Origin: Methanoregulaceae archaeon
Lineage (GTDB): Archaea > Halobacteriota > Methanomicrobia > Methanomicrobiales > Methanospirillaceae
DNA: 57,630 nt
NCBI GenBank assembly: GCA_021371995.1
Contig: JAJFVA010000008.1
Coordinates: 1-57,630 of the forward strand
Reading direction: 5' to 3'
Under the pieces are notes generated by a model that saw only the letters and a program-made list of their open reading frames with translations, was not told where the DNA came from and made no database searches. Each line of letters starts with the position of its first letter. The stretch's first letter is position 1. Both the position numbers and the translations under genes were made by a program. This document shows positions 1-57,630 of the stretch, piece after piece.

Positions 1-1004
1 ATGGGTACGGGACGATTGGGAAGCGCGTTGCCGATGCAGTTGCGGCACAGCCTGACATGAAAGTTATCGGCGTGTCAAAGACAAAACCGAGTCACGAGGC
101 ATTCATTGCAAAATCGCGTGGATACCCGCTTTATATCGCCGACATATCCAAAAAGGCTGCCTTTGAGAAGGCGGGCCTGCCGGTCGCCGGAAGCGTAGAC
201 GAGATGCTCAAGGCTGCCGATGTCGTTGTGGATGCGACCCCCGGCGGGGTGGGAGAGAAGAACAAGCCGATCTACCAGAAACTGGGGGTTAAAGCCATCT
301 GGCAGGGAGGGGAAGATCATGAAGTGGCAGGGTTCTCGTTTAACTCTGATTGCAACTACAAGGATGCCATCGGGAAGCAGTTCGCCCGGGTGGTCTCATG
401 CAATACGACCGGGCTCTGCAGGATCATCAATGCCATCGACAATGCCTATGGCGTTGAGAAGGTCCGGGCCGTGATGGTCCGGAGGGGCGGAGACCCGGCA
501 GATATCAAGCGGGGTCCCATCGATGCCATCGTCCTGAACCCGGTGCATATCCCGAGTCATCATGGCCCCGATGTGCAAAGCGTTCTCCCGAATATCAACA
601 TAGTGACCCTGGCTATGATCGTACCGGTAACAATGATGCATATGCACGTCGTCCAGATGGACCTGAAAAGGGAGGCTGCACGGGAGAAGGTTATCGATAT
701 TATCGAAAAGCATCCGCGGATGGGACTTGTCCGGAAAGCGACCGGGATTACGAGCACCGCTGAGCTGAAAGAATACGCCATGGACCTGGGCCGCTGCCGT
801 TCGGACCTCTGGGAGAACGGCATCTTTGAAGAATCGGTTTCCTGTCTTGGGAAAGAACTCTATCTGTTCCAGGCCATCCACCAGGAAGCTGACGTAGTAG
901 TCGAGAACATCGATTGTATTCGTGCGATGACGGGCATCGAAAAAGATCCGGCCAAGTCGGTGGCAATAACCAACAAGGCACTTAATTTCACTGCGATACA
1001 ATAA
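1..1004 (+). CDS. gap: Type II glyceraldehyde-3-phosphate dehydrogenase (archaeal), 5'-truncated by window edge
   Basis: NAD(P)-dependent oxidation of glyceraldehyde 3-phosphate, or the gluconeogenic reverse, in the cytosol. The reading frame is open to the window edge; the first complete codon is at base 3 and encodes the nucleotide-binding motif GYGTIGKR, which in this family lies about seven residues from the N-terminus. Only a few residues are therefore missing, and the ATG at 57 is internal. The catalytic Cys sits in SCNTTGLCR, and HHGPDV and the C-terminal region match archaeal type II GAPDH, which is distinct from the bacterial and eukaryotic type I enzyme. It ends just before a small hairpin. 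Identification is secure; cofactor preference cannot be read. Confidence 0.95.
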   Translation, partial: GYGTIGKRVADAVAAQPDMKVIGVSKTKPSHEAFIAKSRGYPLYIADISKKAAFEKAGLPVAGSVDEMLKAADVVVDATPGGVGEKNKPIYQKLGVKAIWQGGEDHEVAGFSFNSDCNYKDAIGKQFARVVSCNTTGLCRIINAIDNAYGVEKVRAVMVRRGGDPADIKRGPIDAIVLNPVHIPSHHGPDVQSVLPNINIVTLAMIVPVTMMHMHVVQMDLKREAAREKVIDIIEKHPRMGLVRKATGITSTAELKEYAMDLGRCRSDLWENGIFEESVSCLGKELYLFQAIHQEADVVVENIDCIRAMTGIEKDPAKSVAITNKALNFTAIQ

Positions 1005-1005
1005 A

Positions 1006-1025
1006 AACCGGCCACACACCCGGTT
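1006..1025 (+). terminator. Possible hairpin terminator after gap
   Basis: AACCGG and CCGGTT pair over an 8-base loop directly after the gap stop codon. The stem is short and there is no T-tract, so this is a weak candidate. Confidence 0.3.
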
Positions 1026-1465
1026 CCTTAATACTCATCATTTCTTCCCATTCACTTCTTACCGATGCATGATGCCGACCCAGTCGCATCATAAGATGCT
1101 ATAATAGCGGGTCTAAACCGGGTGTGCAGCCCCAGATGACGGTTTTATCTTTACCATCCCATATCTCATCGGTGACGTGATAATGGTCGGATGATGAGCA
1201 AGAGTCGGGGAACTTCTCGTTGTCTGGCATGAAACTGCCGGCAGGTATCATCATCAACAGAAAAATTAGCGGTTTAAACGCCACAATAACTACAAGAACA
1301 TCGATTCAACCTGATTCCTTCGCCTGTCACCTTGGAAAGTCCCTTATCGTCTCCGTTAACTCATTACCTGGACTACATCAAAATACCTGCATAGGCTCCA
1401 ATGCACTGAAAAGAATCGTAACAACCTCATAATCATTAACTCCCTCCACAACCCATTGAATAGAA
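1026..1465. other. Intergenic gap between gap and tyrS
   Basis: No recognisable gene, RNA or repeat. Short open frames exist on both strands. The one on the minus strand (1099-1284, GTG start) has a hydrophobic N-terminus, but I recognise nothing in it and it lacks a convincing ribosome binding site. Confidence 0.4.
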
Positions 1466-2404
1466 ATGGACCCTTATTCGCTGGTGACGAGAAATGCGGT
1501 AGAAGTCGTCACAGATGATGAGCTCAGGGCCCTCCTTTTGAAGGACAGGAAACGGGTCTACGCCGGATATGAACCAAGCGGTGAGATCCATCTCGGACAC
1601 CTGGTTACGGTTAACAAGCTTATCGATTTAAAGGAAGCCGGTTTTGAAGTCGTGGTGCTCCTCGCTGATCTCCATGCATTCCTGAACAGGAAGGGTACGA
1701 TGGAGCAGGTCGGAGAGCTTGCCGAGTACAATAAACGGTGTTTCGAAGGGCTCGGTCTCCGGGATGTCGAGTATGTGCTTGGATCGGAGCTCCAACTCTC
1801 TCCTGACTACCAGCTGATGGTCCTCCGGCTCTCGCAACAGATTACCCTGAACCGGGCGAAACGGAGCATGGACGAGGTCGGGAGGAACATGGATGCCCCG
1901 ACCGTATCACAGATGATCTACCCGATCATGCAAATGGTGGACATTGCCAGGCTCGGCGTGGATGCTGCAGTCGGGGGTATCGACCAGCGAAAGATCCACA
2001 TGCTGGCAAGAGAATACCTCCTGAACGTGGGATACCCCTCCCCCGTCTGCATCCATACCCCCATCCTCAATGGTCTCGATGGAAAAAAGATGTCTTCTTC
2101 CAGTGGAAATTATATTTCTGTTGTCGATACTATCGAAGAGATCGAGAAGAAGTGCCAGAAAGCCTTCTGTCCTCCCGAATGCGAAGAAAACCCAATACTC
2201 CAGATATTCCAGTATCATATCTTCCCGCGTGCCAGCAGGGTAACGATAAAAAGGCCGGCCAAGTTTGGTGGCGACCGGGAATTCCTTTTGTTCGAAGAGA
2301 TGGAGGAAGCGTACAGAAAGGGTGAGATTCATCCCCTTGACCTGAAGAAAACAGCAGGAATATACCTGGCAGATATCCTCTCCTGCGTCAGGGATTATGT
2401 GTAG
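1466..2404 (+). CDS. tyrS: Tyrosyl-tRNA synthetase (archaeal type)
   Basis: Class I aminoacyl-tRNA synthetase that charges tRNA-Tyr in the cytosol. The HIGH signature appears as HLGH at about residues 42-45 inside GYEPSGEIHLGHL, and the KMSKS loop appears as KMSSS near residue 208. At 312 residues it has the short archaeal/eukaryotic-like architecture, without the bacterial S4-like C-terminal domain. It starts at ATG 1466 after a gap of about 460 bases and lies 15 bases upstream of the RIO1 gene, with which it may be co-transcribed as a translation/ribosome-assembly group. Nothing odd is seen. Confidence is high. Confidence 0.96.
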   Translation: MDPYSLVTRNAVEVVTDDELRALLLKDRKRVYAGYEPSGEIHLGHLVTVNKLIDLKEAGFEVVVLLADLHAFLNRKGTMEQVGELAEYNKRCFEGLGLRDVEYVLGSELQLSPDYQLMVLRLSQQITLNRAKRSMDEVGRNMDAPTVSQMIYPIMQMVDIARLGVDAAVGGIDQRKIHMLAREYLLNVGYPSPVCIHTPILNGLDGKKMSSSSGNYISVVDTIEEIEKKCQKAFCPPECEENPILQIFQYHIFPRASRVTIKRPAKFGGDREFLLFEEMEEAYRKGEIHPLDLKKTAGIYLADILSCVRDYV

Positions 2405-2419
2405 TGAGGGATAATAGCA

Positions 2420-3217
2420 GTGAGTCTTGACCGGGTTGAGAGCAACTTTGACCGCGAAGTCGAACGGCTCGGGGTTCGCATCAAGGACATGGACCAGCTG
2501 AAGGTCCGCGACGATGTCTTTGATGAGGTGACCCTGTTGGCGCTGTACAAACTGGTCCATAAAGGCTGGATTACAGCGATCGGAGGCTCAATCAGCACCG
2601 GCAAAGAGGCGAACGTCTTTTTTGGTGAGCGGGGAGACCAGGACCTCGCGATAAAGATCTACCGTATCCGTACGGCAAATTTCAATGCAATGAGCGAGTA
2701 TATCATTGGTGACAGGCGTTTTACAGGGATAAAACGTACAAAAAAGGATCTCATCTTCACATGGACCAGAAAGGAATTCTCAAACCTTAAAAGGGCTACC
2801 GATGCCGGCCTCGCGGTACCGATGCCCCTGGTCTGGGACCGGAATATTCTCCTCATGGAATTTCTCGGTGAGGATGAACGTCCGTATCCCCAGCTCAGGG
2901 GAGTCGAGCTCGAGGAGCCGGCTGCAGTATATACAGAGATCCTGTCATTCATGAAGAAACTCTACCAGGAGGCCGGGCTCGTGCATGCTGATCTATCAGA
3001 ATTCAACATCCTGTACGGAAAACACCTCTATGTCATCGATATGGGACAAGCAGTCACGCCGGATCACCCCAGAGCACAGTATTTTCTGGCCCGGGATATT
3101 TATAATATCAACCGGTACTTCAGCGGATTCTGCACCGTCAGGGATGATAAAGAGATCTTTACAGAGATCACCGGGAAAAAGGGAGAGCGAAGTGCTGCGA
3201 GCAGGAGCGAGAGATGA
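2420..3217 (+). CDS. rio1: RIO1-type serine/threonine protein kinase
   Basis: Atypical kinase/ATPase of the RIO family, acting in small ribosomal subunit maturation in archaea and eukaryotes. It has the RIO N-terminal helical region, then an ATP-binding loop STGKEANVFFG (about residues 59-69), the lysine in AIKIYRI, a catalytic loop HADLSEFN (about 189-196), and the metal-binding IDMGQ (about 206), all intact. I use GTG 2420 as the start because the next frame-compatible starts are far inside the conserved N-terminal region. It overlaps the next gene by 4 bases. The RIO1 plus KH-protein pair is a recurrent archaeal arrangement, supporting a joint role in 16S rRNA processing. Confidence 0.94.
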   Translation: MSLDRVESNFDREVERLGVRIKDMDQLKVRDDVFDEVTLLALYKLVHKGWITAIGGSISTGKEANVFFGERGDQDLAIKIYRIRTANFNAMSEYIIGDRRFTGIKRTKKDLIFTWTRKEFSNLKRATDAGLAVPMPLVWDRNILLMEFLGEDERPYPQLRGVELEEPAAVYTEILSFMKKLYQEAGLVHADLSEFNILYGKHLYVIDMGQAVTPDHPRAQYFLARDIYNINRYFSGFCTVRDDKEIFTEITGKKGERSAASRSER

Positions 3218-3753
3218 TACAGGAGATCAAGATAGCAGGAAACCGGGTGGCGGTGCTGATCGGAAAGGGAGGCTCGGTAAAAAAAGAGCTTGAGGAGAGG
3301 ACCAGCACCATCATCAGTATCGACAGTAAAGAAGGGAGTGTGAAACTGGAAGGCGAGAATGCCCCTCTCCTTCTTCGGGGAATTGAAGTCGTCCAGGCAA
3401 TCAACCGTGGCTTTTCCCCGGAACGGGCATTTGTCCTGCTCGATGATGAGGATCTTCTTCTGGATGTCATTGATCTTTCAGGGCTTACTGAAAGTCCCCG
3501 TCAGCTTGACCGGCTCCGCGGGAGGATTATAGGCAAGGACGGTCGCTCACGGGAGCAGATCGAGCATATGACCGAATGCGAAATTTCTGTCTTCGGCAAG
3601 ACCGTAGCAATCATCGGTCTGCCTGAGCAGATCAAGATCGCGCGGAGTGCTGTTGATATGCTCCTTCAGGGTCTCCCGCACGAGATGGTATTTGCATTTC
3701 TGGAGCGCAAGCGCCGCGAGCTGAAACAGGACATGATCGATTATTATTATTGA
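3214..3753 (+). CDS. KH-domain RNA-binding protein, Dim2/Pno1 (Krr1-like) homologue
   Basis: Predicted ribosome-assembly factor that binds 16S rRNA. Two KH domains are visible: the first with IGKGG (about residues 17-21), the second with IGKDGRSRE (about 109-117), the latter carrying the GxxG loop typical of Dim2/Pno1. Its 179 residues suit the archaeal family. The start overlaps the rio1 stop in an ATGA arrangement, implying translational coupling. The C-terminus ends in consecutive tyrosines. By family knowledge it helps 3'-end maturation of small-subunit rRNA together with RIO1; the role is inferred from homology and context. Confidence 0.9.
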   Translation: MIQEIKIAGNRVAVLIGKGGSVKKELEERTSTIISIDSKEGSVKLEGENAPLLLRGIEVVQAINRGFSPERAFVLLDDEDLLLDVIDLSGLTESPRQLDRLRGRIIGKDGRSREQIEHMTECEISVFGKTVAIIGLPEQIKIARSAVDMLLQGLPHEMVFAFLERKRRELKQDMIDYYY

Positions 3754-3908
3754 AAATGTCCTCAATCAGACCGCAGATTGGCATGGATCCAAGTGATCGC
3801 AGCCCGGAAATGGTTTATTTCCAATGGAAACACAAATGCGCGCTCAGCAGTTGATTTATTAAAAGGACGGATCTACGAGGCCTATAGACTGGAATAAAAG
3901 GGGTTTGG

Positions 3909-6071
3909 ATGAAGGTTGAAGATCTCCCGCTTTCACGTGATCTGATTGAGCGGTATGTATCATCCGGAATCCATGATCTCTATCCTCCGCAGGCAGAATG
4001 TGTGGAGAAGGGAATTTTTGAGGGAAAGAACCTCCTTGTTGCCATCCCAACGGCCAGTGGAAAAACACTTGTTGCCGAGATGGCTATGCACTTTCATTTC
4101 AGGAAGGGCGGAAAATGCTTGTATATCGTCCCGCTGAAAGCCCTTGCGTCCGAAAAATATGAGGAATTCAGCGGTAAGGGGGCACGGGTTGGCATCTCAA
4201 CCGGGGATTTTGACCGACGGGACGAATATCTCGGGAGAAATGATTTCATTATTGCCACAAGTGAGAAGGTCGATTCACTCCTCCGGAATGCATCTCCCTG
4301 GCTGAATGATATCACCCTGCTCGTGGTTGATGAGGTTCACCTGATCGATTCGCCCGACAGAGGCCCTACCCTTGAGATGGTAATAGCCAAGATGAGGGTG
4401 AAAAATCCTGCAATGCAACTGATCGCCCTCTCTGCAACGATAGGAAACCCTGGCGCTCTTGCACGGTGGCTTGATGCGGGGATGGTGACCAGTTCCTGGA
4501 GGCCTGTCGACCTCCGCCAGGGGGTCTATTATGACGGTGCAATCCATTTCCGTTCCGGAGAGCGCCCAGTCCCCTCCCTCTCCCGTCACGAAAGTGTCAA
4601 TCTCATTATGGATACTATTACTGAAGGGGGCCAGTGTCTTGTATTTGTTTCATCGAGGAAGAATGCCGAGGCCTTTGCAAAACAGGCTGCAAAAGCCATT
4701 CATCTTGAGAATGAGGAACTGAATGCGTACAGGAAACGGCTCGAAAAGGTGGCAGAGACCGACCAGGAGAAAGCACTCGCCCATTGCGTAGGGAGCGGCG
4801 CGGCATTTCATCATGCCGGGCTCAGGAGAGAATCCCGCAGCATCGTTGAAGAGGGATTCCGGAAAGGGCATATCCGGTGCATCTCATCAACCCCGACTCT
4901 TGCTGCAGGGCTTAATCTTCCTGCCCGGCGGGTTATTATCAAGGAATATCGACGTTACAGCAGTGGTGAGGGAATGGTCCCTATCCCTGCACGAGAATAT
5001 CACCAGATGGCAGGCCGTGCCGGCCGTCCACATCTCGACCCCTACGGTGAGTCGGTCCTGATAGGCCATGATGCACGTGATGCAGGGGAACTTTTTTCCT
5101 ACTATATTGACGCACCTGCAGAAGATGTCAATTCTCAGTGTTCATCGCAAGAGGCTCTTGCTACCCATATCTTATCGTTAATAGCATCCGGCTTTGTATG
5201 CTCACGTCCGGCTCTCCGGGAGTTCATGCGCACAACATTTTATTTCCATCAGAAGAAACAGGATCGCATCCTTGAATCCGTGATTGGCAGAGCACTCCTG
5301 TTCCTTGATGGGGCAGAGATGATTGTGCAACAGGACGATCTCCTCTCTGCCACTGAATACGGTATGATCGTCTCCCAGCTGTACATTGATCCTGTAAGTG
5401 CAGATATCATTCTCGATGGGCTCCTAAAGGCAGATGACTATTCTGACATAGGACTCCTCCAGTTAATCTGCAGTACTCCGGATATGTACACTCTCTTTGT
5501 TGGGAACAGGGACAGCCACTACCTTGAACGGTTCGTGCTCGAACATGAGGGAGATCTATGGATAGATTTTCCGTACGAAGAGACCGAAGGATATTTCAGA
5601 GCACTGAAGACTGCGATGGTTCTCTTCGACTGGAGCCGCGAGATTCCCGAGGCCACTATCTGTGAACGGTACTCCATCGGGGCGGGCGATATTTATAATA
5701 TTCTTGAAAGTGCCACCTGGCTGCTTCATGCCTCCAGTCGGCTCAGCCGGATGTTCAGGGGCATCTTTTCCTCCTCCATACAGGAGTATGAATACTGCAT
5801 GAAGCACGGGATCAAGCGTGAACTTATCCCTCTTGTGAGAATCAGGAATATCGGGCGCATCAGAGCACGCAGGCTCTATAATAATGGATTTACCAGTCCT
5901 GAAAAGATTCTAATGGCAGGCGAAGATCTCATAATCCCAATTCTCGGGCATGGGATCACCAGCCAGATATTCAGGGATCTGAAGGGCCTGTCAGAAAATA
6001 CTTCATCGCGAAGAAGAGATGACCTTTCGCGCCCAAACCTTTTCAATTTCGGAAACGGACAGGATGACTGA
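3909..6071 (+). CDS. hel308: Hel308-type ATP-dependent DNA helicase
   Basis: Superfamily 2, 3'-to-5' DNA helicase acting at stalled replication forks. Visible in order: a Q-motif-like YPPQAE (about 25-30), motif I AIPTASGKT (45-53), motif II DEVH (near 141), motif III SATIGNP, motif VI QMAGRAGRP, then a winged-helix/ratchet region and a C-terminal helix-hairpin-helix domain (RIRNIGRIRARRLYNNG). Length of 720 residues is normal. The ATG at 3909 lies close to the first conserved block. It is followed by the KEOPS subunit Cgi121, a neighbourhood often seen in euryarchaea. No defect is seen. Confidence 0.95.
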   Translation: MKVEDLPLSRDLIERYVSSGIHDLYPPQAECVEKGIFEGKNLLVAIPTASGKTLVAEMAMHFHFRKGGKCLYIVPLKALASEKYEEFSGKGARVGISTGDFDRRDEYLGRNDFIIATSEKVDSLLRNASPWLNDITLLVVDEVHLIDSPDRGPTLEMVIAKMRVKNPAMQLIALSATIGNPGALARWLDAGMVTSSWRPVDLRQGVYYDGAIHFRSGERPVPSLSRHESVNLIMDTITEGGQCLVFVSSRKNAEAFAKQAAKAIHLENEELNAYRKRLEKVAETDQEKALAHCVGSGAAFHHAGLRRESRSIVEEGFRKGHIRCISSTPTLAAGLNLPARRVIIKEYRRYSSGEGMVPIPAREYHQMAGRAGRPHLDPYGESVLIGHDARDAGELFSYYIDAPAEDVNSQCSSQEALATHILSLIASGFVCSRPALREFMRTTFYFHQKKQDRILESVIGRALLFLDGAEMIVQQDDLLSATEYGMIVSQLYIDPVSADIILDGLLKADDYSDIGLLQLICSTPDMYTLFVGNRDSHYLERFVLEHEGDLWIDFPYEETEGYFRALKTAMVLFDWSREIPEATICERYSIGAGDIYNILESATWLLHASSRLSRMFRGIFSSSIQEYEYCMKHGIKRELIPLVRIRNIGRIRARRLYNNGFTSPEKILMAGEDLIIPILGHGITSQIFRDLKGLSENTSSRRRDDLSRPNLFNFGNGQDD

Positions 6072-6122
6072 AGAGTTACCCTCCCCGGACAAAAGATTCA
6101 GGACAGGATGTTGTCAGCACCC

Positions 6123-6167
6123 GGCAACTTCGGAGGATGTTCGCTTTTGATGCCGGATAAAGATACC
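6123..6167 (+). repeat. Degenerate repeat unit, copy 1
   Basis: Copies 1 and 2 share ATGCCGGATAAAGATA exactly. The upstream half (CAACTTCGGAGGATGT in this copy) is matched more closely by copy 3. All three copies contain CCGGATAA. Confidence 0.55.
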
Positions 6168-6460
6168 CTGCCACAGTAGGATTTTCACCACCAATCTCGC
6201 CATTAAATTACGTTTGAAAATGTTTGATATTGGCAGTTCAAAAATCTATGAAAAAATGATTCACTATTCAATACAAACCGAAATTGAATCCTGTCATGAT
6301 ACCGCCCTATCGCAACGTGAGAGGGACGCCATAGCGGCGGGGCAAGTAAAAGCCGAAAACCCCAAGGAGCGTCTACTAGGGCATGACTCTCTTCATATGC
6401 ATGAAATAAAGGTGGTTGAAATGTCACTATACCCAGATACAATGTCCCTCCTCCAGCTCT

Positions 6461-6505
6461 GGCAATGTTGGAGGGTGTCATTTTTTAATGCCGGATAAAG
6501 ATATA
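6461..6505 (+). repeat. Degenerate repeat unit, copy 2
   Basis: Same direct orientation as copy 1, about 340 bases further on. It shares ATGCCGGATAAAGATA with it and has a T-run in place of the CGCTTTT centre. Confidence 0.55.
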
Positions 6506-6523
6506 ATTCTCAACTCCATCTCC

Positions 6524-6567
6524 AACAACTTCGGTGAATGTCGCTATATAAGCCGGATAATGGTATG
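6524..6567 (+). repeat. Degenerate repeat unit, copy 3
   Basis: Contains CAACTTCGG, ATGTCGCT and CCGGATAA in the same order as copies 1 and 2. Its centre reads as a TATA-like box about 85 bases before cgi121. Confidence 0.5.
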
Positions 6568-6635
6568 ATATCACACGGGACCGTGCTGATTGGTATGATC
6601 AGCTGAAGGGGAAATGAAAGTAGGACGGTGACAGG

Positions 6636-7154
6636 GTGAAACGCGATACATGTGTGATCCGCCAGATCAGGCTGAATATCAGCGACCCGGATGAATTTCT
6701 CAAATACATAAGGGAAGTTGGAGGAAGTAACAGAGTGAATATCATCCTCTTCAATGCCGACAGGATGGCCGGGCGGGCGCATGCTGAGTCGGCTATTACC
6801 CATGCCTTCCGGGCATTTATGGAAGGATACGCCATTTCCAATAGCGTGGAAATGGAATCACTTCTCTACGCAGCAGGATCACGACAATGCCAGCAGGGAA
6901 CTGGTTTTGGTGTGCATCCGGGCGATAACCGGGTATATCTTTGTATCTGTCCCGGGAATACACGGGTTCTAAAAGAGCTTCAGACGATTGGGGTGTATTG
7001 TGATGAAGAGGACTGGGAATCAATTTCAGAGGAGAAACAAGCCCTGCTCAGGGAGCTTTTCGGAATTACTTTCGAAGAGATCGGAGTGGTGGGTATCAGC
7101 CGGCTCCAGGATCTTGTGCTGGAGAGAGTTGCACTTCTTGAAGTGTACCGGTAA
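6636..7154 (+). CDS. cgi121: KEOPS complex subunit Cgi121
   Basis: Small regulatory subunit of KEOPS, the complex that makes threonylcarbamoyl-adenosine at position 37 of ANN-decoding tRNAs. The 172-residue protein has the family pattern: an N-terminal strand region, an AHAESAITHAFRAF helix, MESLLYAAGSRQC with the conserved YAAGSRQ, then GVHPGDNRVYLC. GTG 6636 is used as start; a purine-rich stretch agggtg lies at the start itself and the first conserved segment follows closely. Position directly after hel308 is a common euryarchaeal linkage. By family knowledge, it binds Bud32 and the tRNA 3' end. The other KEOPS genes are not in the window. Confidence 0.88.
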   Translation: MKRDTCVIRQIRLNISDPDEFLKYIREVGGSNRVNIILFNADRMAGRAHAESAITHAFRAFMEGYAISNSVEMESLLYAAGSRQCQQGTGFGVHPGDNRVYLCICPGNTRVLKELQTIGVYCDEEDWESISEEKQALLRELFGITFEEIGVVGISRLQDLVLERVALLEVYR

Positions 7155-7204
7155 GAGTTATTAAAAATATTTTACGTTTTGTAAATCTTCTATATTGGAT
7201 TTTT

Positions 7205-7693
7205 TCACTTGTTAGCATGAGTGAGGATATGCATAATCTCAGGGATGATAAGGGCACTTGTTGCTAATTTTACTGCACCAGTTGATCCCGGGATGCAGAA
7301 AACCGCCCTGCCGCCGGAAATTCCAGCGACGGCTCTTGATAGCATCGCAGCACTGCCGATCCCCTGGAAACTCAGCATCCGGAAAATTTCCCCAAATCCC
7401 TCAATCTTTTTATCCAGGAGAGGAACGACTGCCTCAATCGTGCAGTCATCGTGGGTCAGACCTGTCCCCCCATTGAGGACCACACATTCGGCGCATTCAA
7501 GTGCTTTGATAACTTCGTTCCGGATTGCGTCAATTTTGTCAGGAACAATTGCATAATGGGAGGTATCGATCCCTGCCTGCTCAAACAGGCGAATAATAGT
7601 CTCTCCGCTCTGATCCGTCTCTTTTGTGCGGGAACTTGAAACCGTTATTACAGCCCCCCTGATGGTCCGGGCCTTGACGTGATCTGGGTTCAT
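7205..7693 (-). CDS. moaB: Molybdenum cofactor biosynthesis protein MoaB/MogA family
   Basis: Molybdopterin adenylyltransferase-like protein, which prepares molybdopterin for metal insertion; methanogens need it for formylmethanofuran dehydrogenase and, where present, formate dehydrogenase. The 162-residue product has the MPT-binding-domain motifs VLNGGTGLTHDD (about residue 73 on) with the conserved GGTG and aspartates, and the C-terminal IPGSTGAVKLA. Transcription is toward cgi121 (convergent), and its upstream side faces the AT-rich candidate origin. MoaB and MogA cannot be separated without alignment. Confidence in the family is high. Confidence 0.92.
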   Translation of the reverse strand: MNPDHVKARTIRGAVITVSSSRTKETDQSGETIIRLFEQAGIDTSHYAIVPDKIDAIRNEVIKALECAECVVLNGGTGLTHDDCTIEAVVPLLDKKIEGFGEIFRMLSFQGIGSAAMLSRAVAGISGGRAVFCIPGSTGAVKLATSALIIPEIMHILTHANK

Positions 7694-7890
7694 TAAGAGG
7701 AGTATTATACACAGAAGTTAAAAGAGACACGGGTGTTCATGAGAGGTCCTGCTGCCTGAAGAGGTGGGGGGGAAATGACCGGAACCTCTGAATGACGAAG
7801 ACCCGCTGTTTTTCAAATATTGCATAGATGGAGTGTTTTTAAAAACAGAGTGCGAATATTCTCTTTTGAAGTGAGATTTATAGTTGATAG

Positions 7891-7920
7891 CCCTACCCCT
7901 TCATTTCCAGTGGAGGTTTC
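7891..7920 (-). promoter_or_regulatory. ORB-like motif 1
   Basis: On the minus strand it reads CCACTGGAAATGAAGGGGTA, matching motif 2 over TGGAAATGAA-GGGTAGG. The orientation is inverted relative to motifs 2 and 3, as expected for ORBs flanking an unwinding element. Confidence 0.7.
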
Positions 7921-8589
7921 AGGGCTCACCCCCTGCAATGATATGTTTTTTTACGAGGGGAATCGCTGATGCAATAAGAATCCTATATCTGTATTGTCTC
8001 TTTCTGCCCATCGATATTAAAAAGTTGAATGCTTTTTAAGAGGTAGTGATTATTAATTCGTTTCTGGCTGCCCGAATCGTTCATCCCAATTCAATTTCCT
8101 TTCATAATTTTAATTTGATCGTCCGGGGTTTTATCTGAATATGATATTTCTGAACTACGAGTGCTTGTCGATGAAATCTGACCGTTCAGAACAATAGTTT
8201 CGGAAAACCTGCTCTAATATTTTAATATATACCTGATTCCTGTTCTTCTGTAATTATTTCAGGTTTTTTTATTCTATCCCTTGTTCCTTTTTCTATACTT
8301 CATCTGGATACCTTCTATCTCATATGAGAAATTATTGATTGCCAGAAGTTCATAATTTTTAATCTTAAGATTCCGATCTTTTCCTTGATCATGTATCAAT
8401 GATATTCTGTTTTATCAAAAAGTTGGATAATTTACTGATACCGGAGAGAATTTTTTATATTTTATTTTCTTAGCAATTTCAATTTTTCCTGAGACAGTTT
8501 TCATAATTTTTTTATATAAATAATAAAAGAATTACCACATGCTTTCATTATGATTTTAAGATACAGAGTGTTCTGTATCATTAATTCAC

Positions 8590-8617
8590 ATTCCATTGGA
8601 AATGAAAGGGTAGGGGC
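8590..8617 (+). promoter_or_regulatory. ORB-like motif 2
   Basis: CCATTGGAAATGAAAGGGTA followed by GGGG. It matches the archaeal ORB pattern of a short dyad, GGAAA, and a downstream G-string. Confidence 0.7.
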
Positions 8618-8719
8618 GGGATCAATATTCTTGAACTCGTATGGAAGGTTTGGAATTTCCCTTCAAGAATAAATTTGTTATAACCTCTATTTTTTAAAGA
8701 AGAAGCAATTATTGTGATT

Positions 8720-8745
8720 ATTGGAGTGGAAACAAAGGGGTTTAT
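8720..8745 (+). promoter_or_regulatory. ORB-like motif 3
   Basis: GGAGTGGAAACAAAGGGGTT, the copy nearest to orc1/cdc6, about 70 bases before its start. Binding here could also let the protein regulate its own gene. Confidence 0.65.
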
Positions 8746-8811
8746 ATGATCAGCAAATAAGCAGGTTTTTACCATAAGATACCTAAACGATCACTCCCGG
8801 GGGGTCAACAG

Positions 8812-10092
8812 TTGCCAGAAACTCCTGAATCAGTTGGATTATTCAAAAAATATCTTTCAGGGAATAAAATATTTAAAAACAGGGAAGTATTACGGCACTC
8901 CTACCGTCCCCAGATCCTTCCTCACCGGAGACCCCAGATCGACATGGTCGCATCGATCCTGGCGCCGTCACTGAAAAATGAAACCCCTTCAAACATTCTT
9001 ATCTATGGGAAAACCGGCACAGGAAAGACCGCAGTTGTAAGGTATGTGGGAACCGAACTGGAGAATGCAAGTACCCATATGGGGACCAGCTGCCGGGTAG
9101 TACACCTGAACTGTGAAGTGATCGACACCCAGTATCGGGTTCTCGCCCAGATCTCAAAAAGTCTGTCCGGAGACGATGAGATTTCAAGTGACAAAGTCCG
9201 GTCTATAATCCCGATGACCGGATGGCCTACCGACCAGGTATACCAGGAACTCAAAAACCAGCTCGAAGCTACTGGTGGCGTTCTGGTAATCGTGCTTGAT
9301 GAGATCGACAAACTGGTAAAAAAAAGTGGTGATGAAACCCTCTACAACCTTACACGTATAAATGCCGATCTTAAAAAATCCAAGGTGAGTATGATCGGGA
9401 TCTCAAACGACCTGAGTTTCAAGGACTTTCTTGATCCAAGGGTTCTCTCCTCCCTTTCAGAAGAAGAACTCGTTTTCCCTCCCTATAACGCCCCCCAGCT
9501 TTGTGATATCCTCCGTCAGCGCGCCGAGATCGCGTTCCTTGAAAATGCCCTCGATGAGGGAGTAATCCCCCTCTGTGCTGCGCTTGCAGCACAGGAACAC
9601 GGCGATGCCCGCAGGGCGCTGGATCTGCTCCGTGTTTCAGGAGAGATTGCCGACCGGGATGAGGCAGATCACGTGGCAGAAAAACACGTAAAGATCGCGC
9701 AGGCCAAGATAGAGACGGACAGCATGGTGGAGTGTATTGCAACGCTCCCCACCCAGAGCAAGGTGGTCCTCTACTCCATGCTCCTTCTCGACCAGATGGG
9801 ACAGAATATTTTCACAAGCGGTGAAGTGAGCAGGATATACAAAGAGATTGCCCCGGTCATGGATCTTGACATTCTCACGCATCGGCGAATCACCGATCTG
9901 ATCTCTGAACTCAACATGCTGGGTGTTATCAACACCCGGGTTGTCAGCCGCGGGCGATATGGGAGGACAAAAGAGATGTGGTTTGACTCAAATAATCATA
10001 AAATACAGGACGTCATTCTGAGCGATCCACGCCTGAGCGCCCATGGGCTTGACAGCATGGATGTTGCCTGGGTGAAGACCCTGTTCAGGTGA
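8812..10092 (+). CDS. orc1/cdc6: Orc1/Cdc6 replication initiator
   Basis: AAA+ initiator ATPase that binds origin recognition boxes and loads the MCM helicase. Visible are Walker A GKTGTGKT (about residues 66-73), Walker B VIVLDEIDKL (about 157-166), a sensor-1 region ending in ISNDLSF, the arginine-bearing sensor-2 segment HGDARRALDLLR, and a C-terminal winged-helix domain for ORB binding. The start is TTG 8812, preceded by a G-rich stretch (ggggggtc) about six bases away; no ATG occurs before the conserved domain. Its 426 residues are typical. Location beside the AT-rich ORB-bearing gap supports a cis-acting initiator. Confidence 0.95.
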   Translation: MPETPESVGLFKKYLSGNKIFKNREVLRHSYRPQILPHRRPQIDMVASILAPSLKNETPSNILIYGKTGTGKTAVVRYVGTELENASTHMGTSCRVVHLNCEVIDTQYRVLAQISKSLSGDDEISSDKVRSIIPMTGWPTDQVYQELKNQLEATGGVLVIVLDEIDKLVKKSGDETLYNLTRINADLKKSKVSMIGISNDLSFKDFLDPRVLSSLSEEELVFPPYNAPQLCDILRQRAEIAFLENALDEGVIPLCAALAAQEHGDARRALDLLRVSGEIADRDEADHVAEKHVKIAQAKIETDSMVECIATLPTQSKVVLYSMLLLDQMGQNIFTSGEVSRIYKEIAPVMDLDILTHRRITDLISELNMLGVINTRVVSRGRYGRTKEMWFDSNNHKIQDVILSDPRLSAHGLDSMDVAWVKTLFR

Positions 10093-10099
10093 AAAGATC

Positions 10100-10591
10100 A
10101 TGGATGAAAAAGACCTCCTCCTCCTGCGGCTTCTCGAGGAGAACAGCAAACTCTCTCAGGAAGAACTGGCAGTCATGACCGAACTCTCCGGAGAAGAGGT
10201 GAAATGCCGCGTTGCTGCGCTTGAAGAAGCAAAGATCATCAGAAGCTATACTACCATCATTGACTGGGAGCGGGCAGCAAACGGGGGGGTCGCAGCTATT
10301 ATCGAACTGAAGGTAAACCCTGAACGTGACTATGGGTATGACCGGATTGCCGATCGGCTCTCAAAATTCAGGGAAGTAAAATCCCTCCGACTTGTGACGG
10401 GAGTCTATGATCTCCAGCTGCATGTCACGGGAAAGACCATGCAGGATGTAGCCCGGTTTGTATCGGAATATATAGCTCCGATGGATCGGATACGCGAGAC
10501 CGCCACCCACATCATCATGAAGACGTATAAGGAGAACGGCCAGAATTTCTGTGAAAAAGAGGCCGGGGACCGGATACCTTACTCACCGTGA
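10100..10591 (+). CDS. Lrp/AsnC family transcriptional regulator
   Basis: Feast/famine-type DNA-binding regulator, probably an octamer-forming protein that responds to an amino acid. The N-terminal helix-turn-helix (about residues 4-50) contains LSQEELAVMTELSGEEVKCRVAALEEAKII; a ligand-binding RAM domain follows, with the LVTGVYDLQLHVTGKT pattern (about 98-113). It starts 7 bases after orc1/cdc6 and is followed 9 bases later by an aminotransferase. The paired regulator and enzyme suggest that it controls amino-acid metabolism through this neighbour; its ligand is unknown. Confidence 0.9.
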   Translation: MDEKDLLLLRLLEENSKLSQEELAVMTELSGEEVKCRVAALEEAKIIRSYTTIIDWERAANGGVAAIIELKVNPERDYGYDRIADRLSKFREVKSLRLVTGVYDLQLHVTGKTMQDVARFVSEYIAPMDRIRETATHIIMKTYKENGQNFCEKEAGDRIPYSP

Positions 10592-10600
10592 GGAGCTAAT

Positions 10601-11764
10601 ATGAGGGACTTTGTATCCCAGCGAGCCAAAGTGATTCCGCCTTCCGGAATCCGGAAATTCTTCGACCTTGCCCTTACCATGGAAGAGGTTATCTCCCTTG
10701 GGGTAGGAGAACCGGACTTTTCCACGCCCTGGAACCTCTGTGAGGCAAGTATTTACTCAATCGAACAGGGGGGGACATCGTATACCCCTAACCGGGGTAT
10801 CCAGCCACTACGTGAAGCGGTTTCGCGCTGGCTCTTCAGCCATTACGGGGTCGGTTACAATCCCGATACCGAGATGGTGATCACGACCGGGGTATCCGAG
10901 GGGCTTGATATCGCCATACGGGCTGTGACAGACCCGGGTGATGAAATCGTTATCGCTGAACCAAGCTATGTCTCCTATTCCCCATGCGTCACACTCGCCG
11001 GCGGAATACCAGTCCCGGTGGAGTGCATGGAAAAGGATCGTTTCAAACTCAAAGCTGACCGCCTGATGGAAGCACTCTCCCCCAAGACCAAAGCGCTCAT
11101 CATTAATTTTCCGAATAATCCAACGGGGGCTGTCATGGGTCGCGAAGATCTCAAGGCAATCTCGGATGTTGTGATCGACCATGACCTGCTTCTTATCACT
11201 GATGAGGTTTATTCGGAGCTGACATATACCGGAACTCATGCCTCGGCAGCGGCAATCGAAGGGTTACAGGAAAGGACAATTCTTCTCAACGGCTTTTCAA
11301 AAGCCTATGCCATGACCGGCTGGAGAATCGGTTATCTTTGTGCGCCAAAAAATATCTGCGATGCAGCACTCAAGATTCACCAGTATGTCATGCTCTGCGC
11401 ACCCGCGATGGGTCAGGTTGCCGCGCTGGAAGGCCTTCGCCGTGGAGAGGATGAGAAGAACCGGATGGTCCAGGAATACAGGGTAAGAAGAAATCTGTTT
11501 GTGGAGGGACTGAACCGGATCGGGCTGCCATGTCACCTTCCCGAAGGGGCATTCTATGCTTTCCCATCCGTTGAAAAGACGGGGCTCTCGGATCTGGAAT
11601 TTGCTGAACAGCTGCTCAAAGATGAGCATGTCGCGGTCGTCCCCGGGAGTGTTCTCGGGCAGGGTGGAAAGAACCATCTCAGGTGTGCATATGCGGTATC
11701 GCGAAAGGATCTCGCAGAAGCCATCAAACGCATGGCGCATTTTATTGCCACCAACTCCCGCTGA
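10601..11764 (+). CDS. Class I/II PLP-dependent aminotransferase
   Basis: Fold-type I aminotransferase of the aspartate/aromatic group. The PLP-binding lysine is K234 in FSKAYAMTGWR. The phosphate/cofactor environment is shown by GVSEGLDIA, NNPTGAV and TDEVYSEL, and the substrate-carboxylate arginine region by LRCAYA near the C-terminus. It directly follows an Lrp-type gene, a frequent methanogen pairing. A paralogue at 30505 shares the overall layout and the same PLP-lysine position. Substrate could be aspartate, an aromatic amino acid or another amino donor; the sequence alone does not decide. Confidence 0.9.
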   Translation: MRDFVSQRAKVIPPSGIRKFFDLALTMEEVISLGVGEPDFSTPWNLCEASIYSIEQGGTSYTPNRGIQPLREAVSRWLFSHYGVGYNPDTEMVITTGVSEGLDIAIRAVTDPGDEIVIAEPSYVSYSPCVTLAGGIPVPVECMEKDRFKLKADRLMEALSPKTKALIINFPNNPTGAVMGREDLKAISDVVIDHDLLLITDEVYSELTYTGTHASAAAIEGLQERTILLNGFSKAYAMTGWRIGYLCAPKNICDAALKIHQYVMLCAPAMGQVAALEGLRRGEDEKNRMVQEYRVRRNLFVEGLNRIGLPCHLPEGAFYAFPSVEKTGLSDLEFAEQLLKDEHVAVVPGSVLGQGGKNHLRCAYAVSRKDLAEAIKRMAHFIATNSR

Positions 11765-11776
11765 AAAGATCTCTCA

Positions 11777-11783
11777 TTTTTTT
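11777..11783 (+). terminator. Oligo-T terminator after the aminotransferase
   Basis: Seven consecutive T residues about a dozen bases past the stop codon, without a strong stem, as expected for archaeal oligo-T termination. Confidence 0.5.
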
Positions 11784-12297
11784 ATTAGAGCGACTCAATC
11801 GACTATCGGCCCGGATTTCTGAAAGAAAGGAGTCATTCTGAATAAAAAGCAGGATCATATCTTTTTCAGGGAATCTCTAAAAATGAAGGGTATAGCGAAA
11901 TCCAGCTACCAAACTTTTTATCGAACGGGAAAAAATATCCCGGTACATTGAGATGGTTTTCCCTGCTGTTTTGAAAAAATTTCAGATAATAACTACGTTT
12001 TTCAGGTCAAATGTGAATAGTGACTGAACTGCCGCCGGGGCGCCCTTCGGGAGCATCGGGGCTATCGCATATGTTATGAGATCGACAAACAGCATTATTA
12101 AACCAACTATTAGGACTGGATTTTACTAAATTTCTCGTTGTGTTTTGTTAGCAAGACTGGTGGTACCAATGACACTATACCCAAATGAATAACACCCCCT
12201 GAAAGGATTGGTGGAACGATGCGAGACCGCGATTCTGGTTCTCGGCGGGGAGTAATAGTTTTATGGCAGTGGCCTTCCTATACTAGATGGTTGGACA
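11784..12297. other. Gap between aminotransferase and purA
   Basis: No gene is supported. At 12159-12186 there is a 28-base segment that matches 6411-6438 at 23 positions. A GC-rich patch near 12030-12065 contains the hairpin-like gcgcccttcgggagc. TATA-like sequence (aatagttttatgg, about 12253) may drive purA. Confidence 0.4.
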
Positions 12298-13308
12298 ATG
12301 AGTTGTACAATTATCGTCGGCGGTTTTTTCGGGGACGAGGGGAAAGGAAAGATCGTAGCCCATGTCGCTTACGAGGACCATCCTACCATCATCTCCCGGG
12401 GGGGTGTCGGCCCGAACGCAGGTCACACTGTTACAATGGGCGACAAGGAGTATGGAGTGCGTATGGTACCATCCGGGTTTGTGTATCCGGATGCCCGCCT
12501 TTTTGTGGGAACAGGGGTGCTCGTTGATCCGCGGGTTCTCATGCACGAAGTAGAACTCCTCAAGGTAAAGGACCGCACCTTTGTTGATTATCGTTGTGCT
12601 GTTATTGAGGAGCAGCATATAGAGAGGGACCGCTCGAACGAGCACCTGGCCAAGAAGATCGGGAGTACGGGGAGTGGCTGCGGTCCTGCGAATGCTGACC
12701 GGGTCATGCGTGTGGCCCGCCAGGCAAAAGACTTCCCTGAGCTCGCACCATTCCTCATTGATGCTCCCGCGGAGATCAATGCGGCGCTCGACATGGGAGA
12801 GAGTGTGTTACTCGAAGGGACCCAGGGGTTTGGCATCTCGCTCTATTACGGAACATATCCCTTTGTCACGAGTAAAGATACCTCGGCATCCCAGATCGCG
12901 GCAGACAACGGTGTCGGCCCGACCAGGATTGATGATGTGATTGTGGTATTCAAGGCATATCCGACCCGTGTGGGTGAAGGCCCGTTCTCGACAGAAATGA
13001 CCCGCGAGGTCTCCGATGGTCTTGGTATCCAGGAGTTTGGCACTGTTACCCACCGGCAACGCCGTATTGGCGACTGGGACGGCGAGATGGCGAGGTATTC
13101 CGCAATGATTAACGGGTGTACCCAGGCAGCCATAACCGGAATCGACCGGGTCGATCCGCTCTGCTTTGGCATCAGGGATTATGACAAGCTCACCAGAAAA
13201 GCTCTCGATTTTATTGAAAAAGCCGAAGAAGATATCGGTGCACCAGTCACGCTCATCTCAACCGGGCCGGATGTTGCCCATATCATCGATATAAGAGACG
13301 AATTATGA
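12298..13308 (+). CDS. purA: Adenylosuccinate synthetase (short archaeal form)
   Basis: Joins IMP and aspartate using GTP, the first committed step from IMP to AMP. The glycine-rich GTP loop [11 protein letters not shown] is at residues 8-18, followed by [11 protein letters not shown] (family consensus GGxNAGHT), the IMP-binding [10 protein letters not shown], and LEGTQGFG. With 336 residues it belongs to the shortened archaeal class lacking segments of the roughly 430-residue bacterial enzyme. The next gene, a Trm112 homologue, overlaps its stop by 4 bases. Identification is secure. Confidence 0.95.
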
Positions 13309-13487
13309 AACGAACCCTCCTCCCTATTCTCTGTTGCCCCGTGTGCAAGGGAGATCTTGTGCTTAGCGTTGATGTGGAGGATGAGAAGGAAATTGTAATA
13401 GGGACCCTCCATTGTCCTTCGTGCCGGGTCGATTACCCGATTGAGGATGGAATACCAGACCTCCTTCCAAAAACCCCTGCCCAATAA
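13305..13487 (+). CDS. Trm112-like zinc protein (methyltransferase activator)
   Basis: A 60-residue protein with two cysteine pairs, CPVC near residues 11-14 and CPSC at 37-40, followed by [12 protein letters not shown], which is diagnostic of the Trm112/UPF0434 family. In archaea Trm112 stabilises and activates several SAM-dependent methyltransferases acting on tRNA, rRNA and the release factor. It overlaps purA by 4 bases, so it is translationally coupled. The partner methyltransferases are not in this window. It is too short for much else to be said. Confidence 0.88.
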
Positions 13488-13713
13488 TTATTTTCTGACA
13501 TCCCCCTGTTTTTCCGGCATTCCATAATATGCAAATAGATGCCTCCCGATATTCTTCTGTTAGACACAATCCGCAAAGGACTTCCCTGTATTCAGGTGAG
13601 GTGGCAGGTTCATGCCCATGACACGGGAATGGATCGTGAAATCACGAAAATTCCAGAATATACTGACAGAAATCAAGGCGAACAGATAATGGAAAAAAAA
13701 CCAGAGGTAATAC

Positions 13714-14643
13714 ATGCTGATCCTGAATGCACTTATTCTACCCCTTTCCCTCCTTGCTGACAGGCTGATAGGGGACCCTGTAAGCAGGTATCACCCTGTA
13801 GCCCTTCTCGGGTCATTTATCGGTTGGTGGGGACGACCGTCAATCTGGCCGGCCCGGCTACAGAGAGTTGCGGGAGTTGTGATGTGGCTGGTGACTATCC
13901 TGTTGTTTGCCCTTCCGTTTTTCATCGCTTCATGGATCCTCCCCTGGTATCTCTTCCTGCTTGCCGGACCTCTTCTCCTTAAATGCTGTCTTGCCTGGAG
14001 ATCGCTTGAGGAGCATGTTGCTGCGGTCAATGAAGCACTTGCCAGGGATATTATCGAAGGGCAGAAAACAGCTTCGTTCATGGTGAGCCGGGACACCGGA
14101 ACCCTTTCCAGCGAACAGGTCAGGTCGGCTGCATATGAATCAATGGCCGAGAACCTCGTGGACAGTATCATCTCTCCCCTTTTCTACTTCGGGCTTCTCG
14201 GACTTCCGGGAGCTGCAGCATTCCGGGGAGCAAACACCATGGACGCCATGCTCGGGTACCAGGATGAACGAAAACAGCTCGGCTGGTGCGCCGCACGAAT
14301 GGATGATATCCTGAATTTCATCCCGGCCCGTATCACAGGAGGCCTGCTCCTCCTTTACTTCGCTGCAAAGGGGAGGTTCTCCCAGGCTTACCAGGGGCTT
14401 TTACAGGACCGGAAAAAACGGCCAGGTATCAACGGTGGAATCCCGATGTCGGTTATTGCTTCTGGTGCCGGGGTCCAGTTTGATAAACCAGGAATTTATG
14501 TTATGGGAACGGGCGAGAGATCGCTTGAAGAAGGAGGCCCGGAGATTGTTGAGGCGATACGGGTGGTAACTATTGCATTTGGTGCACTGGTCAGTATCGT
14601 ACTAATTTTATTGGGATCAGGAATAATATATACAGCCATATGA
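13714..14643 (+). CDS. cbiB: Adenosylcobinamide-phosphate synthase CbiB/CobD
   Basis: Membrane enzyme attaching aminopropanol phosphate to adenosylcobyric acid in cobamide synthesis, needed for methyltransferases of methanogenesis. It has several hydrophobic segments (about residues 1-40, 50-90, 155-180, 215-235, 280-305). Family motifs include DRLIGDP and YHPVALLG near the N-terminus, [25 protein letters not shown] with the conserved Nx[12 protein letters not shown], and NGGIPMS. The start is ATG 13714; the preceding 226 bases hold no gene. Its stop overlaps pdxS by 4 bases. Confidence 0.93.
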
Positions 14644-15536
14644 AACTCGAGGAGCTGAGATACGGCACCGAGCTCCTGAAGCGCGGCTTTGCATCCATGC
14701 AGAAAGGAGGAGTAATCATGGATGTGGTCAACGCCAGCCAGGCGACTGTTGCTGAGCAATCAGGCGCTGTTGCAGTGATGGCGCTTGAACGGGTCCCCGC
14801 AGATATCAGGAAAGCTGGCGGAGTTGCGCGGATGGCAGATCCGGCCATTATCCTGGAGATCATGGATGCCGTCTCCATTCCTGTCATGGCAAAGGTGAGA
14901 ATCGGTCATGTTGTGGAGGCGCAGGTCCTTGAGTCTCTCGGGGTGGACATGATTGACGAGAGCGAAGTACTCACTCCCGCAGACGAGCAGTTCCACATCG
15001 ATAAGAAACAGTTTTCCATTCCTTTTGTCTGCGGTGCACGTGACCTTGGCGAGGCACTCCGGAGGATCCAGGAAGGCGCTGCCATGATCCGCACGAAAGG
15101 CGAGGCAGGGACAGGGAATGTGGTTGAAGCGGTCCGGCACATGAGAAACATTATCGGCGAGATCCGGGCACTCCAGGGCAGGACTCCGCAGGAGATTGCC
15201 GATCGCGCCCGTGACCTTGAAGCACCGGCAGATCTCCTTCTCGAGACCGTCAAACGGGGCCGTCTTCCTGTTGTGAACTTCTCTGCGGGAGGGATCGCGA
15301 CTCCCTCTGATGCAGCGCTGATGATGCAGATGGGCGCAGACGGGGTATTTGTCGGTTCCGGGATCTTCCTCTCGTCAAATCCTGAGAAAATGGCTAAAGC
15401 AATCGTTGAAGCAGTGAACCACTTCGACGATCCGGCTGCCATTGCCCTGGCGAGCAGAGGCCTTGGCGAAGCAATGAAAGGAATCGATGTGCACACCCTG
15501 AAAGAGGGCGAGGTGCTCCAGTACCGTGGGCGCTAG
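14640..15536 (+). CDS. pdxS: Pyridoxal 5'-phosphate synthase, PdxS subunit
   Basis: Synthase half of the ribose 5-phosphate-dependent PLP synthase; it condenses ribose 5-phosphate, glyceraldehyde 3-phosphate and ammonia. The (beta/alpha)8 protein of 298 residues carries MDVVNASQA, the ribulose-binding lysine in MAKVRIGH (about residue 84), the second lysine in [10 protein letters not shown] (about 152) and the phosphate loop [10 protein letters not shown]. It overlaps cbiB upstream and pdxT downstream, so ammonia from PdxT can be channelled in a coupled complex. The protein is well conserved and nothing is missing. Confidence 0.97.
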
Positions 15537-16116
15537 GATAGGTGTCCTGGCACTCCAGGGTGATGTGAGCGAGCACATCGATGCGTTCAGGAATGCAGCG
15601 CGTGCGTTCGGGAGCGAAGCGTCCGTTATGGTAACTCCGGTCAGAAAGCCGGATGAAATTACGGATCTTGATGCCGTAGCCATCCCCGGGGGAGAATCGA
15701 CCACCATCTCCCGTCTTATCGAAAAAAACGGGTTATTTGAACCGCTGGTGGAATTTGAAGGCGGGATCTTTGCCACATGTGCTGGTATGGTGATGATGGC
15801 AAGGAGCGTCGATGATCCGCGTATCCGCCCGCTGGGTCTGATGGACTATACCGTGATCAGGAATGCTTTCGGTCGCCAGCGGGAATCGTTTGAAGCGGAT
15901 GTAAAGATTGCAGGGCTTGACCGCCCGTTCCATGCGGTATTTATCAGAGCGCCTGTTGCAGAACATCCAGGAAACGGAATAAAAATTGTGGGTACTCTCC
16001 CGGAGGGTATTATTGCACTTGAGCAGGAACGATACATGGCTCTCTCATTTCATCCTGAACTCGGGAACGACCCGCGACTTCATATCAGGTTTCTGAAGAA
16101 CTGCGGGCTCATCTGA
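15526..16116 (+). CDS. pdxT: Pyridoxal 5'-phosphate synthase, glutaminase subunit PdxT
   Basis: Class I glutamine amidotransferase that feeds ammonia to PdxS. The triad is present: nucleophile Cys85 in ATCAGMVM and the His-Glu pair in FHPEL (about residue 173). [11 protein letters not shown] (about 54-64) forms the oxyanion/substrate region, and [10 protein letters not shown] is the family N-terminus. The start GTG 15526 lies inside the pdxS end (11-base overlap) and gives the correct N-terminal length. Together with pdxS it forms the deoxyxylulose-independent B6 pathway. Confidence 0.95.
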
Positions 16117-16429
16117 AAACGGCTGTTCTGAAGTCTCCCACCAGTTTAAGTCTCCATGCTATCATGGTACGGATGGTCGGGGAGCGATTACGTTGCCCGC
16201 ATTTATTCACGTTGTCCGAAAAAGGGGGAGAAAAGCTTGATTTTTTCCGATGATTGTTCATCAGCTTTTCATAATAGGAAGAACTCCCGGGCAGCTGAAC
16301 CGGGTTCAATACCATTAAAACAGGCCCAATGGGAGAAAAGTGCAGATATCTCTTAAGGATGCCGACTCAGATAGTAGTTCTCGTGGAAGTTAAAGGAGTC
16401 AGCTGAAAATTTACACGATTTGAAAAAAA
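16117..16429. other. Convergent gap between pdxT and hppA
   Basis: No gene is supported. It contains a hairpin-capable CCCGG...CCGGG segment near 16287-16306. The right end supplies the hppA oligo-T terminator. Confidence 0.4.
16423..16429 (-). terminator. Oligo-T terminator of hppA
   Basis: Seven T residues on the minus strand immediately after the hppA stop codon. Confidence 0.5.
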
Positions 16430-18451
16430 TTAGATGAGGAGCGGAGCAAATACAAGGGAGACAATAGCCATCAGTTTGAGCAGGATGTTCAATGCCGGCC
16501 CGGCCGTGTCCTTGAACGGGTCACCCACGGTGTCTCCTGTAACTGCAGCCTTGTGGGCAAAAGATCCCTTCCCGCCAAGATGTCCCGCCTCGATATATTT
16601 CTTGGTGTTATCCCACGCCCCTCCGGTATTTGCCATCATGATTGCAAAAATAAATCCGGTGGCGATAGACCCGACCAGGAGCCCGGCAAGGGCTGCGGTC
16701 CCGAGCAGGAACCCTACGAGAATCGGTGCAAGAATTGCCATCAGGCCGGGAGCGATCATCTGCTTTAGTGCAGCATTCGTTGAGATGGTAATGCATGCCC
16801 CGTAATCAGGCTCTGCCTTCCCTTCCATAAGTCCCGGTATTTCCTTGAACTGGCGACGGACCTCTTCAACGATATACCCTGCTGCTTTACCGACAGCAGT
16901 CATGGCAAACGAGCTGAACAGAAAAGGCAGTACGGCACCAATCAGTATACCGACAAACACGGTCGGGTTAAGCATGTCAACCGTATTCAGGCCGACGGCC
17001 TGGGTGTAAGCGGCAAAAAGGCCGAGGGCAGTCAGGGCTGCTCCACCAATTGCGAAACCTTTTCCGATTGCGGCGGTGGTATTGCCAACAGAATCCAGGG
17101 TATCAGTAATCTCGCGTATCCCTTTCTCCTGGTGGGACATCTCGGCGATTCCACCAGCGTTATCAGCAACAGGTCCGTAAGCATCGACCGAGAGTGTGAT
17201 TCCAAGCGTTGCAAGCATTCCGACACCTGCAATAGCAACACCATAGAGTCCTGCCTGCTGGGCTGCGATAAGGATGGCAGCTGCGATAATCAGTACAGGG
17301 AATACCGTGCTTTCAAGCCCCACGGCAAGACCTGTGATGATATCGGTCGCAGCTCCGGTTTCAGCAGCTTTAACAATTCGCTGGGTGGGGGGCCGGTCAT
17401 ATGAGGTATAATATTCCGTTACAAGCCCGATAAGGAAACCTGCGACGAGTCCCGCGATGGTGGCAATGAAAATGCCGATGTATTCCGGACCTATCAGGGT
17501 ATTTACCAGCCAGTATGTAGCGATCACGGTAAGAATGAGGCTGACGAATGTCCCGACATTAAAAGCTTTGTGGATTGCGCTGCTCTCGTTCTTCGAGCTT
17601 CTCACAAAGAAAGTCCCGATAATGGAGGCAATGATCCCGAGAGCTGCGATGAGCATGGGAAGCAGGACCAGGTTGAGTACCGGAACGTTAAGAAACTGAG
17701 CGGCAGCGACAGAGGTCACAGCAAGACCCATCGTGGCAATCACAGCACCGACATATGACTCATACAGGTCAGCACCCATCCCGGCAATATCTCCAACATT
17801 ATCCCCAACATTATCGGCAATTACCGCAGGGTTCCGTGGATCATCCTCCGGGATTCCAGCCTCCACCTTTCCGACAAGATCTGCTCCGACATCAGCAGCC
17901 TTGGTGAAGATACCCCCGCCGACACGGGCAAACAGGGCAATCGAGCTTGCACCAAGCGAGAAGCCGAAGAGCACGTTCACGGTCTCTGCAAGGGTGAGCA
18001 CCGTCATCGTGGAAAGAATGTAGAACAACGATGACAGTCCGAGCAGACCGAGACCGACCACCACAAGGCCCATCACGGTCCCGCTCGAGTAAGAGACCCT
18101 GAATGCGTTTGCCATCCCCTTCTTTGCAGCATTCGTTGTCCGGACATTGGCATAGGTAGCAGCGGTCATCCCGGCATAACCAGCTACTGCAGAGAGTCCT
18201 GCACCGACAAGGAAACAGAGTGCGGTAAAGGGACTGATTGCAACAGCAAGTACAACTGCGAGCACGATGACAAAGACCAGGATTGCGGTATACTGGCGCT
18301 TGAGATATACCATGGCACCGAGCCTGATAGCTGCAGCGATCTTCTTCATCAGATCACTGCCTTCGTCCTCCCTCTTCATGACCCGATAGGAAAATGCTGC
18401 AAAGAGCAGTCCAATCAGGGCACAGATTGGAATAAGAATGAATAGATCCAT
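16430..18451 (-). CDS. hppA: Membrane-bound ion-translocating pyrophosphatase (K+-dependent type)
   Basis: Couples pyrophosphate hydrolysis to pumping of H+ or Na+ across the membrane. It has about 16 hydrophobic helices over roughly 673 residues. Catalytic signatures are [11 protein letters not shown], the acid-rich [21 protein letters not shown] region, and [15 protein letters not shown]-type and [14 protein letters not shown] segments. [10 protein letters not shown] has Ala at the position where K+-independent enzymes carry Lys, so K+ dependence is predicted. ATG 18451 is chosen (an adjacent TTG at 18454 is also possible); GGAGG at 18462-18466 is a strong ribosome site. The pumped ion is undecided. 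Confidence 0.94.
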
Positions 18452-18454
18452 CAA

Positions 18455-18510
18455 ATACTATCCTCCGAATCTCTTGTAAAATGGTGTTTTTGTACTTATA
18501 TTGGTGTACT
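18455..18510 (-). promoter_or_regulatory. hppA promoter and ribosome binding site
   Basis: On the minus strand, a TATA-like CCAATATAAGTACA (18494-18507 region) precedes the Shine-Dalgarno GGAGG at 18462-18466, giving a short leader, unlike the leaderless-looking promoters elsewhere in the window. Confidence 0.5.
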
Positions 18511-18572
18511 ACAGGAGAATAAAAAGTGAACGACTCTCTCTAAACCGGAATCCTCTTCTGGATGAATAGTTA

Positions 18573-19976
18573 TCAATTAAAATCGAGAACAACGGGCTTC
18601 AGGGTCTGGAGGTCGAGCTGAACCGCACGTGCCGGAGTCGGGTGGATATTCATCTGTTTCTGAAAAGAGGTCTGTGACTGCCATGTACCTGCATTCACAC
18701 AGAGCGTGCCCCGGTAATCTGAAACACCCATGATATGGATATGCCCGGTGTGCAGCACTTCCGGGACAGGGTCGATCACAAGGTGATCTTCACGGCTGGG
18801 AGCAATCGGGGTCCTTTTCCCGTATGTCGGAGCAAGATGCCGTCGCTGTAGCATCCCGGTCATCATGGGTGCGGCGTCCTCATATTTCGCACCAGGGATC
18901 AGGCTGATAAGGTCATCGATAGACCTCCCATGATACATCTGGACCCTTACTCCCTGGAGGCTTACGAGGGCAGGATTCTCAACAAACATGCAGTTTTTCG
19001 GGAATGTACCGGTAAATTCTCCTGGTATGGCAGGCTGCGGCTCCGCAACCCTTACCACATCGTGGTTGCCCGGGCTTGCCACAATCACGATTCTTGACGG
19101 AAGATCGCTAAGCATAGTGCCAAGGACATCGTACTGCTCATAGATGTTGGCGATGGTAAGTTCGCTCTCCTGGCCGGGGTATATCCCGATTCCGTCAACA
19201 AGATCTCCCGCGATAAGGAGATAGGATACCTCCGAATCATCGAGCCATCCGGCAAAACGGTTCCATGCATCTTCAAGGAATGTGTCACTCCCGACATGGA
19301 TGTCAGAGATCAGGATTGCAGAACCTGGCTCATTGCTCACGAAAGGGGCGTGGTTGATGGGAACATCGGGACGTAGTACCTGTTCGGCAAAAAAGAGCCT
19401 GCCATCTCCTGAAAGGGTTCCTCTCACCCCGATTACCTCATCTGGAATCAGGTTTTCGCCATCCGAAAAGACCGGTCGTTCCTTGTGGAAGAGAACCGGG
19501 AGTGACCCTGACGGGTCTTCCAGTTCTGCCATACGGTGCCCATTCGTTGTGCTCCGTGTCTCGGTCACAAGCCCCATCACGGTACATGTTTCCTGCCTGT
19601 AACGGGAATTCCTGAGCAGCCCTTCGATAGGAACAGGTGTGCAGCGTGAACGGATGATGGTGCCCAGACGGTTGTACCGGTCCCGGAAATAGTGGACATA
19701 GTCGGTAATGGTCCCTGAATGTCCTGATGTTCCGTTACTCCCCTTCACCACATCGCAACGGGGATCAGCAGCAAACCTGCTCCCGTCCCTGTCAGGCACG
19801 ATACCCGGGATATGTTTCACCGAGACGACTATGGTGTCATCGGGGAGGCTTTCGATGATTTTTTCGATAAGACGGGGGTCGTCCTGTTCAGCAAGGTATC
19901 GCACAACGTCAGGATGGACCTGCATCCTTGTATCAAGAAACCGCTGTACGATCGTCCTTGTATCGAGCATTGACAC
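18573..19976 (-). CDS. polB: DNA polymerase II (PolD) small subunit DP1
   Basis: Small subunit of the archaeal replicative D-family polymerase, providing 3'-5' proofreading. After an N-terminal region (about 1-130), an OB-fold (about 130-215) leads into a calcineurin-like phosphodiesterase domain with ISDIHVGS (about 230), AGDLVDG, SPGNHDVV and HTGHIH, so all metal-binding motifs appear intact. Length 467 residues is normal. The catalytic large subunit DP2 is not in this window. It is divergent from the signal peptidase gene, with about 160 bases between them. Confidence 0.95.
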   Translation of the reverse strand: MSMLDTRTIVQRFLDTRMQVHPDVVRYLAEQDDPRLIEKIIESLPDDTIVVSVKHIPGIVPDRDGSRFAADPRCDVVKGSNGTSGHSGTITDYVHYFRDRYNRLGTIIRSRCTPVPIEGLLRNSRYRQETCTVMGLVTETRSTTNGHRMAELEDPSGSLPVLFHKERPVFSDGENLIPDEVIGVRGTLSGDGRLFFAEQVLRPDVPINHAPFVSNEPGSAILISDIHVGSDTFLEDAWNRFAGWLDDSEVSYLLIAGDLVDGIGIYPGQESELTIANIYEQYDVLGTMLSDLPSRIVIVASPGNHDVVRVAEPQPAIPGEFTGTFPKNCMFVENPALVSLQGVRVQMYHGRSIDDLISLIPGAKYEDAAPMMTGMLQRRHLAPTYGKRTPIAPSREDHLVIDPVPEVLHTGHIHIMGVSDYRGTLCVNAGTWQSQTSFQKQMNIHPTPARAVQLDLQTLKPVVLDFN

Positions 19977-20134
19977 TCGCTAATAGTATTGCAATCTCCT
20001 GATTTGTGTGTTTGCATACTGTCCTGTGGAGGTGCTGTCGTTTGAGGAATCTGCCGAAGGAAGGAAGGCAACCAGATGCATGGTACATCGCGATCCCTTA
20101 ATAGGCACCAGAACGAATAGAAGTAAGTTATACC

Positions 20135-21016
20135 ATGGCGGATCCCAAAAAAAAGGCAGAAGAAAAGGGCCTTATCGACACCTTCCGCACCAGTGAAAAC
20201 CCGGGAATCGCATTCGCCCGCGAAATTCTCTGGGTTGTGGCCGTGGTAGCGGGCATTGCGCTGGTACTGTATCTCGCTTCAGGCACATGGCCGGCGGTCG
20301 TCACCATCGAGTCAGAGAGCATGGTACCTCATATGAACGTGGGGGACCTTGTATTCGTGGTCGGTGCCGACCGTTACGGGGCATTGCAGACCTGGGAAAC
20401 CGGCCGGGATACCGGATATCTGAAGTTTGGTGATTATGGGGATGTCCTTATTTATTCACCAAACGGGGCCCAAGGTTCACTTATCCCGGGTTTAGGAAGT
20501 GGTGTGCATCCGATCATTCACCGCGCCATGGGGGCGACCGCTGAAGGGACAGGAATTCCGGTCTATTATTATTTCTATATGGGGCGAAGCAGCCCATCCC
20601 GGTACCTTCCGGTAACAGTAAATGATAATACCTGGCTGCTGGAAGATGGCACTATCATTGCAAGAATTGAAAACGGAATTATTGTCCCGGACAAAGAGAA
20701 TATCACTCCTGAAGACGGGTATATCATCATATCTGACCAGCTATCAAAGAACGGCGGTTATCTTACCAAGGGAGACAACAACGTCCGGAGCGACCAGGGA
20801 TCCTACCTCTCAAGGAGGGAACTTGGGGTCATACAGCCGGTGAAGCCGGAATGGGTTGTCGGAAAGGCACTTTTTGCCATCCCGCTTCTCGGGTACATCC
20901 CCCTCAATATCATTCCTGTAGCGATTATTTTGATCCTCTTGATGGTACTCTGGGAGTATTACCAGCGCAGAAAGAGTGATGGACCAGGAAAAAAAGGGCC
21001 CAAAAAAAGAAAATAA
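20135..21016 (+). CDS. Signal peptidase I (archaeal S26B type)
   Basis: Membrane serine protease that removes signal peptides from exported proteins. A transmembrane helix (about residues 33-50) is followed by the catalytic Ser62 in ESMVPHM. The general base is His (IIHRA, about residue 128), as in ER and archaeal enzymes, rather than the bacterial Lys. Acidic residues follow in KGDNNVRSDQ. A second hydrophobic helix near the C-terminus and a Lys-rich tail end the protein. Length of 293 residues is larger than average because of insertions between boxes. The stop is directly abutted by cofH at 21017. Confidence 0.9.
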   Translation: MADPKKKAEEKGLIDTFRTSENPGIAFAREILWVVAVVAGIALVLYLASGTWPAVVTIESESMVPHMNVGDLVFVVGADRYGALQTWETGRDTGYLKFGDYGDVLIYSPNGAQGSLIPGLGSGVHPIIHRAMGATAEGTGIPVYYYFYMGRSSPSRYLPVTVNDNTWLLEDGTIIARIENGIIVPDKENITPEDGYIIISDQLSKNGGYLTKGDNNVRSDQGSYLSRRELGVIQPVKPEWVVGKALFAIPLLGYIPLNIIPVAIILILLMVLWEYYQRRKSDGPGKKGPKKRK

Positions 21017-22108
21017 GTGCGTTTCATGGATATCAGCACTGTGCTCAGGGATGCAGCGGGAGGACATCGTCTGAGTGAGAAAGAGGCCGCGGCGTTGTTG
21101 AAGGTCCGCGGCCGGGATATCTTTGAGATCTTTTCAACCGCCGATATACTCAGAGAAGAACGGGCCGGGCCGGTCGTAACCTACGTAAGGAACCAGAATA
21201 TCCATATCACGAACATCTGCAAGAATCTCTGCGGATTCTGCGGATTCGGGCGGAAGGAAGGTGACGAAGGGGCATTCTGTGATGACAGGGATACGATCCT
21301 GAAGAAGGTGGCCCTTGCATCTTCGCGGAATGTCACTGAGATCTGCCTGCTCTCAGGGGTCCACCCCGGATTTACCATGGAGACTTACAAGGATATTCTT
21401 TCGACAGTACATGGGGCAGCACCGGACGTTCACATCCATGCTTTCAGCCCGGATGAGGTGATGCACGCAGCACGGCAGAGCAGCATCTCCACGAAAGAGG
21501 TTCTGGAGCGGATGAAGTCTGCCGGGCTTTCATCCTTACAGGGGACCGCCGCCGAGATCCTGGCAGACCATGTCAGATCGGTAATCTGTCCCAGGAAAGT
21601 CCCCACAGCAGACTGGGTCAGAATCATACGGGAAGCACACCGGATGGGTATCCCAACCACTGCAACCATCATGTACGGAACCTGTGAAACCGAAGGAGAC
21701 AGGGCACGACATCTCGCCATACTAAGGGAGATCCAGGATGACACAGGTGGGTTTACCGAACTTGTTCCTCTGTCCTATGTTTTCCAGAATACCCCGCTGT
21801 ATCGGGACGGGATTGCCGGGCCGGGAGCGAGCGGCCGGGAAGATCTCCTTCTTATTGCTGTCTCCCGGCTTTTTCTTGATAATTTCAGGAATATCCAGGT
21901 TTCATGGGGAAAACTCGGGATCAAACTCGGACAGCTTGCCCTTCTCTCGGGGGCAAATGACCTTGCCGGGACAATGTTTTCCGATGAGGTGTCAGGGGAT
22001 GCAGGGGCAGCGGGTGCAGATTACCTGGATCCAACGATGATGGATACCATGGTCCGCGATATCGGGAGATCACTCCGGCAGAGATGTACCGATTATACAC
22101 TGGTATAG
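21017..22108 (+). CDS. cofH: FO synthase subunit 2 paralogue (CofH family), copy 1
   Basis: Radical SAM enzyme joining a tyrosine-derived 4-hydroxybenzyl group to 5-amino-6-ribitylaminouracil on the way to F420. The Fe-S motif CKNLCGFC (about residues 70-77, CX3CX2C) follows VTYVRNQNIHITN, and TATIMYGTCET, QVSWGKLG and GGTMF-like LAGTMFSDE are family blocks. GTG 21017 directly abuts the signal peptidase stop; ATG 21026 is an alternative. A second CofH-type gene lies at 23615. The partner CofG is absent from the window. Which copy is the main FO synthase subunit is not known. Confidence 0.9.
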   Translation: MRFMDISTVLRDAAGGHRLSEKEAAALLKVRGRDIFEIFSTADILREERAGPVVTYVRNQNIHITNICKNLCGFCGFGRKEGDEGAFCDDRDTILKKVALASSRNVTEICLLSGVHPGFTMETYKDILSTVHGAAPDVHIHAFSPDEVMHAARQSSISTKEVLERMKSAGLSSLQGTAAEILADHVRSVICPRKVPTADWVRIIREAHRMGIPTTATIMYGTCETEGDRARHLAILREIQDDTGGFTELVPLSYVFQNTPLYRDGIAGPGASGREDLLLIAVSRLFLDNFRNIQVSWGKLGIKLGQLALLSGANDLAGTMFSDEVSGDAGAAGADYLDPTMMDTMVRDIGRSLRQRCTDYTLV

Positions 22109-22221
22109 CGGTTTATCGTATATTGAATAAAAATTCTTGATTTTCGATTTGTTTAATTCGACGATGCGTTTAAATGCCGTTTTTCCTGATGAGGGCTGGG
22201 TATGCCCGTCATGCAGGACAA

Positions 22222-23172
22222 CTACTCGGGGCAGAAGAAGAAAATTCCCCTCTCTTCCCTTTTTTCTTCGATTACTGAGGTTATCTGGATCTCACGCAGG
22301 ATTTTTAGAATCTCGCGCCGGGAGAGACCGGTCGACGCCGAGATATCGTCAAGCGTACAGGGTCTGCGCTTTATCAAATCATGAACCCGTGCCACGGCAT
22401 CTGACCATTCCCCGGTCATTGTTGCACCTGCCGAGAGTTCATACCGGACCGGCTCGACCGCGTTCACACCGGAAAGTCCAAGCACGCCCCGTATCCGCTC
22501 CAGTTCTTCCGGTGAGGCAGGGCGAACCCACTCCTCGGTCCCGGGCCGGTCGAGGGTGTTGAGCTGAACCCTGTCGGGACGAATCCGCTCTATTGCCGCA
22601 CGCAGCCCATCCATTTCCAGCTGACTGGTATTGATTCCGGGGATGATAAAGACTTCAAGCCAGATCTCTCCGATATACTCCTCGCGGAACCGTTCCAGCC
22701 CTTCCAGAACCTGCGCAACCGAAATGCCAGGGGCCGGCCGCTGAATCTTTCTGAAGGTAGATTCGAAAACGGATGAGAGCGTTGGGAGGACAACATCGGC
22801 TAAAAGGAGATCACACCGTACATCCGGATGCCAGAGAAGACTCCCGTTTGTCAGGACAGCAACACGGTAGTGGGGAAACGAATGTTTGAGGAAACGGATG
22901 ACCTCACCGATTGATGTGGAGAGGGTTGGCTCTCCTGAACCGGAAAAGGTGATGAAATCGAGTTCTGGGGACCGGCAGAGATAGTTCTGGATTTCGGAAA
23001 GGACTTCCTTGAGTGGAAAAAACTCTTGTCTTTTTATCGTTTCCAGAGTGGTATGCCCGCACTCGCAGTACACACAATCGAAACTGCAGGTTTTTACCGG
23101 GACAAGATCGATGCCAAGCGATCGGCCGAGTCGCCGGGAATGGACCGGGCCGAAGAGATGCGAGTACTGCAT
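22222..23172 (-). CDS. Radical SAM protein (COG0731-like) with C-terminal winged helix
   Basis: The N-terminus HSRRLGRSLGIDLVP leads into the cluster motif CSFDCVYC (C29, C33, C36), followed by FSGSGEPTLS (glycine-rich SAM-binding strand) and VLTNGSLL. This is the pattern of COG0731-type radical SAM proteins, some of which are annotated as wyosine-synthesis related. Residues from about 255 to 310 form a predicted winged-helix (CTLDDISASTGLSRREILKILREI), an unusual addition. It runs opposite to the cofH genes that flank it. The reaction is unknown; I do not assign a specific product. Confidence 0.8.
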   Translation of the reverse strand: MQYSHLFGPVHSRRLGRSLGIDLVPVKTCSFDCVYCECGHTTLETIKRQEFFPLKEVLSEIQNYLCRSPELDFITFSGSGEPTLSTSIGEVIRFLKHSFPHYRVAVLTNGSLLWHPDVRCDLLLADVVLPTLSSVFESTFRKIQRPAPGISVAQVLEGLERFREEYIGEIWLEVFIIPGINTSQLEMDGLRAAIERIRPDRVQLNTLDRPGTEEWVRPASPEELERIRGVLGLSGVNAVEPVRYELSAGATMTGEWSDAVARVHDLIKRRPCTLDDISASTGLSRREILKILREIQITSVIEEKREERGIFFFCPE

Positions 23173-23221
23173 GGTATGTTAGAGGATGACCCGGGACTGG
23201 ATTAAAGCCTTGGATAAGGAC

Positions 23222-23524
23222 CTAGGAAAGGAGGTCGAGCGCCTCCTTTCCGCTCATTCCGATCTGAACCCCATGCTGTTCAGCCGGAAAATTAGCCTCC
23301 CGTATCACTCCTGAAACCAGGTCTTCGAGCGTGGCAATTACCTCGCCATCAACCGGCCTCACCCGGGCTGCGGGATAGCCAAATTTTGCAAGTGCGGCCA
23401 CATCAATGGCGCCACACCCCACCAGGCCGTTTCTGGCAATCACCAGTACCAGGTTTACCGGACCGAGCGGGATGACATATCCTGTTCCTGTTGAATTTCT
23501 GAGCGGGATGACTTCCTGATTCAT
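23222..23524 (-). CDS. DUF1805 (YunC-like) family protein
   Basis: About 100 residues with the DUF1805 pattern: a strand TGYVIPLGPVNLVLV, then GLVGCGAIDVAALAKFG and ARV near the middle, and a C-terminal helix. I set the start at ATG 23524, since the longer frame upstream (to 23605) adds residues not typical of the family and crosses a perfect palindrome that looks regulatory. Function is unknown; the family is widespread in methanogens. It lies upstream of and divergent from the second cofH. Confidence 0.75.
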   Translation of the reverse strand: MNQEVIPLRNSTGTGYVIPLGPVNLVLVIARNGLVGCGAIDVAALAKFGYPAARVRPVDGEVIATLEDLVSGVIREANFPAEQHGVQIGMSGKEALDLLS

Positions 23525-23532
23525 AAGATACA

Positions 23533-23544
23533 CCCAACGTTGGG
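23533..23544. promoter_or_regulatory. Perfect 12-base palindrome upstream of DUF1805 gene
   Basis: CCCAACGTTGGG lies 8 bases before ATG 23524 on the minus strand, in the DUF1805/cofH divergent region. It could be an operator or a small RNA hairpin. Confidence 0.4.
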
Positions 23545-23614
23545 AGTAAAATAGGATTAATGGCATGGTCAGATATTTTATAGTGAGTGGGCTCCAGATG
23601 TTCAATGAGAAACC

Positions 23615-24739
23615 TTGTCAAATAGTAGCACGGTGAACACAGGGAGAAAAAATGAACATACCCTCCGAACCCTCCTTGAAGATACCCTGGGGGGCCACAG
23701 GCTGAGTGATGAGGAGGCACTCCGGCTCTTCCTCACGGGTGACCGGGGTGTCTGGCAGATTGCTGCTGCAGCAGATGAACAGCGGGCAAGGGCAAGCGGG
23801 AACATTGTCACGTATGTCAGGAATCAGAATATCAATGTGACAAATTACTGTATCAACTCCTGTGGATTTTGCGGTTTTTCAAAAAAGCAGGGTGAAGAAG
23901 GGGGATATCTTGCCTCAAAAAACGAAATCCGGAACAAAGCGGCACTTGCCCGTCAGCGGGGAGTCACTGAAATATGCACTGTGAGCGGACTCCACCCTGA
24001 CTTTGATGCCGGCTCCTACACCGAAATTATTAGCACGCTCAGGGAAGGAGCCCCGGGCGTTCATATCCATGCAAGCAACCCGATGGAGGTTGCGTATGCT
24101 GCCAGGAACAGTGGAATTACAACCATGGAGGTCCTGGAGCGGATGAAGGCTGCAGGCCTGGGCTCGCTGTGCGGAACCGCTGCAGAAATCCTTGTTGACG
24201 AGGTGAGAAAGGTAATCTGCCCGGAAAAGATTTCAACAGATGAATGGGTTCGGATAATCAGAGAGGCACACGGACTGGGGATTCCGACCACGGCTACCAT
24301 CATGTACGGACATTGTGAATCGGCCGAGGACAGGGTCCGTCATCTCTCTGTTCTCAGGGCTATCCAGGATGAGACCAAGGGGTTTACAGAGTTTGTTCCC
24401 CTTTCATTTGTTCATATGAACACTCCCCTTTACCGGAAGGGCCTTGCAAGGGCAGGGGCAACCGGCAGGGAGGATCTGCTCATGACATCAGTTTCGCGCC
24501 TTTTTCTGGACAACATTGAACATATCCAGGTCTCGTGGGTAAAAACAGGGGTGAAAATGGCCCAGATCGGGCTTATGGCCGGGGCAGACGATCTGGGGGG
24601 GACCATGTTTGAGGAGAGCATCTCAAAGGGTGCCGGTGCATTAAATACCGATTATCTCGATCCTCGCGAGATGGAGCGTATGGCAACGGACATCGGAAGA
24701 ACGCTACGCGAGAGAGACACGCTCTACCATCTTATCTGA
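23615..24739 (+). CDS. cofH: FO synthase subunit 2 paralogue (CofH family), copy 2
   Basis: Second CofH-type radical SAM enzyme, similar over its whole length to the product of 21017-22108. The cluster motif is CINSCGFC (CX3CX2C) after VTYVRNQNINVTN; TATIMYGHCES, FVHMNTPLY, QVSWVKTG and LGGTMFEES follow. Start TTG 23615 gives a long N-terminus; GTG 23633 is equally possible, and neither has a clear ribosome site. Paired CofH paralogues are known in several methanogens. Different motif-flanking residues between copies may mean divergent substrates or simple redundancy. Confidence 0.9.
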   Translation: MSNSSTVNTGRKNEHTLRTLLEDTLGGHRLSDEEALRLFLTGDRGVWQIAAAADEQRARASGNIVTYVRNQNINVTNYCINSCGFCGFSKKQGEEGGYLASKNEIRNKAALARQRGVTEICTVSGLHPDFDAGSYTEIISTLREGAPGVHIHASNPMEVAYAARNSGITTMEVLERMKAAGLGSLCGTAAEILVDEVRKVICPEKISTDEWVRIIREAHGLGIPTTATIMYGHCESAEDRVRHLSVLRAIQDETKGFTEFVPLSFVHMNTPLYRKGLARAGATGREDLLMTSVSRLFLDNIEHIQVSWVKTGVKMAQIGLMAGADDLGGTMFEESISKGAGALNTDYLDPREMERMATDIGRTLRERDTLYHLI

Positions 24740-24799
24740 CAAATCCGGCCTGGTAGCCGGGGACCATACCAAAAAAAACGGGGTGGTGACGGGAAGTGT

Positions 24800-25351
24800 T
24801 CAATCGTGTGGATTCAGGAGTTTGACGATTTTTTCCCCAAGTTCTTCGGCTCTTTTAAGAGCCCTGGTATCCTTCCGGATGTCCCCCTCGAGGTAGCCCT
24901 TTCCCCTGACCCAGCCGAGATAGGCAAATTCATGGGTATTTAAGAATCCTTCAATTGTCTCAATTGTCCTGGCTCCGCCCTTGTTTGCGCAGACAGCTAC
25001 TGCTACCGCCTTTCTGCCTGCCAGTTTTCTATGATGGTAGAGGGAGTAGCTCCTGTCAATGAAGTTCTTGAGATGGCCACAGACGTCAAAGTAATAGGTC
25101 GGGGATCCGATCACGAGCACTTCGGCATCAAGCACTTTCTGCATTATCTCTCCCCAGTCATCGTTCTGGACTACGCACCAGTCTTTTTCTTTGCACTTTT
25201 CACAACCAAGGCAGGGATTGATCTTCTTCCCGGCAAGAGAAATGAACTCTGTCGGTAATCCTGACTTTTCACATATCTCAAGAACAGATTTCACGAGGAT
25301 AGCGGTATTCCCGTCTTTCCGCATACTCCCCGAAATGCCTAGCACCGTCAT
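24800..25351 (-). CDS. Iron-sulfur flavoprotein (Isf-like)
   Basis: NADPH-dependent FMN reductase fold with an FMN-phosphate loop GISGSMRKDGNTA (about residues 5-17) and a compact cysteine cluster CLGCEKCKEKDWC (CX2CX2CX5C, about 48-60), characteristic of methanogen Isf proteins that bind a 4Fe-4S cluster next to FMN. GSPTYYFDV forms the second flavin loop. Family knowledge suggests electron transfer, for instance from ferredoxin, with a role in oxidative stress response proposed. It stands 9 bases from the DUF123 gene on the same strand and may share its transcript. Confidence 0.85.
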   Translation of the reverse strand: MTVLGISGSMRKDGNTAILVKSVLEICEKSGLPTEFISLAGKKINPCLGCEKCKEKDWCVVQNDDWGEIMQKVLDAEVLVIGSPTYYFDVCGHLKNFIDRSYSLYHHRKLAGRKAVAVAVCANKGGARTIETIEGFLNTHEFAYLGWVRGKGYLEGDIRKDTRALKRAEELGEKIVKLLNPHD

Positions 25352-25360
25352 ATTCGTGTA

Positions 25361-25807
25361 CTAGATGTATGATATATTGAGTTTTGTGATGCTTACAGTA
25401 AGGTCCATGTGAGAAAATGCCGATGTTATCTCATTTTCAGGATTTGTCCTAAAATAGCCGAGATGTGACCTGCATGAGCAGTCACTGGAGCCAAAATCAT
25501 TGATCGGAGCAATGGTGAGGAGTCCGGCAATCCGGCATTCATTCTCGTGATCCTGTGTGGGTGCGCATGCTACTGAGACGAGTTCGAATCCGGGATGCAC
25601 GAGGAGGTAATCAATATGCCACCGTGGCGACCGGATCCCCTCCCGCTTCACCCGGATATGACGGGAGACTCTGGCAAGGCCTCCCGGCCCTTGTGCAGAA
25701 CCCGTGTATACATGCCAGCCGCGAGCGAAATGTAACGGACCAAGGGCACCGACATCCACGGTGCAGCTGACATTTCGCAGAACCAGACAGTAGATCCCTT
25801 TATGCAT
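25361..25807 (-). CDS. DUF123 family protein (GIY-YIG-like)
   Basis: 148 residues with GIYCLVL at the N-terminus, VYTGSAQG about 30 residues later (the GIY-YIG pair), HIDYLLVHP, and a conserved ECRIAGLL and SDCSCRSHLGYF segment. This is the archaeal DUF123 group, related to GIY-YIG nucleases and found fused to endonuclease III in some species. Nuclease activity is not established. It overlaps the start-side end of the MBL gene by 8 bases; the order on the minus strand is MBL, DUF123, Isf. Confidence 0.82.
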   Translation of the reverse strand: MHKGIYCLVLRNVSCTVDVGALGPLHFARGWHVYTGSAQGPGGLARVSRHIRVKREGIRSPRWHIDYLLVHPGFELVSVACAPTQDHENECRIAGLLTIAPINDFGSSDCSCRSHLGYFRTNPENEITSAFSHMDLTVSITKLNISYI

Positions 25808-26402
25808 ATCCGCTATTCAGGAGCTGGCGTGCAGCGGAAATATGGAGTCTTCCATCATGGCGAACGGGAGTCCCATGTCCGGGGTAAAGGCCCTCCACCC
25901 CCAGTTTGTCAAGGCGACTGATTGATTGCGCGAGCGCCACACGGTCCCCGCCAGGGAAATCGAACCGACCAAATCCTCCATCAGTAAATACCGTGTCTCC
26001 GGAAATCAGGAGGTTCTCTTCTTCGAGATACAGGCATATACTTCCCGGAGTATGTCCGGGGGTATGAATGACCTTCAGGGGTCCGATGCGGTCTCCGTCT
26101 GAAAGAAGCTGTTGTGCAGGGATACCCGGGGATCGTGCGCCGAAATGAAGGGAGAGGCTGATATGATCCTCGGTAAGTCCGGGCGCATCAAGGCGGTGGA
26201 TTGCTACTCCCGCGTTACACATATGCGATATCTCCTTGACGTATGCGGTGTGATCATAGTGGCAGTGTGTGAGCACGATGGTATCGATCTCCATCCGATA
26301 GGGTTCGATCGCAGAGGGGAGGACACCGGCGTCAACAAGAATATTGCCAACAAGGTAGGCATTCGCCACAAACCCTCTTCCCGGGATCCACGTGACTGGC
26401 AT
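25800..26402 (-). CDS. MBL-fold metallo-hydrolase (glyoxalase II-like)
   Basis: Metallo-beta-lactamase fold hydrolase of 200 residues. The metal ligands are HCHYDH (about residues 51-56), the His in HTPGHTPGS (about 113-121), the Asp in SGDTVF and the His in YPGHGTPV. The size and motif spacing resemble small glyoxalase II-like thioesterases, but substrate is open. It is transcribed away from thiC across only about 27-36 bases, so the two promoters must overlap. It leads a short minus-strand group with DUF123 and Isf-like genes. Confidence 0.88.
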   Translation of the reverse strand: MPVTWIPGRGFVANAYLVGNILVDAGVLPSAIEPYRMEIDTIVLTHCHYDHTAYVKEISHMCNAGVAIHRLDAPGLTEDHISLSLHFGARSPGIPAQQLLSDGDRIGPLKVIHTPGHTPGSICLYLEEENLLISGDTVFTDGGFGRFDFPGGDRVALAQSISRLDKLGVEGLYPGHGTPVRHDGRLHISAARQLLNSGYA

Positions 26403-26438
26403 GCATAACTAATAAGAAACGCATCTTACATGTGTCTT
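26403..26438. promoter_or_regulatory. Compact divergent promoter of thiC and the MBL gene
   Basis: Only 36 bases separate the two starts. The stretch holds ataaga (26412-26417) and tcttat (26435-26440) as inverted arms around thiC's start, and an AT-rich block resembling a weak TATA. No TPP riboswitch can fit here, so any thiamine control must act by a protein. Confidence 0.4.
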
Positions 26439-27710
26439 ATGCGTACCCTGATCCAGAAGTGTGTTGCAGGAATTCCACCGCTTGTGGAGGCAGCAGCGCG
26501 CCAGGAAGGGCAGAATCCAAGAGATTTTGCCCGTGCGGTGGCCCGGGGGCATGTGGTCATTCCCGCCAATCCCGTGCGCCCACACCGGAGTTGTGCCATT
26601 GGCGATGGCTGCAGGGTGAAGGTCAACGTCAATATCGGGACATCCGGTGAACGCTGCGATCCGGGACTCGAACACGAGAAGGCCCTTGCAGCAATCACAA
26701 ACGGCACCGATACCCTAATGGACCTCTCCACCGGGGGCAATCTAGAGGCAATACGGAAGATGATCCTTTCCCTTGATATCCCGGTGGGTACTGTCCCCGT
26801 ATACGATGCTGTGCGACGGGCGGGGAATGCCACAAACCTGAATTCCGATCTCCTCTTTAATGTCATCCGTGAACACTGCAGACAGGGCGTGGACTTCCTC
26901 ACACTTCATTGCGGAGTAAACCGGGAAGCACTCGCAGCGCTCAGGTCTGACCCGCGAATCCTGCCGGTTGTCTCGCGGGGCGGGGCGTTCCACGTGGCCT
27001 GGATGGAGCAGTCCGGAGAGGAGAACCCGCTCTTTTCCGAGTTCGCGTACCTCCTTGAAATTCTTGCCGAGTATGAGGTGGTGGTGAGCCTCGGTGACGG
27101 GATGCGGCCAGGGTGCCTGCAGGATGCTGACCGGCATGCAAAAACGGTGGAGTACCTGAACCTGGGAAGACTTGCAAACAGGGCACTCGATGCCGGGGTC
27201 CAGCGAATGATCGAGGGACCCGGGCATCTCCCCTTTGACCAGATAGGATACAATGTCCGGATGATCAAGGAGCTCACTAACGAGGCGCCGCTCTACCTGC
27301 TCGGCCCGCTGGTAACCGACATTGCAACGGGGTATGATCATGTGGTGGCGGCAATCGGGGGTGTCGAAGCATGCATGCACGGGGCTGATTTTCTCTGCAT
27401 GGTCTCTCCGAGCGAGCACCTGGCGCTCCCCATAGTCGGGGATATTATCGAAGGAACCCGGGTTGCAAAGATCTCGGCCCATATCGGGGATCTTGTCAGG
27501 GGAAAAGATGGTTACAAGATGCCCCGCGAGCGGCAGATGGCTGATGCGCGGAGGAGGCTTGACTGGAAGGAACAATTTGCTCTCTCTCTCTTCCCTGATG
27601 CAGCAAAAAAGATCCATGAACGGGACGGGGAACTTGATACCTGCTCCATGTGCGGCGATCTCTGTGCAGTGAAAATGATGCAGGAGATTTTTGAGAAAAC
27701 AAAGAAATAG
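26439..27710 (+). CDS. thiC: Phosphomethylpyrimidine synthase ThiC
   Basis: Radical SAM enzyme converting aminoimidazole ribotide to the HMP-phosphate moiety of thiamine. Conserved blocks: KVNVNIGTS, GTDTLMDLSTGGNL, VGTVPVYDA, SLGDGMRPG, the metal-site IEGPGHLPFDQ, LGPLVTDIATGYDH, SPSEHLALP, and the C-terminal cluster motif CSMCGDLC (CX2CX4C). ATG 26439 gives the usual N-terminus; ATG 26430 in the same frame would add three residues. A divergent paralogue lies at 45201. This copy keeps the canonical EGPGH and is the likely thiamine enzyme. Confidence 0.94.
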   Translation: MRTLIQKCVAGIPPLVEAAARQEGQNPRDFARAVARGHVVIPANPVRPHRSCAIGDGCRVKVNVNIGTSGERCDPGLEHEKALAAITNGTDTLMDLSTGGNLEAIRKMILSLDIPVGTVPVYDAVRRAGNATNLNSDLLFNVIREHCRQGVDFLTLHCGVNREALAALRSDPRILPVVSRGGAFHVAWMEQSGEENPLFSEFAYLLEILAEYEVVVSLGDGMRPGCLQDADRHAKTVEYLNLGRLANRALDAGVQRMIEGPGHLPFDQIGYNVRMIKELTNEAPLYLLGPLVTDIATGYDHVVAAIGGVEACMHGADFLCMVSPSEHLALPIVGDIIEGTRVAKISAHIGDLVRGKDGYKMPRERQMADARRRLDWKEQFALSLFPDAAKKIHERDGELDTCSMCGDLCAVKMMQEIFEKTKK

Positions 27711-28013
27711 AAACAGAACCGTTAAATGCCCCTCTCAAGGAATGCACGGACACATAACACTTTTTTTCTGCATCAACATCATCTCACTGATCTTATGATA
27801 CGCCCTTCATTTGTGCACTGGATTGCTACAACAATTGCTTTTTTTAATTCTCTTTTGATTTGAGGGGGGGAGTCCTTTCTGGAATCCATATGAGAAATGG
27901 AAAAACCGCTTGTGATTAAGAGATGACCACTCTTGGATTATGTGCGAAGGGATGCGGCGGGGTGGCAGTGGTAGTGCTGTATCATCAGAAAATAATCGGA
28001 GAAGAATTCCCGG
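27711..28013. other. Convergent gap between thiC and purE
   Basis: No gene or structured RNA is recognised. It contains T-runs at 27761-27767 and near 27839, which suit termination. Confidence 0.4.
27761..27767 (+). terminator. Oligo-T terminator downstream of thiC
   Basis: Seven T residues 50 bases after the thiC stop. Confidence 0.4.
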
Positions 28014-28400
28014 CTATTTGAGGCTGAGGATTCGCTGGGCCAGAAGTGCGGCATTCTCCCCGTTGTCGACTCCGACACAGGCTACCGGGACACCTTTTGG
28101 CATCTGCACAATGGAAAGGAGGGCATCAAACCCCATCAGATTCCCGCTCACCGGAACACCAATTACCGGCCGGTGGGTCCTGGATGCAATCACCCCTGGA
28201 AGTGCTGCAGATAGCCCTGCAACTGCGATAAAAACCTTGCAATCGCTCTTTTTTATATATTCATCAAGGATATCGGGTTCACGGTGGGCAGAAATGACCT
28301 GAACGTCATAGCTGATCCCATGCTCTTTCAGAACTGCCGCGGCCCTCTCAACAATGGCCGCATCTGAGGCCGATCCGCTAAGAATGGCTACTTCGACCAT
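28014..28400 (-). CDS. purE: PurE, AIR carboxylase / N5-CAIR mutase
   Basis: Purine biosynthesis enzyme that makes carboxyaminoimidazole ribotide. Motifs are LSGSASD near the N-terminus, SAHREPD with the catalytic His (about residue 41), and [10 protein letters not shown] and [27 protein letters not shown]-type glycine-rich segments. A GTG at 28415 would extend the protein by five residues, but a TATA-like box sits at that point, so ATG 28400 is preferred. PurK is not nearby; class I or class II cannot be settled. It is divergent from the class V aminotransferase. Confidence 0.92.
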
Positions 28401-28413
28401 TGATTCGCCATCC

Positions 28414-28441
28414 ACACTTATATCCCGTTATTATAAAAATA
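28414..28441. promoter_or_regulatory. Divergent promoters of purE and the class V aminotransferase
   Basis: TTATAAAAAT at 28431-28440 points right and is about 22 bases from ATG 28457. GATATAAGTG on the minus strand (around 28416-28426) points left and is about 20-25 bases from ATG 28400. Both spacings suggest leaderless or very short-leader mRNAs. Confidence 0.5.
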
Positions 28442-28456
28442 CTATGGGCTGATAAA

Positions 28457-30045
<1,589 letters not shown>

Positions 30046-30100
30046 GGTGGGTGGCATTTGTTTATGAATTATCAGTTGGAGATATAAGGTGGGGAAAGAT

Positions 30101-30508
30101 ATGAAAGTGAAACTCGGTTTTGTGGTCTCGGAATTCAACCGGGATATCACCTATATGATGGAAGTTGAGGGCAGGGAGCACGCCTCGTTCCTTGGTGCCG
30201 AAGTGACCGACTGCATGTATGTCCCCGGGGCATACGATATGCCGCTTGCGGTAAAAAAGATGCTGAAGAAGGGAGCGGTCGATGCAATCGTCACTATCGG
30301 CTGTGTGATAGAAGGCGCAACGCAGCATGACGAGATTGTGGTCCAGCATGCAGCCCGAAAGATTATCGATCTCTCGCTTGAATTCGAAAAACCGGTAACG
30401 CTCGGAATCTCGGGACCCGGAATGACACGGCTGGAGGCAAGCGAACGTATCGATTATGCGAAACGTGCGGTCGAGTCTGCCGTTAAGATGTGCCAGCGAT
30501 TGGCATGA
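30101..30508 (+). CDS. ribH: 6,7-dimethyl-8-ribityllumazine synthase
   Basis: Condenses 5-amino-6-ribitylaminouracil with dihydroxybutanone phosphate. Motifs: GFVVSEFNRDITYMM, YVPGAYDMPLAVKK, TIGCVIEGATQHDE with the catalytic His. The protein is about 135 residues, as usual for archaeal lumazine synthases. ATG 30101 is preferred to GTG 30089 because aaggtgggg lies about eight bases before the ATG as a ribosome site. The stop overlaps the next ATG in an ATGA arrangement. Confidence 0.93.
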   Translation: MKVKLGFVVSEFNRDITYMMEVEGREHASFLGAEVTDCMYVPGAYDMPLAVKKMLKKGAVDAIVTIGCVIEGATQHDEIVVQHAARKIIDLSLEFEKPVTLGISGPGMTRLEASERIDYAKRAVESAVKMCQRLA

Positions 30509-31638
30509 GAGGGTTATCCAGCATCATAACCGGAATCGCCCCTTCAGCAACCCTGGAGATCTCGGATAAAGCACGGCAGTTGCAGCAGCAGGGTCTTGAT
30601 GTAATCAGTCTCTCCATAGGTGAACCGGACTTCGATACCCCGGCGCATATCAAGGATGCCTGTATCCAGGCGCTGATGAGGGGAGAGACCCATTATGTTC
30701 CCAGTAACGGGATTCCTGAACTGGTCTCCGCGATCGCAGGAAAAACAGAGAAGGAAAATAAGATTCCCTGCACACCCGGCCAGGTGATCGTTACCTGCGG
30801 TGCGAAGGATGCAATTTATGATGCGATGGCCGCAGTGCTGAACCCCGGGGATGAAGTGATCATTCTTGATCCGTCATGGGTCTCATATGAACCCTGTGTG
30901 CGGATGGCAGGAGGAAGACCAGTTCATCATCTGCTTGACACCAGAACATTCCAGCTTGACGATTCCGTTCTTGAAAAGGTCACCCAGAAAACAAGGATGG
31001 TCATTGTCAACTCCCCGTCAAATCCATCAGGGGCCGTCCTTGACAAATCATCACTTGGCGTTGTTGCGGACATGTGCGAGGATTACGACCTGCTCTCTCT
31101 CTCCGATGAAATTTACGAGAAACTCATCTATGGAAAGAAGCACATCGCACTTGCATCCATAGGCGACATGGCACAAAGGACTATCACAGTAAACGGCTTT
31201 TCGAAGGCATATGCAATGACCGGATGGAGGCTTGGATGGGCAGTCGCACCCCAGATGATCATAAACCAGATGTCCAAGGTGCAGCAGCATTCGATCAGCC
31301 ATCCGACGACGTTTGCCATGTATGGCGGAGTTGCAGCCCTGACATCTGACCAGTCGTGTGTTGAAACGATGAGAAAGGAGTTCAACCGGAGACGGGATTA
31401 CCTTGTGCAGGAGCTGCTGCTTATGGGCCATGAGGTTGCCCCTGCCGACGGGGCGTTCTATGCATATGTTAAAACAGGGGGGGATGACCTAGCTACTGCC
31501 CGGATATGGCTTGAAAAGGGGCAGGTTGCTGTCACTCCCGGATCAGCCTTTAACACTCCCGGCTGGCAGAGAATCTCCTATGCCACCTCCATGGAGCGGC
31601 TCCACGATGCAGTAATCCGGATCAGAAGCCTTTCCTGA
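30505..31638 (+). CDS. Aspartate aminotransferase-like class I/II aminotransferase
   Basis: Fold-type I aminotransferase. SLSIGEPDFDTP near the N-terminus, CGAKDAIYDA, NSPSNPSGAV, SDEIYEKL, and the PLP lysine K234 in NGFSKAYAMTGWRLGW define a class I-gamma aspartate/aromatic enzyme. ATG 30505 overlaps the ribH stop; an upstream in-frame ATG at 30490 lies inside ribH and is less likely. It resembles the 10601-11764 product. Presence in the rib operon suggests co-regulation rather than a proven role in flavin synthesis. Confidence 0.9.
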   Translation: MRGLSSIITGIAPSATLEISDKARQLQQQGLDVISLSIGEPDFDTPAHIKDACIQALMRGETHYVPSNGIPELVSAIAGKTEKENKIPCTPGQVIVTCGAKDAIYDAMAAVLNPGDEVIILDPSWVSYEPCVRMAGGRPVHHLLDTRTFQLDDSVLEKVTQKTRMVIVNSPSNPSGAVLDKSSLGVVADMCEDYDLLSLSDEIYEKLIYGKKHIALASIGDMAQRTITVNGFSKAYAMTGWRLGWAVAPQMIINQMSKVQQHSISHPTTFAMYGGVAALTSDQSCVETMRKEFNRRRDYLVQELLLMGHEVAPADGAFYAYVKTGGDDLATARIWLEKGQVAVTPGSAFNTPGWQRISYATSMERLHDAVIRIRSLS

Positions 31639-32042
31639 TATTTTATTTAAATGTTCTTTCGATGTTCCTGTCTTCAAAGTGCAACAGTCAAGGTTGTTTT
31701 CTTCCTTGCATGACGATACAGGAACCAGGTGCCGTTCGAAACGAGGTGAAAGGAGCTGGTAGGGTAACCTCCCCCACTTCCTGATTTCTGTTATGCCTGG
31801 AAATCTCCATTAAGCACTCGCAGGTTGAAAGCAAATGCAATCCCAAGCCCCCCCTCGAATTTTTTAAGGTTCAGAGGTTAACCAGTCCGGGATACTCTCC
31901 AATGTTGAGAAAGCCAGAAAGGGAATCTCGCTGCATGGTGCGAAGCAGAGATAAAGGATTGGACACCACTTTGATCCGGGTATACTAATTCCGGTGACAG
32001 GTATGCCTGCTCCGGGAAAGAGTCCAATTAGGGGGGATAACC
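31639..32042. other. Gap between aspartate aminotransferase and corA
   Basis: No gene, tRNA or clear repeat is seen. AT-rich sequence directly follows the aminotransferase stop. aggggg at 32032-32037 may serve as the corA ribosome site. Confidence 0.35.
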
Positions 32043-32978
32043 ATGATTACCATCTACAAGACCGGCGCGCGGAATGGTCTTGAGACTATCAGCACCTTCG
32101 AGAGCGGTGCATGGGTGAACGTTGTCAACCCGAGCCCGGCTGAGATTGAAGAACTGGTAACACGGTTCAGTATTCCAACGGATTTTCTCACCGACCCGCT
32201 CGATGTGGATGAACGGGCCCGTATTGAGCGGGAGGAGGGGAACACTCTCATCGTTCTCCGAACCCCCAGACGGGAGGCCACTGAAGCCGATATCCCCTTC
32301 ACCACACTTCCGGTCGGTATTATCCTTACGCAAGGCCTGGTCATCACGATCACCCTGACAGAAGTCGATGTGGTCCAGGAGTTCCTGAACGGAAAAGTCC
32401 GGAACTTCTCGACAGAGAACAGGACACGTTTTGTCCTCCTCCTCTTCCTCCGCACCTCCCTGATGTTTCTCCGTTATTTAAAAGAGATCAACCGCATGAC
32501 CAGCGCCATCGAAAATGATCTCCACAAGGCGCTCCGGAACGTGCAGCTGATCAGGCTGCTTAATGCGGAAAAAAGCCTGGTGTTCTTTATTACCTCTCTT
32601 CGTTCAAACGCACTCATGCTCGAGAAGTTCAACACGTCCGGTTGCATGAAGATGGATGAAGATGACCGGGATATTTTTGAAGAAGTGGTGATCGAGAACA
32701 AGCAGGCGATTGAGATGGCAAATATCTATACAAGCATCCTTTCGGGTATGATGGACGCCTTTGCCTCCATCATCTCAAATAACCTGAACGTGATCATCAA
32801 GCTCCTCACCACCGTGACTATTATCCTGATGATCCCCACCCTCGTGGCAAGTATCTATGGGATGAATGTTGAGCTGCCGTTCCAGCACAGCCCGTTTGCG
32901 TTCCTCATCGTAATTGCATTTTCCATCATCGCATCGGTTATCGGCATTGTCTTCTTCTGGAGAAAAGAGTTCTTTTAG
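32043..32978 (+). CDS. corA: CorA family divalent cation transporter
   Basis: Pentameric inner-membrane channel for Mg2+ (or Co2+/Ni2+). A large cytoplasmic domain (about 1-245) is followed by two C-terminal transmembrane helices; the first ends in the signature YGMNVELP (about residues 274-281), where GMN forms the selectivity filter. The second helix ends in WRKEFF, a positively charged tail as in CorA. Length of 311 residues is standard. A ribosome site aggggg is about six bases upstream. The ion carried cannot be read from the sequence. Confidence 0.92.
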   Translation: MITIYKTGARNGLETISTFESGAWVNVVNPSPAEIEELVTRFSIPTDFLTDPLDVDERARIEREEGNTLIVLRTPRREATEADIPFTTLPVGIILTQGLVITITLTEVDVVQEFLNGKVRNFSTENRTRFVLLLFLRTSLMFLRYLKEINRMTSAIENDLHKALRNVQLIRLLNAEKSLVFFITSLRSNALMLEKFNTSGCMKMDEDDRDIFEEVVIENKQAIEMANIYTSILSGMMDAFASIISNNLNVIIKLLTTVTIILMIPTLVASIYGMNVELPFQHSPFAFLIVIAFSIIASVIGIVFFWRKEFF

Positions 32979-33012
32979 GTGATATTCTGCCCCTTTTCCG
33001 TAAATTTCCGGG

Positions 33013-33044
33013 AACATTCCCCTAATCCCCGCGTGGGGAATGTT
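33013..33044 (+). terminator. Strong hairpin between corA and the Yip1-domain gene
   Basis: AACATTCCCC (33013-33022) pairs perfectly with GGGGAATGTT (33035-33044) over a 12-base loop. There is no T-tract after it, so it may be a terminator, an mRNA end or an operator. Confidence 0.45.
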
Positions 33045-33079
33045 GATAGACTTTCACGTCAAAAATTACTCCGATTCAT

Positions 33080-33769
33080 ATGAAAGGGATGCTACCGTCA
33101 CTCCTGCTCCGGCCTGATACTTTTTTCAGTGAACGGACAAAGGAGCCCGAAAGTCTGAAGATTCCCGGAATTATTGTAATCATTGGTGCGATAGTCGCAG
33201 CAGCGGCATCGTACCTGAATTCAGGTATTTATGAAGGATTAATCACGGCGGCTGCCGGAGAGGGAATGGCATCTATGCTTGGAATTCTCTATGCCGTACT
33301 TGGATTTTTTGCCTTCATCATCATCTGGTGGGTGGTCTTTGCCGGCATTTTCTATCTCCTCTCTATGGCTTTTGCCGGGAGCGGCACTTTCAAGCGAACC
33401 CTTGAATTTGCAGGATATGGTCTCGTTCCTGTCATCATCGGCTCGGTCATCTCCCTCCTTGTCTTGTTATATTATCTTCCCATGATCGAAGTCCCGGTCA
33501 TCTCAAACATCCAGGATCCTGCCGCCATTCAGCGTTTCATGAGCGAATTTTTAGAGGATCCGGCGTTCAGGGAGTTTACACAGATATACGCGATCATATC
33601 GGCTATCTTCCTTGCATGGAGTGCCAATCTCTGGATATTCGGAATCAAGCATGCACGGACCCTTTCATTTCGGAACGCCATTATCGTTGTCCTGGTTCCG
33701 GTAGTCATTTTCATGATCTATACCCTGTACATGGCATTTATCGGAACTCCATTCTCTGGAGGATTGTAA
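33080..33769 (+). CDS. Yip1-domain membrane protein
   Basis: 229-residue protein with about five hydrophobic segments (around residues 30-48, 65-95, 112-135, 165-185 and 200-222) and the Yip1-type layout: a short soluble start with LLRPDTFFSERTKEPE, then a helical bundle. Function is unknown. It overlaps the next gene by one base in a TAATG junction, and it heads a probable operon with a COG1361 protein, an ABC ATPase and an FtsX/MacB permease. It may therefore serve that export system. Confidence 0.78.
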   Translation: MKGMLPSLLLRPDTFFSERTKEPESLKIPGIIVIIGAIVAAAASYLNSGIYEGLITAAAGEGMASMLGILYAVLGFFAFIIIWWVVFAGIFYLLSMAFAGSGTFKRTLEFAGYGLVPVIIGSVISLLVLLYYLPMIEVPVISNIQDPAAIQRFMSEFLEDPAFREFTQIYAIISAIFLAWSANLWIFGIKHARTLSFRNAIIVVLVPVVIFMIYTLYMAFIGTPFSGGL

Positions 33770-34911
33770 TGAAAAACGGCAGTATCCTCGGTCTTTTTGC
33801 GCTGGTCGCATGTTTCCTGCTCATTTCCTTTGCTGCGGCTCAGGATCCGGGAGACAGCGCCGCGCAGATCACGGTTTCAAGTGTTGATGTGAATCCCGGT
33901 GTCTTCTTTGAAGGGGACACTGGAATCATCACGATCGACGTTGTGAACAACGGGCCTGAAAGCGTGGCGATTCGCAGGGCAACCATCTATGATTCGGACA
34001 TCTCCGTACTGTCGAGCTCCTATGATACGACGACAACCGTTGGTGCCGGTAACAGCATGCAGTTTACCTTTACGGTAAAGGCTGATGTGCCTCCCGGAAT
34101 CTATTACCCGAGTTTCTCGCTCGATTTCCGTGATGCCGGGTACCTTCGCTATCCTGTCCAGATACGCGTAGAGAATGATCCACTCGAGATTTCCGTGGTT
34201 GATAAACCTGATACCTACAGCGCAGGGAGAAAAGACCAGATCGATATCATGGTGGGTAACCCGAGGGACAACCCTGTTGGGAGCGTGATCGTCAATTTCA
34301 GAGGGAAATCTATTGATCCGGCACCGTCAAGCTACTTTATCGGAACCCTGAATCCTGACCAGGCCCAGAAGATCTCATTTAATATCACGCCGGGAGAGCA
34401 GACCAGTCTCGATATTATCGTCGATTATAAAAATGGAGTGAATCCTCATACTTCTCTTGTTACCCTCCCGGTCAGATTCGGGGAGTCAAAGAAACAGGCG
34501 GAACCTATTCTCTCGAATATCATTGTTGAATACGGGGATGGAAAATACACCCTTACCGGGGATGTGACCAATGCAGGTCTTGAAGTGGCGAATTCGGTTG
34601 TTCTTTCTGTTGGAGACGGTGCAGAACCAGTAAATCCCTACAGGGAATATGTTGTCGGATCACTACAGCCTGATGACTTTGCGAGTTTTGAGATCACATT
34701 CCTGGCAGAAAACACCACACAGGTGCAGGTTCTGGTAAATTATCGTGACATAGACGGTAATCCCTCCATGCGTACTACCCCGGTAGTCATCCCGCCAAAG
34801 ACCAGCGCGAAAGAGAAATCACCCGGCGTTGCCACTCCTGTTATTGCGGTTATTCTGATTTCGGCTGCATTGATCGGGGGGGCTATCTGGTACTCATGGA
34901 AGAAGCGATAA
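33769..34911 (+). CDS. Exported COG1361-type surface protein with CARDB-like domains
   Basis: About 380 residues, with a signal peptide (residues 1-24; GLFALVACFLLISFAAAQ), extracellular repeats of immunoglobulin-like CARDB/COG1361 type (around 30-130, 130-235, 240-345) carrying patterns such as VNNGPESV and VTNAGLEV, and a C-terminal transmembrane helix (about 352-375) ending in KKR. ATG 33769 matches the signal peptide; an upstream extension into the Yip1 gene is rejected. It overlaps the ABC ATPase by 16 bases. A role as extracytoplasmic partner of the MacB-like transporter is inferred from context. Confidence 0.82.
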   Translation: MKNGSILGLFALVACFLLISFAAAQDPGDSAAQITVSSVDVNPGVFFEGDTGIITIDVVNNGPESVAIRRATIYDSDISVLSSSYDTTTTVGAGNSMQFTFTVKADVPPGIYYPSFSLDFRDAGYLRYPVQIRVENDPLEISVVDKPDTYSAGRKDQIDIMVGNPRDNPVGSVIVNFRGKSIDPAPSSYFIGTLNPDQAQKISFNITPGEQTSLDIIVDYKNGVNPHTSLVTLPVRFGESKKQAEPILSNIIVEYGDGKYTLTGDVTNAGLEVANSVVLSVGDGAEPVNPYREYVVGSLQPDDFASFEITFLAENTTQVQVLVNYRDIDGNPSMRTTPVVIPPKTSAKEKSPGVATPVIAVILISAALIGGAIWYSWKKR

Positions 34912-35597
34912 GCCCCGAGTGTGACGGTGACACCATCATCCGGTTCCGGGGGGTGACGAAGATCTATCCTCTCCCGGGAGGTGATGTTGTAGCGCTCGAC
35001 AGGGTCAGCCTGGATATCGGAAAAGGCGAATTCATCGCCATCATGGGCCCTTCCGGTTCAGGGAAATCGACCCTGCTCAACCTGATGGGCTGCCTTGATA
35101 CCCCTACTGCAGGGATCCTCTGCATCAAGGGAAGAAACATTCGTGGTATGAGTGATGAGGATCTCACGATTCTCAGGCGTGATTACCTGGGATTCATCTT
35201 CCAGCAGTTCAATCTTCTGCCATTGCTGACCGCGCTTGAAAATGTCCAGTACCCCTTGATCCTCAAGACAGGGAGCAGGGAATGCCTGGAACGTTGCAGG
35301 GGAGTATTGATGGCGATGGATCTCGGCGAAACACTCTATTCGCATAAACCAAGTGAATTGTCCGGGGGCCAGCAGCAGCGGGTGGCAATAGCCCGTGCCC
35401 TTGTCAATGACCCTGAGATCCTTCTTGCCGATGAACCGACAGGAAATCTCGATTCAAAGACTGGGGCAGCGATTATGGGTCTTCTTGATGATCTCAACCG
35501 GAACAGGGGAAAAACGATCATCATGGTCACCCATGACCCTGCAATAGCGGAATATGCACACCGGGTAATCCGCATCGTGGACGGGAAGATATTATGA
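34896..35597 (+). CDS. ABC transporter ATP-binding protein (LolD/MacB type)
   Basis: Cytoplasmic ATPase subunit. Walker A GPSGSGKST (residues 51-59), Q-loop in FIFQQFNLLP, signature LSGGQQQR (about 153), Walker B ILLADEPTGNLD and the H-loop VTHDP are all present. LolD/MacB-like features include the NLMGCLDTPT segment after Walker A. It overlaps the upstream COG1361 gene and lies 43 bases before the permease, so the three act as one export unit, possibly for lipoproteins, peptides or a mechanical signal. Confidence 0.93.
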   Translation: MEEAISPECDGDTIIRFRGVTKIYPLPGGDVVALDRVSLDIGKGEFIAIMGPSGSGKSTLLNLMGCLDTPTAGILCIKGRNIRGMSDEDLTILRRDYLGFIFQQFNLLPLLTALENVQYPLILKTGSRECLERCRGVLMAMDLGETLYSHKPSELSGGQQQRVAIARALVNDPEILLADEPTGNLDSKTGAAIMGLLDDLNRNRGKTIIMVTHDPAIAEYAHRVIRIVDGKIL

Positions 35598-35640
35598 AGG
35601 TGCCGGTATTAAAGAAACTCGGGAATGGGAGTGGGGTACC

Positions 35641-36807
35641 TTGCACTCCCTGATGTTCTTTGAGCTGGCCCGCCGGAATGTCAGGCTCCACTGGCTCCGC
35701 TCGCTCCTTGCTATCCTCGGGATTATTATCGGGGTGGTGACGATCGTCTCGATGGGAATCCTCGGAAACAGTCTTGTGCTTGCCATCTCTGACAGTCTTT
35801 CTTCGGTCGGCGACTCGATCATTGTCACTCCGCATGTTGGAGGGATGGGATTTGGGGGGGGACAGTCTTCAAACCTCCTTTCGGACCGCGATGTTGAACA
35901 GATCCGGCGTGCCGCTGCCCCGCATGTCACCATCCCGGTCTATTCAGGCAGCTCAAGGATGACGATTGGCTCGGAGGATACTGTAGGGACTGTTTATGGT
36001 CTCAAACCCGATGATGTCCCTGTCCTGCTCGAAATTGAAGAGGGATCCTTTCTGAGAGGGTCGTCCGGAGCAATGGTCGGGGCCACCTTTGCTGAAGAGA
36101 ACGATATCAAGGTGGGATCCCGGATCAATCTTGGCGAGAGGGGTTCTTTGAGGGTTGTCGGAATCTTGAAAGAACGCGGGATGGGATTTGATATCAATCC
36201 TGATTTTGGTATTGTGGTGGAAGACCAGTGGTTCCGACAGGCTTTCGATCAGGAAGAGTATAACCAGGTCATCGTGAAGGTCAAGGATCTGAATGAGATC
36301 GAGGAAGTCAAGGATTCCATCGACCGGACGATGAACAGGAAGGAGACGGTTGTTGATGTGATCGATACAAGGGCAATCCTTGAAACTATCCTGACGACGT
36401 TTGGGCAGATCTCCACATTCACCACTGTTATCGGCGGTATATCTCTTATCGTTGCAGGAGTGAGCATCTTAAACATAATGCTGATGTCGGTCACCGAACG
36501 GATCAAGGAGATCGGGGTGATACGAAGCATCGGCACCCAGAGAAAGGAGGTGAGGCGCATGTTTCTGTACGAGGCGCTCATCCTTGGCCTGATCGGAAGT
36601 TCCATCGGGGGGGCACTCTCAATTATTGGCGGCTATGCGGTGAGCATGGTGATGCTCCAGACAACCGAATATCTCTTTGTACCATCAAGTCTCGTGTATA
36701 TCGTATACGGAGTTGGGTTCGGACTTGGCACGAGCCTGGTATCCGGCTTTTACCCGGCGTGGAAAGCATCAAATCTGAATCCGATTGAGGCACTCCGGCA
36801 TGAATGA
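35641..36807 (+). CDS. MacB/FtsX-type ABC transporter permease
   Basis: Four transmembrane helices: one near the N-terminus (about residues 20-45, SLLAILGIIIGVVTIVSMGIL) and three C-terminal (about 262-285, 310-335, 350-375), with a large extracytoplasmic MacB-PCD domain between. The cytoplasmic motif TERIKEIGVIRSIGTQRKEVRRMF is typical. TTG 35641 is used since GGGAGTGGGG ends five bases before it; ATG 35653 is an alternative. Partner ATPase is immediately upstream. The substrate is unknown. Confidence 0.9.
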   Translation: MHSLMFFELARRNVRLHWLRSLLAILGIIIGVVTIVSMGILGNSLVLAISDSLSSVGDSIIVTPHVGGMGFGGGQSSNLLSDRDVEQIRRAAAPHVTIPVYSGSSRMTIGSEDTVGTVYGLKPDDVPVLLEIEEGSFLRGSSGAMVGATFAEENDIKVGSRINLGERGSLRVVGILKERGMGFDINPDFGIVVEDQWFRQAFDQEEYNQVIVKVKDLNEIEEVKDSIDRTMNRKETVVDVIDTRAILETILTTFGQISTFTTVIGGISLIVAGVSILNIMLMSVTERIKEIGVIRSIGTQRKEVRRMFLYEALILGLIGSSIGGALSIIGGYAVSMVMLQTTEYLFVPSSLVYIVYGVGFGLGTSLVSGFYPAWKASNLNPIEALRHE

Positions 36808-36875
36808 GGCGATTGTACTGAAGGAACAACTATGGGATCGAAAAGAGAGAAAACTCATAAGAAGGTGAAAGTGCC

Positions 36876-37193
36876 ATGGCATCGGTCCTCATACTCATAA
36901 TTCTTGAATTTTTCATGGTTCTGTTTCTTGTTCTTGGCTACCTGATCAGGTTCCGGGGCAGGATTGACTTCGTGGCCGGGTATAAGGAAGGCCGGGTCCG
37001 GGATGCGAAAGGTCTTTCACGCGTTGTTGGAAACAGCCTCCTCATTCTCGGGATCCTCGCGGCGGTAACCCTTGCGCTTGTCATCATCTTCCCTGAAAAG
37101 GAAGTGATCCTTTTTCTTCTCTATGCGGCAGTTGTCGTTCCGGTAACGGGGATAGTATCAGTGCTGGGCAGTCGTCGTTACCTCAGAAAATAA
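36876..37193 (+). CDS. Small membrane protein, DUF3784-like
   Basis: 105 residues with three hydrophobic helices (about 2-23, 50-70, 75-97) and a loop GRIDFVAGYKEGRV between the first two, resembling the AGYN-type loop of DUF3784 proteins. It follows the permease by 69 bases on the same strand and may be a late member of the export operon. Function is unknown. It ends in a basic tail SRRYLRK. Confidence 0.65.
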   Translation: MASVLILIILEFFMVLFLVLGYLIRFRGRIDFVAGYKEGRVRDAKGLSRVVGNSLLILGILAAVTLALVIIFPEKEVILFLLYAAVVVPVTGIVSVLGSRRYLRK

Positions 37194-37387
37194 GAGAGCA
37201 GTAAAGATCGAATAGGATCAGCGAAGTATAATTATTTCCGGAATCTCCCGGGGATAAATGATGAACAAAAGGAATGCCTGATGCAGACATTTCTGGATAC
37301 AGCTGGAGGGATGCGGATGAGGAACCTGGTAATTCTTGCGTATTCAAAGTTACGCGTAAGTCTGGGGAGAAGAGGGGAGGTAGCAGG

Positions 37388-38818
37388 TCACCAGCTCATG
37401 AAAAGGGATTTTGTCCTGGTATAGGCATGATATGCAGAAACACCATTCTCCCTTCCCATCCCGCTCTCTTTTACCCCACCAAAAGGAATCTCTGGGGGGA
37501 GGGTAAGGTGACGATTCACCCAGACCACCCCTGCTCCTACTGATGAAAATACTTCACGTACTACGGAAAGATCACGTGTCCAGATCGATGCTCCAAGACC
37601 GTAACGCGTGGAATTTGCCTTTGAAATGGCAGTTTCGAGATCAGGCACCGGAACAATGGGAAGGACTGGTCCGAACACCTCCTCTTCCAGAAGAACACAT
37701 TCCGGGACGGTGTCAGTAACCAGTGTCGGGGCATAGAAGAACCCGTTCCCATAGGCAGGACCGGAAAGGACGTCTCCACCGGTGAGGATGGTACCCTGCC
37801 CTTTTCTCTCAACGGTATTCACAAAAGATATAATCCTGTCAAGCTGTGACCTGCCCGACAAAGGACCCATGTCGATAGCCGGATCCATTCCATCTCCCAC
37901 CTTCAGTTCTTCCACCCGCTTTTTAAGACGGGCGATGAACTCTTTTGCAATCTCGTGATGGACATACAGCCTTTTTACCGCGGTGCAGGTCTGGCCGGCA
38001 TTGTAGAACCTGCCCCTTACTGCACCGGCAACAGCGTTCCCAATATCAGCATCCTTCCAGACGATCATAGGATCGGATCCCCCGAGTTCAAGCGATACAT
38101 CCTTCAGATGGGATCCGGCGAGTTTTCGTACCCGGTCTCCGGTAACCCTGTCACCGGTAAAAGAAATCTTTCTTACTGCAGGATGCCTCACAATCCCCTC
38201 CCCCACCACCTCTCCCTTCCCGGTTACCACGTTCAGGACCCCTTCAGGAATGCCGGAACGTTCAAGAAGATACGCAAGAGACAGGCAGGTAAGGGGAGCA
38301 CCGGATGAAGGCTTAAATACCATGGTATTCCCGGCAAGCAATGCAGGAGCCAGTTTCCAGCCCATGATGACAGCAGGCATGTTCCAGGGGATGATGGCGC
38401 CGCAGACTCCGAGAGGTTCCCTCCTCACCAGGGCATCTCCCAAAGACCCCAGGTTGATAAAATCGCCCTGTAACGCTCCGGAAATTCCGGCATAAAATTC
38501 GAGGATGTTGGCATAACCCCTGATTTCATCCACCGAATCGCGGAGTGGCTTTCCCTGCTCAGTGGTAAGGAGCCGGGCAAGTTCTTTGTGCTGTTCCCTT
38601 ACCATTCCTGCCGCCCGGAAAAGTATCATACCCCGCTCCCTCGTGGTACGTTTTGCCCAGCCGTCATACGCAATAAGGGCGGAGCTGACCGCGTCTTCCA
38701 CTTCGTAGAGAGTACCCTCAGGCACCCGGTCGATCTCCTCTCCTGTGGCTGGGTTGATCACCGGAATCCACTTCTCATCCGCTGATGATACTTCCTTCCC
38801 ACCGATCCTCATCTGCAT
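37388..38818 (-). CDS. NAD(P)-dependent aldehyde dehydrogenase
   Basis: 476-residue aldehyde dehydrogenase. The catalytic Cys is in YNAGQTCTAVKR (about residue 280), the general base Glu in LELGGSDPM (about 246), the NAD loop is SFTGDRVTGDRV with the usual GS replaced by GD, and PWNMP (about 150) is the canonical Asn motif. Substrate could be succinate semialdehyde, lactaldehyde (a step in F420 side-chain lactate supply) or another small aldehyde. It lies convergent to the DUF3784-like gene and divergent from a phosphodiesterase. Confidence 0.88.
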   Translation of the reverse strand: MQMRIGGKEVSSADEKWIPVINPATGEEIDRVPEGTLYEVEDAVSSALIAYDGWAKRTTRERGMILFRAAGMVREQHKELARLLTTEQGKPLRDSVDEIRGYANILEFYAGISGALQGDFINLGSLGDALVRREPLGVCGAIIPWNMPAVIMGWKLAPALLAGNTMVFKPSSGAPLTCLSLAYLLERSGIPEGVLNVVTGKGEVVGEGIVRHPAVRKISFTGDRVTGDRVRKLAGSHLKDVSLELGGSDPMIVWKDADIGNAVAGAVRGRFYNAGQTCTAVKRLYVHHEIAKEFIARLKKRVEELKVGDGMDPAIDMGPLSGRSQLDRIISFVNTVERKGQGTILTGGDVLSGPAYGNGFFYAPTLVTDTVPECVLLEEEVFGPVLPIVPVPDLETAISKANSTRYGLGASIWTRDLSVVREVFSSVGAGVVWVNRHLTLPPEIPFGGVKESGMGRENGVSAYHAYTRTKSLFMSW

Positions 38819-38925
38819 GCAGAGAGAGTCTGCGTTAAGCCATTTAACCGTACCGGGAGGAGTAATAATGCGGTGTGGGAAGGCTCCTCCGGAACCATTT
38901 TACGCGCCACGCCCCCACCACAGAG

Positions 38926-39438
38926 ATGAGGTGCATCCCTTTGAGGATCGGCATACTGGGAGATACCCATGACCATATACCGAATCTAAAAAAAGCGGTG
39001 ACTCTCCTGAATCGTGAAGCGGAACAGCTCTTTCTTCATACCGGGGATTTCATCTCGCCGTTCGTGATCCCGGTGCTCTCTGATCTTCAAGGCGAAGTAA
39101 AAGGTGTGTACGGAAATAACGATGGGGACCATGACCTACTCCAGGAACGGTGCAGGGAGACGGGAAATGTCAGCATTCAGGGCAATTTTTTCGAGATGCA
39201 TTACGGAGGCATCCGAATAGCTCTCCTGCATGGCCATGAGAAGGCCCTTTTAGCCGATCTCATCGAAAGCGGGCTTTTCGATCTGGTGGTACACGGACAC
39301 TCCCACCACCCGTGTATTGGCAAAAATGGAGAAACGCTAGTGATCAATCCTGGCGAAGTATGCGGCTACCTGACCGGAAGCCCGACCTGCGCAGTGTACG
39401 ACACCGCAAACGATGAAGGCAGGATCCTTCGGATCTGA
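38926..39438 (+). CDS. MJ0936/YfcE-type metallophosphoesterase
   Basis: About 170 residues. Metal-binding motifs: GDTHDH (near residue 11), HTGDF, YGNNDGD (GNND, about residue 63), HGHEKA and HGHSHHP, as in MJ0936-like phosphodiesterases. ATG 38926 yields the family start RIGILGDTHDH within the first dozen residues; the upstream in-frame ATG at 38875 adds sequence not found in the family. By homology it may hydrolyse phosphodiesters. It is followed by an anion transporter 51 bases on. Confidence 0.88.
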   Translation: MRCIPLRIGILGDTHDHIPNLKKAVTLLNREAEQLFLHTGDFISPFVIPVLSDLQGEVKGVYGNNDGDHDLLQERCRETGNVSIQGNFFEMHYGGIRIALLHGHEKALLADLIESGLFDLVVHGHSHHPCIGKNGETLVINPGEVCGYLTGSPTCAVYDTANDEGRILRI

Positions 39439-39489
39439 TGGAGATGAATAGTACAGGTTCATAGGTGATTACGTCTCATTATTCACTTC

Positions 39490-41010
39490 ATGCAAAAAGC
39501 GGTCGGGATTATCGGCGGGTTACTTGTTTTTGCTGTAATTGCCCTCATTCCGCTGGATCCCGTAACGTTTCCTTTTCCGGCACAGCTTGCAGCAGCAGTA
39601 ACCGGCCTGATGGTGGTCTGGTGGATCACCGAGGCAATCCCGATCTATGCCACAGCACTTGTCCCTCTTGTCTTATTCCCCATTCTTGGGATCCTTTCAC
39701 CGAAAGAAGCGGCGGTCTCATACGCAGATCAGACGGTTTTTCTTTTCATGGGCGGTTTTTTTATCGCTGCGGCCATGATGCGGTGGAACCTTCACAGACG
39801 AATCGCACTCAATGTCATCAGCCTTGCCGGTTCAGGGACAAAGAAGCTCGTGCTGGGATTTATGGCTGCCACAGCGTTTCTGTCGATGTGGATCTCCAAC
39901 ACTGCCACAGCGATGATGATGATTCCAATCGCTCTGGCCTTGGTCTCGACCCTTATGCCCGGGGTGATGACCGAAAAATCCGATGAACAGAGCGGTCAGA
40001 AGCAGTTTGCCACCTGCCTTCTCCTCGGCGTCGCTTATGCTGCAACCATCGGGGGGATGGCAACGCTTATCGGGACTCCGCCGAACGGAATCCTTGTTGC
40101 CCAGATATCAAGTATATTCCCCGAAGCACCCGAGATCGATTTCTTCTCATGGATGACTTTTGCCGTACCATTCATGGTCCTTTTCATCCTCATCGCATGG
40201 CTCTGGCTTACAACAGTCACCCACCGGCATATGCCTGATAAGATATCCGGGAGCAGGGATATGATCGTACATGAGCTGAGGGATCTTGGCCCGTTAAAAA
40301 CCGGGGAGAAATGGACCCTCCTTATTTTCCTTTCCGTTGCGCTTGCCTGGATATTCAGGACACCAAAGGTGATCGGCACTCTTGTTATTCCAGGAATCAC
40401 GACGTATATCCCCGGGGTTACTGACGCTACCATCGCGATCTGCGGGGCTTTAATCCTTTTTATGCTCCCCGTTGATGCGAAGAAAGGGATCTTTACCCTT
40501 GACTGGGAATCAGCAAAAGGGATTCCCTGGGGGATCCTCATCCTGTTCGGGGGAGGAATCTGCCTATCCGAGGGAATCATTGCGAGTGGGCTTGCTGAGT
40601 TGGTCGCCAATTCATTCACCCTTCTTGCGGTACTCCCTCTCGTAGTGATTGTGCTCCTGATCACCCTCTTTATAACATTTCTCAATGAGGTGGTTTCAAA
40701 CACGGCGATGGCATCGATCATGGTCCCGCTGATGGCAATCACAGCAGTATCGATGGATATCAATCCGATGATGCTGATGGTTCCTGCAGCCCTCGCCTCG
40801 TCACTCGGTTTTATGCTCCCGGTAGGGACACCGCCAAATGCGATCGCCTATGGGACAGGACATATTTCGACGAGAGAGATGGCCCGGGCAGGTTTTGCCC
40901 TGAACATCATCGGTTGCATCCTGATTACCATCTTCATGACGTTCATAATCCCAGCATCGCTCGGGATCTCTCCTGACCTTCCTGCATGGGCAGTTATACC
41001 CGGGAAGTAA
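39490..41010 (+). CDS. SLC13/DASS family sodium-anion symporter
   Basis: 506 residues with roughly 11-13 hydrophobic helices. The two Na+/substrate motifs are SNTATA (about residue 137) with GTPPNG (about 196) and the repeat-related SNTAMAS and GTPPNAIAYGTG (near 405 and 443). WWITEAIP near the N-terminus is also typical. Likely substrates are dicarboxylates such as succinate or malate, or phosphate/sulfate. Its 3' end overlaps a convergent gene by 17 bases. Confidence 0.9.
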   Translation: MQKAVGIIGGLLVFAVIALIPLDPVTFPFPAQLAAAVTGLMVVWWITEAIPIYATALVPLVLFPILGILSPKEAAVSYADQTVFLFMGGFFIAAAMMRWNLHRRIALNVISLAGSGTKKLVLGFMAATAFLSMWISNTATAMMMIPIALALVSTLMPGVMTEKSDEQSGQKQFATCLLLGVAYAATIGGMATLIGTPPNGILVAQISSIFPEAPEIDFFSWMTFAVPFMVLFILIAWLWLTTVTHRHMPDKISGSRDMIVHELRDLGPLKTGEKWTLLIFLSVALAWIFRTPKVIGTLVIPGITTYIPGVTDATIAICGALILFMLPVDAKKGIFTLDWESAKGIPWGILILFGGGICLSEGIIASGLAELVANSFTLLAVLPLVVIVLLITLFITFLNEVVSNTAMASIMVPLMAITAVSMDINPMMLMVPAALASSLGFMLPVGTPPNAIAYGTGHISTREMARAGFALNIIGCILITIFMTFIIPASLGISPDLPAWAVIPGK

Positions 41011-42253
41011 GCCGGGAGAGATTCTGTGAAACGGACGAGAGAAGGGAAAAAACCCAGTCTCTTTCAAATGCCTCCCCCGAAAATCCCGCAGAGAGAGTAA
41101 GTTGCCCCCGGTGGGTACAGGCAGCAAGACCAAAGCCGGGAGGGTATTCCACAGGGCCGAGTATCCATGCAGCTCTTACAGGGACACTATACTCAGTGAC
41201 GCCTTCCGGGATGACACCCAGATTTGTAAAAAAGGGATTCTTCCCCAGAAGCCCGTCACGGGTCTTCTTTTCCATCTCCGTCAGCTCTTTTTCAACATGC
41301 CTGAACCCCGTATCAAACTCCCTGCATAGAAACATCGCTGCTCCAATCCCGGCATGTCCGGATTTACAATCGTACATCAGGTCGTGGATTTGACGGACTG
41401 TTCCAGGAAGATCTGGTTGTCGAGGAATTTGTACTGGCAGTTCAAATGCCACGGAAAGGTTGGCAAGGGAGGGATACATATCGGGTGAGAGGTACCGTCT
41501 CAAATCGATCGACGTAAGAACCGGGTTACAGGTTCCCGCAGGTACATGTATCGATTCAGCAAGGGCAAGGACATACGAAGCAAGAAGGAGATCATTGACC
41601 GTGATTCCATGGATGCGGGCATACTGCCGGATGAGGGAAAACAACTCTTTTTCAATGATCTGTGTTGCATACTGTCTGTTACCTCTCCCAAACGATTTGA
41701 ACGGGATATTCCATGCCCCCTGCCATTTCCCCGGCTGCCCCAATGATTTCTTGCGTTCGGCAGCAGAAATAAGGGAAAAAATGCTGTTAAAAGATCTGTC
41801 ATGAGAGTTCCCTGCCGGTAAGTAATCCCCCTCGCATTTTTTGGAGCGGTAAAGCCGGGCAATGAGACTTCCAAAAGATTTCACCCCATAAGCATCAGTA
41901 ATGGTGTGGTTGAAGGAGATGCAGAGCAGGTCGTCATCTGACCGAAGAAGCCTGATACGTACCATCGGCCCTCTCAATGGATCGAGAGGTGTTGCAAGCA
42001 AATCTTCAAGGGTGTGATCCAGATCACTGGTCCGGATACAGGCCCAGGCCGGCATTTCAGAATCAGGACAGGCAGGTTCGAAAAATGGTGTCTCTCCAGG
42101 GATAAATTTCATCCCTGTGAGAGGTTCGGCACATAGAGCTTCTCGTACAGCCAGATCCAGTAATGTATCATCAACATGTCCTTCAAAACGGATAACAAGA
42201 TGGATCATCTGGTCCCATATGGTCTTTAAGAGAAAGTTCCACTGGTCATTCAC
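40994..42253 (-). CDS. Condensation-domain/alcohol acyltransferase superfamily protein
   Basis: 419 residues with the acyltransferase-type active-site motif in SFNHTITDAYG (about residues 110-120; compare HHxxxDG), where the His and Asp are kept but the first His is Asn and the Gly is one residue late. The C-terminal half contains the LRRYLSPDMYPSLANLSVAF and NLGVIPEG-like segments seen in condensation and wax-ester/PapA5-type enzymes. No carrier-protein or adenylation partner is nearby. An acyl transfer reaction is likely but the substrate is unknown. It is convergent with, and overlaps, the transporter gene. Confidence 0.7.
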   Translation of the reverse strand: MNDQWNFLLKTIWDQMIHLVIRFEGHVDDTLLDLAVREALCAEPLTGMKFIPGETPFFEPACPDSEMPAWACIRTSDLDHTLEDLLATPLDPLRGPMVRIRLLRSDDDLLCISFNHTITDAYGVKSFGSLIARLYRSKKCEGDYLPAGNSHDRSFNSIFSLISAAERKKSLGQPGKWQGAWNIPFKSFGRGNRQYATQIIEKELFSLIRQYARIHGITVNDLLLASYVLALAESIHVPAGTCNPVLTSIDLRRYLSPDMYPSLANLSVAFELPVQIPRQPDLPGTVRQIHDLMYDCKSGHAGIGAAMFLCREFDTGFRHVEKELTEMEKKTRDGLLGKNPFFTNLGVIPEGVTEYSVPVRAAWILGPVEYPPGFGLAACTHRGQLTLSAGFSGEAFERDWVFSLLSSVSQNLSRLTSRV

Positions 42254-42436
42254 CGATGCCGGAATAGTCGGCCCCCCCCATTGTCGATTACCGGTTCTTC
42301 CTGTCGTTTGTCCTGCCCCCGGTTGTACTCCCCAGTATTGGGTTACAGGCTATAACAAACTCTTTGACAAGCATGAGATCAATGACAGAATTCTCTAGAA
42401 CTGCGGGTAGCAGCCCGGTTCATCAATACACTAAAC

Positions 42437-42466
42437 TATACAACAATGTATATATTTATACAATAC
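42437..42466 (+). promoter_or_regulatory. trpB2 promoter and operator-like inverted repeat
   Basis: TGTATATATTTATACA (42447-42462) is a near-perfect inverted repeat with 6-base arms that also forms the TATA region. ATG 42480 lies 24-25 bases from its centre and has no ribosome site, suggesting a leaderless mRNA. A 30-base segment from 42437 matches the trp-operon promoter from 47098 at 22 positions. Confidence 0.65.
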
Positions 42467-42479
42467 ATACTACGTATCC

Positions 42480-43838
42480 ATGCAGACAAAGATACTCCTT
42501 GATGAAGAGAAGATCCCGAAGCGGTGGTACAATATCCTCGCAGATCTCCCTTCCCCCATGGATCCCCCCCTCAATCCCCAGACAAAAAAACCGGTAGGCC
42601 CGGATGACCTCGCAGTCATCTTTCCGATGGAACTGATACGGCAGGAGATGAGTCCCGACCGTTTTATCGACATCCCTGAAGAAGTAAGGGATGTTCTCCG
42701 GCTCTGGAGGCCAAGCCCGCTTTACCGGGCAAGGCGGCTTGAGCAGGCCCTGAAAACTCCTGCGAAGATCTACTATAAATGGGAAGGCGTAAGTCCGGCC
42801 GGGAGCCACAAGCCGAATACCGCCGTACCCCAGGCGTATTATAACATGAAAGAAGGGGTCGAGAGGATTGCCACCGAAACCGGGGCGGGTCAGTGGGGAT
42901 CTGCCCTTGCCTTTGCCACGATGCTGTATGATATCGAATGTACTATCTACATGGTCCGGGCAAGCTACACGCAAAAACCCTACCGAAAATCCATGATGCA
43001 GGTATGGGGTGCCGAATGCATACCGAGCCCGAGCACAAAAACGAATGCAGGACGCGCCATGCTCGAAAAAGACCCTGATACACCAGGAAGTCTCGGTGTC
43101 GCAATATCAGAGGCGGTGGAGGATGCAGCCACCCATAACAACACCCATTACTCGCTTGGTTCTGTCCTCAATCATGTCTGTCTTCACCAGACGGTCATAG
43201 GTCTCGAATCCCGGGACCAGCTTGCATCGGTGGAATCATATCCCGATGTTGTGATCGGTTGTGTAGGCGGAGGATCCAATTTTGCGGGGATATCCTTCCC
43301 ATTTGCAGGGGATAAGCTGACCGGCAAACACCCGGATGTGGATATCGTTGCGGTCGAGCCAGCTTCCTGCCCGACACTTACAAAAGGTCTCTATGCATAC
43401 GATTTCGGGGACGAGGCAGGCCTGACTCCCATTATGAAGATGTACACGCTTGGACATGACTTCATCCCGCCCTCCATCCATGCAGGGGGGCTCAGGTATC
43501 ACGGGGACTCCCCGATCGTCTCAAAACTGGTCCATGACGGTGTGATGAGGGCAGTTTCTTATCATCAGACCGAGGTCTTTGATGCAGCCCAGACGTTCGC
43601 ACGGAGTGAAGGAATCATCGTTGCCCCGGAGACATCACATGCGGTGAAAGCCGCGATTGATGAAGCACTGAAGTGCCGGAAGACTGGTGAGGCAAAGACC
43701 ATCCTCTTTAACGCATCAGGCCATGGCAACTTCGATATGTCTGCATATGATGCCTATTATGCAGGGAAACTGGTGGATTACGAGTACCCGGATGCCCTGA
43801 TCCGGGAAGCGCTCGGCCGGCTTCCGAAAGTACCATGA
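42480..43838 (+). CDS. trpB2: Tryptophan synthase beta chain, TrpB2 type
   Basis: PLP enzyme making tryptophan from indole and serine without the usual TrpA partner contacts. The PLP lysine is K111 in AGSHKPNTA, and [20 protein letters not shown] and [10 protein letters not shown] are family motifs; TrpB2 has the SHKPN form rather than the AHKLN of TrpB1. Length of 452 residues exceeds TrpB1 (390 residues at 51595). It is separately transcribed from its own promoter sharing elements with the trp operon. It may salvage indole or act when the operon is off. Confidence 0.93.
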
Positions 43839-43904
43839 GAGGATCTCTCCCTCCTCCCTCCTCTGACCAATAACGGGTATATACGATACCATCTTTTTTC
43901 CTTA

Positions 43905-45029
43905 ATGATGCTCACTATCGGATTTCTGGTCAATCCTATCGCCGGGATGGGTGGCGCCGTGGGACTCAAAGGGACGGATGGATTGTTATCAGAAGCAATC
44001 CGGAGGGGTGCAGAGCCGGAGGCGGGTCAACGTGCCCTTGCGGCACTGCGCCCGCTCAAAGAATTGCAACTCCGCTTTTTAAGTTGTTCCGGTGGGATGG
44101 GGGAGGATGCACTCAGGTCTGCAGGCATCACTGGTTTTGAAGTGGTATATAAGACCCCGGAAGTCACATCCTCCGATGATACCAGGAAAGCCTGCCAGAT
44201 GTTTTCTGATCGGGGGGTTGAACTGATCTTGTTCTGCGGGGGGGATGGGACAGCCCGAGATGTCTATGACACAGTCCTCGACCGTGTTCCGGTGCTTGGC
44301 ATCCCTGCAGGTGTGAAGATGTATTCTGCCATTTTCGCTGTAACTCCTGAGGCAGCAGCGGAAATCGTTCATCATTGGGTATCATCCCCGCCGCATCTCC
44401 GTGACGCTGAGATTGTCGATGTGGATGAAGAGGCATACCGGTGCGGAGAACTTCGGACCCGGTTACATGGATATGCAAAAAGTCCATACCACCCGGGCCT
44501 GGTGCAGGGAACAAAACAGGTATGGGAGGACCAGGATGAGGAAAGGGCAAAAGCAGGTATTGGAAGGTTTCTTTCTGAGGTGATTCAGGGAACTCCGGAA
44601 ATCCTTTACCTGCTAGGACCAGGTAGTACAACCGGGGCAATTGCACGTCAGCTTGGTGTTGAAAAGACCCTGCTTGGGTTTGACGCAGTTATGCGGGGAA
44701 CGCTAATTGCATCTGACCTTAACGAGAAAGGGATGCTAGGGATGCTGTCCGGGCATGGAAGATGCCGGCTGATCGTCAGCATTATCGGGGCCCAGGGCTC
44801 TGTCCTCGGTAGGGGTACCCAGCAGGTCAGCCCGAAAGTGCTCCGGAAGATTGGTGTTGAGAATGTAATTGTTGTTGCCACACCTCACAAACTATCAGAG
44901 ACTCCTCTCCTGTTTGTTGATACTGGCGACGTAGAACTTGATGCGGCATTTGGCGAGTATTTCTCTGTTATATCAGGGTACCATATCGCCCAGAGAAAGC
45001 GGATCGGGAGGGTAAGTTCCGGGATTTGA
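43905..45029 (+). CDS. ATP-NAD kinase-like protein (COG3199)
   Basis: 374 residues of the diacylglycerol/NAD kinase fold. The nucleotide motif is FCGGDGTARDV (about residues 114-124) with GIPAGVKMYSAIF downstream, and the N-terminus GFLVNPIAGMGG is the family start. This COG3199 group is distinct from standard PpnK NAD kinases; NADP synthesis or phosphorylation of a related polyol/nucleotide is possible. It is 66 bases after trpB2 on the same strand and 171 bases before the ThiC paralogue. The link to tryptophan is positional only. Confidence 0.85.
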   Translation: MMLTIGFLVNPIAGMGGAVGLKGTDGLLSEAIRRGAEPEAGQRALAALRPLKELQLRFLSCSGGMGEDALRSAGITGFEVVYKTPEVTSSDDTRKACQMFSDRGVELILFCGGDGTARDVYDTVLDRVPVLGIPAGVKMYSAIFAVTPEAAAEIVHHWVSSPPHLRDAEIVDVDEEAYRCGELRTRLHGYAKSPYHPGLVQGTKQVWEDQDEERAKAGIGRFLSEVIQGTPEILYLLGPGSTTGAIARQLGVEKTLLGFDAVMRGTLIASDLNEKGMLGMLSGHGRCRLIVSIIGAQGSVLGRGTQQVSPKVLRKIGVENVIVVATPHKLSETPLLFVDTGDVELDAAFGEYFSVISGYHIAQRKRIGRVSSGI

Positions 45030-45200
45030 TCCAATCATCTTTTCTATCCTGTTATTCCATGCTCTTTCATGCGTCCCCGCGTTTTCTATTACAAAATGCC
45101 ATCAACCCGAACGAATCGATCACCTGATTGCGGCTCTGTCAGGGTGATCGGGATTCCCGGTTAGTAAGAGGAAAATAGTCTATCAGGAAAAGGCAGGACA

Positions 45201-46445
45201 ATGAAGACAGAATCTGATGCTGCAATGGAAGGAACGATCACCGGGCGTGTAGAAAAGGTTGCTTCTGATGAAGGGATCGAAGCAAAGATCCTCGCGGAGC
45301 GGGTTGCCGAAGGGAGCGTGGTTATCATGCACACGAGGCGGGCTGCAGTCGGTATTGGGCAGGGGCTCAGAACCAAGGTTAACGCGAATATCGGCACCTC
45401 TCCAGCGTTTTGCAACCCGGACGAGGAGGTGGAAAAAGCCAGGGTCGCCGAAAAGTACGGGGCGGATACCATCAGCGATCTCTCCATGGCAGGTGATATT
45501 TCCGGGATAAGGAAACGCATTTCCGCTGCCACCTCCCTGCCCCTGACCACCGTTCCTGTGTATCAGGCAGTTGCCGAAACATGCCTTGAAAATCTGACCA
45601 GTGACGACCTGATCCGGACCATCAGGATGCAGGCACATGAGGGGATCAGCTCGCTTGTTCTGCATATGATCTCACGAAATACCCTGAGGCACATACAGGA
45701 ATGTCCCAGGATTCTCGGGATTGTTTCAAAAGGAGGGTCAATGATGGCGGCTCATATGATCCTTGGGAAATGTGAGAATCCTTACCTTGAATATTTTGAC
45801 GAGATACTTACAATCGCAAAAAAGCATGACATTGTAATCTCCCTTGGGAATACCATGCGCAGCGGGTGTATCAGTGATGCCAGGGATCATCTCCAGGTGG
45901 AAGAGATGCATGCGAATATCTCTCTCGCCAACAGGGCGCATGAAGAAGGGGTCCAGGTAATTATTGAAGGGGTAGGCGGTCACGTGCATGCTCGCATGAT
46001 TTCGCGATACATAAGGGAATATAAAAAAATAATGCCGTATCCGCTCTTTGTTGCAGGGCCGCTCCCGACTGACGTTGCAATGGGCTATGACCATATCGCA
46101 GGCTGTGTCGGGGCATCACTTGCTGCAGGAGCCGGGGCGGATTACCTCTGTTACCTGACACCTGCTGAACATATCGGGCTTCCTAACAGAGCAGAGGTGA
46201 AGGAAGGACTGATTGCGTTCAGGATAGCTGCACATATCGGGGATACAATCAAGTATGGAAGTGTTGCAAAGGATGAGGCTCTTGCCAGAAGAAGGGCAGC
46301 ACTTGACTGGAAAGGCCAGGCCGCACTGGCACTTGACCCGGAGAGGGCAGGTCTGGAAAACCCCCAGGGAATGCCATGCAGCATGTGCGGGCCATTCTGT
46401 GCTATCAGAGTCATGAAGGAGTTCTGCTATAACGGTCCTCCCTGA
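45201..46445 (+). CDS. ThiC paralogue, candidate 5-hydroxybenzimidazole synthase (BzaF-like)
   Basis: 414-residue radical SAM protein of the ThiC superfamily. It retains NANIGTS, VPVYQA, GPLPTDVAMGYDH, TPAEHIGLP and the C-terminal cluster CSMCGPFC (CX2CX4C). It differs from the ThiC at 26439: DLSMAGDIS replaces DLSTGGNL, and EGVGGHVHAR replaces the EGPGHLP metal-site motif. ThiC paralogues named BzaA/B/F convert the same substrate, AIR, to 5-hydroxybenzimidazole for cobamides, and many methanogens make hydroxybenzimidazolyl cobamide. That assignment is an inference; a second thiamine enzyme or an unknown AIR-derived product remain possible. Confidence 0.75.
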   Translation: MKTESDAAMEGTITGRVEKVASDEGIEAKILAERVAEGSVVIMHTRRAAVGIGQGLRTKVNANIGTSPAFCNPDEEVEKARVAEKYGADTISDLSMAGDISGIRKRISAATSLPLTTVPVYQAVAETCLENLTSDDLIRTIRMQAHEGISSLVLHMISRNTLRHIQECPRILGIVSKGGSMMAAHMILGKCENPYLEYFDEILTIAKKHDIVISLGNTMRSGCISDARDHLQVEEMHANISLANRAHEEGVQVIIEGVGGHVHARMISRYIREYKKIMPYPLFVAGPLPTDVAMGYDHIAGCVGASLAAGAGADYLCYLTPAEHIGLPNRAEVKEGLIAFRIAAHIGDTIKYGSVAKDEALARRRAALDWKGQAALALDPERAGLENPQGMPCSMCGPFCAIRVMKEFCYNGPP

Positions 46446-46618
46446 GTATTCCGAAGAAAAATTTTCCTGGCAATAGTTTCCTAATCCGGCGGTCTTCTGT
46501 CAACCATGAAAACGACCAGATTCCTTAAAGGCAGATGAGTCAGGTATAGCATGAGAGCACCTTCATTCCCCCCGCCTAATGTTTATATTCACCTGTTCTG
46601 ACCAGGATACCGTTTCAT

Positions 46619-47086
46619 TTGGAGGAAGGAACAGTTGTCACCCCGCTACCCCAGACCATGCCCGCGATCCGGAAGAAAGGCAATTTCCGCAAGGTCGCCG
46701 AGTTACTCCCTGCGATTGCGTTCTATGCCATGGAACATGGCCTCCTCGCTGCCAGGCCCCCGGTTTTTGTCATATACGAAGCATCGTCAAAGAAGCAGAA
46801 GCAGTAAAGGCTGACGGGGGGTCCTGATATCAGGATCGCGGTGGCTCTTCCGGTTTTTCCTTGTGTATGCCCGGGCCGGGAATGAATGTATATACGCTGC
46901 AGGGCGGGAAAATGACCAGGATCGTTCCATAAGGCACTTACGAGGGATTGTGGGTCTTCACACCGAGCTCTCTTCTCAATAATCGAACGCAGTAAATATG
47001 GTTCACAGGGTCGATCCGGGAAGTGTATCATGATACCAGTGGAGATTTCCGCAGAAGAGAAGCTGGCCGAGTTCTCGTGGGGTAAA
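46619..47086 (+). pseudogene. Frameshifted GyrI-like (AraC/MerR effector-binding) domain protein
   Basis: Reading successive frames gives the order of a GyrI-like effector-binding domain: MPAIRKKGNFRKVAELLPAI, EHGLLAARPPVFVIYEAS, then KEAEAVKADGG, PDIRIAVALPV, MNVYTLQGGKMTRIVP, DCGSSHRALFS, TGSIREVYHDTSGD and ISAEEKLAEF. Each piece fits the family and the pieces are collinear, but several frameshifts and stops separate them. A short intact frame (46619-46807, 62 residues) covers only the first piece. Such proteins bind small ligands. It lies just upstream of the trp promoter, so loss may reflect a former regulator. Sequencing error is a less likely alternative given the number of breaks. Confidence 0.65.
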
Positions 47087-47097
47087 GTGAACTATAT

Positions 47098-47142
47098 TGG
47101 ACAACAAAGTATAAATAAATTCAATAAGGTACTTTATTGTAC
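47098..47142 (+). promoter_or_regulatory. trp operon promoter and operator-like inverted repeat
   Basis: TATAAATAAAT at 47110-47120 is a strong TATA box. GTACTTTATTGTAC (47129-47142), extended by a final A at 47143, is an inverted repeat containing TGTACA, the core of the TRP box bound by TrpY in Methanothermobacter. The region from 47098 aligns with the trpB2 promoter. Confidence 0.65.
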
Positions 47143-47217
47143 ATGACTAACATGCACGTGATGCCGCTGGAATGGGGGACGCCGTCCCACGGACGGCGGA
47201 TGGTACCCGTTCCCTGA
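47143..47217 (+). CDS. Putative trp leader peptide (24 codons, one Trp)
   Basis: ATG 47143 sits 28 bases from the TATA centre, at nearly the same distance from the shared promoter element (45 bases) as ATG of trpB2 (43 bases), so it is the expected start of a leaderless message. The frame contains further Mets at codons 4 and 7, a Trp at codon 11 (MPLEWGTP), and ends at TGA 47215 inside the second hairpin. It is in a different frame from trpE and overlaps its longest possible start. A regulatory leader is an inference; translation has not been shown. Confidence 0.4.
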   Translation: MTNMHVMPLEWGTPSHGRRMVPVP

Positions 47218-48683
47218 ACGGGAAACAATTGAATAAGCACGTTACCGTTCAGGTTATCCCGGTTACCCGGACCATCCCGCTCCCTACCGCCGACCCGTAC
47301 ACCCTTTTTTGTGCCCTTGATATCGATAAAGGGTATATCCTCGAATCGATGGAAGGGGTCCCGAGAAGGGCAGTACGTTCAATCGTCGGTATGGAACCCG
47401 ACTTTGTCATCTCACTGGGAGAAAATCCGGAGTTTTCGGGAAAAAGTCCCGGCATTCACCTTTTCTCTCATCCCCCGGGAGCAAACCCTGTAAACCAGCT
47501 CCGTTCATTGTCCTCACGAATCCGATATAAGGGGACTGGCGAGGGTGATTTTACAGGTGGGTTTGTCGGATACTGCAGTTATGACATGGTAACCGGCCTT
47601 ACCAGGGGCCACGTCCAGGCCGGAAGGGATGAGATTCCCCTTGCACGGTTCATGTTCTCAACAAGGGGGATCGTGTATAACCATGCTCAGGGATCCTGTC
47701 TTCTCTTTGATGACCTCATACTGCCTCTTGAGAGCGATGCAGACGATGAGCGTAGGCGGGCAGAAGAGCGGCTGCAGGATCTGGAGACAAGGATCAGGAG
47801 CGTCCAGCCGGCAAATAACATGGGGGAGGGTGATTTCCGGGAGGATTCACTCCCTGATCCCGGGGTGAAGGACAGGACCGGATATGAAAACGCTGTTATC
47901 AAGGCTAAAGAGCATATCATGGCGGGAGATATTTTCCAGGTCGTCCTCTCCCGGAAGATTGCCTTCCCGTTCACAGGAGACCCACTCAGTATCTACCGGA
48001 GAATCCGGGCAATCAATCCTTCCCCCTATCTTTACTACCTGAACTTTGGCGATGAGGCAATTGTCGGGTCAAGCCCTGAAATGCTTGTTAAAGTGCAGGA
48101 TGGTATTGTGCAGACAGTTCCCATTGCAGGCACAAGGCCACGCGGGAAGAATCATGAGGAGGATAACCGCCTTGCACAGGAACTCCTCATGGATGAGAAG
48201 GAGCGGGCAGAGCACCTGATGCTCGTCGACCTTGCCCGGAACGATATCGGCCGCGTTGCAGAGTTCGGTTCAGTTTCTGTCCCTGAATTCATGGATATCG
48301 AGAAGTTTTCCCATGTTCAGCATATTGTATCGAGAGTTAGCGGAATCATTGCGGAAGGAAAAGACCGGTTTGATGCGCTTGCTTCCTGTTTTCCGGCCGG
48401 CACAGTGAGCGGGGCCCCGAAAATCAGGGCCATGCAGATCATCGCGGATCTCGAACCGGGCCCACGAGGTTTATACGCCGGTGCAGTCGGCTATTCCGGG
48501 TTTGATGATTTGCTCGAGTTTGCCATCGCCATCAGGACAATCAGGGTAAGATGCGGGCTGGCGGAGTTTTCAACCGGTGCCGGGATCGTGGCCGATTCGG
48601 TCCCCGAAAAGGAATTCGAGGAGACCGGGCACAAGGCACAGGCCATGATTCGTGCGATACGGACTGAAGGTGATGAGATATGA
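47172..48683 (+). CDS. trpE: Anthranilate synthase component I
   Basis: Chorismate-to-anthranilate synthase subunit, first enzyme of tryptophan synthesis. The N-terminal ILESMEG (about residue 56) corresponds to the Trp feedback-binding LLES motif, so feedback inhibition is predicted. The catalytic C-terminal half has GTRPRGKNHEED, LVDLARNDIGRV, CFPAGTVSGAPKIRAM and GAGIVADSVPEKE. The start is uncertain: ATG 47172 is given, but TTG 47229 would drop 19 poorly conserved residues encoded across the two hairpins and is also plausible. Its stop overlaps trpG by 4 bases. Confidence 0.93.
   Translation: MGDAVPRTADGTRSLNGKQLNKHVTVQVIPVTRTIPLPTADPYTLFCALDIDKGYILESMEGVPRRAVRSIVGMEPDFVISLGENPEFSGKSPGIHLFSHPPGANPVNQLRSLSSRIRYKGTGEGDFTGGFVGYCSYDMVTGLTRGHVQAGRDEIPLARFMFSTRGIVYNHAQGSCLLFDDLILPLESDADDERRRAEERLQDLETRIRSVQPANNMGEGDFREDSLPDPGVKDRTGYENAVIKAKEHIMAGDIFQVVLSRKIAFPFTGDPLSIYRRIRAINPSPYLYYLNFGDEAIVGSSPEMLVKVQDGIVQTVPIAGTRPRGKNHEEDNRLAQELLMDEKERAEHLMLVDLARNDIGRVAEFGSVSVPEFMDIEKFSHVQHIVSRVSGIIAEGKDRFDALASCFPAGTVSGAPKIRAMQIIADLEPGPRGLYAGAVGYSGFDDLLEFAIAIRTIRVRCGLAEFSTGAGIVADSVPEKEFEETGHKAQAMIRAIRTEGDEI
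47180..47198 (+). promoter_or_regulatory. Leader hairpin 1
   Basis: CGCCGTCC and GGACGGCG form a perfect 8-base-pair stem with a 3-base loop inside the leader frame. Confidence 0.55.
47206..47222 (+). promoter_or_regulatory. Leader hairpin 2 over the leader stop codon
   Basis: CCCGTTC and GAACGGG form a perfect 7-base-pair stem with a 3-base loop. The leader stop TGA (47215-47217) falls in it, and a possible trpE TTG start at 47229 follows by six bases. Confidence 0.55.
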
Positions 48684-49261
48684 GGGTGGCAATCATCGAC
48701 TGCTACGACAGTTTCACCTACAACCTCTACCAGCTGGTCGGTCAGCTTGGCGGAATCCCCCTCCCGATCCCCTGCGATGCATCTCTTGACTATATAAGAG
48801 AGCAGAATCCAGAGCGGATCATCCTCTCGCCCGGCCCGGGAACCCCTGATGATTCAGGGATCTGCCCGGATGTGATCCGGGAGTATGCAGGAGCAATCCC
48901 GATTCTCGGTGTCTGCCTTGGCCACCAGACCATCTTCCAGACCTTCGGCGGTAAGATATGCAGGATGAAAATCCCTGTTCATGGAAAGACAAGCAGCATC
49001 ATCCATAACGGGGAAGGAATCTTTTCCGGACTTCCCTCTCCGTTTTCCGCCACCCGTTATCATTCACTGATGGCCGATCCGGATTATATTCCACCCGGAT
49101 TCGAGATACAGGCGGTCTCTTCAGAGGACCAGTGTGTTATGGCGGTAGCCAGCCCGGATCTTGGGATCACCGGGGTCCAGTTTCACCCTGAGAGTATCAT
49201 GACCCCTTCCGGGAGATTCCTCTTGAAAAATTTCCTGGAAAACAAGTACAGGAGTGCATGA
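48680..49261 (+). CDS. trpG: Anthranilate synthase glutamine amidotransferase component
   Basis: Class I glutamine amidotransferase that supplies ammonia to TrpE. DCYDSFTYNLYQ at the N-terminus, SPGPGTPDD, nucleophile Cys79 in GVCLGHQ, and the His-Glu pair in FHPESIMTP show an intact active site. With 193 residues it is a stand-alone, not fused, form. ATGA overlaps tie it to trpE and trpD. Confidence 0.96.
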   Translation: MRVAIIDCYDSFTYNLYQLVGQLGGIPLPIPCDASLDYIREQNPERIILSPGPGTPDDSGICPDVIREYAGAIPILGVCLGHQTIFQTFGGKICRMKIPVHGKTSSIIHNGEGIFSGLPSPFSATRYHSLMADPDYIPPGFEIQAVSSEDQCVMAVASPDLGITGVQFHPESIMTPSGRFLLKNFLENKYRSA

Positions 49262-50274
49262 TGCAGGCAGTACTGGCACAGCTTGCCGGGGGAGAGCATC
49301 TGAGCCCTGATCAGGCAACGGGTGTAATGGAGACGATTGCTACCGGACAGGCAACCGCGGCTCAGATCGCCTCCCTGATGACCGCGCTTCGAATGAAAGG
49401 AGAGACTGCAGAGGAGATCACGAGCTTTGTCCGGGTGCTCCTTCGCCATGCAGTCACTATCCGTCCACAGGTTTCCGGCCGGCTTGTCGATACCTGCGGG
49501 ACCGGGGGGGATGGTGCGAGGACATTTAATATCAGTACCGCGGCTGCATTCGTTGCTGCAGGTGCAGGGGTTCCGGTGGTCAAACACGGAAACCGGAACG
49601 TGAGCAGCTCGTGCGGATCTGCTGATGTCCTTGAAGCGCTTGGGGTGAGGATTGATCTCTCACCCGAACGCGTTTGTTCGGTGGTGGAAGAGACAGGAAT
49701 CGGGTTTCTCTTTGCGCCTTCTTTCCACCCTGCACTGAAACATGCGGCTGCACCCCGGAAGGAACTTGGATTCTCAACGGTATTCAATCTCCTTGGTCCA
49801 CTTCTCAACCCTGCCGGGGCGCCCGCGCGTCTCTGCGGCGTGTACAGCCCCGCGCTCATTGCCCGGTTTTCAACCGTACTGCTGGCACTCGGAACAGAGC
49901 GGGCGATGGTGGTGCATGGCCAGGGACTTGACGAGATCACTGTTGCCGGCCCGACGCTGGTGGCTGAAATTGATGGGGGGGGCATCAGGAGTTATACTAT
50001 ATCCCCTGAAGAGTTTGGCATTCCACTATCCCCACACTCGGCCCTTGCCGGGCGTTCCCCGCAGGATAATGCAGAAATTATCCGCATGATTCTCTCCGGT
50101 GTTCCGGGTCCGGCCCATGATGTGGTGGTAATGAATGCTGGGGCAGCCATCTTCCTTGGCGGTGAGGCACCTGACCTTGAGCGAGGGATAGAGAAGGCAG
50201 AGGAAGCGATAGCATCGGGTGCGGCATCTGAACGGCTGGAGGCGCTTATACAGGCCTCACGGAGCGGAGAATGA
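49258..50274 (+). CDS. trpD: Anthranilate phosphoribosyltransferase
   Basis: Transfers the phosphoribosyl group of PRPP to anthranilate. The PRPP loop CGTGGDGARTFNIST (about residues 80-94), VVKHGNRNVSS and FLFAPSFHPALK are conserved, and 338 residues is standard. ATG 49258 overlaps the trpG stop; the following codon is also ATG. It is the third gene of the operon, in the order E-G-D-C-F-B-A, which differs from the EGCFBAD order known in Methanothermobacter. Confidence 0.96.
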   Translation: MMQAVLAQLAGGEHLSPDQATGVMETIATGQATAAQIASLMTALRMKGETAEEITSFVRVLLRHAVTIRPQVSGRLVDTCGTGGDGARTFNISTAAAFVAAGAGVPVVKHGNRNVSSSCGSADVLEALGVRIDLSPERVCSVVEETGIGFLFAPSFHPALKHAAAPRKELGFSTVFNLLGPLLNPAGAPARLCGVYSPALIARFSTVLLALGTERAMVVHGQGLDEITVAGPTLVAEIDGGGIRSYTISPEEFGIPLSPHSALAGRSPQDNAEIIRMILSGVPGPAHDVVVMNAGAAIFLGGEAPDLERGIEKAEEAIASGAASERLEALIQASRSGE

Positions 50275-51032
50275 TTCTCGATCAGGTGCTCCAGGCTACT
50301 GCCGGAAGGGTTGCAGAGTTGCCCGGAGCGGAGGAGTACACTCAGCCTGCACAAAAAAGAGGTTGCAGCCTGTCTTCTGCAATCGGGCAGAAAGAGCGGG
50401 GAAACAGGATCATATCGGAGATCAAGTTTGCATCCCCTTCGCGTGGTACGATACGCCGGGCAGGCAATCCTGTGGAATTTGCCCGGGACTTTGCCCGTGC
50501 GGGGGCTGCTGCCCTCTCCATCCTGACAGAACCGGTCTATTTCCATGGGGATCCTGCGTTTATCCCTGCTATCAGGCCGCATGTGGAGATCCCACTGCTC
50601 AGGAAAGACTTCATTATCGATGAAAAACAGCTTGCAGAGAGCCGGGCTCTCGGAGCCGATGCTGTTCTCCTCATCGCAGGAGTGCTCGGAAACCGGTTGG
50701 AGGATATGGTCGATTCGGCAATTGCGTATGGACTTGAGCCTCTTGTGGAGGTTCATTCTCTGGAAGAAGTGAAGAAAGCCCTCTCGACAAGTACACGTAT
50801 GGCGGGAATCAACAACCGGAATCTCAGAACTATGAGGACTGATCTTTCTACCACCATGAGGCTGTCTCCCCCTCTTCACCTGTCCGGTATTACCGTTGTG
50901 TCAGAGAGTGGAGTGATCTGGCCGTGTGATATCAGGACACTCAGGCCGTTTGCAGATGCATTTCTCATCGGCACCGCAATCATGGGAGCTCCTGACCCCA
51001 TACAGCGCATGGGGGGATTTGTATCCGCGTGA
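50271..51032 (+). CDS. trpC: Indole-3-glycerol phosphate synthase
   Basis: Closes the indole ring from carboxyphenylamino-deoxyribulose phosphate. The (beta/alpha)8 protein of 253 residues has SEIKFASPSRG (about residues 45-55), ILTEPVYFHG, LLRKDFIIDEKQ (catalytic Lys) and GINNRNLRTM. It overlaps trpD and trpF by 4 bases each. Nothing is missing. Confidence 0.95.
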   Translation: MILDQVLQATAGRVAELPGAEEYTQPAQKRGCSLSSAIGQKERGNRIISEIKFASPSRGTIRRAGNPVEFARDFARAGAAALSILTEPVYFHGDPAFIPAIRPHVEIPLLRKDFIIDEKQLAESRALGADAVLLIAGVLGNRLEDMVDSAIAYGLEPLVEVHSLEEVKKALSTSTRMAGINNRNLRTMRTDLSTTMRLSPPLHLSGITVVSESGVIWPCDIRTLRPFADAFLIGTAIMGAPDPIQRMGGFVSA

Positions 51033-51598
51033 AGATATGTGGCATCACCAGTGCAGAAGATGCAATCATGGCAAAAGAAGCGGGAGCTGATATGATTGGA
51101 GTTATTGCATTCTCACGATCTCCCCGCTGTGTGGATCCCGTAATGATCCGGGAGATATTTGATGCCGTTCCATCCCTGACCCGGTGTTGTGTTGCACACG
51201 AGCCGTCTTCGGAGGAATTAAAAGAGATCTGTGCGATCAGACCTGATGCCATCCAGGTCTCCTGTGCAGTACATGTACCGGATACCTGCACCGCCCGGGT
51301 ATTCCGGAGCATCAGGCCCGGGGATGTCATCCCTGATGATGCAGACGCCCTTATCGTGGACGCCAGCCGGGGAAGCGGCATGCTCTATGATGCAGCCTAT
51401 GCGGTTTCGGTTGTCAGGTCGGCACCCGTCCCAGTATTTCTTGCAGGAGGGTTAACACCTGAAAATGTGAGGGAAGCTGCCCGGGCAGTGAGACCCTCCG
51501 GTGTCGATGTGGCAACAGGGGTCGAGAATGCACCAGGTAAAAAAGACAGAAAGAAGGTGAGAACATTCGTGGAAAGAGCAAAGGGAGTGAGGTTTTGA
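51029..51598 (+). CDS. trpF: Phosphoribosylanthranilate isomerase
   Basis: Amadori rearrangement of phosphoribosylanthranilate. KICGIT at the N-terminus has the catalytic Cys; Asp is in IVDASRGSG, and [10 protein letters not shown] and GVDVATGVE are phosphate-site segments. The 189-residue form is short but intact. GTG 51029 gives the canonical MKICGIT start and overlaps trpC. In gene order it follows trpC, whereas the reaction precedes it. Confidence 0.94.
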
Positions 51599-52767
51599 CC
51601 TCGTCATCCCGTTTCGGGCCGTATGGCGGGCAGTTTGTTCCCGAGAGCCTTATGGGTGCACTCGATGAACTTGAGGAAGCGTACCGCACGATCGTACCAT
51701 CGGAAGAGTTCCGGAAAGAAATGGAGTATTATTTAAGGGAATATGCCGGTCGCCCGACACCGCTTACGTTCTGCCGGAACATGTCAGAAGATCTTTCCTG
51801 CAGGGTGTATCTGAAGCGGGAAGACCTCCTCCATTCCGGTGCCCATAAACTGAACAATGCACTCGGGCAGGCTCTTCTGGCAAAACTCATGGGAAAAAAA
51901 CGGATCATCGCGGAGACCGGGGCCGGGCAGCATGGAGTGGCCGCAGCAATTGCAGGAGCAGCTCTTGGTCTTTTGGTGGAAGTATACATGGGGGATGAAG
52001 ATATGGAACGGCAGGCCCTGAACGTTGCCAGGATGAGGATGCTTGGTGCGACCGTGATTCCGGTGCATTCAGGCTCCCGGACCCTTAAGGATGCCATCAA
52101 TGAGGCCCTCCGTGACTGGGTGACAAATGTACACAACACCCACTACCTGATAGGATCGGTCGTCGGCCCCCACCCATTTCCGTCACTCGTCCGCGATTTC
52201 CAGACGGTGATAGGGAATGAGATCCGGGATCAGGTTATGATAAAGGAAGGACATCTGCCTGATGCGATGGTCGCCTGCGTTGGTGGAGGTTCAAATGCCA
52301 TAGGGATGTTCTCTCCTTTCCTTGATGATCCAGTCGAGCTCTTTGGGGCTGAGGCAGGCGGGGAAGGGCTTGCAGGACGACACGGCGCGACATTGTGTGG
52401 CGGAAAGCCCGGGGTACTGCATGGGGCATACACGTATCTCATCCAGGATGCATTCGGCCAGATTCTCGAATCGCACAGCGTCTCTGCAGGACTCGATTAC
52501 CCCGGGGTCGGTCCCGAGCACAGTTTTCTCAGGGACAACAAACGGGTGAACTATGAGGCAGTCACCGATACAGAGGCTATTGACTCCTTTCTGTATCTCT
52601 CGCGTACCGAAGGAATAATTCCAGCGCTTGAGTCCGCCCATGCAGTTGCACTTGCACGTAAAATTGCTCTGGGTCGGGCAAATGACGATATTCTCATCAT
52701 TAACCTTTCGGGGAGAGGCGACAAGGATATTGCCCAGGTTGCAGCTTTTACGGGTGATTGCCAGTGA
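51595..52767 (+). CDS. trpB: Tryptophan synthase beta chain, TrpB1 type
   Basis: PLP enzyme that joins indole, channelled from TrpA, to serine. [14 protein letters not shown] starts the protein, PLP Lys85 is in [12 protein letters not shown], and [13 protein letters not shown]-type (here [13 protein letters not shown]) and NLSGRGDKD are intact. TTG 51595 overlaps the trpF stop. With trpB2 at 42480 the window encodes two beta chains; this one partners TrpA. Confidence 0.96.
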
Positions 52768-53564
52768 GCTCTAGGATCACGGGTGCGTTCTGCGCTGCAG
52801 GAAGGCCACTCCTTGTGGCATGTACTGTTGCCGGGGATCCCTCGTTTGACGAGAGCATCAGCATCATCAGGGAACTCGTTTGTTCTGGAACAGATATCAT
52901 TGAAATCGTCATGCCTTTTTCCGATCCTGTTGCAGACGGCCCTGTTATCCAGCAGGCTGGTGCCCGGGCTCTCGCCTCAGGCATGAACACCGACAGGTTG
53001 TTCGAACTGATTCGTGAGGTGAGGAAAGAAACGGAAATCCCCCTCCTTATCATGACCTATGCCAACATCGTGGTTCAGAGAGGGATTGAGGAATTTTACC
53101 GGGATGCAGCCCGGGCAGGTGCAGACGGTATAGTGGTCGCTGATGTCCCGCTCGAAGAGGCAGATCCGTTCTGCGCTGCGGCCGGGAGTGCGGGAATCGA
53201 TCCAATCCTCTTTGTCAGCCAGACAACATCCCCTGAACGGATAGAGAAGATCCTCTCAAAGGCGAGTGGATTCGTGTATCTTGTTGCCGTGATGGGAGTA
53301 ACAGGGACAAGGGAGGAGATATCTCCTGAGGCCATTGCCCTTCTGAAAACTGTCAAAGAGAGAACATCCCTTCCGGTGGTGCCCGGATTCGGGATATCAA
53401 CCCCTGAACATGTCAGGAGATATGCACAGGCAGGGGCCGACGGGGTTATTATTGGGTCTGCCCTCGTCAGGATTGTCGGGGAGTACACTTCCCGGAAGGC
53501 AGGAGCAGAATCGGGGATAGGGGCTCTGGTGAAGGGATTGAAGATCTCTGCCCATGAAAACTGA
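52764..53564 (+). CDS. trpA: Tryptophan synthase alpha chain
   Basis: Cleaves indole-3-glycerol phosphate. Catalytic Glu is in [17 protein letters not shown] (about residue 48), and Asp in the family position before [21 protein letters not shown] and GVIIGSALV bind phosphate. GTG 52764 overlaps the trpB stop in a GTGA arrangement; TTG 52758 would add two residues. It ends the operon and is convergent to a DUF6125-like gene. Confidence 0.95.
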
Positions 53565-53661
53565 TGAACAACGCATCATGTTCTGCGGCCGGAAATGTCT
53601 TTAGCGAGAGTGTCAACACGGGATGATGCCCCACACAAACCAGATAATCCCTGTTAAAATT

Positions 53662-54186
53662 TTACTCGTCCGCCAGTGTAAAACGCCATTTACAGAACAT
53701 ATCTGCAGGATGGCGATCAGGGGGAGCAAAGAGGCATTCGACAACGATCCTATTGTCGATCTCTTTTGCAAAACTGGTGAACTCAGCCCTGTGCATCTCC
53801 CTGCAGACATATTCGTCAAGACCTCTCCTGAGTCGTGCCTCCTGGGTCGGACAGGAGGGAACTGAAATAATCACCTCGTCTGCCCTCTCCTCAATTACAT
53901 AGTCGACAATGATCGCCCAGGGAAAGAGGCGGAGCGCCTGCACAAATCCCCCAAGTCCTCTCTCCGTGATATTGAAACGTGTCTTTATATCCTTTGCTGC
54001 CATCGAGGAGACACGGCCCCATACCTTTTCATTGACGGTCTCAGCAACAGGCTGCCCGAACTGTTCGGCAATAGAAAGAAACCAGAAAGCGTCCACAACC
54101 CGGTAATGCCAGAGGAGGAATTCCAGGTACTGGTGTTTTTCCGCATCCGTCATCTGATCGAAGATAGAAAGGTCCATGTACGTCAT
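53662..54186 (-). CDS. DUF6125-like conserved protein
   Basis: 174 residues: an acidic helical start, then [39 protein letters not shown], and [17 protein letters not shown], which resemble a conserved methanogen family I recall as DUF6125. The C-terminal part contains two CP/Cys residues and [18 protein letters not shown]. No catalytic motif or membrane segment is evident. Function is unknown. It is convergent to trpA. The upstream side borders the repeat patch. Confidence 0.7.
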
Positions 54187-54313
54187 AGGGGATCGCCTCA
54201 GGAATGGTAAGCATCATGCCCATGCCGATATGAACATTTGGGTTTGTGTTGTCAGGCAGCACAGGCAGGCAAGACAAGCTGGCAGGAGAAGATAACCCTC
54301 ACCCATCAGCGCA

Positions 54314-54333
54314 GGAGGGGTAGCTACCCCTCC
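54314..54333. repeat. Perfect 20-base palindrome
   Basis: GGAGGGGTAGCTACCCCTCC reads the same on both strands. The 16-base core recurs at 54411. Confidence 0.75.
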
Positions 54334-54410
54334 AATCCATTCGGGCCGGATGTGGGGCCGGGGACCCCCCCTCCCATCAAGGGACCCCTACCCACCCCCC
54401 CTGGCATGGA

Positions 54411-54436
54411 AGGGGTAGCTACCCCTCCCCTTTTTT
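54411..54436 (+). terminator. Second palindrome followed by a T-tract
   Basis: AGGGGTAGCTACCCCT (54411-54426) is followed by CCCC and six T residues (54431-54436), the form of an intrinsic terminator on the plus strand. Confidence 0.5.
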
Positions 54437-54693
54437 GTATCCCGGTCCGGTAAAAATACAGCGCTCCGCCGGTGTGTTCATCTGAATAACCCTTGCTGCC
54501 AGTGCAATTAAGGACCCCTCCCTACCCCTCCCTAAGTGGCAGGGGTGGGTAGGGGTCCCGTGCTGCGGGTTTGGAAATGGCGGGAGGGGGGACCCCTCGT
54601 ACTGGTGGAGGGGTGGGTACCCCCCGCGCTATCAACAGCGGTTTCATGAGCTGCCGCTGCGTACCCGTACAGGCTGAATGGGGAGGTGCCGTA

Positions 54694-55077
54694 ATGCAGG
54701 ACGTGTCACTGGAGTTGATTGTCAGCCTACACAGGAATGTACTTGCAGGTTCACAGGCAGATCTCCGGATCATCTCCGAAGGGAACCTGCACCAGCTGGT
54801 CTTTCAGGCGAACCTGAAAGACGACCTGTTCTCCCGGGCGGCCCTTGCATTCTGGTCCCTGTGCGCGTACCCTGCCTTCAGGGAGGGAAACAGGAGGACT
54901 GCGTACTGTCTTGCAGAAAAGATCCTGGGCTCGGCAGGCTGCCGGGTGGACCTCCCCTGCCCGGACGTCCGGGCACTGGTGCAGGGAATCGATGCTTTCA
55001 CGGTCGAGCCGGAGGACGTGGAACGGGTGTTCAGGAACGCAGCCGTACCTGTCTCACTGTCTGGGTCAGAGCGGTAA
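54694..55077 (+). CDS. Fic/Doc-like protein lacking the catalytic histidine
   Basis: About 127 residues with the Doc layout: LIVSLHRNVLAG, ISEGNLHQLVFQAN, then AYPAFREGNRRTAYCLAE (about residues 60-77). The motif matches H-x-F-x-[DE]-[GA]-N-[KG]-R-T except that the position of the catalytic His holds Pro, preceded by Tyr. Fic proteins modify targets with AMP or phosphate; Doc is a toxin phosphorylating EF-Tu. Loss of His suggests an inactive or altered protein. ATG 54694 excludes a long N-terminal extension read through the repeat patch. No antitoxin is recognised. It overlaps dinB convergently by 12 bases. Confidence 0.65.
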   Translation: MQDVSLELIVSLHRNVLAGSQADLRIISEGNLHQLVFQANLKDDLFSRAALAFWSLCAYPAFREGNRRTAYCLAEKILGSAGCRVDLPCPDVRALVQGIDAFTVEPEDVERVFRNAAVPVSLSGSER

Positions 55078-56217
55078 CGTTGCCTGGGCTGTATCCCTCT
55101 TCTCAAACGATGAGAGCCGGACCCCGATGAGCCGGATCTTCCTACCATCGTACTCCTCACGGAAGAGGGTATGGGCCAGCGACTGTAAGGATACAGGATC
55201 ATTCGCGAAATGGGTGAGACTCCGGCTCCTGTTCCTGGTGATGAAACCCATGTAGCGGATCTTCAGCGTGAGCGTCCTGAACCGTAGATTTTCTTCTGAC
55301 AACGTTCCGGAGACACTCCGGACAAGTGCATCCAGTGTTGAGATAATCTCCTCAACATCATCGGTGTCGGTTTCGAAGGTGGTCTCCCGTGAGATTGATT
55401 TGGTCTCACCCGATCCTTCTTGTACTCCGCTGTTGTCTATCCCGCAGGCAAGCTGGTGGAGAACGATCGCACTTCGCCCGAACCTGCCGATCAGGACCTG
55501 GACATCCTGCTGCGCAAGGTCGCCGATCGTTCGGATTCCCATCTCGAAGAGCATCCCCTCGGCTTTCATTCCCACTCCCGGGATTCTCCGTACGGGAAGC
55601 GGGGACAGGAAGTCCCGGGCTGCGGATGGCGTTACTATGGTGAGTCCGCCGGGTTTCCGGAAATCCGAGGCGATCTTGGCAATGGTCCGCGAAGGGGCAA
55701 TGCCGACTGAACACGAGAGGCCCAGGCGCATGCGGATACACCCCCGGATTTCCTCGGCAAAGGCCTGCGCAGTCTCAAAGCCGCCCAGCGGGCTTATGTC
55801 GAGGAACGCTTCATCGATACTCACCTGTTCCATCCGGAAGCCGTATGACCTGAGGATCGTCATCACGGCCGCCGATGTCTGACCATATGCGGGAAAATCC
55901 GGGGGGAGGAAGACGGCCTGGGGGCAGAGGAGGTACGCCTGGGATATCGGCATGGCAGAACGAATCCCGTACTTCCGTGCTTCGTAGGAACAGGTAGAGA
56001 CCACCCCCCGCCCTTTTCCCTGTTTGGGATCTGCACCGATGACAACGGGTTTTCCTGTCAGGTCCGGTCGATTCCGTTGTTCCACGGATGCGTAAAAACT
56101 GTCCATATCGAGGTGGAGAATAATCTGCCTGCCGGGGGTATCAGGAATTCCTGTTGCCCCAGAAATTGTCTCGGGGGATCTGTGGCCTGTTTCCCGGGAT
56201 TGCGACACGAGCACCAT
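55066..56217 (-). CDS. dinB: DNA polymerase IV (Y-family, DinB/Dbh)
   Basis: Translesion DNA polymerase. The catalytic acidic residues are in LHLDMDSFYASVE (about residues 35-47) and SIDEAFLDIS (about 135), with VVSTCSYEARKYGI and the HhH-type RRIPGVGMKAEGML (thumb). A little-finger domain follows. The C-terminus ends AQATLPL, which starts like a PCNA-interacting QxxL box but lacks the aromatic pair. The N-terminus from 56217 includes a poorly conserved leader of about 30 residues; a later start is possible. It lies 9 bases from nreA, forming a DNA-repair pair. Confidence 0.92.
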   Translation of the reverse strand: MVLVSQSRETGHRSPETISGATGIPDTPGRQIILHLDMDSFYASVEQRNRPDLTGKPVVIGADPKQGKGRGVVSTCSYEARKYGIRSAMPISQAYLLCPQAVFLPPDFPAYGQTSAAVMTILRSYGFRMEQVSIDEAFLDISPLGGFETAQAFAEEIRGCIRMRLGLSCSVGIAPSRTIAKIASDFRKPGGLTIVTPSAARDFLSPLPVRRIPGVGMKAEGMLFEMGIRTIGDLAQQDVQVLIGRFGRSAIVLHQLACGIDNSGVQEGSGETKSISRETTFETDTDDVEEIISTLDALVRSVSGTLSEENLRFRTLTLKIRYMGFITRNRSRSLTHFANDPVSLQSLAHTLFREEYDGRKIRLIGVRLSSFEKRDTAQATLPL

Positions 56218-56226
56218 ACAGCACCC

Positions 56227-57402
56227 TCACCCACCGATGGAGAGGAAATCCCCAAGCCGGCACTGCCTCTCCCGGATTGCCGATTGCAGGAGTGGCCCTT
56301 CCTCGATGAATCGGGTCACCGGCAGCATGAATTTATCCGTCAGGTACCGGAGTGCCGGACGTATCCCTTCAAACTCGGTCGGTGTCTGCTGCATCGCGCT
56401 CCGGACATTCTCCCGGACATTGAAGACGCCCATCGGGACATACCCCTTCCTTGCCTCCCGTAAAATGATCGCTCCTGCCTGCTTTCCCTCGCGGGCAAGT
56501 GCTTCGAGCACCGCCATCTTGCAGGAGTAATAGCACCCCCCGAGAGGGGAGTAGGTTGTCTTTTTTTTCGTGCCCTCGTAGTCCGAGAAGACCAGTTCCT
56601 CATTTCCCAGCACATGGAGGAATGCCTCCGACCACTCATACTGCCATGCTGTCGGCATCAATATGACAGCATAATGGTTGTTGAGGCTTGAAAACTCGTG
56701 CACCCTCCAGGTGTCGATCACGGCATTTCTTTTCACATCCGACAGGAGCCGGTCACCGATGATCGTATCGCACGCCGTGATAGACCACCGCGTTGGAACA
56801 AGGTGTCGTGCCCTCCCCTGGCCCATTGTCCCGACGGAGAATGCTTTCTGGATACTGGAGAACGGCACCCCGTTTTTGTGCAGGTCCACCACGGCATCTG
56901 CTGCCCGGAGGTCCGTATCATAGAATGTGCGTTCCAGTTTCGGGTTCCACCGCCCGGGCTCGACATCGAACCGCTCGATCCCCGCACTCGGCCCAAACGG
57001 CGTGTGCTCTTCGGAAAATGACTGGCCCTGAGGGGCGGATGTGAAAGCAACCTCACTTTCAAGCGTCGCTGCGGAAAGCGATATCTCCTGGAGCTTTCCG
57101 ATAAAACGATTGTCGAGGCTTGCGGCATTCACCTGCTGCTTTCCCCGGATGAGATTCATGCGATACCCGATGATCTCTTCCTGGGTATGGTTTCCGGGTA
57201 TCCATGCCTCGGGCATGTCCATGACCATGGTGTCCCCATGCTCGGGGACGACCATGGGACCTGCAAACACATCCGGATAGTTCCAGCTCCCGATAAAGAC
57301 AGATGGTGGGGTACTGCCTTCGATCTCCTTACCCATGGCAACCGATCTCATCGGCATGGTCGATGCCGTCAGTTGCCGGAGGTAGGCACCTTTCCCGATC
57401 AT
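56227..57402 (-). CDS. nreA: NreA family DNA repair protein
   Basis: Archaeal repair protein of the Nre family, reported to act with PCNA after DNA damage. The 391 residues contain the Nre blocks PPSVFIGSWNYPDVFAGP, SAATLESEVAF, and GTMGQGRARHLVPTRWSITACD, then the C-terminal region TKKKTTYSPLGGCYYSCK. The extreme C-terminus QCRLGDFL matches a PCNA-interacting QxxLxxF box. The N-terminal zinc-binding cysteines of some Nre proteins are not seen here. It precedes dinB on the same strand, suggesting joint expression. Confidence 0.88.
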   Translation of the reverse strand: MIGKGAYLRQLTASTMPMRSVAMGKEIEGSTPPSVFIGSWNYPDVFAGPMVVPEHGDTMVMDMPEAWIPGNHTQEEIIGYRMNLIRGKQQVNAASLDNRFIGKLQEISLSAATLESEVAFTSAPQGQSFSEEHTPFGPSAGIERFDVEPGRWNPKLERTFYDTDLRAADAVVDLHKNGVPFSSIQKAFSVGTMGQGRARHLVPTRWSITACDTIIGDRLLSDVKRNAVIDTWRVHEFSSLNNHYAVILMPTAWQYEWSEAFLHVLGNEELVFSDYEGTKKKTTYSPLGGCYYSCKMAVLEALAREGKQAGAIILREARKGYVPMGVFNVRENVRSAMQQTPTEFEGIRPALRYLTDKFMLPVTRFIEEGPLLQSAIRERQCRLGDFLSIGG

Positions 57403-57470
57403 AGGATACTGAGAACAAGGCAGGGAAGGGTATTAAGGGGGTGAGTGCGCGGGGAGAAAGTGATCGGCTT

Positions 57471-57630
57471 CTATCTCCGCACGGTATATCCGGCATTCCG
57501 GAGGATCCGGATCATCGATTCCTCCCATTTCCTGTCATCCGGCTCCTTGTGTTCCTCGATACAGCTCTCCCAGACCTTTGTCAAGAGTGCATCATCGGAG
57601 CAGAGCGTCCTGATGTTCATGATACGTCCG
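57471..57630 (-). CDS. Small unrecognised protein, possibly partial at right edge
   Basis: Open frame on the minus strand from the window edge to TAG at 57471. ATG 57620 would give 49 residues: a mixed acidic/basic, helix-prone sequence with RKWEESMIRILRNAGYTVRR at its end. The frame stays open upstream to the edge, so the true start may lie outside. I recognise no family. It is 68 bases upstream of nreA and may be part of the same transcript. Confidence 0.4.
   Translation of the reverse strand, partial: GRIMNIRTLCSDDALLTKVWESCIEEHKEPDDRKWEESMIRILRNAGYTVRR

Follow-up and report, generated by a model that had tools for sequence, protein, structure and literature searches.

The stretch of DNA analysed here (the window in the following) comprises 57,630 nucleotides of contig C32 in the assembly of a Methanoregulaceae archaeon. 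Between a DUF6125 protein gene and a short Fic-like protein gene it contains an intergenic patch of palindromes and G/C runs, which makes up one complete multi-hairpin element with the following parts and neighbours (coordinates refer to the window; a strand is given where one applies).

53662..54186, minus strand: flanking DUF6125 protein gene (PF19620, E 1.2e-26)
54120..57630: Methanoregula-like segment carrying the element; left edge within the DUF6125 gene, right edge past the contig end
54312..54627, plus strand (by convention, from left arm to right arm): complete multi-hairpin element (nhmmer, E 4.2e-85 with a 13-copy seed profile that already contains the window copy)
54314..54333: left terminal module, perfect palindrome GGAGGGGTAGCTACCCCTCC (palindrome scan)
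54342..54366, plus strand: conserved left-arm stretch CGG-CCGGA, then GGGGACC (alignment A3, 19 copies)
54375..54398, plus strand: left arm of a 24-nt inverted repeat, including GGGACCCCTACCCACCCC (inverted-repeat search)
54411..54426: inner palindrome AGGGGTAGCTACCCCT, then CCCC TTTTTT at 54427-54436 (palindrome scan)
54464..54507, plus strand: core CTCCGCCGG..GTTCATCTGAAT..TGCCAGTGCAA, the type I form of the conserved core (alignments A1, A2)
54512..54558: right inner hairpin GGACCCCTCCCTACCCCTCCC / GGGGTGGGTAGGGGTCC (folding)
54542..54565, plus strand: right arm of the 24-nt inverted repeat (inverted-repeat search)
54607..54625: right terminal module GGAGGGGTGGGTACCCCCC (imperfect terminal inverted repeat with the left end, 16/18)
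54694..55077, plus strand: flanking short Fic-like protein gene (PF02661, E 1.3e-4, 23.1 bits, just below the 24-bit cut-off)

Both perfect palindromes named in a preliminary description of the patch, GGAGGGGTAGCTACCCCTCC and AGGGGTAGCTACCCCT, lie where they had been reported, the former being the longest perfect palindrome of the window and the latter tied for third longest, and the run of four C and six T directly after AGGGGTAGCTACCCCT is likewise present. The 14-mer GGGGTAGCTACCCC, with up to two mismatches allowed, matches three times in the window, always inside the patch (expected 0.22; a count of three was reached in 0 of 100 shuffles). For the inverted repeat the spacing of 143 bases stands, but its arms measure 24 nt at 92% complementarity instead of the 18 bases claimed; it is one of seven inverted pairs found in the 1.1 kb examined, six of which fall within the patch. 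The composition had been called unlike anything else in the window, which holds for the runs of four G or C, with a maximum of 26 GGGG/CCCC runs per 300 bases (step 50) at 54351 versus 13 at the best position away from the patch (55901), but hardly for the GC content, which at 0.63 is barely above the next highest values (0.62). The patch is intergenic as described, its true unit being slightly larger than had been listed. Folding, which had been proposed as a check, bears out a strongly structured region: for 54290-54660 the folding energy has z = -3.9 on the plus and -5.3 on the minus strand, and 0 of 100 shuffles equalled the real sequence on either strand. A further perfect palindrome of 18 bases, TGCCCGGACGTCCGGGCA, is located at 54958-54975 within the Fic-like gene.

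Within its own 1.85 Mb genome (G000) no second copy of the patch was found. GGGGTAGCTACCCC occurs there exactly twice, both times in the patch; BLAST with the whole patch returned outside matches with E > 1 throughout, and the model R1 gave three matches, all within the window copy. Similarly, BLAST against 40 relatives yielded short matches at best (E 0.0095, at most 34 bases), and the pattern AGGGGT-N0-12-ACCCCT was found 21 times in 12 genomes of the same genus, as compared with 28 times for its reversed control. The leads to further copies came from the 16-mer GGGGTGGGTAGGGGTC / GACCCCTACCCACCCC of the inverted-repeat arms, which was searched with up to two mismatches in 100 genomes of the family. 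Taken across all of them, the loose pattern was not obviously commoner than its reversed control, but exact matches, besides the two in the window, were found in G096 (6), G052 (2), G015 (1) and G056 (1), and the loci holding them contain full-length relatives of the patch. One of the G096 pairs is inverted as in the window, its members being 158 bases apart versus 159. Thus, the term "dispersed element" fits the family, whole units of ~310 bp occurring at different intergenic sites in Methanoregula, but not the genome of the window with its single copy. The preliminary description had further held that a motif unique to this locus and not conserved would argue against an element family; it is indeed unique to the locus in its own genome, but it is conserved, as full-length relatives exist in Methanoregula.

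BLAST with one G096 copy over the 39 genomes of its genus gave matches at E <= 1e-6 in four, G096 itself among them, and a sequence-only model of the left arm, built from 19 copies and run with stricter filters under which weak copies may be lost, gave 22 matches with E < 1e-10 in 5 of the 232 genomes of the order. These five are four Methanoregula species (G102 with 8 matches, G096 with 7, G052 with 5, G110 with 1) and the genome of the window (1). Nineteen of the 22 are the model's own training rows, while three are new to it (G096:C42, G102:C4:21699 and G102:C3:86273); the remaining matches, with E 1.2e-5 or worse, are located in 24 further genomes or in the same ones. A left-arm pattern scan of genome contigs retrieved at least seven stretches, all of them belonging to the MAGs STB_131 and OWC_0057, both named Methanoregula sp.; this number is a lower bound, as two G052 copies that fit the pattern are absent from its output. 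Among viral contigs, no match to one exact 19-mer of the core was found, a search that diverged cores would escape. Judged by G/C-run density alone, 200 kb of G059 contain four dense patches and 200 kb of G052 one, which from these two samples would amount to perhaps tens per genome.

Related methanogens harbour other dispersed palindrome families: the reversed control TCCCCA, gap 0-12, TGGGGA occurs 370 times in the whole genome of G027, 109 times in G014 and 61 times in G018. In G018 there are also AGGGGT-N-ACCCCT hairpins, 32 in number, of which many read AGGGGTGAAACCCCT or AGGGGTTCTCACCCCT. A further hairpin type with GGGGGGTATGC-GGA-ACCCCCC-like modules adjoins type I copies at G096:C53 (L191:960-1250) and G096:C7 (L276). 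In the type II elements at G059:C1:1500600-1500911 (L289) and G059:C1:578855-579287 (L287, L264), the two arms are direct repeats of each other (at the tRNA-Ser site with 88% identity across 92 bases, at 1500 kb with 80% across 87) and enclose a core region that has TACTCA/TTGAG modules.

The unit of ~310 bp is bounded by terminal inverted repeats, which are imperfect, and contains several GGGGT-NNNN-ACCCC hairpin modules as well as a conserved core of ~44 nt. From the left, an end GGGGTACCCACCCCTCC or a variant of it is followed by the CGG(G/C)CCGGANCCGG stretch, CAGGGACCCCCCC, one or two GGGGT-NNNN-ACCCC modules, often a T tract, the core, further modules and the inverted right end. The family consensus of the core reads CTCCGTCGG..GTTC....GAA....TGC..GTGCAA, and subfamilies, which are partly genome-specific, differ in the four central bases of the modules and in the side that bears the G run. 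An alignment of 14 copies comprises 11 complete ones of 281-318 nt (two of these, at locus D, ~30 nt shorter), one that is complete with an insertion (G102_C37) and two lacking the right arm (G052_122 and the G052 copy at the site of the window). Terminal inverted repeats are present, though imperfect, in all 11 complete copies, with 13-21 identical bases over 14-25 aligned (raw counts). The 13-copy profile also matches the opposite strand, nearly at full length in four copies (in L139, L141, L152 and L153) and over 126 + 69 bases in the window copy, so that the element is a quasi-palindrome. None of the six reading frames is open throughout in all 11 complete copies, so the element is apparently non-coding; since some copies hold one near-full-length open frame (up to 105 codons, strand and frame differing), coding is unlikely rather than ruled out.

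The unit recurs at different intergenic sites in the four Methanoregula species, with some sites common to several species, and individual copies have lost the core or the arms. G096 and G052 have five element sites in common: one (C15a = 2772 kb) retains core and both arms in both genomes, two (C7 and C20) are complete in G096 and reduced in G052, with the right arm alone left at C20, and damaged copies are present in both genomes at the other two, the DUF6125 | Fic site and C15b = 2700 kb. In the tree, the G096 and G052 copies at locus D are sisters (support 1.0), and so are the window and G052 copies at locus A (0.97). At locus B, between the genes for tRNA-Ser(GGA) and an N6/N4 DNA methylase, the G102 copy joins three of the four other G102 copies (0.81) and the G096 copy falls into another subfamily, which suggests that copies were homogenised within genomes or that the site was hit twice. 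Other Methanoregula species possess different hairpin arrays at locus B, and in G087, G117 and G080 the spacer is short and element-free. Copies are mostly 50-79% identical, except for one orthologous pair (90%) and one G102 pair (95%; C14 and the partial C12), and are thus old, which counts against claiming movement at the present day.

No target-site duplication was seen in 11 copies, the longest flank match being 3-5 nt (mean 3.5 versus 3.7 in the control), and when flanks were dealt between copies 385 of 500 arrangements were as good as the real pairing. A base-precise empty site was not recovered, because the flanks are too diverged. Our search for a mobilising enzyme, which covered the Y1 family in Methanoregula, found none in the carriers: Y1_Tnp was not detected in any of the four Methanoregula carriers, although in G110, assembled in ~810 contigs, such a gene could be missed, and it is present in 5 of the 39 genomes of the genus. 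G096:C53, where element pieces lie 2 kb apart, was considered as an autonomous parent and rejected, a RhuM-family gene and another ORF lying between the pieces and the first piece being complete by itself. A Fic-domain ORF (PF02661) at L170:2018-3115 of G052 lies near the copy G052_122, which parallels the Fic-like gene next to the copy in the window; these are two cases.

Among known systems, MITEs share with the present family the short, apparently non-coding unit, terminal inverted repeats, several intergenic copies and decay by deletion; by contrast, no target-site duplication is seen here, no cognate transposase is known and the internal layout is one of multiple hairpins with a conserved core. 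REP, BIME and REPIN sequences, which are associated with RAYT (Y1) transposases, are dispersed extragenic palindromes of tens of nucleotides with inverted pairs and GGAG beside the hairpins. All of this recurs here except for the size, which is ~310 nt, and for the Y1 transposase, which was not found in the four Methanoregula carriers. The PATEs of Haloquadratum are archaeal, palindrome-rich and non-autonomous as well, but they are tied to IS200/IS605 elements. Identity with REPIN/RAYT or with IS200/IS605-derived elements was rejected because no Y1 transposase was found in the four carriers. On balance, we consider it rather likely that a dispersed, non-autonomous DNA element multiplied within Methanoregula, the patch being one of its complete copies. 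These copies would either move by transposition in trans or be copied by gene conversion from one to another, with the foldback arms possibly serving as the recognised structure and the core as a specific site.

How the copy came into the window is a separate matter. To the left of the element, where the comparison covered 37.7-53.5 kb (the trp operon side), the window is syntenic with its own genus at 68-76% identity, while the 54.1-57.63 kb stretch is 82-89% identical to Methanoregula (G052, G110, G096). Compared with G052 in 60-base bins, identity stays at 60-82% as far as 54119, after which three successive bins reach 98, 93 and 83%. The segment 54120-57630 carries genes for the Fic-like protein, a DinB/Y-family polymerase and Nre; elsewhere in the same genome there is a second dinB at G000:C15:59566 (54% amino acid identity), and the Nre region is matched over 304 bases at G000:C30:36392 (70%). 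The DUF6125 | Fic site is also occupied in G052 (right arm lost), G096 (core lost) and G110 (at a contig end), and it is without the element in G102 and G045. Because of this shared occupation and the switch in ancestry, the window copy probably did not transpose at this site; it would have entered, by recombination inside the DUF6125 gene, together with at least 3.5 kb of flanking Methanoregula-type DNA, or else the contig is an assembly chimera.

The prospect that C32 is chimeric, and that the element is absent from this genome, is close to even, if slightly below; it concerns the host and is compatible with any reading of the element itself. The sharpness of the switch at ~54120 within DUF6125, only 3.5 kb before the contig end, argues for it, as does the fact that the copy is the sole one found in the genome, but recombination inside a shared gene would look identical, and completeness of the genome is rated at 98.6%, contamination at 0.43%. 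In favour of a chimera, contig C14 of the same assembly begins inside a second DUF6125 gene, 80% identical, which is followed by an FMN-reductase-like neighbour as in G006 (47% amino acid identity over 168). Since the overlap of C14 and C32, 361 bases long, is just 80% identical, C14 is not simply the broken-off continuation of C32, and the second DUF6125 gene at its start is compatible with both recombination and mis-assembly.

Alternatively, the element could act as RNA, i.e. as a structured RNA, a leader or a bidirectional terminator retained at intergenic sites, whose GC hairpins and T tracts halt transcription both ways. The very stable folding would be in keeping with this, as would the CCCC and TTTTTT that come after a hairpin of the window copy, the hairpins with T6-T8 in other elements and some copies located between convergent genes such as those for tRNA-Ser(GGA) and the N6/N4 DNA methylase. 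A link to gene ends, which the preliminary description had raised, was not borne out, however: of six sites examined, three are divergent or upstream of a gene start (divergent for the window copy and for G096_C53, between kdpC and rhuM; upstream of the rubredoxin gene start for G096_C20), two are convergent (locus B, G052_122) and one lies between tandem genes (G096_C50), a mixture unlike the 3'-end position of an intrinsic terminator. Neither strand is consistently the stabler, the plus strand folding lower in 7 of 12 copies and the minus strand in 5. Covariation, being uninformative on mixed subfamilies, was rerun on two single ones and is poor, double changes that keep the pairing occurring in 7 of 97 pairs in one (6 sequences) and in 3 of 98 in the other (3 sequences); the covariation terms are unfavourable. 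Furthermore, Rfam gave no match at E up to 1 on either strand of 50000-57630, and copies at shared sites lose core or arms. We therefore regard an RNA-level function as unlikely; the lack of strand preference in folding and the poor covariation among the 6 and 3 usable sequences speak for a role at the level of DNA, as far as can be read from the sequences.

More divergent elements of the genus have mainly the core in common, and this core resembles the dyad of Orc1/Cdc6 origin boxes. In archaea, origin recognition boxes (ORB) accompanied by G-rich inverted repeats have been described, for example at oriC1 of Haloarcula hispanica (PMC3936714); comparable here are a TCCA-NNN-GAA dyad in many cores outside the window's subfamily and the G-rich inverted repeats nearby, while it is unlike an ORB that the elements are dispersed rather than at orc1, that the G-string is mostly absent and that the window copy does not score as a box. 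It has to be considered, at a rather low probability, that the elements are related to Orc1/Cdc6, the copies binding or titrating the replication initiator or deriving from small replicators. When 28 elements were scored with a dyad matrix built from eight oriC boxes of the window, G052 and G015, the top site fell on the core in 17 of them, with a chance of ~0.026 each, but these counts are not independent, as the elements are related and mostly chosen by the core matrix. The latter had picked out 28 distinct G/C-rich places among fetched loci, one of which (L297) is the box near orc1 of G052; the 28 rows of the dyad test omit L297 and include the window copy, and the 27 rows of the G-string test omit both. 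Picked by G/C runs alone, 31 distinct patches, many of them from loci fetched with element queries, a few from other genera and thus not a random genome sample, contain [CT]TCCANNNGAA in 11 cases; background density would give 1.3, and shuffled patches gave 0.8 (maximum of 4 over 200 shuffles). In 200 kb of G052, the core matrix has two matches over 15 bits, one element and one box near orc1, but its reversed control also has two there (none in G059, where 200 kb gave three matches to the matrix itself). Against this relationship, a G-string follows the dyad in 7 of 27 cores, no more than in the background (12 of 41), and the window core stays below 15 bits with the element matrix, whose sole match in the window (15.5 bits) is at 23482, outside the element. 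The box matrix prefers a non-core site on the window copy (7.8 bits, with 5 of 100 shuffles as good). Although 6 of the 7 type I sites in G052 lie within ~0.5 Mb of orc1, this range was chosen afterwards and no claim is made.

The widest form of the idea, which we hold to be improbable to the same degree, takes these elements, perhaps tens per Methanoregula genome, for a novel class of DNA, selfish or regulatory, by which Orc1/Cdc6 is recruited or titrated, with hairpin arms exchanged and homogenised fast and an origin-box-like core kept as the main shared sequence. The window itself contains an orc1/cdc6 gene at 8812-10092 (77.7% amino acid identity to the G015 gene; Cdc6_C and Cdc6 lid domains), flanked by an AT-rich stretch with ORB-like boxes at 8591 (+), 7915 (-) and 8718-8742 (the third seen by eye), a region that, on its sequence features, is likely a replication origin of this genome. 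Finally, local slippage or amplification of G/C runs at a single locus, without any element family, would accord with the exact palindrome being unique to this locus in its genome, but the full-length relatives seen at further loci and in further species rule it out to a vanishing remainder.

In the literature on Methanoregula palindromes and repeats, no description of the element was found among the matches listed, subscription journals being mostly outside the coverage. As far as searched, the family is thus real and undescribed; it is most likely non-autonomous mobile DNA of Methanoregula, and its single copy in the window is an immigrant. Methanogen genomes thereby gain a repeat superfamily of considerable size, one that in the traits tested conforms neither to MITEs nor to RAYT-linked elements and bears signs of concerted change between copies, and the element marks imported DNA in a related genus. 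If its core binds Orc1/Cdc6, dispersed repeats would be tied to replication control in archaea.
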